From: Thermodesulfobacteriota bacterium
Lineage (GTDB): Bacteria > Desulfobacterota > BSN033 > WVXP01 > G020346125
Direction of reading: 5' to 3'
DNA: 35,162 nucleotides
NCBI GenBank assembly: GCA_030145085.1
Contig: JAQYWG010000008.1
Location: forward strand, 1 to 35,162
Both the position numbers and the translations under genes were made by a program. The notes under the pieces are model-generated. The model saw only the letters and a program-made list of their open reading frames with translations, ran no database searches and had not been told where the DNA came from. This document shows, in pieces, positions 1 to 35,162 of this stretch. Within the stretch, counting starts at the first letter, position 1. Every line of letters starts with the position of its first letter.

Positions 1-1
1 C

Positions 2-118
2 CGTCTGATTCCGACTTTTTACGAAATCATCAAGAATGAGGCGTCAATTGAAAACGGCATACGACCAAAGAGAGGAGATGTGCCATGGTACTGGGCTTAT
101 CCATATGGATGGGTATGA
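2..118 (+). CDS. Possible 3' end of an upstream gene (partial)
   Basis: Reading frame 2 is open from the window edge to a TGA at 116-118 and would encode 38 residues ending in a Trp/Tyr-rich tail (WYWAYPYGWV). It would overlap the start of the next gene by 34 nt, which is long for a translational overlap. The tail may therefore be chance read-through. I do not recognise the peptide. Frame 1 also stays open to a TGA at 37-39, so the frame of the upstream gene cannot be fixed from this window. Confidence 0.25.
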   Translation, partial: RLIPTFYEIIKNEASIENGIRPKRGDVPWYWAYPYGWV

Positions 119-936
119 CGATCATCATAGTCGCATTTTTGTGTGAATACATGGATTCAACGTTAGGCATGGGATACGGAACCACTCTAACCCCTGTACT
201 TTTGCTTCTAGGCTATAGCCCGATGCAGGTTGTGCCCGCTGTACTATTGTCAGAGTTAATCACTGGGCTCATGGCGGGAATTTTTCACCACCGAGCAGGG
301 AATGTAAATTTTAAGCCAAAAACAACAAATTTCTCTTTGATAGTGCACAAGCTGAAAGCTTTGGGATACATTGAAAGTGCTCGAAGAGGACTTCCGTTGC
401 ATTTAAAAGTAGCTTTACTTTTAGCAATGTGCAGTGTTGTTGGCACAGTTGCTGCTGTTCTTATCGCAGTCAAGATTCCTAAATTTTGGTTGAAATTTTA
501 CATTGGTTGTTTAGTCCTCTCAATGGGCATCATAATTATCATTTGTCTGAACAAGGATTTTAAATTTTCCTGGAAGAAGATTACCTCATTGGGCCTCATC
601 GCGTCTTTTAACAAGGGGATGAGCGGGGGAGGGTATGGACCGGTAGTTACCGGAGGGCAGGTCTTATCTGGGGTAGAAGGTAGAAGTGCCGTTGGGATTA
701 CATCGTTAGCTGAGGGACTAACATGTTTGGTTGGGATCATCACCTATTTCCTTATCGCAAAAAATGCCATTGATTGGAAACTGGCTCCTGTTATTATCGC
801 GGGCGCCGTTTTTTCAGTCCCGCTTTCTGCCATAAGCGTAAAAAAGATAAGCTCAAGAAATCTAAAGTTATCAATTGCGGTGGTTACCATCATTTTGGGC
901 CTATTAACTATCATAAAAACGATAAGAGGTGGGTAA
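85..936 (+). CDS. TauE/SafE family (TSUP) membrane permease
   Basis: The 283-residue protein is almost entirely hydrophobic, with about eight predicted membrane segments. Its opening helix carries a family-like EYMDSTLGMGYGTTLTP stretch, and a second repeat-like element GMSGGGYGPVVTGGQ sits near residue 180. These match TSUP permeases, which export or import sulfite, sulfoacetate, sulfate or other organic anions across the inner membrane. The start is supported by AGGAGA at about 71-76, eight bases upstream of ATG 85. The APS kinase gene lies 82 bp downstream on the same strand, so a sulfur-oxyanion substrate is a reasonable inference. The actual substrate cannot be read from sequence. Confidence 0.85.
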   Translation: MVLGLSIWMGMTIIIVAFLCEYMDSTLGMGYGTTLTPVLLLLGYSPMQVVPAVLLSELITGLMAGIFHHRAGNVNFKPKTTNFSLIVHKLKALGYIESARRGLPLHLKVALLLAMCSVVGTVAAVLIAVKIPKFWLKFYIGCLVLSMGIIIIICLNKDFKFSWKKITSLGLIASFNKGMSGGGYGPVVTGGQVLSGVEGRSAVGITSLAEGLTCLVGIITYFLIAKNAIDWKLAPVIIAGAVFSVPLSAISVKKISSRNLKLSIAVVTIILGLLTIIKTIRGG

Positions 937-1018
937 AACTATCGAGCGGGGCTCTAATCTCAAGAGATCTGGAATACATTGATTAACCGCTATTTCAATG
1001 CCAAGGAGGAGGTAGGGA

Positions 1019-1621
1019 ATGGAAAGAGGGTTTACCATCTGGTTTACGGGATTATCCTGTTCGGGAAAGACGACGGTCTCCCAAGGGGTAGCAGAAGAGC
1101 TTCGGAAAAGGGGACTGAAGGTTGAGGTTCTGGACGGGGACGTAGTGAGGACCAATTTGAGCAAGGGGCTCGGGTTTAGCAAGGAGGACAGGGATATCAA
1201 CATCAAACGGATTGGGTTCGTATGCAAACTGCTCTCGAGGAACGGAGTGGTAGCGGTCGGGGCGGCCATCTCCCCCTATCGGGCCACCCGGGATTACAAC
1301 CGCCGGCAGATTGGAGATTTCGTCGAGGTTTACTGCAATTCCCCCCTGGATGTCTGCATAGAGAGAGATGTAAAGGGGCTCTATAAGAAGGCCTTGGCCG
1401 GGGAGATCACCAATTATACCGGCGTATCGGACCCTTATGAGGAACCCTTAAATCCCGAGGTCGTGCTGGAAACGGACAAGGAGGCAGAGGAGGAGAGTGT
1501 TCGTAAGGTGATAAGAAAGCTCGAAGAGCTCCGCTACATCCAGCCGGCCGCAGCCACGCAGTATAGTGAAGAAGAAGAAGAAAAGGTTAAGAAACGGTTG
1601 ACTGATTTGGGTTATCTATAG
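1019..1621 (+). CDS. cysC: Adenylylsulfate (APS) kinase
   Basis: This cytoplasmic enzyme phosphorylates APS with ATP to make PAPS, the sulfuryl donor. The P-loop GLSCSGKTT is at residues 11-19. It is followed by the family motif LDGDVVR near residue 40 and the SPYRATRD element near residue 90 that carries the serine aligned with the phosphorylatable Ser of CysC. Length (200 aa) is normal, with a charged C-terminal tail rich in Glu/Lys. The start has a strong GGAGGAGG 6-8 bases upstream. It is a stand-alone kinase with no ATP sulfurylase domain, and no sulfurylase or PAPS reductase is visible in the window. That leaves either assimilation or sulfotransferase supply as the role. Confidence 0.93.
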
Positions 1622-1636
1622 CTATGCGGGTACGGT

Positions 1637-2989
1637 ATGGGACTATTCGATCGATTGCGCTTTAAGGGCAGAAAGGTGTTGGTCATCGGCCTGGATGGGG
1701 TACCATTCAGCCTGCTCAAGGGGCTCTCGGCTGAGGGGGAATTGCCCAATTGGGCAAAGCTGGTGGAATCGGGTTCATTTAAGCGGATGAATTCAATCCA
1801 TCCCTGTGTTTCCTCGGTGGCATGGGCCACATATATGACGGGAAAAAATCCGGGAAAACACAATATTTACGGCTTCGTGGATCGGCACCTCGGGTCCATG
1901 GACGTCTTCATCCCCTCGGCGCGCGATATGGCGGGACAGACCCTTTGGGAGATATTGAGCCAGGCGGGGAAAAAGGTTGTGGTGATCAATGTGCCCCTCA
2001 CATTTCCCCCGAGAGAGGTAAACGGGATCTTGATCAGTGGGTTCCTCTGTCCAAGTATCGATAAGATCGCCCACCCCAGGGAGTTGGCTGGCGTCCTGAA
2101 GGAGATGGGGTATCGGATCGATGTAGACGCCTGGCAAGCAAGGAAGTCCTTGGATAGATTTTTGGAAGACCTCCATATGACCCTCGACAAGCGGATAGAG
2201 GCCATGTTTCACTTTCTGGAAAGGGAGGAGTGGGATTTCTTCCAGCTTCACATCATGGAGACGGATCGGATTAACCATTTCCTGTGGGGGCTTTGGGAAG
2301 GGGGAGACCCTCAATACGGGCCCGAGTTCGTCAAGTATTATCAGAAGATCGATGCCATCTTAGGGCGGATCAGCGCTGGGCTGGACGGGGACACCCGCCT
2401 TATCATCCTCTCAGACCATGGATTCTGCGGCATGAAGAAGGAGGTCTTCCTCAATCATTGGCTCCAGAAGGAAGGTTGGTTAAAGTTCCGAGAGAAGGCC
2501 CCTAAATCGGTCAAGGACATCCATCAGGAGAGCAAGGCTTACAGCCTCATCCCCGGGAGGATTTACGTCAACTTAGCGGGGAGGGAATCCAGCGGGAGTG
2601 TTCGTTTCCCCGATGAGTATGAGCGGGTAAGGGAGGAGTTGAAGGAGGCACTGCTGGGCATGAGTGATCCGGACTCCGGGGAGAGGATCATAGAAAAGGT
2701 CTTCAAAAGGGAGGACTTATACCATGGCCCCCACTACAACGAAGGGCCGGATTTAGTGGCTATTCCCCACAATGGCTATGATCTGAAGGGAAATTTAGAC
2801 AAGAAAGAACTCACCTATAAGGGACCACTGGTGGGAATGCACACCTATAACGATGCCTTCCTCTACATTAAAGATATGGAAGTTGGAACGGGGAACAACC
2901 AGTTTGGGGTGATGGATGTGATGCCGACCATTTTGAAACTCATGGGGATAAATTCCCCCATAGATCTCGATGGCCAAACGCTCCTGTAA
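1637..2989 (+). CDS. Alkaline phosphatase superfamily (type I phosphodiesterase/nucleotide pyrophosphatase-like) protein
   Basis: The 450-residue protein begins with the metal-binding element VIGLDGVPF. It then shows the nucleophile region HPCVSSVAWATYMTGK, followed by PGKHNIYGF, a pattern typical of bacterial NPP-like members. Further metal ligands are visible as ETDRINHF, LIILSDHGF and a C-terminal VGMHTYNDAFL histidine. There is no signal peptide, so the enzyme appears cytoplasmic. Substrates of such paralogues range from nucleotide sugars and phosphodiesters to sulfate esters, and sequence alone does not choose. It starts 15 bp after cysC and is probably cotranscribed with it, which makes a PAPS/PAP- or sulfate-ester-related role attractive but unproven. 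Confidence 0.82.
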   Translation: MGLFDRLRFKGRKVLVIGLDGVPFSLLKGLSAEGELPNWAKLVESGSFKRMNSIHPCVSSVAWATYMTGKNPGKHNIYGFVDRHLGSMDVFIPSARDMAGQTLWEILSQAGKKVVVINVPLTFPPREVNGILISGFLCPSIDKIAHPRELAGVLKEMGYRIDVDAWQARKSLDRFLEDLHMTLDKRIEAMFHFLEREEWDFFQLHIMETDRINHFLWGLWEGGDPQYGPEFVKYYQKIDAILGRISAGLDGDTRLIILSDHGFCGMKKEVFLNHWLQKEGWLKFREKAPKSVKDIHQESKAYSLIPGRIYVNLAGRESSGSVRFPDEYERVREELKEALLGMSDPDSGERIIEKVFKREDLYHGPHYNEGPDLVAIPHNGYDLKGNLDKKELTYKGPLVGMHTYNDAFLYIKDMEVGTGNNQFGVMDVMPTILKLMGINSPIDLDGQTLL

Positions 2990-2998
2990 GTGCTTCGG

Positions 2999-3130
2999 TC
3001 ATGCGGTGTTGCGGTGCTGCAGTCGAGTAGGTTGGAGGTTTGAGGGTAGAGGCTGAAGAGTGCAGCACGATAGCACCCACCTCTCGTCAGATTTATCCTC
3101 CAACCTCCTACCTCTAGCCTCTAACTTTCC
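2999..3130. repeat. Intergenic low-complexity repeat cluster 1
   Basis: The gap before recG holds degenerate repeats of two families. One is GCGGTGCTGCAGT-like (about 3001-3025, and inverted at 3060-3077). The other is GGTTGGAGGTTTGAGGG-like (about 3029-3055, and inverted at 3096-3128). Two perfect inverted pairs are visible: GTGCTGCA at 3014-3021 with TGCAGCAC at 3061-3068, and AGGTTGGAGG at 3029-3038 with CCTCCAACCT at 3097-3106. The pairs interleave, so both stems cannot form in one simple hairpin. No gene is seen here. Confidence 0.75.
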
Positions 3131-3221
3131 GTGCTCCCTTTCCCCTTGCATTATGAGTCCAGTTGTTATATGAACCTGTTCAAGGGGGTTCTTAGCCACA
3201 CAAAGTACCAGGGGGCAAGGG

Positions 3222-5696
3222 ATGGCCGAATGGGGCCATATCGTCCGGGCGATAACGAAACCGCTTAGTTTCGCTTCGAAGAACGGATTTGCCAACCTCC
3301 CGCAGGTGAAGGGGCTGGAGAAGCTGATCGCGGGCCTCGGTCATCGAGCCCTTTCGATGGATCTGGCTCCTTTCCAGAAGCGGCTGATCCGTGAGTTGCT
3401 GGAAGTCTTTTCCGGTTTCGAAGGCTCGCCGATTGAGGAGAAGAAGGAACGCATCGCTCGATCGATGAGGATCATGATGGAAATAGAAAAGGTTGAGGTT
3501 AAGGCTGAGGGGAGAAGGGAGAATGAAGAATTAAGAATTAAGAGTGAAGAGGGAAGAAGGGAGGGAGAGGAGAAGGAGAAGGTTAGGGGTAAGGCCGGGG
3601 TCCTCTCCCAACCGATACAATTCGTCAAAGGCGTGGGCCCGAGGATCGCAAAGAAGTTGGAGAAAAAGGGGATAACGACCATTGAGGATGCTCTCTATTT
3701 CTTGCCCCGGAGGTATGAAGACCGAAGGGTCATCAAGAAGATCTCGCAGATTCAGGTGGGGAAGGTGGAGACGGTACTGGCCCAAGTGCTGTTGGCGGGA
3801 ACCGTTTTCTATAAGGGCAATAGGAAGAGGGTCTTCGAGGTCATTGTAGGAGATGAGACGGGGACCCTCACCCTGAAATGGTTTCACGGCAGCGAGGAAT
3901 ATCTCAAAAGCCGGTTCAAAAAGGGGCGGCGTGTCGTCATATCTGGCGAGGTGAGGCTTTTTAAATCTCAGAAGGAAATGCATCACCCGGACATGGAGAT
4001 AGCCGATCATATCGAGGATGACCCACTCCATTTCAAGAGGATCGTACCCATTTACTCCGAGCCAGAAGGGCTTTATCAGAAGACAATCCGAAAAATCATG
4101 AAGGGAATCATTGAACACTATGCCCATGAGCTCACCAGTGCCATCCCGGAGGATATTACCCGGCGCCAGGGGTTGATGGATTTCGGGGAGGCTATCAGAC
4201 AAGTTCATTTCCCCTCGGAGGATGTCTCCTTGGAGAAATTTAACCTCAACCTATCCGATGCTCACAGGCGGATCGTCTTCGACGAATTTTTCTTCCTGCA
4301 ATTAGGACTAGCCCTGAGGAAAAGCGCGGGCAAGGCGGAGCAGGGGATCCCCTTCCAAATCCTCCACGGGTATACCCAGAGGCTTCTCCAATCCCTGGAT
4401 TTTCGGTTGACTCCTGCCCAGGAGCGAGTTCTCTCGGAAATCGAAGAGGATATGAGGCAACCCCACCCCACGAATCGTCTCATTCAGGGGGATGTGGGGA
4501 GCGGAAAGACCATTGTGGCCCTTATGGCCGCCCTTATCGCCGTGGAGAATGGCTTTCAAGCAGCTTTCATGGCCCCTACCGAGATTCTGGTCGAACAGCA
4601 TTTCCTGAACATCCGTCGGCTGGTCAGGCCATTGGGAGTTCGGCCGGTTCTGCTGACCAGCAACGTCAAAGGTTCGGAAAGAGAGGAGATTCAGCAGTCC
4701 ATCTCCTCTGGCGAGGGGCAAATTATTATCGGGACACACGCCCTGATTCAGGAACATCTCCATTTTCATAGGCTTGGCTTGGTGGTCATCGACGAGCAAC
4801 ATAAATTCGGCGTCATCCAGAGGGCCAAGTTGAGAATGAAGGGGATAAACCCGGATGTCCTAGTGATGACCGCTACCCCTATTCCTCGAACCTTGACCCT
4901 CACCCTGTATGGGGATTTGGCCATCTCCATTATCGACGAATTTCCCCCGGGTAGGGTTCCCGTGGAAACGAGGCTCTATTACGAAAGGTCAAGGCCTAAG
5001 GTATACGAGCTCGTGAAGGAGGAGATCAGGAGGGGACGGCAGGCCTTCTTGGTGTATCCCCTGGTTGAAGAGTCCGATAAGGTGGACCTCCTGGACGCCA
5101 CCCGAATGGCCGATCATCTCCAAAAGGATATCTTCCCCGAATTCAGGGTGGGCTTAATCCATGGTCGGATGAAGGGGGAGGAAAAGGAGGAGTTGATGGT
5201 GAAATTCAGGGATGGTCAGATCGATGTCTTGGTGGCTACCACGGTGATCGAGGTGGGCATTGATATCCCTAATGCCTCGGTGATTTTGGTGGAGCATGCC
5301 GAACGATTTGGGCTTCCCCAGCTTCATCAGCTCAGGGGGAGAATCGGTAGGGGGAGATATCCATCCAAGTGTCTGCTGCTGGCCCAGTATCGGAGATCCG
5401 AAGAAGCCAGGCGGAGGTTGAGGGTGATGGAGGAAACAAGCGATGGATTTCGAATTGCCGAGGAGGATTTGTCCATACGGGGCCCAGGAGATTTTCTGGG
5501 CACAAGGCAATCGGGCCTCCCGGATTTTCGTGTGGCCAATATCATGCGGGATGGGAAAATCCTTAACCAGGCTCACCAGGAGGCCTTCTCGCTGGTGGAG
5601 ACGGATCCGGATCTCTCCCAGCCAGGCCACCGCCCTTTGACGAGAGTCCTCAGGGAGAGGTGGAAGGATCGACTTGAATTGGCTAGGGTGGGGTAG
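3222..5696 (+). CDS. recG: ATP-dependent DNA helicase RecG
   Basis: RecG is a monomeric SF2 helicase that remodels stalled replication forks and branched recombination intermediates. The protein has an N-terminal helical extension of roughly 90 residues and a charged low-complexity linker at about residues 90-125. The wedge domain follows, starting with FVKGVGPRIAKKLEKKGI. The helicase core has Walker A GDVGSGKT (about 423-430), DEQH (about 523-526), TATPIPRTL and RGRIGRG. The C-terminal element RGPGDFLGTRQSG is diagnostic. At 824 residues it is longer than the usual ~690, because of the extension and linker. ATG 3222 has only a weak GGGGGC ribosome site. The next gene, hom, follows after 9 bp. 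Confidence 0.95.
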   Translation: MAEWGHIVRAITKPLSFASKNGFANLPQVKGLEKLIAGLGHRALSMDLAPFQKRLIRELLEVFSGFEGSPIEEKKERIARSMRIMMEIEKVEVKAEGRRENEELRIKSEEGRREGEEKEKVRGKAGVLSQPIQFVKGVGPRIAKKLEKKGITTIEDALYFLPRRYEDRRVIKKISQIQVGKVETVLAQVLLAGTVFYKGNRKRVFEVIVGDETGTLTLKWFHGSEEYLKSRFKKGRRVVISGEVRLFKSQKEMHHPDMEIADHIEDDPLHFKRIVPIYSEPEGLYQKTIRKIMKGIIEHYAHELTSAIPEDITRRQGLMDFGEAIRQVHFPSEDVSLEKFNLNLSDAHRRIVFDEFFFLQLGLALRKSAGKAEQGIPFQILHGYTQRLLQSLDFRLTPAQERVLSEIEEDMRQPHPTNRLIQGDVGSGKTIVALMAALIAVENGFQAAFMAPTEILVEQHFLNIRRLVRPLGVRPVLLTSNVKGSEREEIQQSISSGEGQIIIGTHALIQEHLHFHRLGLVVIDEQHKFGVIQRAKLRMKGINPDVLVMTATPIPRTLTLTLYGDLAISIIDEFPPGRVPVETRLYYERSRPKVYELVKEEIRRGRQAFLVYPLVEESDKVDLLDATRMADHLQKDIFPEFRVGLIHGRMKGEEKEELMVKFRDGQIDVLVATTVIEVGIDIPNASVILVEHAERFGLPQLHQLRGRIGRGRYPSKCLLLAQYRRSEEARRRLRVMEETSDGFRIAEEDLSIRGPGDFLGTRQSGLPDFRVANIMRDGKILNQAHQEAFSLVETDPDLSQPGHRPLTRVLRERWKDRLELARVG
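3489..3597 (+). repeat. Intergenic-type repeats embedded in the recG coding sequence
   Basis: Inside recG the DNA reads GGTTGAGGTTAAGGCTGAGG (3491-3510), then GAATGAAGAATTAAGAATTA (3521-3540) and a purine-only stretch to about 3597. The first element is the same family as the intergenic repeats at 20727-20775 and 26607-26836. The segment is in frame and encodes a Glu/Lys/Arg-rich linker between the N-terminal extension and the wedge domain. Confidence 0.75.
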
Positions 5697-5705
5697 GAGG
5701 GTGAT

Positions 5706-7016
5706 ATGAAGGTGATTCATGTGGGGCTGATTGGATGGGGTACCGTGGGTTCCGGGGTTGTCAGGATCCTCCGGGAAAATGGGCCGCTGATCGAGAAGCG
5801 AGTGGGGTCGAAGATCGTCCTCAAGCGAATTGCGGACATTGACCTGGAGACCGAGAGATCGGTAAAGGTGAACCGGGAGGTGTTGACAAACCGCGCTGAA
5901 GAGGTGATCGGGGACCCGGAGATCGACATCGTTTTGGAGCTCATCGGGGGGATGGAACCCGCCAGATCCTATATTATCGAAGCCCTCAAGGGGGGAAAAC
6001 ACGTGGTAACGGCCAATAAGGCGCTGCTGGCTACCCATTTGGATGAATTGTGTCGTGTTGCCCACCGGTGTAACGTCGATCTAAATTTTGAAGCCGCGGT
6101 GGGAGGGGGAATTCCCATCATCCGCGCCCTCAAGGAGGGATTCGTTGCCGAGCGCATTGAGGCCATCTTCGGCATCCTCAATGGGACCTCCAACTACATC
6201 TTGAGCACGATGAGCAACGAGGGTGGTGAGTTTGCCGCGGTTCTCCGCCAGGCCCAGGCCAAAGGATATGCCGAGAAGGACCCCAGTTTCGATATCGAGG
6301 GGATCGATGCAGCCCACAAACTGGCAATCCTCATTAAGCTGGCCTTTGGGGCCAAGATCCCCTTCGAGGATATTTTCATTGAGGGGATTTCCGATATCAC
6401 TCCCCTGGATATACAATTCGCCCAGGAGTTTGGGTATACGATAAAGCTGTTGGCCATCGCCAAGGCCGATGGGGAGACGATCGAGGCCCGCGTTCATTCC
6501 ACCATGCTGCCTTCCAATCATCTCCTTTCCACCGTCAGTGGGGTCTTCAACGCCATCTTTCTCAGGGGAAATGCCGTAGGGGAGACCTTGTTCTATGGTC
6601 AGGGAGCGGGCATGATGGCCACGGCAAGCGCGGTGACAAGTGACCTGATCGAACTCAGCCGAAATATCCTCAAGGGTACTGTAGGAAGGGTGCCCACCCT
6701 CTCCCTTCAACAGACACACATCAAGGAGATGAAGGTCAAGGATATCGAGGATATCGTCAGGCCTTACTACATGAGGTTTTCGGCGTTAGACCGACCCGGA
6801 GTTTTGTCCAAGATCTCCGGGGTGTTGGGGAAAAATGATATCAGCATTGCGTCGGTTATCCAGAAGGGGAGACAGGCCTCCGGAGCAGTTCCCGTGGTGA
6901 TGATGACCCATGAGGCGCGGGAGCGGAATATCCGCAGGGCCTTGAAGGAAATCGATAAGATGGATGTGATCTTGGACAAGACCATGCTCATTCGGGTGGA
7001 AGACGAGCTGAGTTGA
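5706..7016 (+). CDS. hom: Homoserine dehydrogenase
   Basis: The enzyme reduces aspartate semialdehyde to homoserine with NAD(P)H, the branch point to threonine and methionine. The N-terminal Rossmann motif GLIGWGTVGSGVV is intact. The catalytic domain carries the family signature region AKGYAEKDPSFDIEGIDAAH. A C-terminal ACT domain (about residues 353-430, FSALDRPGVLSKISGVLG) implies allosteric feedback, by family knowledge usually by threonine. Length of 436 residues is normal for the monofunctional form with ACT domain. A GGAGGGTGAT site precedes ATG 5706. thrC follows 24 bp downstream, giving a recG-hom-thrC run. Confidence 0.96.
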   Translation: MKVIHVGLIGWGTVGSGVVRILRENGPLIEKRVGSKIVLKRIADIDLETERSVKVNREVLTNRAEEVIGDPEIDIVLELIGGMEPARSYIIEALKGGKHVVTANKALLATHLDELCRVAHRCNVDLNFEAAVGGGIPIIRALKEGFVAERIEAIFGILNGTSNYILSTMSNEGGEFAAVLRQAQAKGYAEKDPSFDIEGIDAAHKLAILIKLAFGAKIPFEDIFIEGISDITPLDIQFAQEFGYTIKLLAIAKADGETIEARVHSTMLPSNHLLSTVSGVFNAIFLRGNAVGETLFYGQGAGMMATASAVTSDLIELSRNILKGTVGRVPTLSLQQTHIKEMKVKDIEDIVRPYYMRFSALDRPGVLSKISGVLGKNDISIASVIQKGRQASGAVPVVMMTHEARERNIRRALKEIDKMDVILDKTMLIRVEDELS

Positions 7017-7040
7017 ACCATTTCACGGGGGGATTGGAAA

Positions 7041-8114
7041 ATGAAGGAACACCGCGGTGAGAGATGGAGAGGGGTAATTCGAAAATACCGGGATTTTCTT
7101 CCCGTGGGGGAAGAACGGTGCATCGTTACCCTTAATGAGGGGTGGACCCCTTTGATCCGGGCAAAAAGAATACAAGAGGCCCTCCCCCGCGATATCAACG
7201 TTTACTTGAAATATGAAGGGTTGAATCCGACGGGATCCTTCAAGGATAGGGGGATGACGGTAGCCGTAAGCAAAGCCGTTGAGGAGGGATCCAAGGCGGT
7301 CGTCTGTGCATCAACGGGGAATACCTCTGCCTCGGCGGCCGCGTATGCCGCCAGGGCGGGCATGAAAGCTTATGTCATTATTCCAAAAGGGAAGATCGCC
7401 CTCGGCAAGCTTTCCCAGGCGATGGTCCATGGGGCCGAGGTGATCCAAATTCAGGGAAACTTTGACGAGGCCTTGAGCATCGTCAGGGAAATTTCGGAGG
7501 ACTACCCCATCACCCTGGTGAATTCTCTCAATCCCTATCGAATTGAGGGCCAGAAGACTGCGGCCTTCGAGATATGTGAACAATTGGGGGAGGCTCCCAC
7601 CCACCATTTTTTGCCCGTTGGTAATGCAGGCAATATAACCGCCTATTGGAAGGGATATGAGGAATACCGGAGCAAGGGGAGGATTGGATTACTGCCCAAG
7701 ATGATGGGCTTTCAGGCGGAGGGGGCTGCCCCTATCGTCAGGGGACACATCATCGCCAAACCTGAGACCGTCGCCACGGCCATTAGAATCGGAAATCCAG
7801 CTAGCTGGGAGCAGGCCGAGAGGGCTCGTGACGCATCGGGCGGCGTCATAGACATGGTAAGCGATGAGGAAATCCTGGAGGCGTATCGCTATCTGGCCCG
7901 GCTTGAAGGGGTATTCGGAGAGCCGGCATCAGCGGCCTCGGTGGCGGGCTTGATTAAGATGACCGGAAGGGGGGTTGTCAAGGCCGGGGATACGGTGGTA
8001 TGCACCATCACGGGTCACGGGCTCAAGGATCCCGACAATGCCATCGGGATTTCGCCGAAGCCCGTCTGCGTTCCCGCTCGGTTAGACGCGGTAGTGGGGG
8101 TGATGGGGTTCTGA
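7041..8114 (+). CDS. thrC: Threonine synthase
   Basis: This PLP enzyme converts O-phosphohomoserine to threonine. The PLP-lysine motif [11 protein letters not shown] is near residue 60, and the phosphate-binding SerThr-rich loop [16 protein letters not shown] follows. The glycine loop [13 protein letters not shown] is also present. At 357 residues it is the short, Bacillus-like form rather than the longer E. coli/yeast form. The start has GGGGGGA upstream. It sits directly after hom. The substrate-forming homoserine kinase (thrB) is not next to it, and the nearest candidate is the ApgM-family gene at 9804, beyond acuC. Confidence 0.95.
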
Positions 8115-8358
8115 AATCAATGCCAAAGGCCAAATGTCAAAGTTCAAATGTCAAATGGCTGATGAGGAATAACAAAGGAACACCAGCACTGTTCACGAAC
8201 ACGTGAATCAACGCCAAATGACAAATATATGATAACGAATACCGAGTAACGAATCACGGACACGGACACGCTCCACGAACACGGAACACACGGACACGGA
8301 CAACGCGTCACGGGCTCGGAATATCACGGATACGGAACACGCTTCACGGACACGCGCG
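8115..8358. repeat. Intergenic low-complexity repeat cluster 2 (upstream of acuC)
   Basis: The 245-bp gap holds three repeat styles in sequence. CAAATGTCAAAG-like units occupy about 8124-8157. GCCAAATGACAAATAT lies at 8213-8228, next to ACGAATACCGAGTAACGAATC. CACGGACACGGACACG-like units run from about 8252 to 8358. The last array reaches the start codon of the following gene, leaving no Shine-Dalgarno sequence. I see no gene, RNA or conventional promoter here. Confidence 0.8.
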
Positions 8359-8359
8359 A

Positions 8360-9490
8360 ATGCGGACCGTCTTCATCTACACCGATAGATACGCCGACTA
8401 CGATTATGGTCTCGCCCACCCACTGAAGATCGTTCGGCTCAAATTAACCTACGAACTCATCAGGGCATACGGTCTTCTCTCCCTTCCGTCGATGAGACTG
8501 GTTGAGACACGGGAGGCGACGGAGGAGGAACTCTCCCTTTTCCACAGTCCGGACTATTTGGATGTCTTGAAACGCGGCAGCCAGGGTTCCCCCGCAGGGG
8601 ACGCGTTCATGTACGGGCTGGGACCCGGCGATAATCCCATATTTAGGGGCCTTTGGGAATGGTCCCTCTTGGCTACCGGGGCTAGTATTCAAAGCGCCCA
8701 GCTGGCAGGGGAAAAGGAGGCCGATATTGCCTTTAACATCGCCGGCGGGCTTCATCATGCCTTTAAGGGTCGTGCTTCGGGTTTTTGTTATGTGAATGAT
8801 CCCGTTATTGTCATCCTCTGGCTCTTGAGTCGAGGCAAACGCGTCGCCTATATCGATATCGACGCCCATCATGGGGATGGTGTTCAACGGGCCTTCTACG
8901 AAACCAACCGGGTGATGACCATCTCGCTGCACGAAAGCGGAAATTTTCTCTTTCCCGGTTCGGGATTTGAAGGTGAGATGGGGGAAGGGGAGGGGAAGGG
9001 ATTTTCGATCAACGTTCCCCTTCACCCCTTCACCGATGACGAGATATACCTTTGGGCCTTTGAAGAGGTTGTGCCCCCGCTGATCAGGGGATTTAAGCCA
9101 GAAGTGATGGTGACGCAACTGGGGGTCGATACCTTTTACAGCGATCCCCTCGCACATCTCTGTCTAACCACAAACGGATTTACCAAGGTGATCGAGAAGC
9201 TAAAGGGCCTCTCAATCCCCTGGGTTGCCCTGGGAGGAGGTGGATATGAAGTTACGAATGTGGCGAGAGCCTGGACCCTGGCCTGGGCAATCATGAACGA
9301 GGTTGACCTGAATGACGACCTTCCCCAAAGCTTCAAGGGGATGGGCCGGCGGCTGGGGTTTCGGGGAAATACGTTGAGGGATTCCCCCTTATCTATCCCG
9401 GAAGGGAAGCTGCAAGAGGCCAGGATGGAGGCAGAGAGAGTGGTGAATTACATCAAGAAATCCCTTTTCTCCGAAATCTGTTCTCTATAA
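8360..9490 (+). CDS. acuC: AcuC/class I histone deacetylase-like zinc deacetylase
   Basis: The fold family removes acetyl groups from lysine or polyamines in the cytoplasm. Bacterial AcuC acts on acetylated acetyl-CoA synthetase in Bacillus. Catalytic His pair GGLHHA is at residues 132-133. Zinc ligands are D168 and H170 in DIDAHHGDG, and D262 in SDPLAHL. The transition-state tyrosine lies in LGGGGYE near residue 303. All key residues are present and the 376-residue length is typical. ATG 8360 starts the protein exactly where the family usually begins, yet a CACGGACACG repeat array runs into it without a ribosome-binding site. Similar repeats follow the gene, so it looks like a cassette between thrC and apgM. 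Its substrate is unknown. Confidence 0.9.
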   Translation: MRTVFIYTDRYADYDYGLAHPLKIVRLKLTYELIRAYGLLSLPSMRLVETREATEEELSLFHSPDYLDVLKRGSQGSPAGDAFMYGLGPGDNPIFRGLWEWSLLATGASIQSAQLAGEKEADIAFNIAGGLHHAFKGRASGFCYVNDPVIVILWLLSRGKRVAYIDIDAHHGDGVQRAFYETNRVMTISLHESGNFLFPGSGFEGEMGEGEGKGFSINVPLHPFTDDEIYLWAFEEVVPPLIRGFKPEVMVTQLGVDTFYSDPLAHLCLTTNGFTKVIEKLKGLSIPWVALGGGGYEVTNVARAWTLAWAIMNEVDLNDDLPQSFKGMGRRLGFRGNTLRDSPLSIPEGKLQEARMEAERVVNYIKKSLFSEICSL

Positions 9491-9592
9491 TGCCAAATGA
9501 CGAATATCCCTTACCCTTAGCCTCAACAACTGCAACACCCCAGCACTTTTGTTTGACTGCAGCACAGCAGCACCGCATAACCGTAGCACTGA
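9490..9592. repeat. Intergenic low-complexity repeat cluster 3 (downstream of acuC)
   Basis: Starting right at the acuC stop, GCCAAATGACGAATAT (9492-9507) matches the copy at 8213-8228 in 15 of 16 positions. It is followed by an inverted GGTTAAGG-family stretch (CCCTTACCCTTAGCCTC) and inverted GCTGCGGTGCTGC-family units (GACTGCAGCACAGCAGCACC) up to about 9588. Confidence 0.75.
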
Positions 9593-9632
9593 AAAACTAG
9601 GAGAAAGGAGTAGCGAAGAGCGGCTTTTTCAG
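9589..9632 (+). terminator. Weak inverted repeat, possible acuC terminator
   Basis: CTGAAAAA at 9589-9596 pairs perfectly with TTTTTCAG at 9625-9632 across a 28-nt interior. The stem is AU-rich and the U-run is part of the stem, so it is a poor intrinsic terminator. It may only be a leftover inverted repeat. Confidence 0.3.
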
Positions 9633-9707
9633 AAATCTCTCCCCAGGGTCTTCACAAAGGTCTCCCCACAGGATATCGAGGGGTAAAAGCTATTACTGTG
9701 GTGAGAG

Positions 9708-9725
9708 TTGGCACATCTTTTGCTT
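9708..9725 (+). promoter_or_regulatory. Sigma-54 (-24/-12) promoter upstream of apgM
   Basis: The sequence TTGGCACATCTTTTGCTT fits the sigma-54 consensus YTGGCAC-N5-TTGCW with the invariant GG and GC elements 10 bp apart. It lies about 80 bp before apgM and heads the long run that contains rpoN itself. The enhancer-binding activator and its upstream site are not identifiable here. Confidence 0.75.
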
Positions 9726-9743
9726 AATCTCTCGCCTTTTCGT

Positions 9744-9771
9744 TTGACTTTCAGCCATCTTCTGTTATAAG
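9744..9771 (+). promoter_or_regulatory. Sigma-70 promoter upstream of apgM
   Basis: TTGACT (9744-9749) and TATAAG (9766-9771) are separated by 16 bp, giving a predicted start near 9778, about 25 nt before the apgM ATG. It sits just downstream of the sigma-54 site, so the operon may have dual control. Confidence 0.6.
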
Positions 9772-9803
9772 TTTAAGAATGGTACTGCCTTCGAGGGTGA
9801 TCG

Positions 9804-11024
9804 ATGAAATATGTCGTAATGGTCGGCGATGGCATGGCCGATTATCCATTGGCGGAATTGGATGGTAAGACCCCGTTGATGATGGCGGACACGCCCAATA
9901 TGGATTGGGTTGCCAGAAATGGGACGGTTGGATTGGTCAGGACCATCCCCCGGGGATTCTCCAGCGGAACCGAGATCGCCAATATGTCTCTCCTCGGATA
10001 CGACCCTGCCCGATATTTTACGGGGAGAGGCCCTTTTGAAGCGGCCAGCATGAAGGTTTCCCTTGAAGCGGATGACGTGGCATTTCGGTGTAACCTGGTT
10101 ACTCTCGGGGTCTTTGGTCCTCAGGTGATTATGGAGGACTTCACCGCCGACCACATATCCTCTGAAGAGGCCCAGCAGATTATCCAGCATATCGACCACG
10201 AGATGGGGGCTGAGACAATTCGATTCTATCCCGGCGTAAGCTACCGTCATCTCATGGTTTGGAAAGGAGTGGGGAGTCGAAGGGGGATTGAAGACCTTCA
10301 CCTTACCCCTCCCCATGACATCGTGGGGAAGGGGATCTTCGATTACCTCCCCAAGGTGGGGGGCGAGGACGGAATCATCAATCTCCTCACCCGCTCTCAG
10401 ATCCTTTTGAAGGAGCATCCCGTAAATCTGGCCAGGATGGAAAATGGGTTGAAACCGGCCAACTCCATCTGGCTGTGGGGTCAGGGTAGAAGGCCCCAAA
10501 TCCCTACCTTGGCCGACAAGTTCGGGGTAGAGGGCTCGGTGATCTCCGCCGTCGATTTGATTAAGGGAATTGGACTGTATGCGGGGTTGGAAGTGATCGA
10601 CGTCCCAGGGGCAACGGGGTATTTCGACACCAACTATCGAGGGAAGGCGGAATACGGGCTTAAGGAGTTGGAGGTTAAGGATTTGGTGTTTATCCACGTG
10701 GAAGCACCGGATGAGGCGGGTCACAGCGGGGACATTTCCAAGAAGATAGAGACCATCGAGGCCTTCGATAAGGAGGTTGTGAGGACAATACTTGAGGGAA
10801 TGCGAGACGTGGGAGACTATCGGGTGATGGTTCTCCCAGATCACCCTACGCCCATCCCCATAAGGACCCATGTCCCCGATCCCGTTCCCTTTGCCATATA
10901 CGATTCCCGTAACAGGAAGACTTGGCCGGAAGGGATGAGCTTCGATGAGGAATCGGTCAAAGGAAGCGGCGTCTCTATCGAAAATGGGCACCAAATCATG
11001 GATATCTTCATGAGGGGTGAGTAA
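9804..11024 (+). CDS. apgM: ApgM-family protein (cofactor-independent phosphoglycerate mutase, archaeal type; possible homoserine kinase)
   Basis: The 406-residue protein opens with VVMVGDGMADYP, carries SGTEIANMSLLGYDP, and ends with DEAGHSGD and LPDHPTP metal-ligand elements. It is the alkaline-phosphatase-fold ApgM/COG3635 family. Characterised members interconvert 3- and 2-phosphoglycerate, using Mn or similar metals. Family members in some Desulfovibrio-like bacteria have been proposed to phosphorylate homoserine in place of ThrB. Here it follows hom and thrC with only acuC between them, and no thrB is seen, so the homoserine kinase role is a real alternative. The TTG start of pyrG is 3 nt downstream. 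Dual sigma-54 and sigma-70 promoters precede it. Confidence 0.88.
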   Translation: MKYVVMVGDGMADYPLAELDGKTPLMMADTPNMDWVARNGTVGLVRTIPRGFSSGTEIANMSLLGYDPARYFTGRGPFEAASMKVSLEADDVAFRCNLVTLGVFGPQVIMEDFTADHISSEEAQQIIQHIDHEMGAETIRFYPGVSYRHLMVWKGVGSRRGIEDLHLTPPHDIVGKGIFDYLPKVGGEDGIINLLTRSQILLKEHPVNLARMENGLKPANSIWLWGQGRRPQIPTLADKFGVEGSVISAVDLIKGIGLYAGLEVIDVPGATGYFDTNYRGKAEYGLKELEVKDLVFIHVEAPDEAGHSGDISKKIETIEAFDKEVVRTILEGMRDVGDYRVMVLPDHPTPIPIRTHVPDPVPFAIYDSRNRKTWPEGMSFDEESVKGSGVSIENGHQIMDIFMRGE

Positions 11025-12710
<1,686 letters not shown>

Positions 12711-13544
12711 ATGGTCCCCAGAGAAGTCCATGTCAATTCCGTTACCATCGGAGGGGATAGGCCTTTGGTCCTCATGGCGGGTCCTTGTGTAATCGAAGAC
12801 GAGGAGGTGACCCTGAGGATTGCAAAGGGGATAAAGGAGATCGTCTCAACCATCGGCATGGATCTCATCTTCAAGAGCTCATACGATAAGGCCAACCGCT
12901 CATCCCTCCACTCCTATCGGGGACCGGGACTGGATGAGGGGTTGAGGATTTTGCGTCGGGTCAAGGAGGAACTGGATCTTCCCTTGCTTTCCGATGTCCA
13001 TCGTTTTGAGGAGATTGAGAAGGCCTCGGCCCTTTTGGACGTGATCCAAATCCCGGCTTTCCTCTCCAGGCAAACGGATTTCATCATGGAGGTGGCGAAA
13101 AAGGGCAAGACCATTAACATCAAAAAGGGCCCCTTTTTAGCCCCGTGGGACATACGCAATGTCATCGAAAAAGTCACCTTCACGGGAAATGAAAACCTGC
13201 TCTTGACGGAGCGGGGGACGACCTTTGGATATAACAATCTGGTCAGTGACATGAGATCGTTGGTCATCATGAGATCTTTCGGTTATCCCATTGTATACGA
13301 TGCTACCCATAGCGTGCAGCTGCCCGGGGCAGGTGGGGACCGTTCGGGAGGTCACCGGGAGTTGGTTCCCCAATTGGCTAGGGCGGCTGCGGCAACGGGA
13401 ATAGATGCTCTGTTTATAGAGGTTCACGAGGATCCTTCACGGGCCCTGTGTGACGGCGCGAACAGCGTATCCCTGGACGTAATTGGGTCTTTCTTAGCCC
13501 AGGTTAAGGAGATCGATCGGATTGTAAAGAATGGTGGATCATGA
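12711..13544 (+). CDS. kdsA: 3-deoxy-8-phosphooctulonate (Kdo-8-P) synthase
   Basis: KdsA condenses PEP with arabinose 5-phosphate to Kdo-8-phosphate, the first committed step to the LPS inner-core sugar. Motifs are AGPCVIED near the start, KSSYDKANRSS, IPAFLSRQTD, and INIKKGPFLAPWD. Length of 277 residues is standard. The ATG directly abuts the pyrG stop codon, so translation is probably coupled. The 3' end overlaps the kdsC ORF by 14 nt. In related genomes an arabinose-5-phosphate isomerase (kdsD/kpsF) gene usually lies between kdsA and kdsC. It is absent here. Confidence 0.96.
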   Translation: MVPREVHVNSVTIGGDRPLVLMAGPCVIEDEEVTLRIAKGIKEIVSTIGMDLIFKSSYDKANRSSLHSYRGPGLDEGLRILRRVKEELDLPLLSDVHRFEEIEKASALLDVIQIPAFLSRQTDFIMEVAKKGKTINIKKGPFLAPWDIRNVIEKVTFTGNENLLLTERGTTFGYNNLVSDMRSLVIMRSFGYPIVYDATHSVQLPGAGGDRSGGHRELVPQLARAAAATGIDALFIEVHEDPSRALCDGANSVSLDVIGSFLAQVKEIDRIVKNGGS

Positions 13545-14097
13545 TTTGGTGAAAGCCGGGGATTGTCTGATGAGCTCAAAGGGCCTGGAAAAGGCGAAAA
13601 AAATCAAGCTCTTGATCCTGGACGTGGATGGGGTGTTGACAGATGGACGGATTGTCATTGATGATCGGGGGGTAGAGACCAAATGTTTCGACGTGAGGGA
13701 TGGCCATGGAATCAAGTTGCTAAGGCGCGCCAACATCGAGGTCGTCATCATTACGGGGAGAGGGTCGGAAGTTGTCTCTCACCGGGCTCGGGAATTGGGG
13801 ATTCAATCCGTTTACCAAAATATCCGTGACAAACTGGAGGTCTATCGGTCCATAGTGGACGAGAAAGGGTTGAAGGACGAAGAGGTGGGTTTTGTGGGAG
13901 ATGACCTCGTCGACCTGCCGCTGTTAAAAAGGGTGGGATTTTCCGCCGTCGTCGCCGATGGTACCGAGGAGCTGAAGCCGTGTGCGGATTATGTCTCCCG
14001 GAACAAGGGGGGCAGGGGAGCGGTGAGGGAGATTTCCGAACTGATCTTGAAGGCCCAGGGGAAGTGGTCCGAGTTGATGGAGAGATACTTGAGATAA
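13531..14097 (+). CDS. kdsC: Kdo-8-phosphate phosphatase (HAD family)
   Basis: KdsC hydrolyses Kdo-8-P to Kdo. The HAD nucleophile motif LILDVDGVLTDG and the family GDDLVDLPLLKRVGFS are intact, and the ~174-188 residue length fits this small, cap-less tetrameric HAD type. The longer start (13531) overlaps kdsA by 14 nt. An in-frame ATG at 13570 preceded by GGGGAT would give a protein starting MSSKGLEKAKKIK and is equally plausible. The stop codon TAA shares one base with the lptC ATG. Confidence 0.93.
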   Translation: MVDHDLVKAGDCLMSSKGLEKAKKIKLLILDVDGVLTDGRIVIDDRGVETKCFDVRDGHGIKLLRRANIEVVIITGRGSEVVSHRARELGIQSVYQNIRDKLEVYRSIVDEKGLKDEEVGFVGDDLVDLPLLKRVGFSAVVADGTEELKPCADYVSRNKGGRGAVREISELILKAQGKWSELMERYLR

Positions 14098-14681
14098 TGA
14101 CCGGGTTAAGGATTTTTATCCTATCGCTGATCTGTTTGGTAGTGGGGGCGACCATCTTGACCATCCGGTTTGGACACAGGGGGGAAAAGGAGAATCCTCC
14201 TCCCATGGAGACGAAAGCCGACTTGACCTTAAAAAATATCTACTTCGTGGGGGAAGGATCGGGGTTGAAGGAGTGGGAATTGGAGGCCAAGGCGGCCCAC
14301 CATTTCCAAGAGGGGAAGATGACCATGCTCGAAGACATTAAGGCCGCCTTTTATATTAAAGAGGGAGGGGTGATCCGATTGAGAGGGGATCGCGGGAGGA
14401 TCTTCCATGGAACCAGGGATATCGAGCTGCAGGGAAATATCGTGATCTTCACCCCCGATGGATATCAGTTGACGACCGAGGGCCTCCATTACGTCGATGA
14501 GGCTAAGCAGATCACATCTTCCCAGCAGGTGGATATCGCGGGAAAGGGTTTGGAGATAACCGGGAAGGATATGTCCATTGATTTGGTTACGGGTAAACTT
14601 TCCATGGGGGGGAGGGTGAATACAGTCCTTCTCAAGCCCCTCGAGGGGTGGAAAGACATGTTGCCACAGTGGGATTTATGA
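14097..14681 (+). CDS. lptC: LPS export protein LptC
   Basis: LptC is the bitopic inner-membrane component that passes LPS from LptBFG to LptA. From ATG 14097 the protein has a single N-terminal membrane helix (FILSLICLVVGATILTI), then a periplasmic beta-jellyroll with EWELEAKAAHHFQEGKMTML and GNIVIFTPDGYQL typical of the LptC/OstA fold. The ORF track start (13980) lies inside kdsC. ATG 14097 is preferred because it overlaps the kdsC stop (TAATG) and puts the helix at the N-terminus. The 3' end overlaps lptA by ATGA. Confidence 0.9.
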   Translation: MTGLRIFILSLICLVVGATILTIRFGHRGEKENPPPMETKADLTLKNIYFVGEGSGLKEWELEAKAAHHFQEGKMTMLEDIKAAFYIKEGGVIRLRGDRGRIFHGTRDIELQGNIVIFTPDGYQLTTEGLHYVDEAKQITSSQQVDIAGKGLEITGKDMSIDLVTGKLSMGGRVNTVLLKPLEGWKDMLPQWDL

Positions 14682-15220
14682 AACGTTGTTTTCCAGGGCT
14701 TGCCATTTTTATCGTCCTCTTGGTGGTGGGCGGATCTCCAAGCCCCCCGGCTGGTGAAGAACACGCCAAGAGGGGGTTTGGTTTTGATCTCAGGGAGAGC
14801 TCTCAGCCCATTCGAATCAAATCGGACGGGCTGGAGTGGGATTATAAGGGGCATGTCGTCACCTTCAGGGGGAACGTCATCGCCAATCAAGAGGATGTAA
14901 CCCTCTATTCGGATCGGATGGTCATTTATTACGATGAGACCACCAGCGAGGTGACCCAGATCGTCGCCGAGGGGGCGGTGAGGATTGTTCAGTTGGACAG
15001 GAGAGCCACGGGAGAGAAGGCGGTTTTCCATAACGCCGAGAAGAAGATCGTTCTTACGGGAAGACCGGTTGTCAGGCAGGGGAAGAACGTGGTGATTGGG
15101 GAGAAGATCACCATTCTCATCGACCGGGATTGGGTTGAGGTGGAAAGGGCGGATGTGACCATTTCTCCCCAGGAGGTTAAGGAGGGGAGCAGGCTCCCCT
15201 CCCAAGGGCGAGGCACATAG
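14678..15220 (+). CDS. lptA: LPS transport periplasmic protein LptA
   Basis: LptA forms the periplasmic bridge for LPS. From ATG 14678 there is a signal peptide (MKRCFPGLAIFIVLLVVGG), then the OstA-like domain with IRIKSDGLEWDYKGHVVTF and repeating beta elements such as GNVIANQEDVTLYSDRM and LTGRPVVRQGKNVV. About 180 residues is typical. The start is supported by the ATGA overlap with lptC. The ORF track start at 14648 would prefix ten residues before the signal peptide. lptB follows after 2 nt. Confidence 0.9.
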   Translation: MKRCFPGLAIFIVLLVVGGSPSPPAGEEHAKRGFGFDLRESSQPIRIKSDGLEWDYKGHVVTFRGNVIANQEDVTLYSDRMVIYYDETTSEVTQIVAEGAVRIVQLDRRATGEKAVFHNAEKKIVLTGRPVVRQGKNVVIGEKITILIDRDWVEVERADVTISPQEVKEGSRLPSQGRGT

Positions 15221-15222
15221 CT

Positions 15223-15951
15223 ATGACGACCTTATCCGTGAAGGGATTTACGAAATCCTTTGGGGAAAAGAGGGCGGTCGATGATGTTAGCCTCGAAGTG
15301 GTGGGTGGAGAGGTGGTGGGGCTTTTAGGCCCAAATGGGGCGGGAAAGACCACGACCTTCTATTTGATCACGGGGCTTCTCAAGCCGACCAGTGGGAGCG
15401 TTTACCTCAATGGAGAGGATGTGACGACCTATCCCATGTATATGAGGGCGAGAAAGGGGATCGGGTATTTACCCCAGGAGCCATCGGTTTTTAGAAAGCT
15501 GACGGTCGAAGAGAATATCCTGGCCATTCTGGAGACCCTCGATATGCGTGGAAAGGAAAGACGCAATAGGCTAGCAGACCTGCTGGGGGAATTAGGCATT
15601 TCATCCATCGCGAAGAGGAAGGCCTATGCCCTTTCGGGGGGGGAACAGAGGCGGGTGGAGATCACTAGGGCTCTCGTCCTCCAGCCGTTGTTCATCCTTT
15701 TGGATGAACCCTTCTCGGGGATTGACCCCATAGCCGTTGTGGATATCCAAAACATCATTTTTCAGTTGCAATCCAAGGGGATTGGGATTATCATTACCGA
15801 TCATAATGTGCGGGAAACACTCGGTGTCTGCGACAGGGCTTATATCATCAATGAAGGGAGGATTATGGAGAAGGGGTCACCCGAAGAGATTGCCCAAAGC
15901 AAAAGGGCGAGACAGATTTATTTGGGTGAGGGCTTTCGTCTTGCGCAATAA
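15223..15951 (+). CDS. lptB: LPS export ABC transporter ATPase LptB
   Basis: LptB powers LPS extraction with LptFG, which are not in this window. Walker A GPNGAGKTT, signature LSGGEQRRVEITRAL and Walker B FILLDEPFSGIDPIAV are canonical for LptB, as is the IIITDHNVRETL switch region. Length of 242 residues is exact for the family. The gene is 2 nt after lptA and 23 nt before rpoN, an arrangement conserved widely in Proteobacteria and Desulfobacterota. Confidence 0.97.
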   Translation: MTTLSVKGFTKSFGEKRAVDDVSLEVVGGEVVGLLGPNGAGKTTTFYLITGLLKPTSGSVYLNGEDVTTYPMYMRARKGIGYLPQEPSVFRKLTVEENILAILETLDMRGKERRNRLADLLGELGISSIAKRKAYALSGGEQRRVEITRALVLQPLFILLDEPFSGIDPIAVVDIQNIIFQLQSKGIGIIITDHNVRETLGVCDRAYIINEGRIMEKGSPEEIAQSKRARQIYLGEGFRLAQ

Positions 15952-15974
15952 GGGGGCGGGGACGGAGTTAAATT

Positions 15975-17408
15975 ATGGCACTTGAAATCAAACAGGTTCC
16001 CAAATTAACTCAGCAGTTGGTGATTACCCCCCAACTTCAACAGGCCATCAAATTGCTTCAGCTCACCAGGGTGGAATTGGTGGACTTGATTCAAGACGAG
16101 ATCAAGGAGAACCCGCTGTTGGAAGTGAGCGAATTGGACGAGGGAGATGAGGCAGAGAAGGATGGCCAGCCCGAGAATGTTGGGCAGAAGGAGAAAACCC
16201 CCGAGGTAAAGGGCGAGGGTGAAGGGAACGATGATTTTGACTGGGAGAGCTACTTAGAGAACTACAACTTGGCTTCCTACCGAGGCTCTTTGGATACCGA
16301 GGAAAAGCCCTCCTTCGAGAGTTTCATTTCTAAGAAGACAACCTTAGGTGATCACCTTATATGGCAACTCCGGCTGTCTGACTTCACCGAGGAGGAGGAC
16401 CAGATTGGCCGATGGATCATCGGAAACATCGATGAGGAAGGGTATCTAAAGGCCACCACCGATGAGGTCGCCCGGGAAACGGGAGCCGATGAGGGGCGTG
16501 CGGAGGAAGTCCTGAAGAGGATTCAACAATTCGATCCCGTTGGGGTGGGCGCCAGGGATCTCAAGGAGTGCCTGTTACTTCAACTCAGGGCCCTGGAGGT
16601 TAGAGATCCAATCGCCGATCAGATCGTGAGCCACTATTTACCTCATCTCAAAAATAGAAATTTGCAGCATATCGGCAAAAAACTCGGTATTTCCCCAGAA
16701 CGGGTGATGGAGTCGATGAAATTGATCTCCGAGTTAGAGCCGAAACCGGGAAGAGCCTTTGGCGCCGATGAGGCCCGAACCATCATCCCCGATGTCTTCG
16801 TTTATAAGATCGAAGGGGATTTCGTAATTGCCCTGAACGAGGATGAAGTTCCGAGGCTGAAGATTAACGCCCTCTACCGAAATGTCCTATCCAACCAGGC
16901 CAGTGCCCAGGAGGGGGATCGAAAATACATTCAGGATAAGCTGAAGTCGGCCCTGTGGCTCATTAAGAGCATTTATCAGAGACAGAAAACCATCTATAAG
17001 GTGACGGAGAGTATCGTCAAATTTCAATGTGAGTTCTTGGACAAAGGGGTGAACTATATGAAACCCCTCGTCCTGAGGGATGTCGCGGATGATATTCAGA
17101 TGCATGAGTCAACCATCAGTCGGGCCACCAACAATAAATATGTTCATACCCCTCAGGGGATATTCGAGCTCAAGTTCTTCTTCAACAACAGTATCAGTTC
17201 CATTCGCGGGGAGGATTACGCGTCCGAGAGCGTAAAGCATTTAATCAAGGAGATCATCGCAAGGGAGAACCCGAGGAATCCCTTCAGCGATGAAAAGATT
17301 GCCAAGGTTCTCAGGGGATATAATATCAATATCGCCAGGAGGACTGTTGCGAAATATCGGGAGGCCCTGAGGCTTTTATCCTCCAACGAGAGAAGGAAAC
17401 TATTCTGA
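15975..17408 (+). CDS. rpoN: RNA polymerase sigma-54 factor
   Basis: RpoN directs RNA polymerase to -24/-12 promoters and needs ATP-dependent enhancer-binding activators. Region I is Gln/Leu-rich (LVITPQLQQAIKLLQL), region II is acidic (residues about 50-90), the core-binding domain follows, and the HTH region includes ESTISRATNNKYVHTPQG. The RpoN box ARRTVAKYRE is present near the C-terminus. At 477 residues it is complete. It is downstream of a run that begins with a sigma-54-type promoter at 9708, which would make a feedback loop if transcription reads through. Confidence 0.97.
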   Translation: MALEIKQVPKLTQQLVITPQLQQAIKLLQLTRVELVDLIQDEIKENPLLEVSELDEGDEAEKDGQPENVGQKEKTPEVKGEGEGNDDFDWESYLENYNLASYRGSLDTEEKPSFESFISKKTTLGDHLIWQLRLSDFTEEEDQIGRWIIGNIDEEGYLKATTDEVARETGADEGRAEEVLKRIQQFDPVGVGARDLKECLLLQLRALEVRDPIADQIVSHYLPHLKNRNLQHIGKKLGISPERVMESMKLISELEPKPGRAFGADEARTIIPDVFVYKIEGDFVIALNEDEVPRLKINALYRNVLSNQASAQEGDRKYIQDKLKSALWLIKSIYQRQKTIYKVTESIVKFQCEFLDKGVNYMKPLVLRDVADDIQMHESTISRATNNKYVHTPQGIFELKFFFNNSISSIRGEDYASESVKHLIKEIIARENPRNPFSDEKIAKVLRGYNINIARRTVAKYREALRLLSSNERRKLF

Positions 17409-17449
17409 TGGTTGCCCTCATCAAGAGGCAATAGGAGGGAAAAGCAGGG

Positions 17450-17761
17450 ATGCAAATCAGCGTTACCTTTCGACATATGGATCCCAACGATGGCATGAAG
17501 GAGTATGCCAAGCAAAAATTGATGAAGATGAAAAAATATATGGGTAGCCCCGGAGAAGCCCATGTCATCCTTTCCGTGGAGAAGTTCAGAAATATCGCAG
17601 AGGTGACCATTAGGGGCGAGGGCGTTAGCATTAACGGGGAAGAAAGGTCCGGTGACATGTACTCGGCAATCGATAATGTCATGGACAAAATAGGGAGGCA
17701 GATCAAAAAACGCCGCGGGAAAATCAGGAGGCACAAATCGGGCCAGGTGGCCGAAAGTTAA
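17450..17761 (+). CDS. hpf: Ribosome hibernation promoting factor, short form
   Basis: HPF binds the 30S decoding centre and stabilises inactive ribosomes in stationary phase. The protein starts MQISVTFRHMDPNDGMKEYA and ends with a basic helix (KKRRGKIRRHK), matching the short HPF/YfiA domain. At 103 residues it lacks the C-terminal dimerisation domain found in long HPF, so a partner would be needed for 100S dimers by family knowledge. It lies 41 bp after rpoN, a conserved adjacency. Confidence 0.92.
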   Translation: MQISVTFRHMDPNDGMKEYAKQKLMKMKKYMGSPGEAHVILSVEKFRNIAEVTIRGEGVSINGEERSGDMYSAIDNVMDKIGRQIKKRRGKIRRHKSGQVAES

Positions 17762-17888
17762 TCTTTCCGTGCAGAGGGCCTAAACTCCCGAGGGCGTAAA
17801 ACACCCGTCTGGCATTTGGCACAAAAGGGAGAGTGGGTTTTTTTTGGGCCGAGGAGGGGTAACGGGGGTATATTGGAGGCGGGTTGAG

Positions 17889-18350
17889 ATGAAGATCACG
17901 GATATTTTGGATGAAGCTTCAGTCGTCCAAGATTTACGCTCGGCCAATAAAAAGGGCGTTTTAGAGGAGCTCTCCAAAGTCTTGGTACAAGAGGGAAGGT
18001 TGCCGGAACAAGATAGGGTCGTCGAGGTCCTTTTGGAAAGGGAAAAACTAGGAAGTACGGGCATTGGCGACGGCATTGCCATTCCCCATGGGAAGATGAA
18101 GGGGATCAAGGAATTGGTTGCCTCTTTTGGCCGCAGCATAAAGGGGGTCAATTTCGAATCAGTCGATAACAAACCGACTCATCTCTTCTTTTTACTGGTT
18201 GCACCAGAAAATTCGGCGGGAGTTCATTTAAAGGCCTTGGCCAGGATTTCACACCTTCTGAAGGATCCCGGTTTTAGAAATCGCTTAATGGAAGCAAGGG
18301 ATCGTCGGGGTTTGTTCCGGATCATCGTCGAAGCGGACCAGAAGTTTTAG
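17889..18350 (+). CDS. ptsN: PTS EIIA-Ntr domain protein
   Basis: EIIA-Ntr is a regulatory phosphocarrier that signals carbon/nitrogen and potassium status. The phosphorylatable His67 lies in GIAIPHGK, preceded by the family LGSTGIGDG. The start ATG 17889 is chosen over the ORF track start (17844), because it has GGAGG at 17875-17879 and gives the usual MKITDIL N-terminus. At 153 residues it is a single domain. Its placement between hpf and hprK, with ptsH/ptsI further down, suggests a regulatory PTS. No ptsP (EI-Ntr) is visible, so EI of this window is the likely phosphate source. Confidence 0.93.
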   Translation: MKITDILDEASVVQDLRSANKKGVLEELSKVLVQEGRLPEQDRVVEVLLEREKLGSTGIGDGIAIPHGKMKGIKELVASFGRSIKGVNFESVDNKPTHLFFLLVAPENSAGVHLKALARISHLLKDPGFRNRLMEARDRRGLFRIIVEADQKF

Positions 18351-18388
18351 GAGGTCCTACCTCTTTGTGTGGAGGGTGGAATGGGGAA

Positions 18389-19351
18389 ATGGACTTTATT
18401 TTGGTTGAGGAATTAAGGAAGGAGAGGGAATATGGGTTGGATTTGAGGCTGCTTGCGGGGAAGGGAGGGCTAAAAAAAAAGATCAGTGACCTCCGCATCC
18501 ACAAACTCGGTCTCGCCCTGGCGGGCTTTACTGATTACGTCCAACCCCATCGGATTCACATTTTAGGAAATACCGAGCTTTCCTACCTTAAGGCGTTATC
18601 TCCAAAGAAGCGGCAAGAAATCATTAGGAAGGTCTGTTCCCTCAAGGTTTCCTGCCTCGTCGTTACGGCAACCCAGAGCATCCCCAAATCCCTCATTCGA
18701 GAGAGCGAAAAGGCATCCATTCCCCTTTTCAAGACGAGGTTGATGAGCCGTTTTTTCATCGAGCGGGCCACGAAGTTCTTGGAGCAAGAGTTGTCGGCCA
18801 CGACGAGCGTTCACGGGGTCTTTGTCGATGTATTCGGCGTCGGAGTGCTCATTTTAGGTCGAAGTGGGATCGGAAAGAGCGAATGTGCATTGGACCTCAT
18901 CACGAGGGGTCATCGATTGGTGGCCGATGACATGGTTCATATTCGAAAGATACCGCCTTCAGCGATCTTCGGCACGGGGTTCGATCTCGTCAAATACCAT
19001 ATGGAGATTCGAGGTCTGGGGATTATCGATATCAGGGGCCTTTTTGGGGTGGAGGCGATTCGGCAGAGGAAGAAGGTCGATTTGGTGGTGGAGTTGGTCG
19101 AATGGCAAGCTGATTATGACCGTCTTGGCTTGGAGGAGCAGAAATATACGACATGCGGGGTCGAGCTTCCCATGGTGCGGATCCCCGTAACTCCTGGTCG
19201 GAATCTGGCCACCATTATCGAGGTGGCGGCAAAGAATCACCTATTGAAGGAGATGGGTTACCACGCTGTGATGGAGTTGGATAGAAGATTGACCGAAAAG
19301 ATCGCATCCGAGGGGAGTAGGAATAAGCCAAACGGGGACGAGATAAAGTGA
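18389..19351 (+). CDS. hprK: HPr kinase/phosphorylase
   Basis: HprK phosphorylates or dephosphorylates HPr on its regulatory serine. The P-loop GRSGIGKSECALDL is at about residues 157-170. The family signature MEIRGLGIIDIRGLFG follows, and an HprK-type N-terminal domain precedes it. The ORF track start at 18365 is a TTG. ATG 18389 (MDFILVEELR) fits the family start better and has GGAGGG upstream. The substrate serine is present in the HPr encoded at 20931. The stop overlaps the rapZ GTG start (GTGA). Confidence 0.93.
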   Translation: MDFILVEELRKEREYGLDLRLLAGKGGLKKKISDLRIHKLGLALAGFTDYVQPHRIHILGNTELSYLKALSPKKRQEIIRKVCSLKVSCLVVTATQSIPKSLIRESEKASIPLFKTRLMSRFFIERATKFLEQELSATTSVHGVFVDVFGVGVLILGRSGIGKSECALDLITRGHRLVADDMVHIRKIPPSAIFGTGFDLVKYHMEIRGLGIIDIRGLFGVEAIRQRKKVDLVVELVEWQADYDRLGLEEQKYTTCGVELPMVRIPVTPGRNLATIIEVAAKNHLLKEMGYHAVMELDRRLTEKIASEGSRNKPNGDEIK

Positions 19352-20226
19352 GGAACTTGAGGATTGTCCTCATCAGCGGTCTTTCCGGGTCGGGAAAGAC
19401 TACCGCCATCAAGGCCTTGGAGGATATGGGATTTTATTGTGTCGATAACCTCCCCATTGTGCTTTTCCCCACGTTCGTAGACCTGTGCTCTCAGTCAGCG
19501 GGTGGGATAACCAAGGCGGCACTGGGTGTCGATATTCGAGGAAAAGAGTTCTTGGAGGGATCTCGCCAAATCATTCACCAGCTGCGGGAAGAAGGATATT
19601 TGATCGAAATCCTCTTCTTGGAATCCTCCGATGAGATTCTGGTAAGAAGATATCGTGAGACTCGCCGTCAGCATCCGCTGGGCATTGGAAAGTCCGTACT
19701 TGAGGGAATTGAGTCAGAGAGGGAGGGGTTGACGAGCATACGGGATATGGCCGATAAAGTGATCGATACATCGGAATTTAACGTTCACGAGCTCCAAGAT
19801 GCGATCCGGGGATATTTCTCCGACCAATCGAGGCTGAGGAAGATGACCATTACGCTCCTCTCCTTCGGATATAGCTACGGCATTCCCCTTGAGGCCGATT
19901 TGCTGGTGGATGTGAGATTTTTGTCCAATCCTTACTTTATCGACGAGTTGAAACGGTTGACTGGAGAGGACCCCCAAGTTGCCGAATACGTGTTGAAGTC
20001 CGATGAGACGCGTGAGTTCCTGAGGCGTTTTCGAGAGCTGCTGAAATTCTTGATTCCCCTGTATAAAAGGGAGGGGAAGAGCTATTTGACCATTGCCATT
20101 GGATGTACCGGGGGTAGGCATCGATCCATCGTGGTGGCGAATACCGTGGAGGCGTACCTGCGGAAAAGCCTCAAAGGGGGAGATGTTATCCTGAGAACAA
20201 CTCATAGGGACATTGGAAAGGGTTAG
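19348..20226 (+). CDS. rapZ: RNase adapter RapZ (YvcJ/YhbJ family nucleotide-binding protein)
   Basis: RapZ is a P-loop protein that in enterobacteria senses glucosamine-6-phosphate and presents the GlmZ sRNA to RNase E. In other phyla its target is unknown. The P-loop GLSGSGKTTAIKALEDMGF starts near residue 11. The C-terminal domain ends with the diagnostic TIAIGCTGGRHRSIVVA. The start is GTG 19348, fused to the hprK stop as GTGA. At 292 residues it is complete. Glucosamine-6-P links to envelope precursor synthesis, which suits the LPS neighbourhood. Confidence 0.94.
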   Translation: MRNLRIVLISGLSGSGKTTAIKALEDMGFYCVDNLPIVLFPTFVDLCSQSAGGITKAALGVDIRGKEFLEGSRQIIHQLREEGYLIEILFLESSDEILVRRYRETRRQHPLGIGKSVLEGIESEREGLTSIRDMADKVIDTSEFNVHELQDAIRGYFSDQSRLRKMTITLLSFGYSYGIPLEADLLVDVRFLSNPYFIDELKRLTGEDPQVAEYVLKSDETREFLRRFRELLKFLIPLYKREGKSYLTIAIGCTGGRHRSIVVANTVEAYLRKSLKGGDVILRTTHRDIGKG

Positions 20227-20236
20227 GAGAAGGCAG

Positions 20237-20650
20237 ATGGTGGGAATTGTTATCGTTACCCATTTGAAGTTGGGAGAGGAATTACTGGCCGTGGCCGAAT
20301 TGATCGTGGGGAAGCTCAAACAGTTCCAGGCCGTTTCCATTAACCCCAAAGAGGGGGTGGAGGAGATTAAAGAGAGGATCTCCGAGGCCATCCGAAGGGT
20401 CGATAAAGGGAAGGGAATCCTTATTCTAACGGATATGTTCGGGGGAACCCCTTCCAATATTTGCCTTTCCTTCTTGGAGGAGTGGAAGATCGAGGTGATC
20501 ACTGGGGTGAACCTGCCCATGTTACTGAAGCTCGCCACCTCCGAGGAGGAAAGGGATTTAGCGGAATTGGCGGATTTCATCAGGACGTACGGTCAAAAGA
20601 ATATCAATTTGGCCAGCGAGATATTGAAGAAGAATTTGAAAGGGAAATAA
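20237..20650 (+). CDS. PTS EIIA component, mannose/sorbose (EIIA-Man) type
   Basis: A 137-residue single-domain EIIA-Man. The phosphorylatable His9 is in VIVTHLKLGEEL. The domain core includes GILILTDMFGGTPSNICLSF, which is diagnostic. ATG 20237 has AGGAGA 6-7 bases upstream, so the ORF track start 20213 (inside rapZ) is rejected. No EIIB, EIIC or EIID partners follow. The domain therefore probably serves as a phosphorylation-state sensor rather than in sugar uptake. It ends the uninterrupted run that begins at apgM, and a repeat cluster follows before ptsH. Confidence 0.9.
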   Translation: MVGIVIVTHLKLGEELLAVAELIVGKLKQFQAVSINPKEGVEEIKERISEAIRRVDKGKGILILTDMFGGTPSNICLSFLEEWKIEVITGVNLPMLLKLATSEEERDLAELADFIRTYGQKNINLASEILKKNLKGK

Positions 20651-20659
20651 ACCCGGAGT

Positions 20660-20830
20660 GAAGATTGGTGCTGCAGTGCTGCGGTTGGACCCGGAAAGAG
20701 GTTTGAGGTTAGAGGGTAGAGGCCAAGGCTCAGGTTAAGATTGAGGATAAAGGGAAGGTTGAGGTTGAGAAATAGTGCTGCGGTTGACCGCACATACTGA
20801 GGTTCACGATACTGAGGGGGAGCGTGTGAT
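20660..20830. repeat. Intergenic low-complexity repeat cluster 4 (before ptsH)
   Basis: This gap contains GGTGCTGCAGTGCTGCGG (about 20668-20685), GAGGTTTGAGGTTAGAGGG (about 20699-20717), a GGTTAAGATTGAGG/GGTTGAGGTTGAG run (about 20727-20775) and GTGCTGCGGTTGACCGCAC. The last carries an inverted TGCGGT/ACCGCA. A short direct repeat ATACTGAGG occurs twice, 6 nt apart, near 20797-20820. No gene is seen. A clear ptsH promoter could not be assigned. Confidence 0.75.
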
Positions 20831-20930
20831 AAGGCATTCATTTTGTGGTACGCTAATTTTTTTCAAAAGAAAACTCTTACCTCCCTTCGATCCGATGCTC
20901 GTGAGGTGACCCGTTCGAAGTGAGCACGCC

Positions 20931-21203
20931 ATGGCCATTGAGGTTAGGAGTTTCGTCATCAAGAATAAGTTGGGCCTTCACGCAAGGGCGGCCGCACTGC
21001 TGGTTCAGAAGGTGAACCAATTCGCTTGCGACATCAAGATCGAGAAGGACGGCCTGGAGGTGAATGCTAAGAGCATCATGGGGGTTATGATGTTGGCAGC
21101 GGCCAAGGATTCGAGGGTAACCATTAAGGCGGAAGGGACCGACTCTCAAGAAGCCTTAAAGGCCTTGGGAGAACTGTTTGAAAATAGGTTCGGGGAAGAA
21201 TAA
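20931..21203 (+). CDS. ptsH: Phosphocarrier protein HPr
   Basis: HPr relays phosphate from EI to EIIA proteins. The active His17 is in LGLHARAAALL and the regulatory Ser48 is in NAKSIMGVMML, so both EI and HprK can act on it. Length of 90 residues is normal. No convincing Shine-Dalgarno precedes ATG 20931, yet the N-terminus MAIEVRSFVI is the usual family start. The stop TAA shares a base with the ptsI ATG (TAATG), implying translational coupling. Confidence 0.96.
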   Translation: MAIEVRSFVIKNKLGLHARAAALLVQKVNQFACDIKIEKDGLEVNAKSIMGVMMLAAAKDSRVTIKAEGTDSQEALKALGELFENRFGEE

Positions 21204-22993
21204 TGGCTAATCAACAATCTATTAAAGGAGTGCTGAAGGGAATTGCAGCCAGCTCCGGGATCGTCATAGGAAGGGCTTTTTTGGTGCATCGGGGAAAGAT
21301 GAGAATTCCCCAGAAGGCCATCGAACCCCCTCAGGTGGCCGCGGAGATAAAACGGTTTAAGAGGGCCATCGAGAGGTCAAAGCACCAACTCCGAGAGATT
21401 AAAGAGAAGATCACGGCGGAAGAGGTGAGAAGGCACTTCTTCATCGTGGAGGTCCATTTAATGTTCCTGGATGACACGATGCTGATCCAGGATACCATAG
21501 AGGTGATTAAGAACCGGAGGATTAATGCCGAATGGGCGTTGGATATCATTATTGGGAAGTTAAACACCGCCTTCGATACCATTGAAGATGAATACCTCAG
21601 GGAGAGGAAGAGCGATGTAAATTACGTGGCCCAGAGAATCTTCCGGAATTTGATGGGGAGCGGGCACGATGATTTGGCAAAGATCAGGGGAAATGTTATC
21701 GTGGTGGCTCATGATCTCTCGCCGGCCGATACGATCCAGATGAACCTCAATCACGTGGCCGGTTTTATCACCGACATCGGCGGCAGAATCTCCCATACCG
21801 CTATCTTATCCAGGTCTTTGGGAATCCCCGCTATTGTGGGATTGGAGAAGGCTACCTCCGTGATCAACGGTGGGGATCTTTTGATCATTGACGGATATGG
21901 GGGGACGGTTATCATCAACCCCGATGGGGCGATTTCCGAGAAATATATTGAAAAACGGAAACAGATCAGATTACTTGAGAGGGAGGTGCTCAAGTATGCG
22001 ACGCTACCCGCCGAGACCAGCGATGGCTATCGGATTAAAATGGGAGCTAATATCGAGTTGGTAGAGGAGCTTCCCCTGGCCATCCGCCACGGGGCAGAAG
22101 GGATTGGGCTCTATCGAACGGAAATCCTCTACTTGAATCGGGAGGATCTTCCCTCGGAGGAAGAGCAATTTCAAACTTACAGGAGAATCGCTGAGGGGAT
22201 AGCCCCCAACTCAGCCGTCATCCGAACCCTGGATGTCGGCGGGGATAAATTCCTCTCGAAATACGGGTATGATCACGAGGCTAACCCCGCCCTGGGGTTG
22301 AGGGCCATACGCTTCAGCATCAAAGAGCCGCACCTGTTCAAGGTACAGCTTCGGGGGATTTTGCGGGCTAGTGCCTTCGGGAAATTGAAGATCCTGTTTC
22401 CCATGATTTCAGGGATTCCTGAGGTCAGGAAGTCCAAGGCAATTCTGGAAGAGGCTAAGGAGGAATTGATGGGGGAGGGGATTCCCTTCGACGAGGGAAT
22501 CGAAGTCGGGGCGATGATCGAAATTCCCTCGGCTTCCATTATCGCCGATACCCTGGCCCATGAGGTCGATTTCTTCAGCATAGGGACCAATGACCTGATT
22601 CAGTATGCCCTGGCCATCGACAGAATCAATGAGCACGTCTCCTATCTTTACGAACCCCTCCATCCGGCGATCCTGAGAATGATAAAGGGGATTGTGGAGG
22701 CAGGCCATCGGGCCGGTATTGAGGTGGGGATTTGTGGCGAAATGGCCGCCGATCCCGCTTATTTCCTCATCCTCTTGGGAATGGGCCTTGATGAATTGAG
22801 CATGACCCCCTTTTATATTCCCCGGGTGAAAAAGATCATGAGAAGGTCGAGCTATGAGGAGGCCAAGCAGCTTTTGGATGAGGCATATCGATTATCCACT
22901 GCTTCTGAGATTGAGGACTACGTGAAGGGGAGGATGGCGGAACGTTTCCCCGATGATTTTACCCTCGGTTATTATTGGGACGGAACGGCGTAA
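21203..22993 (+). CDS. ptsI: PTS enzyme I (phosphoenolpyruvate-protein phosphotransferase)
   Basis: EI autophosphorylates from PEP and passes phosphate to HPr. The active-site His is in [18 protein letters not shown] near residue 195. The PEP-binding barrel shows [26 protein letters not shown], and the catalytic cysteine motif [10 protein letters not shown]. At 596 residues with no GAF domain it is the canonical EI rather than the nitrogen-type EI. It overlaps ptsH by one base. With no transport EII in the window, its phosphate probably flows to EIIA-Ntr and EIIA-Man for signalling. Confidence 0.97.
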
Positions 22994-23019
22994 ATTGTTA
23001 TAAGAAGGAGGATAGTTCC

Positions 23020-24183
23020 ATGGCAATGACTGATTACCTATTCACCTCGGAGTCGGTAACGGAAGGACATCCCGATAAGGTAGCGGATCAGATTTCCGAT
23101 GCCGTTCTCGATTCCATCGTCGCCCAGGACCCAAAGGGAAGGGTGGCCTGTGAGACCATGGTGACGACTGGCATGGCAATCGTAGCGGGCGAGATTACGA
23201 CGAGTTGTTACGTGGATATTCCCGGTATCGTCAGGGAGACCATTAAGGAAATTGGGTATAACGACTCCGCTATGGGATTCGACTGGGAGACCTGTGCCGT
23301 TATTACTTCTATCGATAACCAGTCGCCCGATATCGCCCTGGGCGTTAATGGAACCCCAGAGCATGAGCAGGGTGCGGGAGATCAAGGGCTGATGTTCGGC
23401 TATGCATGTAACGAGACGGAGGAGTTGATGCCCATGCCCATCCTCTATGCCCATGGGTTAACCAAAAGGCTGGCAGAGGTGAGAAAGGACGGGACCCTCG
23501 ATTTTCTCCGGCCGGATGGGAAGTCCCAGGTGACCATTCAGTACGTCAATGGCAAGGCGACCCGGGTGGATGCCGTGGTAATCGCCGCTCAGCATAAGGC
23601 GGACGTCAGCCGGACGACGTTGGAAGAGGGCATCCTGGAGGAGGTGATCAAAAAGGTCATTCCCGAGCATTTACGGGATAAGGGGACTAAATATTTCATT
23701 AATGCCACAGGCCGTTTCGTCGTGGGGGGGCCCATGGGGGATTGCGGCGTAACGGGAAGGAAGATCATCGTCGACAGTTACGGCGGTCAGGGAAGCCATG
23801 GAGGGGGATGTTTTTCGGGGAAGGACCCCTCCAAGGTGGATCGGAGCGCATCGTATATGGCGCGGTATATCGCCAAGAATGTCGTTGCCGCGGGTCTTGC
23901 CGATAAATGTGAACTCCAGCTGGCCTACGCCATTGGCGTTGCTCAACCCGTCTCCGGGATGATCAATACGGGGGGAACGGGGAAAATCCCACCGGATCAG
24001 ATTGCCAAGATCATCCTTGAAGAGTTCGATTTAAGGCCGACTAAGATCATTCAATATCTGGATCTGCTTCGTCCCATCTTCAAGAAAACTGCCTGCTACG
24101 GTCACTTCGGCAGGAATGATCCGGATTTCACCTGGGAGAAGGTTGACAGGGCAGAGGAATGGCGGAAGGCGGCGGGATTGTAA
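23020..24183 (+). CDS. metK: S-adenosylmethionine synthetase
   Basis: MetK makes SAM from methionine and ATP. Motifs are [32 protein letters not shown] and [17 protein letters not shown]. The last has Cys where Ala is usual. ATG 23020 is preferred over the ORF track start (22975, inside ptsI) because AAGGAGGAT lies just upstream and the protein then begins [12 protein letters not shown]. Length of 387 residues is standard. Only 26 nt separate it from ptsI, so no SAM riboswitch can fit. ahcY follows after about 80 nt, forming the SAM/SAH pair. Confidence 0.97.
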
Positions 24184-24263
24184 GGGAGAGGCAACACGCG
24201 AGATGGAACGTATGGGATGGCGCAGAAGTGGGTGGGCGCTGAATTCCAAAAGAGGAGATGAGG

Positions 24264-25589
24264 GTGGATTACGATATCAAAAACATCGACATGGCGGGCA
24301 AGGGAGAGTTGAGGGTCGACTGGGCAAGCCAGAGCATGCCCGTTTTGGATGGTATTAGGGAGAGGTTTGAGCGGGATAAGCCATTGGAGGGAGTGAGGAT
24401 ATCGGCATGTCTTCATATTACCACAGAGACGGCCAATTTAGCCAGGGCCTTGAAGGGAGGCGGGGCGGAGGTGGCGCTGTGCGCCTCGAACCCCCTGAGT
24501 ACCCAAGACGATGTGGCCGCATATCTCGTAGCGGATGAGGAGATCCCGGTATTTGCCATAAAGGGGGAGGATAGCCAAACTTATTACGAGCATATACAGA
24601 GGGCTTTAGATCACGGTCCCACCGTTACCATGGATGATGGAGCGGATCTGGTTTCGTCCCTCCATTTCATTGCCTTGGGCAAGTGGAAAGAGCTCTCCCC
24701 AGCGGTGAGAAAGTGGGCGGAGGGGTTAACTTCAACGGCGAGAAAGGAGATGGTACGACGTGTCGTCGGGGGGACCGAGGAGACGACCACTGGGGTGATC
24801 CGGCTTCGCAGCATGGAAACCGGTGGGGTTTTGCAATTTCCCATCATTGCCGTCAACGATGCGGATTCGAAACATTTTTTCGATAATCGGTATGGCACGG
24901 GCCAATCCACCATAGATGGCATTATTCGGGCCACCAATCGCCTCATTGCCGGGAGCGTATTTGTGGTTTGTGGATATGGATGGTGTGGAAAAGGGTTGGC
25001 CATGCGGGCCAGGGGAATGGGGGCCCACGTTGTGGTGACGGAGGTGGATCCGTTAAAGGCCTTAGAGGCGATCATGGAGGGATATCAGGTAATGCCCATC
25101 TCGGAGGCAGCGGGAGTGGGTGATATTTTCTGTACCGTTTCCGGGGATGTGAAGGTTATCGGGAAGGATCATTTCCGCAAGATGAAGGAGGGCGCCATCG
25201 TGGCCAATTCGGGCCACTTTAACGTGGAGCTGGATTTGGAGGGATTGGAGGAGATTACCGTCTCCAAAGGGCAAGTCCGGGAGCATGTCGAGGAGCATGT
25301 CTTGAAGGGGGGGCGGCGGATCTATATCTTAGGGCAGGGCAGACTGATTAATTTGGCTTCTGCAGAAGGCCACCCGTCAAGTGTAATGGATATGAGTTTT
25401 GCCAACCAGGCCCTAGTTGCGGAGTATCTGGCTTTACGCGGCCATACGTTGGAAAAGAGGGTTTATCGGGTTCCCGTTGAGATAGATAGGGCCGTTGCTA
25501 AGATGAAATTGGAGGCCATGGGGGTCCGGATCGACCAACTGACCGAAGAACAGCAGAGGTATCTGGTGTCATGGGAGCAGGGGACCTAA
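24264..25589 (+). CDS. ahcY: Adenosylhomocysteinase (S-adenosylhomocysteine hydrolase)
   Basis: AhcY splits SAH into adenosine and homocysteine with bound NAD. The NAD-binding loop [19 protein letters not shown], the substrate region [19 protein letters not shown] and the C-terminal [14 protein letters not shown] are intact. The ORF track ATG at 24258 abuts the GAGGAG sequence and cannot be served by it. GTG 24264 lies six bases after GAGGAG and gives the family-typical [14 protein letters not shown] start, so I use it. The length of about 441 residues matches the shorter bacterial/archaeal type. Its last 21 bp overlap the converging phosphatase gene. Confidence 0.95.
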
Positions 25590-26516
25590 GGCGTTGACCA
25601 CGGTCCTATGGAGCCATCCATTGGTGGCGATAATGCCGTAATTGTTTTCGAATCTCTTTCCGCACGTAAAATCCAATGCTCGGTCCAGGGCATCGGTAAC
25701 CTTACCCCCCGCTTCTTCGACGAGAATGGATCCAGCGGCATGGTCCCAGATTTTCTCCCGATAATCGGGAGTCTGAGGTGACGGTATACGCATATAGATG
25801 GAGGCTTCTCCCCTGGCCAAGATAGCATATTTCGCCTGGCTGTCCATCATGAGGGGCGGCCGGGAGATACCGAGTTTCTTGGCAAGCTCGAGGTGAAGGC
25901 GATGATCGGAGTGGGCTGACTCCACACTTTCCGTAAAGAGTGCTTGCGGGGGTGAATTGACGTTGGATACGTGGATCTTCCTGCACGAATCTCCAGTTAT
26001 ATCAAGTTCGACTGCTCCTTGGCCTCTTGCAGCTACGAATAGCCCCCCTCGACTCTTCCCTCCTCCATGGGTATTGAGGATGATGTTGGGGCATATCAGG
26101 GCTCCAACTCTCACAGTACCATTTTCTATGAGCGCCAAGGCAATGGCATACTGATCACCCCTGAGAAATCCCTTGGTTCCATCGATAGGATCTAAGGCCC
26201 AATATCGATGGGAAACGGAGCCCGATCCTAAGTCGATCCGTTGACAGACCTCCCCTGAAGAGACACGGGGTGACGATGCGTTCACGTAATTGGTGACCTG
26301 GGCGAGGATTTCGCCATGCTCTGGTTTCGAGAGCTCCTTCGAATCTTCCTCGGCCACAATGGGATCGTCGGGAAAAGCGTCATTGAGAATCTTGCAGATA
26401 ACCACCTGGGAGCCATAATCGGCAACGGTTACCGGAGTCCTGTCTTCCTTCTGGATGGACCGCTTGTCGATCAAATCGTTTTGGATGCTCCTCGTGAGGC
26501 GGGAGGCGGCAATCAC
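25569..26516 (-). CDS. cysQ: 3'(2'),5'-bisphosphate nucleotidase, HAL2/CysQ type (inositol monophosphatase superfamily)
   Basis: Enzymes of this class hydrolyse 3'-phosphoadenosine 5'-phosphate, the toxic by-product of PAPS use, to AMP. The metal-binding motifs AEEDS (55-59), DPIDGTKGF (109-117) and WDHAAGS are present. The long insertions and [11 protein letters not shown] resemble the HAL2/SAL1 subgroup more than E. coli CysQ. The listed start is GTG 26516. The frame stays open upstream to 26573, and the residues there ([12 protein letters not shown]) look like the normal family N-terminus. The only candidate starts there are CTG 26561 or ATT 26555, behind GGAGGA at 26568-26573. The function fits the APS kinase at 1019. 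It converges on ahcY. Confidence 0.87.
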
Positions 26517-26567
26517 TGCGCGAATAGCCGTTTCCCTTTCTTGTTGATAAGGAATGCTCAGGGAAAA

Positions 26568-26573
26568 TCCTCC
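26568..26573 (-). promoter_or_regulatory. Ribosome binding site suggesting a non-canonical cysQ start
   Basis: On the minus strand, GGAGGA lies six nucleotides before an in-frame CTG (26561-26559) and 12 before an ATT. No ATG/GTG/TTG lies between it and GTG 26516. This site would be unused if translation began at 26516. Confidence 0.5.
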
Positions 26574-26603
26574 TCAGAAAAACGCATATCATAGGAGGTG
26601 ATC

Positions 26604-26900
26604 TCAGGTCAAGGGTGAGGTTAAGGTTAAGGCTAAGGTTAAGGAAAAGTGAGTGCTGCGGTCTTGCAGTTCTGCGGTGCTGCAGTCGGAGCGGTAAGAT
26701 GCCCGAGGTTCAGCTTAAGGCTAAGACTGAGATATGAACTAAATCAACCAAATGGACGGAATAAACCAGACAAACCAAACAAACATAAAAAAACGAGATA
26801 GATAAGCAGGCTGAGGTTAAGGTTGAGGCTGAGAATGGAGAGTAAGCAGTATGGAGTATGGAGTAGGCGGTAGGCAGCAGGCAATGGGCAGGGTAAGGGA
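26604..26900. repeat. Intergenic low-complexity repeat cluster 5 (largest in the window)
   Basis: Four families follow each other. GGTTAAGGTTAAGGCTAAGG runs lie at about 26607-26646, with more at 26703-26733 and 26808-26836. GTGCTGCGGTCTTGCAGTTC-like units lie at 26650-26697. ACCAGACAAACCAAACAAAC lies within about 26734-26790. GCAGTATGGAGTATGGAGTA followed by GGCGGTAGGCAGCAGGC lies at about 26845-26885. Unit spacing is irregular and copies are degenerate, unlike CRISPR. The ORF track start at 26851 for the next gene lies inside this array and is spurious. Confidence 0.85.
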
Positions 26901-26909
26901 AAAGTGTGT

Positions 26910-26925
26910 GCTGGGTTTTCCCAGC
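26910..26925 (+). repeat. Perfect hairpin GCTGGG-TTTT-CCCAGC
   Basis: A 6-bp perfect GC-rich stem with a TTTT loop closes the repeat cluster, upstream of the promoter at 26996. No U-tract follows, so it is not a classical terminator. Confidence 0.55.
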
Positions 26926-26995
26926 CTGCTTAACCTCGTCCACAAATTACGCTGGTGGACAATGGTGTTTTTTCGGAAGTCCAGTACATTTTATT

Positions 26996-27023
26996 TTGAC
27001 ATTTCCCGAAATATGCCTATAAT
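26996..27023 (+). promoter_or_regulatory. Sigma-70 promoter for the CDP-alcohol phosphatidyltransferase gene
   Basis: Consensus TTGACA (26996-27001) and TATAAT (27018-27023) are separated by 16 bp. The predicted start is near 27030. This places the real start codon downstream of the ORF track ATG at 26851. Confidence 0.8.
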
Positions 27024-27105
27024 AATCGAATCGTTTCCATACGCGAACCCAATGCGAGTTGAGGGAGGGGCTTTTGGAGGAAACTCCTATCGGTTAAAAA
27101 GGGTT

Positions 27106-27717
27106 ATGATCAGCTCTAAAATTGGCCATAAACTCGATCCCTATATTTACAAAGTAGGCAAACACCTGCTGGGAAAGGGCGTCAACCCAAATTTTTTGAC
27201 TTTCTCCGGGTTTATCCTCAATGCAGGTGCGGCTTTCCTGCTGGCCATCGGATACCCGAAGGTGGGAGGTTTTGCCATCCTGGGGGCGGGGCTCTGTGAT
27301 CTATTGGATGGGGCGATGGCAAGGAATCAGGGGAGGGCAACCCCTTTTGGCGCCTTCTTCGACTCGGTAATGGACCGATATTCCGACCTGATTGTGCTCC
27401 TTGGGCTTCTCTTCTTCTACGCGCATCGAGGTTCAACCAGTATGGTGATTTTAACCTCGGTGGTCCTCCTCGGCACGGCCCTGGTCCCCTATGTCCGAGC
27501 CAGGGCAGAAGGAGTGATCGAAAAATGTGCCGTCGGCCTCTTGGAGAGGGCAGAGAGGATAGTGCTTCTGGCGGTGGGAGCACTCTTCAACCTGATGGTA
27601 CCTATTCTCTGGATTCTAGCCGTTTTCACTCATTTCACCGTTGTTCAGCGCATCCACTATACGTGGAAACAGCTCAAGGAGAAGACGGACCTTAACCGTG
27701 AAGACGGGGCACCGTAG
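27106..27717 (+). CDS. CDP-alcohol phosphatidyltransferase family protein
   Basis: This inner-membrane enzyme transfers a phosphatidyl (CDP-linked) group to an alcohol such as glycerol-3-phosphate or inositol phosphate. The full catalytic signature D-x2-DG-x2-AR-x8-G-x3-D-x3-D is present at about residues 65-94 (DLLDGAMARN ... FFDSVMDRYSD). Several hydrophobic helices surround it. The start ATG 27106 gives MISSKIGHKLDPYIY, the usual compact N-terminus, and lies about 75 nt after the predicted transcription start. ATG 27052 is the alternative. The alcohol specificity cannot be read. It converges on ispG with a 13-bp gap. Confidence 0.88.
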   Translation: MISSKIGHKLDPYIYKVGKHLLGKGVNPNFLTFSGFILNAGAAFLLAIGYPKVGGFAILGAGLCDLLDGAMARNQGRATPFGAFFDSVMDRYSDLIVLLGLLFFYAHRGSTSMVILTSVVLLGTALVPYVRARAEGVIEKCAVGLLERAERIVLLAVGALFNLMVPILWILAVFTHFTVVQRIHYTWKQLKEKTDLNREDGAP

Positions 27718-27730
27718 AGGTTGGGTCATC

Positions 27731-28792
27731 CTATTGTTTCCCCGGCATCTTTTCAATTTCCTCTATCAGGGCTTGGATGAGCTCCTCTTCGAGGCATTTC
27801 CTCAGGACCTTTCCCTCACGAAAGAGTAATCCCCCCCGCCTTCCAGCGGCAATTCCCACGTCGGCTTCGCGCGCCTCCCCAGGGCCATTTACCACGCAGC
27901 CCATGACGGCGACCCGAATGGGGTTGCGCAGGTACTTCAGCCTCCTCTCCACTTCCTCGGCCATGGGAATCAGATCGATCTCGCATCTTCCACAGGTGGG
28001 ACAAGAGATGATGTCTGGTCCCCTCTGGCGGAGGCCCAGGGCCCTCAATATGCCATAACCGACCCGTACCTCCTCCACGGGATCCCCCGTCAACGAAACT
28101 CTGAGAGTATCCCCGATGCCCTCATGGAGGAGGAGGCCGATGCCGATGGAGGATTTGATGGTGCCGGGAATGACTGTCCCTGCCTCCGTCACCCCCAGAT
28201 GTAAGGGGTAGTCCACCTCGCGGGAAATGCGGCGATAGGCCTCGATGGTCCTTGTCACATCAGATGCTTTCAGGGAAACCTTTATTTCATGGAAATCCAA
28301 GTCCTCCATGAAACGGATGGAGCGAAGGGCACTTTCCACCATGGCCTCAGGGGTAGCCCCTTCATATTTGGTCAGGAGATCCCTCTCCAGAGAGCCAGCG
28401 TTGATCCCGATACGGATGGGGACGCCCCGATCCTTGGCCATACCGACGATATCCTCTATTCTCCTTTGCCCTCGGATAGTACCTGGGTTAATTCTTATGC
28501 CATCCACTCCCCTTTCCATGGCTTTGATGGCCAATCGATGATCGAAGTGGATATCGGCCACCAGGGGCAGTGCAACTCTTTCCCGAATCTCGCCGAATCG
28601 TTCGCAGGCCACCTTATCGGGGATAGCCATCCTCACGATTTCACATCCGGTGGCCTCCAAACGTTGGATCTGGGCCACGGTCTTATCCACATCCCGGGTG
28701 TCGGTCTTCGTCATAGACTGCACCGAGATGGGGGCATCACCTCCTACCTTAACCCCACCTATTGAAATCTGCCTTGTCTTCTTTCTTTTCAT
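27731..28792 (-). CDS. ispG: 4-hydroxy-3-methylbut-2-enyl diphosphate synthase (flavodoxin/ferredoxin)
   Basis: IspG reductively converts MEcPP to HMBPP in the MEP isoprenoid pathway, using a [4Fe-4S] cluster. The cluster ligands are visible as SCPTCGRC and MGCVVNGPGEA, whose final Glu is the fourth ligand. The TIM-barrel start SVQSMTKTDTRD and GIRINPGTI are canonical. The length (353 aa) is that of the short bacterial form without the extra insertion domain. The start ATG 28792 lacks a strong ribosome site. An alternative nearby start is not obvious. Confidence 0.96.
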   Translation of the reverse strand: MKRKKTRQISIGGVKVGGDAPISVQSMTKTDTRDVDKTVAQIQRLEATGCEIVRMAIPDKVACERFGEIRERVALPLVADIHFDHRLAIKAMERGVDGIRINPGTIRGQRRIEDIVGMAKDRGVPIRIGINAGSLERDLLTKYEGATPEAMVESALRSIRFMEDLDFHEIKVSLKASDVTRTIEAYRRISREVDYPLHLGVTEAGTVIPGTIKSSIGIGLLLHEGIGDTLRVSLTGDPVEEVRVGYGILRALGLRQRGPDIISCPTCGRCEIDLIPMAEEVERRLKYLRNPIRVAVMGCVVNGPGEAREADVGIAAGRRGGLLFREGKVLRKCLEEELIQALIEEIEKMPGKQ

Positions 28793-28822
28793 ATCGGCAA
28801 AAAAGTCCGAAGGGAAATGGAG

Positions 28823-29107
28823 TCATCGGCCTTTGGTTACTAAATCCCCGGCATAGCCATGGGAGAGGCGGAAGAACCGGCGAGCCCTTTTGATCGCCTC
28901 CTCCTTCTCAACTGGGGGGATATTTGGATCATCAAGGCTGAAACTCTCCACTCTCTCCTTCATATAAGCCCGGTAGCATTTGCAAAAATCGAGCACTTCG
29001 AGGACATCCTGATCCCCGGAACTCTGAATATATGAATCAATGAGATGCTTTGAAAAATCCCTCCTCTTCCGATAATCCAGATCCATGGCCAAAGAGCCGA
29101 TATCCGA
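28823..29107 (-). pseudogene. N-terminally truncated aminoglycoside phosphotransferase-like (COG2187-type) gene
   Basis: The ORF track gives 89 aa from a TTG at 29092, starting MAMDLDYRKRRDF and continuing with DFCKCYRAYMKERVESFSLDD. This matches the C-terminal part of COG2187-like phosphotransferase-fold proteins, which read roughly 'SDIAFLAMDLDxRGR ... FYKCYRAYVRGKV'. The similarity extends upstream in frame to SDIGS (29107). It then stops at unrelated sequence and a TGA at 29126-29128, so about 250 N-terminal residues are missing. The break abuts a broken four-helix-bundle gene. Recognition is from memory of the family pattern, without alignment. Confidence 0.55.
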
Positions 29108-29125
29108 TCCCCTCTGTTCCCTCCT

Positions 29126-29275
29126 TCAACAGGGGATAGACAGTGCTGCTCTTCTCATCTGTGATGTCAGACCATATAATTCTTCTTTTGGGAATCCTTT
29201 TGTAACTCTATAGACTTCTGAACATAATTAATAAGGCTTCTGCCAAACCTTCAACTCTTTGTAATTTTTAATCAT
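29126..29275 (-). pseudogene. Broken four-helix-bundle protein (23S rRNA IVS/S23-type) gene
   Basis: From ATG 29275 the minus strand translates as MIKNYKELKVWQKPY, then an in-frame TAA, then [20 protein letters not shown] and [13 protein letters not shown] before a TGA. This is the N-terminal half of the four-helix-bundle family found in 23S rRNA intervening sequences and free-standing in many uncultivated bacteria. The usual continuation (SNIAEG...) is lost at the junction with the phosphotransferase remnant. The internal stop plus truncation make it a pseudogene. It is absent from the ORF track. An array of TTGAATCC units lies directly upstream of its ATG. Confidence 0.75.
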
Positions 29276-29280
29276 TTCAC

Positions 29281-29306
29281 TTGAATCCTTGAATCCTTGA
29301 ACCCTT
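29281..29306. repeat. Tandem 8-bp repeat TTGAATCC
   Basis: TTGAATCC TTGAATCC TTGAACCC followed by TT; three 8-bp units ending five bases before the four-helix-bundle ATG (read on the minus strand as GGATTCAA units). Confidence 0.8.
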
Positions 29307-29393
29307 CTATGACCACCAACTTTTTTGGAGATGAGCCAGAATTTATTTCTCCATACAATTTTAGGACAATATGGATGATACTGAAGAAGGGTG
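29307..29393. other. Short gap with no recognised feature
   Basis: AT-rich sequence between the decayed zone and the ecfT stop. I looked for the missing N-terminal part of the phosphotransferase-like gene on the minus strand and did not recognise it. No terminator stem for the ECF operon was clear. Confidence 0.4.
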
Positions 29394-30173
29394 TTAGAGA
29401 AGGAGGCCTTCGATTTCTCCGTACCCCTTAATCCTTATAAAGATGACAAGGGCTAAGACCAGGAGAAGGCCAAGGGTTATCCAATAGTCCCTGGCCTTAA
29501 ATCGAGCTTCAAGGAGAAAGGTTCGTTTTTCCATGGCACGGAAGCCCTTGGACTCCAGGGCCATGGATAGTTGGTTGGTATAGCGAAGGGTGGTTAAGAA
29601 AATCGGAACGAGCAGGGGGATATATTTCTTCATCCTGGAAAGGAGCCCTCCCCCCTGCAGGTCGAGTCCTCTCGATTTCTGGGCCTGTGCTACCATCCTT
29701 GCGGTCCCCATAATGGTGGGGGCTAAGCGCAATGCCGTGCAGAAGGCGAAGCTGAACGAGTAGGGAAGGCCCAATTTGACTAACCCGATGGCCACTTCCT
29801 CGTTCTTGGTAGTGGAAAGGAAGATTATCCCCGCAACGATCATACTATCGATCTTTATGCCTGTCGAGATTCCATAAAGAAGGGGTTCTACCTGGAATTT
29901 CCAGAAAAGAGGCGTTACCCCCTTTGCCTGGATAGACCATAAGAGAGCCGCGAGAATCCCAATGGCCACCAAGAGGCCGATGATTCTTCGGATATTTCTC
30001 AGGGATCCCGAGAGGACACCGTGGGCAAAGATGGGCATGGCCACGATCAACGCGAAAATTGGATGTTGCTGTATGGTGGCGACGATGAAGCTGCTTATGA
30101 GGAGGAACAGCTTCGTCCTCGGATCGAGCCTATGGATGGGGGTCTTTTTATCAAGATAGAGGTAGAAGTTCAT
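29394..30173 (-). CDS. ecfT: Energy-coupling factor (ECF) transporter transmembrane protein EcfT
   Basis: EcfT couples ATP hydrolysis by EcfA to substrate delivery from the S component. The 259-residue protein has several membrane helices and two coupling-helix motifs, AQKSRGLD and ALESKGF, corresponding to the family Ala-x-Arg-Gly elements (the second has Lys-Gly). ATG 30173 is preferred over 30194, since it overlaps the ecfA stop as ATGA and gives MNFYLYLDKKTPIHRLDPRTK, a typical start. It is the last gene of the minus-strand ECF operon. Confidence 0.9.
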   Translation of the reverse strand: MNFYLYLDKKTPIHRLDPRTKLFLLISSFIVATIQQHPIFALIVAMPIFAHGVLSGSLRNIRRIIGLLVAIGILAALLWSIQAKGVTPLFWKFQVEPLLYGISTGIKIDSMIVAGIIFLSTTKNEEVAIGLVKLGLPYSFSFAFCTALRLAPTIMGTARMVAQAQKSRGLDLQGGGLLSRMKKYIPLLVPIFLTTLRYTNQLSMALESKGFRAMEKRTFLLEARFKARDYWITLGLLLVLALVIFIRIKGYGEIEGLLL

Positions 30174-31861
30174 GGCACAAGACATTTCCTGCATTCTTCG
30201 AGGGAAAGGAAGGCAAAATCCCCCAATGCCCTGCCAAACTCGACCATTTGTTGCGGCTTCAGGGAGGCCTCCCTCAGGCCATCAAGATCTGAAAGGATTT
30301 GCCTTGTTTTTCCATCCCTTATCATTTTTCCATCCTTCATGACGATCACCCTATGGGCATAGTGGGATACGACCCACATGGTATGGGTGACCATGACGAT
30401 GGTGTGTCCCCGTTTGTTCAATTCTTGGACGAGTTCCATCATCTTAATGCTCTCTTGGTAATCCATGCCCGTTGTCGGCTCGTCTAAGACGATTACTTTC
30501 GGTGCGGAGGCCAAAACGGATGCGACGGCGAGCCTCTGTCTCTCCGCCTTGGTTAAGGAAAAGGGGTCCGCTTCCGTCGAATCGAGGAGGTCAACCGCAG
30601 CCAGGGCTCTGTCAACCCTTTCAGCGATGCCTTTCTCTGGAAAGCCGAAATTTCTGGGACCGAAGGAGACTTCGTCGATGACCTTTTCCGCAAAGATTTG
30701 GTGGTCCGGATTTTGGAAGACGAATCCAATCTTTCCGGCTAATTGGAGGATATCCGTCTGCCTCACATCGACCCCTTCTATCCGAACTTCCCCTTTCGTC
30801 GGGACCAATAACCCATTGAAATGCTTGATGAGGGTTGTCTTTCCGGACCCGTTTTGGCCCACGATGGCCACAAATTCTCCCTCCCTGATTTGGAGATCGA
30901 TTCCCTTGAGAGCTGCCAGTCCCCCCTCATATACATATTCGAGTCCCCTTACCTCAATGAGCACCCTGCCGTATCGACTTGCCCTGAGGCTATCCCTCTC
31001 TATCAGGGACAGGTACCTTGCCTCATCGATTCCCCATCCCTCTTTTCGGAAACTTTCCAGACCTTCCCGAAGGGTGAGGGGAAGGTATTTGGATCGACAG
31101 CGGACGAAGAGTTCGGTGATGGGAATGGGCCTGATTCCCGTTTCCCTTAGGAGGTCCACCTCTCTCAAGATCGTTTTCGGGGGCGCCATCGCAATGATCT
31201 TTCCCCCCTTGAGGAGGATAATCCGGTCGGCACCCAAGACCTCTTCGATATTGTGTTCGACCATGATCATGGTGATGGATTTCGATTCCTTAAGCCTTCT
31301 AGCGATGGCGAAGATATCATCCTTGCCCATGGGATCCAATTCGGATGTCGGCTCATCGAGGCAGAGAAGATTCGATTCCATGGCGAGCACGGAGGCAATG
31401 ACCAACCTCTGTTTTTCTCCCCCTGATAGGGTTGCGGGCTCCCTCTCATCGAACCCTTCCAGGCCCACGGACCGCAATGATTCCCTTACTCTTCGGAGGA
31501 TTTCCCCTGGAGAAAGGGCCAAATTCTCCGGGCCGAAGGCAACCTCCAATGCAACGTTGGTGGAAAAGAGCTGAGTTTCAAAATCCTGGAACACCATTCC
31601 CACCTTGGTGGCGAAATCCCTCGTCTCATGTTCCTTCGTATTCCATCCATCCACGATCACCTCCCCCTCCAGTTTTCCATCGATGAGATGGGGGATAAGG
31701 CCGTTTAGGGTAGAGATCAAGGTAGTTTTACCGGCTCCGCTTGGACCCATAATGGCAAGGAGCTCGCCCTTTTCGACGTCAAAATTGAACGAATTGAGGA
31801 CCTTCTTGTCCGTACCTTTATATTGGAAAGAGAGGTTTCTTACCTGGAGGGCCTTGGCCAT
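30170..31861 (-). CDS. ecfA: ECF transporter ATPase, fused tandem ABC domains (EcfA-EcfA')
   Basis: One 563-residue chain carries both nucleotide-binding domains of an ECF module, like YkoD-type fusions. Domain 1 has Walker A GPSGAGKTT (about 39-47), signature LSGGEKQRLVIASVLA and Walker B LLCLDEPTSELDP. Domain 2 has Walker A GQNGSGKTT (about 335-343) and Walker B VIVLDEPTTGMD. Its signature reads SLTKAERQRLAVASVLA instead of LSGGQ, so one composite ATP site is degenerate at the signature. The gene lies between the S component (27 bp gap) and ecfT (ATGA overlap). Confidence 0.93.
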   Translation of the reverse strand: MAKALQVRNLSFQYKGTDKKVLNSFNFDVEKGELLAIMGPSGAGKTTLISTLNGLIPHLIDGKLEGEVIVDGWNTKEHETRDFATKVGMVFQDFETQLFSTNVALEVAFGPENLALSPGEILRRVRESLRSVGLEGFDEREPATLSGGEKQRLVIASVLAMESNLLCLDEPTSELDPMGKDDIFAIARRLKESKSITMIMVEHNIEEVLGADRIILLKGGKIIAMAPPKTILREVDLLRETGIRPIPITELFVRCRSKYLPLTLREGLESFRKEGWGIDEARYLSLIERDSLRASRYGRVLIEVRGLEYVYEGGLAALKGIDLQIREGEFVAIVGQNGSGKTTLIKHFNGLLVPTKGEVRIEGVDVRQTDILQLAGKIGFVFQNPDHQIFAEKVIDEVSFGPRNFGFPEKGIAERVDRALAAVDLLDSTEADPFSLTKAERQRLAVASVLASAPKVIVLDEPTTGMDYQESIKMMELVQELNKRGHTIVMVTHTMWVVSHYAHRVIVMKDGKMIRDGKTRQILSDLDGLREASLKPQQMVEFGRALGDFAFLSLEECRKCLVP

Positions 31862-31888
31862 GGCTATGTCTCATCCGAATTGAAGGGG

Positions 31889-32677
31889 TTAACTCAGAAG
31901 ACATCCGAGGAAAAAGAGGAGGAGGAACGGGAGGACTCCCAATACGACGCCACTCCCCGTCGTTCCCTTGGCAAAGTGGAATAGTTGCCCGTGATAAAGC
32001 CCTGTCGAGAGGAGAAATCCCATAATAAGACCCCCCAAGGCACCGACCCAGATGCAGAGGGCCCCGACCCTCGGCATGATGGCCCTGGAGACCATTTCGT
32101 TATCTATGATTTCCCTCCAATACAGTCCCCATTTCACTGCCCTGGGGTAGAGCAGCAGGAGGAGGAAGGGACCAATGGCAATGGAAAAGAGGAGGTTGTT
32201 GGTCATGATTACGGCCCCAATGGAGGCGAACGGGAGGAGTTTCAAGAGTTCCAGGCCCCATGCTATAATGAACGCTACGGTGACGCTGGATAGGACTGCC
32301 ACCAGGATGTACTCGAAGACCTGTCTCTTCGTTCGAATGTTAAGATCGGCCTTCGAAGAGAGCCATCCCATATTTCCCCAAACTTTGTATCCGACAAATC
32401 CGAAGAAGAAGTTGCCGACGGCGCCGGGGAGGCTTCCAATGCCCAGGGTTCCGAAGAAATCGGCGATGACATTTCCGATACAAGAGCCCCAGGCCCCCGC
32501 CGGGCCGAAAAGAAGCCCGAAAACCACGGGAATTGCGCCAGCTGGTCTGAGTTCCGCGAATCCAGGAACGATTTGTATGCCCTTGAAGGGAATGGCGGTT
32601 CCCGCATAGACGGCTGCGGTGACGGCCACGAGCACCACCATCTTCGTATATTTCCACATGGATATGACGTCCTTCAT
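31889..32677 (-). CDS. ECF transporter S component (QueT-like membrane protein)
   Basis: The 262-residue membrane protein has about six helices. Its N-terminal half (AVTAAVYAGTAIPFKGIQIV, then FAELRPAGAIPVVFGLLFGP and GSLPGAVGNFFFGFVGY) resembles the QueT/related S-component family that binds a small vitamin-like substrate. ATG 32677 is chosen over 32719 because it overlaps the upstream stop as ATGA and has AGGGAGA before it. A long C-terminal extension of three helices exceeds the ~170-200 aa of typical S components. No riboswitch is present to reveal the substrate. The QueT assignment is tentative, the S-component role firm from context. Confidence 0.75.
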   Translation of the reverse strand: MKDVISMWKYTKMVVLVAVTAAVYAGTAIPFKGIQIVPGFAELRPAGAIPVVFGLLFGPAGAWGSCIGNVIADFFGTLGIGSLPGAVGNFFFGFVGYKVWGNMGWLSSKADLNIRTKRQVFEYILVAVLSSVTVAFIIAWGLELLKLLPFASIGAVIMTNNLLFSIAIGPFLLLLLYPRAVKWGLYWREIIDNEMVSRAIMPRVGALCIWVGALGGLIMGFLLSTGLYHGQLFHFAKGTTGSGVVLGVLPFLLLFFLGCLLS

Positions 32678-33762
32678 TGATGGGTTCTCCCTGTCAACTC
32701 CACGGCTCTTATAGGCCATCGGAATCGGTTATTGTCCTCACGGCGCTCCTTTATTTCATCATTGGGATCAACCACGACCCACCCTATTCCGTCCTGGAGA
32801 TCCGCGGGTGGGCTAAACTCGATGAATTTCTTGGACATGGGTGGTGTTCGTTCGATGGTCACCGTCCACTTCTCCCTTTCGGGAAAGAGGGCCTCAACCG
32901 TCACGTGTTTTACGTTCATCTTCCCCTCATTGACGACGATAATTTCAACTCTTCCCCTATTCCATTTCACATCCTCTATCCACAAATCATTTTGAAAGAA
33001 CTTGACATCTTCGATGGGATAGATTTGGACGGATAGCTTGTCGATCCTTGCGGAGTCGATATTGCCCCCCTTTTTAGAATTTTTTTCATAGCCGTGGATG
33101 TGAATGGGTTGTCCATCGGCAGATGCCATGAGCTGCAATTCCTGGGAATAGAGATAAAGTCCATTGAGTACCCATTCGGATGGGCCTTCGGTCCTGAATA
33201 CCTTTTGCCTTTGTTCTTTAGCAGGGGCCCCATGAATGGTGCTTATCCCTTCCTTTGGAATATGGGATGAAACATGGAACTGGACGTCAAAGAGAGTTCC
33301 CCGCATCTTTAAGGCCGCCACCTTTATTTTCTCCGCCTGGATGCGATCTGCAAGGATTTTGTGGATCTCCCCTTCGGTCTCATCCCACTGGATGATCTCG
33401 TTCGGGTTACATGCGGCGATAGCGGCAAAGGGAAATTCCCTATCCCAGATCTCCGCTGCCTTGTTGGGATATTTGGGATTGATCCAGAGAAAGCGAGAGA
33501 GTCCAACGGTCCCCGTAGCCATCATTTCACCGATGGAGTAGCTTTGATTGGTATTTCCCAAGCCGATGACGACGTAGTTCTTGGGGTACGGTTCCAAATC
33601 CAGGAGTATCTGCTGGTCTTTTATGTACTCCCAGAGATCTCCCCTCGTGAGATCATAGGAGGAGTTGTAGACGAAGAGCTTGCTTTTCTGCTCGGCCGAA
33701 AAGGCTACACCCTCCGTGGTGAGGACCATTATCAAGAACGAGATGGAGAGAACTTTCTTCAT
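32674..33762 (-). CDS. Secreted protein with acetolactate-decarboxylase-like and CARDB-like regions, first gene of the ECF operon
   Basis: From ATG 33762 (GGGAAAGGGG upstream) the protein starts with a signal peptide (MKKVLSISFLIMVLTTEGVAFSA), so it is exported. The middle contains KVAALKMRGTLFDVQFHVSS and PIHIHGYEKNSKKGGNID, which recall the core and His-rich metal site of acetolactate decarboxylase folds. The C-terminal ~90 residues, from RVEIIVVNEGKMNVKHVTVE to VVDPNDEIKERREDNNRF, look like a CARDB immunoglobulin-like domain. The 3' end overlaps the S-component ATG, so expression is coupled. A role in capturing or processing the ECF substrate outside the membrane is inferred. Catalytic activity is uncertain and I would not transfer the enzyme name. 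Confidence 0.6.
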   Translation of the reverse strand: MKKVLSISFLIMVLTTEGVAFSAEQKSKLFVYNSSYDLTRGDLWEYIKDQQILLDLEPYPKNYVVIGLGNTNQSYSIGEMMATGTVGLSRFLWINPKYPNKAAEIWDREFPFAAIAACNPNEIIQWDETEGEIHKILADRIQAEKIKVAALKMRGTLFDVQFHVSSHIPKEGISTIHGAPAKEQRQKVFRTEGPSEWVLNGLYLYSQELQLMASADGQPIHIHGYEKNSKKGGNIDSARIDKLSVQIYPIEDVKFFQNDLWIEDVKWNRGRVEIIVVNEGKMNVKHVTVEALFPEREKWTVTIERTPPMSKKFIEFSPPADLQDGIGWVVVDPNDEIKERREDNNRFRWPIRAVELTGRTHQ

Positions 33763-33794
33763 GGATGCCCCTTTCCCGGTTAACATTAAGTCAT

Positions 33795-33823
33795 TTATAT
33801 AGTTGCTCGGATTCTTCTGTCAA
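33795..33823 (-). promoter_or_regulatory. Sigma-70 promoter of the ECF operon
   Basis: On the minus strand a perfect TTGACA (33823-33818) is followed after 17 bp by ATATAA (33800-33795). The predicted start near 33788 gives a leader of only about 25 nt to ATG 33762, too short for a riboswitch. Confidence 0.75.
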
Positions 33824-33877
33824 GGTCAAATCGCCAGTCGGTGAATGAAAAAATTTCCAAAATTGGGGAATCCACCC

Positions 33878-33905
33878 TTGACATTTGAGGTTTCATTGAT
33901 ATATT
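33878..33905 (+). promoter_or_regulatory. Sigma-70 promoter upstream of the PxxKW gene
   Basis: TTGACA (33878-33883) and TATATT (33900-33905) are 16 bp apart on the plus strand. Transcription would start near 33912, giving a ~170-nt leader before ATG 34083 that includes the structured element below. It is back to back with the ECF promoter. Confidence 0.65.
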
Positions 33906-33940
33906 TGCTAAATAGTTAATTATTTCACTTGAAGGAATCT

Positions 33941-34039
33941 CGAACTCGGGCTGAAGGGCGTAGGTTTTTCCTTAAAGAAAAAATCGAGTTCCCTTCCGAC
34001 ATGCGCGATTGATCTCATAGAGGAACTCGGTTTTTTTTT
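33941..34039 (+). promoter_or_regulatory. Leader attenuator or small-RNA terminator with competing hairpins
   Basis: Three related segments occur. GAACTCG (33942-33948) can pair with CGAGTTC (33985-33991). CGAGTTCC (33985-33992) can instead pair with GGAACTCG (34022-34029), which is followed by nine T (34031-34039). An A-run before 33985 extends that stem. Inside the first hairpin a nested stem TTTTTC/GAAAAA is also perfect. The layout is antiterminator versus intrinsic terminator. The loop of the terminator is long (29 nt). It could alternatively end a stand-alone ~130-nt RNA. Confidence 0.6.
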
Positions 34040-34082
34040 GCGTTTTGGGACATTCCACAAAAAGAGAAGGGAGGAGATAACC

Positions 34083-34370
34083 ATGGTTTGTCAAACGGTA
34101 AAGGCAGGGGCAGAGTGCGTTTTCATGAGCAAGAAAGGATGTAACTACAACGGAGGCACATGTCACCCCATCGTCGACAGCTGTAATGGTTGCGACCGGG
34201 TGGTCGAATATCCCACCGGCCTCTATTGTAAGGCCTATAGCGAACCCGCCCTCAAATGGGTCACTGGATCCTGTACGCTCGCGACTCACGTCAAAAAAAA
34301 TAACGGCACTGGGGAGACCAAGAAAATTAATCCCCTCAAAGCATCCAAGAGAAATAGCCGGAACAGGTAA
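34083..34370 (+). CDS. PxxKW family cysteine-rich protein
   Basis: The 95-residue protein has nine cysteines, most in the first 60 residues (VCQTVKAGAECVFMSKKGC, then CHPIVDSCNGCDRVVEY). The motif EPALKWVTGSC contains the P-x-x-K-W that names a family of unknown function found in anaerobic Desulfobacterota. The Cys spacing suggests metal or Fe-S binding, which is inference. The C-terminal third is basic and low in complexity. ATG 34083 follows GGGAGGAG, so the ORF track start at 34038, inside the terminator hairpin region, is rejected. It has its own promoter, leader element and terminator. Confidence 0.85.
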   Translation: MVCQTVKAGAECVFMSKKGCNYNGGTCHPIVDSCNGCDRVVEYPTGLYCKAYSEPALKWVTGSCTLATHVKKNNGTGETKKINPLKASKRNSRNR

Positions 34371-34399
34371 GGAGATTTACTGAACACCTTGCGGATGAG

Positions 34400-34422
34400 A
34401 GGGCCCCCACGAGGGCCTTTTT
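34400..34422 (+). terminator. Intrinsic terminator of the PxxKW gene
   Basis: GGCCC (34402-34406) pairs with GGGCC (34413-34417) around a short CACGA-type loop, followed by five T. It lies about 30 nt after the stop codon. Confidence 0.75.
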
Positions 34423-34507
34423 CATTTGAGCGTCTAAGGCTGAGATCTCTGAAAAACCCGAAAAAGGGGCTCTGCGCCCGAGGATTTACCCTCTATTAGA
34501 ATCAGAA

Positions 34508-34612
34508 TGTCCACCGCAGCACAGCAGCACAGCACAACCGCAGCACCATCTTTTGACCGCACAACCGCAGCACCGGCATTTGAGCCCGCGGAGCACCTTC
34601 CCCCCCTTGACA
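34508..34612. repeat. Intergenic low-complexity repeat cluster 6 (before tRNA-Thr)
   Basis: Inverted copies of the GCTGCGGTTGTGCTG family fill the gap: ACCGCAGCACAGCAGCACAG, then CACAACCGCAGCACC at least twice with the spacer ATCTTTTGACCG. The 34423-34507 stretch before it has a CTGAAAAAC motif also seen at 9589 and no gene. Confidence 0.8.
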
Positions 34613-34639
34613 CTTACCTATGCCCCGTGCTAAAGAGTG

Positions 34640-34645
34640 TATAAT
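34640..34645 (+). promoter_or_regulatory. -10 element of the tRNA-Thr gene
   Basis: A perfect TATAAT sits 12 bp before the tRNA 5' end and is followed by CCCGC, a GC-rich discriminator of the kind found at stable RNA promoters. A matching -35 at the usual spacing is weak. A TTGACA upstream is too far (27 bp). Confidence 0.5.
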
Positions 34646-34657
34646 CCCGCAGGTTGG

Positions 34658-34732
<75 letters not shown>

Positions 34733-34748
34733 GTGATTCCAAGGGGTT

Positions 34749-34774
34749 AGCCCTCCTTTTCGGAGGGCTTTTTT
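34749..34774 (+). terminator. Intrinsic terminator after tRNA-Thr
   Basis: AGCCCTCC pairs perfectly with GGAGGGCT around a TTTTC loop, and the stem is followed by a run of six T including the stem end. It lies 17 nt after the tRNA. Confidence 0.85.
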
Positions 34775-35162
34775 ATTAAATAGAATCTCATATTTCGCCA
34801 CGGCTGGTGGAGGGTACGGGGTGACAGTGAAAGAGAAATGCAACGTAAGGAACAATGTCCCCAATGTCTTCAATGCCTCTATAAATTTGGTTCTTGGGAG
34901 AAGAAAGCGCATTCTCTTCAGACATCATTTTTACAAGCTTTTGGTGTAGTTTCAAATTGGTTGATTTATCAACCAAGTATGAAAAGAGGTGGTAGATCAA
35001 AGGACATACAAAATCAGGAAAAGGATTTGCAATTTACGCTGGATCGGCTATAAAAAAACACTGAATACGTCTAGCTTGCTAGCGGGTAAAGATTTGAATC
35101 GCCTAATCAATAAAGGCAGAGGCTGGGAAGACTGATTAAGCAAGATGATATCGATCATCGAG
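34775..35162. other. Unassigned AT-richer region at the window end
   Basis: No gene could be supported. The best plus-strand ORF (34838-35053, 71 aa, starts MQRKEQCPQCLQCLYKFG) has Cys pairs but no strong ribosome site and no recognisable family. Opposing ORFs are shadows. A palindrome CTAGCTTGCTAG lies near 35071. The region is visibly richer in A/T than the rest of the window and begins right after a tRNA gene. Confidence 0.4.

Follow-up and report, generated by a model that had tools for sequence, protein, structure and literature searches.

The window analysed here, meaning the whole stretch of 35,162 nucleotides, is contig C469 of the 3.14-Mb draft genome G000. At positions 3222..5696 of the forward strand it carries recG, taken with its N-terminal extension, which encodes a protein of 824 amino acids (P0001) recognised by its Pfam and 1gm5 matches. 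The Pfam domains are RecG_wedge (4.2e-31, residues 131-297), DEAD, Helicase_C and RecG_dom3_C, and this succession of a wedge, an SF2 helicase motor and RecG domain 3 places the protein among the RecGs. The T. maritima RecG 1gm5 was matched by sequence with E=2.9e-163 and was also the top fold match in the PDB.

Residues 1-88 (3222..3485, forward strand) form an N-terminal extension that is predicted to fold as a helical bundle. In an AlphaFold2 model built with 25 RecGs, this bundle is confident (pLDDT of about 90 over residues 10-90), the values fall below 50 at residues 95-124 and the wedge is again confident. The extension ends in ...MRIMMEIEK, the wedge side starts with LSQPIQFVKGVGP, and the linker lies between them; the conserved RecG core begins with the wedge domain (residues 127-297; 3600..4113, forward strand). 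Differences between the extensions of G000 and G001, a genome of the same genus, are distributed as 9/10/31 over codon positions 1/2/3, which indicates that the extension is translated and constrained. According to the part of PMC7889586 that cites Wen 2005, the N-terminal extension of the Aquifex RecG is dispensable for activity. Together with the predicted low-confidence stretch between two folded domains, this suggests that the linker would be a place where added sequence is tolerated.

The linker comprises 37 residues (89-125; 3486..3596, forward strand) and reads VEVKAEGRRENEELRIKSEEGRREGEEKEKVRGKAGV; its delimitation is based on a vocabulary score, on the match to the intergenic element D1286 described below, on shuffles and on the AlphaFold2 model. 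An initial annotation of the window had described a repeat-coded linker of about 36 residues between the extension and the wedge, in frame and free of stops. We found both of its words, GGTTGAGGTTAAGGCTGAGG and GAATGAAGAATTAAGAATTA, where they had been reported, and the 824-residue frame runs through the block between residue 88 and the Pfam wedge without interruption. Only the limits given at the time (3489-3597) are better drawn at 3486-3596. The DNA is ordered as a hexamer block, a heptamer block and a purine-rich stretch. The hexamer block AGGTTGAGGTTAAGGCTGAGG (3490..3510, forward strand) matches the pattern AGGYTRAGGYTRAGGYTRAGG exactly. The heptamer core GAATGAA-GAATTAA-GAATTAA-GAGTGAA-GAGG (3521..3552, forward strand) codes for NEELRIKSEE; it recurs in every recG of the genus (four genomes) and, in G001, also at several intergenic sites near recG.

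This periodicity is not expected by chance. The array at 3507-3563 passes a threshold that was reached in none of five Markov (base-step) shuffles of the window. Seven periodic arrays with 6/7/8-nt units exceeded the threshold in the window versus 0 in each of the five shuffles, and 400 kb of G001 contained 31 (0 or 1 in shuffles). Throughout the window and these 400 kb, recG was the only coding sequence with periodic arrays; two blocks lay inside coding sequence in G001, both in the recG linker. We also scored genes with 7-mer log-odds of intergenic versus coding sequence, trained without recG. The linker reached 31.2 in the window, the highest value of any gene, followed by 19.0 for a weakly supported and 12.5 for a well-supported gene. 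It was likewise the top gene score in G001 (41.1), where the runner-up (39.6) is a weakly supported small gene. The recG linker is built from hexamer and heptamer words of the intergenic regions of the genus. A plasmid search yielded nothing informative.

Four intergenic regions of the window contain linker-type words (about 2990-3130, 20699-20770, 26606-26644 and 26808-26833). The first of these is the second repeat cluster which the initial annotation had placed upstream of recG and which is indeed present at about 2990-3125. Tandem Repeats Finder (TRF) and a repeat search delimit it to 2990..3130 (no strand assigned); it begins with octamer GTGCTGCG words, after which AGGTTGGAGG-type words at 3029-3053 and at 3095-3125 form an imperfect inverted pair. 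This pair upstream of recG (3029-3125) is made of a purine and a pyrimidine array, and a related arrangement is conserved in G001. Repeat and pattern searches also detected arrays of linker-type hexamers, AGGTTAAGGTTAAGGCTAAGG and similar, at 26612..26833 on the forward strand. A different repeat vocabulary is used at 8253-8354, where an array of units of about 36 bp (CACGGACACGGAACACG words) lies between two genes. A search of G000 with the pattern AGGYTRAGGYTRAGGYTRAGG returned 14 hexamer clusters (0 matches for the reversed control pattern), three of which are in coding sequence, namely in recG, rplC and rplJ. The remaining clusters have no supported coding frame, precede the likely start of a gene or lie between genes, like the two other clusters of the window. 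These coding counts refer to sampled stretches and pattern searches.

The kinship between the linker and intergenic DNA extends beyond single words. The linker of the window aligns to the intergenic element D1286 of G001 over 108 bp with 81% identity (E=3e-26). Its best alignment score against six intergenic composites was 116, compared to a mean of 38.9 and a maximum of 63 after shuffling the order of its 7-nt units (0/200 reached 116). The maxima of the other shuffles were 59 (6-nt), 90 (14-nt) and 105 (21-nt blocks), and again 0/200 each reached 116. Since all unit-order shuffles remained below the observed score, the linker and the intergenic copies have word order in common and not composition alone. 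By its words and by their order, the linker therefore belongs to the intergenic heptamer/hexamer family of the genus.

In G001, heptamer modules are concentrated in 48 kb around recG (G001:C1 1243039-1290570), where they recur as parts of a composite of several hundred bases; this suggests local copying. As 11 of the 13 heptamer-core matches of G001 fall within these 48 kb, it may be asked whether the heptamer module was born inside recG, where it would be open by origin, and was copied out to the nearby intergenic DNA. Such an outward copying would fit two observations: the recG frame stays open throughout D1286, and the core is conserved in recG of four genomes. On the other hand, the hexamer and the other words of the composites are intergenic genome-wide and also enter unrelated genes. 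Arrays of comparable heptamers are found elsewhere in the phylum, in other families and at a distance from recG. Moreover, the intergenic composites are for the most part interrupted by stops in the sense strand: only 15/806 windows of 111 bp were open in sense, compared to 277/806 in antisense. For the heptamer module, copying from intergenic to coding DNA is the more probable direction, and we regard an origin inside recG as unlikely. That the coding copies are nevertheless all in sense and open points to a selection of frame and strand.

The genus is represented by G000 and three other genomes, G001, G002 and G003. In all four, the linker is in frame and contains the common heptamer core, with different words around it. 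Its length is 37 residues in G000, 74 in G003, 62 in G001 and at least 53 in G002, where the contig ends. The part of RecG that follows the linker has exactly 697 residues in each of the three genomes compared (G000, G001 and G003), with identities to G000 of 98.6% in G003 and 88.6% in G001; the N-terminal extension is 73% identical between G000 and G001. The alignment of close relatives, which had been proposed as a check, thus revealed conserved flanks and a linker whose length and repeat words differ in every genome. The G001 linker contains two copies of the heptamer core and reads NEELRIKNEELRIKSEE. Here, three 7-nt units amount to 21 nt and hence to seven residues.

A variable, charged linker could also have arisen by ordinary protein evolution, that is by selection for a Glu/Lys-rich helical spacer with local codon slippage, in which case the likeness to intergenic words would be a purine-rich convergence. 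The initial annotation had named a conserved linker peptide with unrelated codon usage as the mark of such a history. Instead, the codons of NEELRIKSEE are identical at 10/10 positions between G000 and G001, compared to 75% for identical residues elsewhere in recG. Because 16 of the 245 comparable ten-residue windows elsewhere in recG also have all codons identical, the codon test of the core is not decisive on its own. Ordinary evolution is further opposed by the use of codons seldom found elsewhere in recG (TTA 2%, AGT 5%, AGA 10%), by a 7-nt period that is not a codon multiple, by a core that is identical at synonymous sites across species, and by an ordered identity to intergenic copies that exceeds unit composition. 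It speaks for ordinary evolution that Glu/Lys tails are common in proteins and that distant RecGs with the extension also carry variable linkers. On balance, we consider it an unlikely and disfavoured account.

The genomes compared are without exception drafts or scaffolded assemblies, whose contigs frequently terminate in these repeats, as in G002 and G003. The linkers might accordingly be artefacts of chimeric assembly at repeats. In the G003 contig (G003:C148, L006), the DNA upstream of residue 52 is unrelated to recG, and the junction is likely an assembly chimera or a rearrangement. The linker, however, lies inside continuous open frames of the separately binned genomes G000, G001 and G003 (in G002 the frame is available only from inside the linker), contains a common core and always has a length that is a multiple of three, and rplC and rplJ show a matching pattern. 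Chimerism as the source of the linkers is thus extremely unlikely.

More distant RecGs indicate what may have preceded the repeats. In family f3 of the same class, most RecGs have no extension, with about 12-20 residues ahead of the wedge. Distant RecGs which keep the extension mostly have short, variable and non-conserved linkers unrelated to the repeats. As a variable linker is found at the same place in these proteins, the repeats would have enlarged or replaced an old linker and not made one from nothing. An empty site in recG was not found in any of the four genomes of the genus, so that the insertion itself was not caught; the polarity for recG rests on the other families and on the pncB case described below.

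Further coding cases were obtained from a scan of an additional 325 kb of G000 and G001 and from a search of the genus with the hexamer pattern. A peptide search of the genus with the translated hexamers proved insensitive, with rplC escaping detection, and the DNA pattern search was used instead. The ribosomal protein L3 (rplC) is extended at its C-terminus by a tail of (V/A)(E/K) residues that AGGTTAAGGCTGAGG words encode. After the motif VPGWRNG, 72 residues follow in G000, 110 in G002 and 136 in G001. Among the five relatives in which this motif could be located, 13-20 residues follow it, with 18 in G004, a member of the same order. The long tail is thus present in three genomes of the genus and the end is short in G004. 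The tail loci, L186:10417-11427 (G001) and L228:1-241 (G000:C332), code for Glu, Lys, Ala and Val with intergenic-type hexamers. The ribosomal protein L10 (rplJ) also has a repeat-coded C-terminal tail, directly before rplL, at L334:3472-4155 (G000:C22) and L344:1-210 (G003:C35). It comprises about 48 residues in G000 and is longer in G003, where it consists of 42-bp units. Outside G000 and G003, only the L10 of G004 was followed to its C-terminus, and it has no tail; the L10 frames of other families are mostly shorter, though open-frame lengths vary there. Within the genus, the hexamers of the recG linker hence also encode the C-termini of L3 and L10, as tails of variable length. Across the linker and both tails, Val is encoded by GTT in 25/27 and Ala by GCT in 25/35 cases (genome-wide 23% and 15%), a near-exclusive usage that again argues against ordinary protein evolution. 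A HpaB-like protein of G003 (G003:C26, L343 near 2686-2718) has a short repeat-coded KAKAKAKVKAKGKG end. An array in the open frame of PBP1A (G000:C199) was rejected as coding as it lies before the likely start.

Searches for NEELRIK-like peptides in 297 and 395 genomes of the phylum mostly returned stop-bearing intergenic arrays or ordinary coiled coils whose DNA has no 7-nt periodicity. Several such coiled coils are in line with ordinary evolution of Glu/Lys-rich helices. The same searches, however, detected a gene which we take, from reading its sequence, to be the nicotinate phosphoribosyltransferase gene pncB of G127 (family f41; L203:487-1710, with L222-L224). It contains the heptamer-coded GEELKVKSEELRVKSEEE in a C-terminal zinc-ribbon loop. 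A related insert is present in pncB of G095, which belongs to the same genus as G127, while G227 and G248 of the sister genus have QSAPEG only. For pncB, an empty site is thus available for repeats entering coding DNA. In G162, a CAAGAAT array that precedes the gene of a CAAX-type protease was rejected as coding. In G227, a heptamer array bridges two genes, running from the end of argH into the beginning of the following gene (G227:C134, L272, near 1965-2030), where the repeats may supply a stop codon; this argH/peptidase array was not counted, being located at a gene end and start.

Together, these data make it likely that the recG linker is a copy of the intergenic composite of the genus, with its hexamer and heptamer blocks, which was placed in frame in an already variable and tolerant linker before the four species diverged and was then remodelled by gain and loss of blocks. 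The repeat origin of the linker DNA, its in-frame state, its fast length change by whole codons and the recurrence in other genes are shown here. For RecG, the additional residues probably amount to a flexible spacer that is tolerated and has no specific function. We propose that intergenic repeat blocks enter genes or grow inside them. The blocks may be copied from one repeat to another by template switching or gene conversion, with slippage in addition. Selection would then remove frameshifts, stops and unfavourable frames, and sense insertions with an open frame would be kept at tolerant linkers and ends. In the frame that is kept, GTT GAG GCT AAG reads V E A K and AAT GAA GAA TTA AGA ATT AAG reads N E E L R I K; such frames would yield a soluble, charged peptide that is helix-prone or disordered.

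The initial annotation had also proposed that the repeats invade coding DNA at tolerant linkers and create new protein sequence. This reading is supported, and the cases of rplC, rplJ and pncB speak for it as a general claim. It has to be qualified in that an old linker was enlarged or replaced in recG, and in that copying by template switching or local expansion fits as well as a transposon-like invasion. A discrete non-autonomous transposon (MITE or RPE-like) that inserts into genes would explain why the block order of the composites is common to different loci, as expected of a copied element, and Rickettsia palindromic elements (RPEs) provide, in the section of PMC10969869 devoted to them, a precedent for in-frame insertion. 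Yet neighbouring copies match over different parts of the composite only and have variable ends, inspection by eye gave no evident constant termini, terminal inverted repeats or target duplications, and an Rfam search of the window returned one tRNA only and no match for the linker repeats. We consider a discrete transposon unlikely.

RPEs, which according to the passage on Ogata et al. 2000 in PMC10969869 lie in frame in protein-coding genes, are the closest precedent for in-frame repeats in genes and differ in structure. As in the RPEs described there, the repeat DNA is also found between genes and in frame in unrelated housekeeping genes, and the peptide is added at tolerant places; the recG block is open in four genomes and coincides with the linker of low AlphaFold2 confidence. 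The RPEs of that account are palindromes of about 150 bp in defined families with a conserved peptide, whereas the blocks described here are mosaics built from degenerate words of 6 and 7 nt, and sister species differ in the length of these mosaics. Judged on size and peptide, a fixed element was not found, since the linker is 111 nt long in G000 but 222 nt in G003, consists of purine-rich direct-repeat words and has only the core in common between species.

Intergenic heptamer repeats are described in Xanthomonas (GGGAATC, of which 7-11% overlap an ORF) and Nostoc (GGGGA(C/T)T) (PMC4692102), and the TAACTGA repeats of Beggiatoaceae carry stops which limit them in coding DNA (PMC4679880); in these reports, only a minority of the repeats lies within genes. 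Coding LSSRs favour unit lengths divisible by three, as far as Mrazek 2007 is quoted in the papers on intergenic heptamers. The repeats described here resemble those of Xanthomonas, Nostoc and Beggiatoaceae in being heptanucleotide direct repeats concentrated between genes. Unlike in the Xanthomonas, Beggiatoaceae and LSSR reports, the 7-nt words in recG, which alternate between variants, combine into a single long open frame. As in simple-sequence contingency loci and coding SSRs, a change in repeat number alters a gene; in contrast to contingency loci, there is no frameshift switching, the linker lengths differ by whole codons and the genes concerned are DNA-repair and ribosomal genes. Our literature search, which had incomplete coverage, returned no report of degenerate hexamer/heptamer mosaics that code for parts of RecG or ribosomal proteins, which is weak evidence of novelty.

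It may be speculated, tentatively and with somewhat less than even confidence, that non-coding repeat blocks continue to flow into the essential proteins RecG, L3 and L10 by template-switch copying of mosaic hexamer/heptamer blocks, repeatedly supplying new charged peptide. On this view, the words have by chance a single frame that is free of stops and hydrophilic, and intergenic DNA could be a reservoir of ready-made linkers and tails, in which three 7-nt units would give a heptad of seven residues. In this uncultured bacterium it is possible to trace how non-coding repeat DNA becomes part of proteins, and this in the constrained genes recG and those of two ribosomal proteins. The species of the genus are close enough (98.6% RecG identity after the linker) to follow single steps. 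The origin of bacterial linkers and tails thereby becomes directly testable, and a second type of repeat, structurally unlike the Rickettsia elements, appears to have been recruited into proteins.
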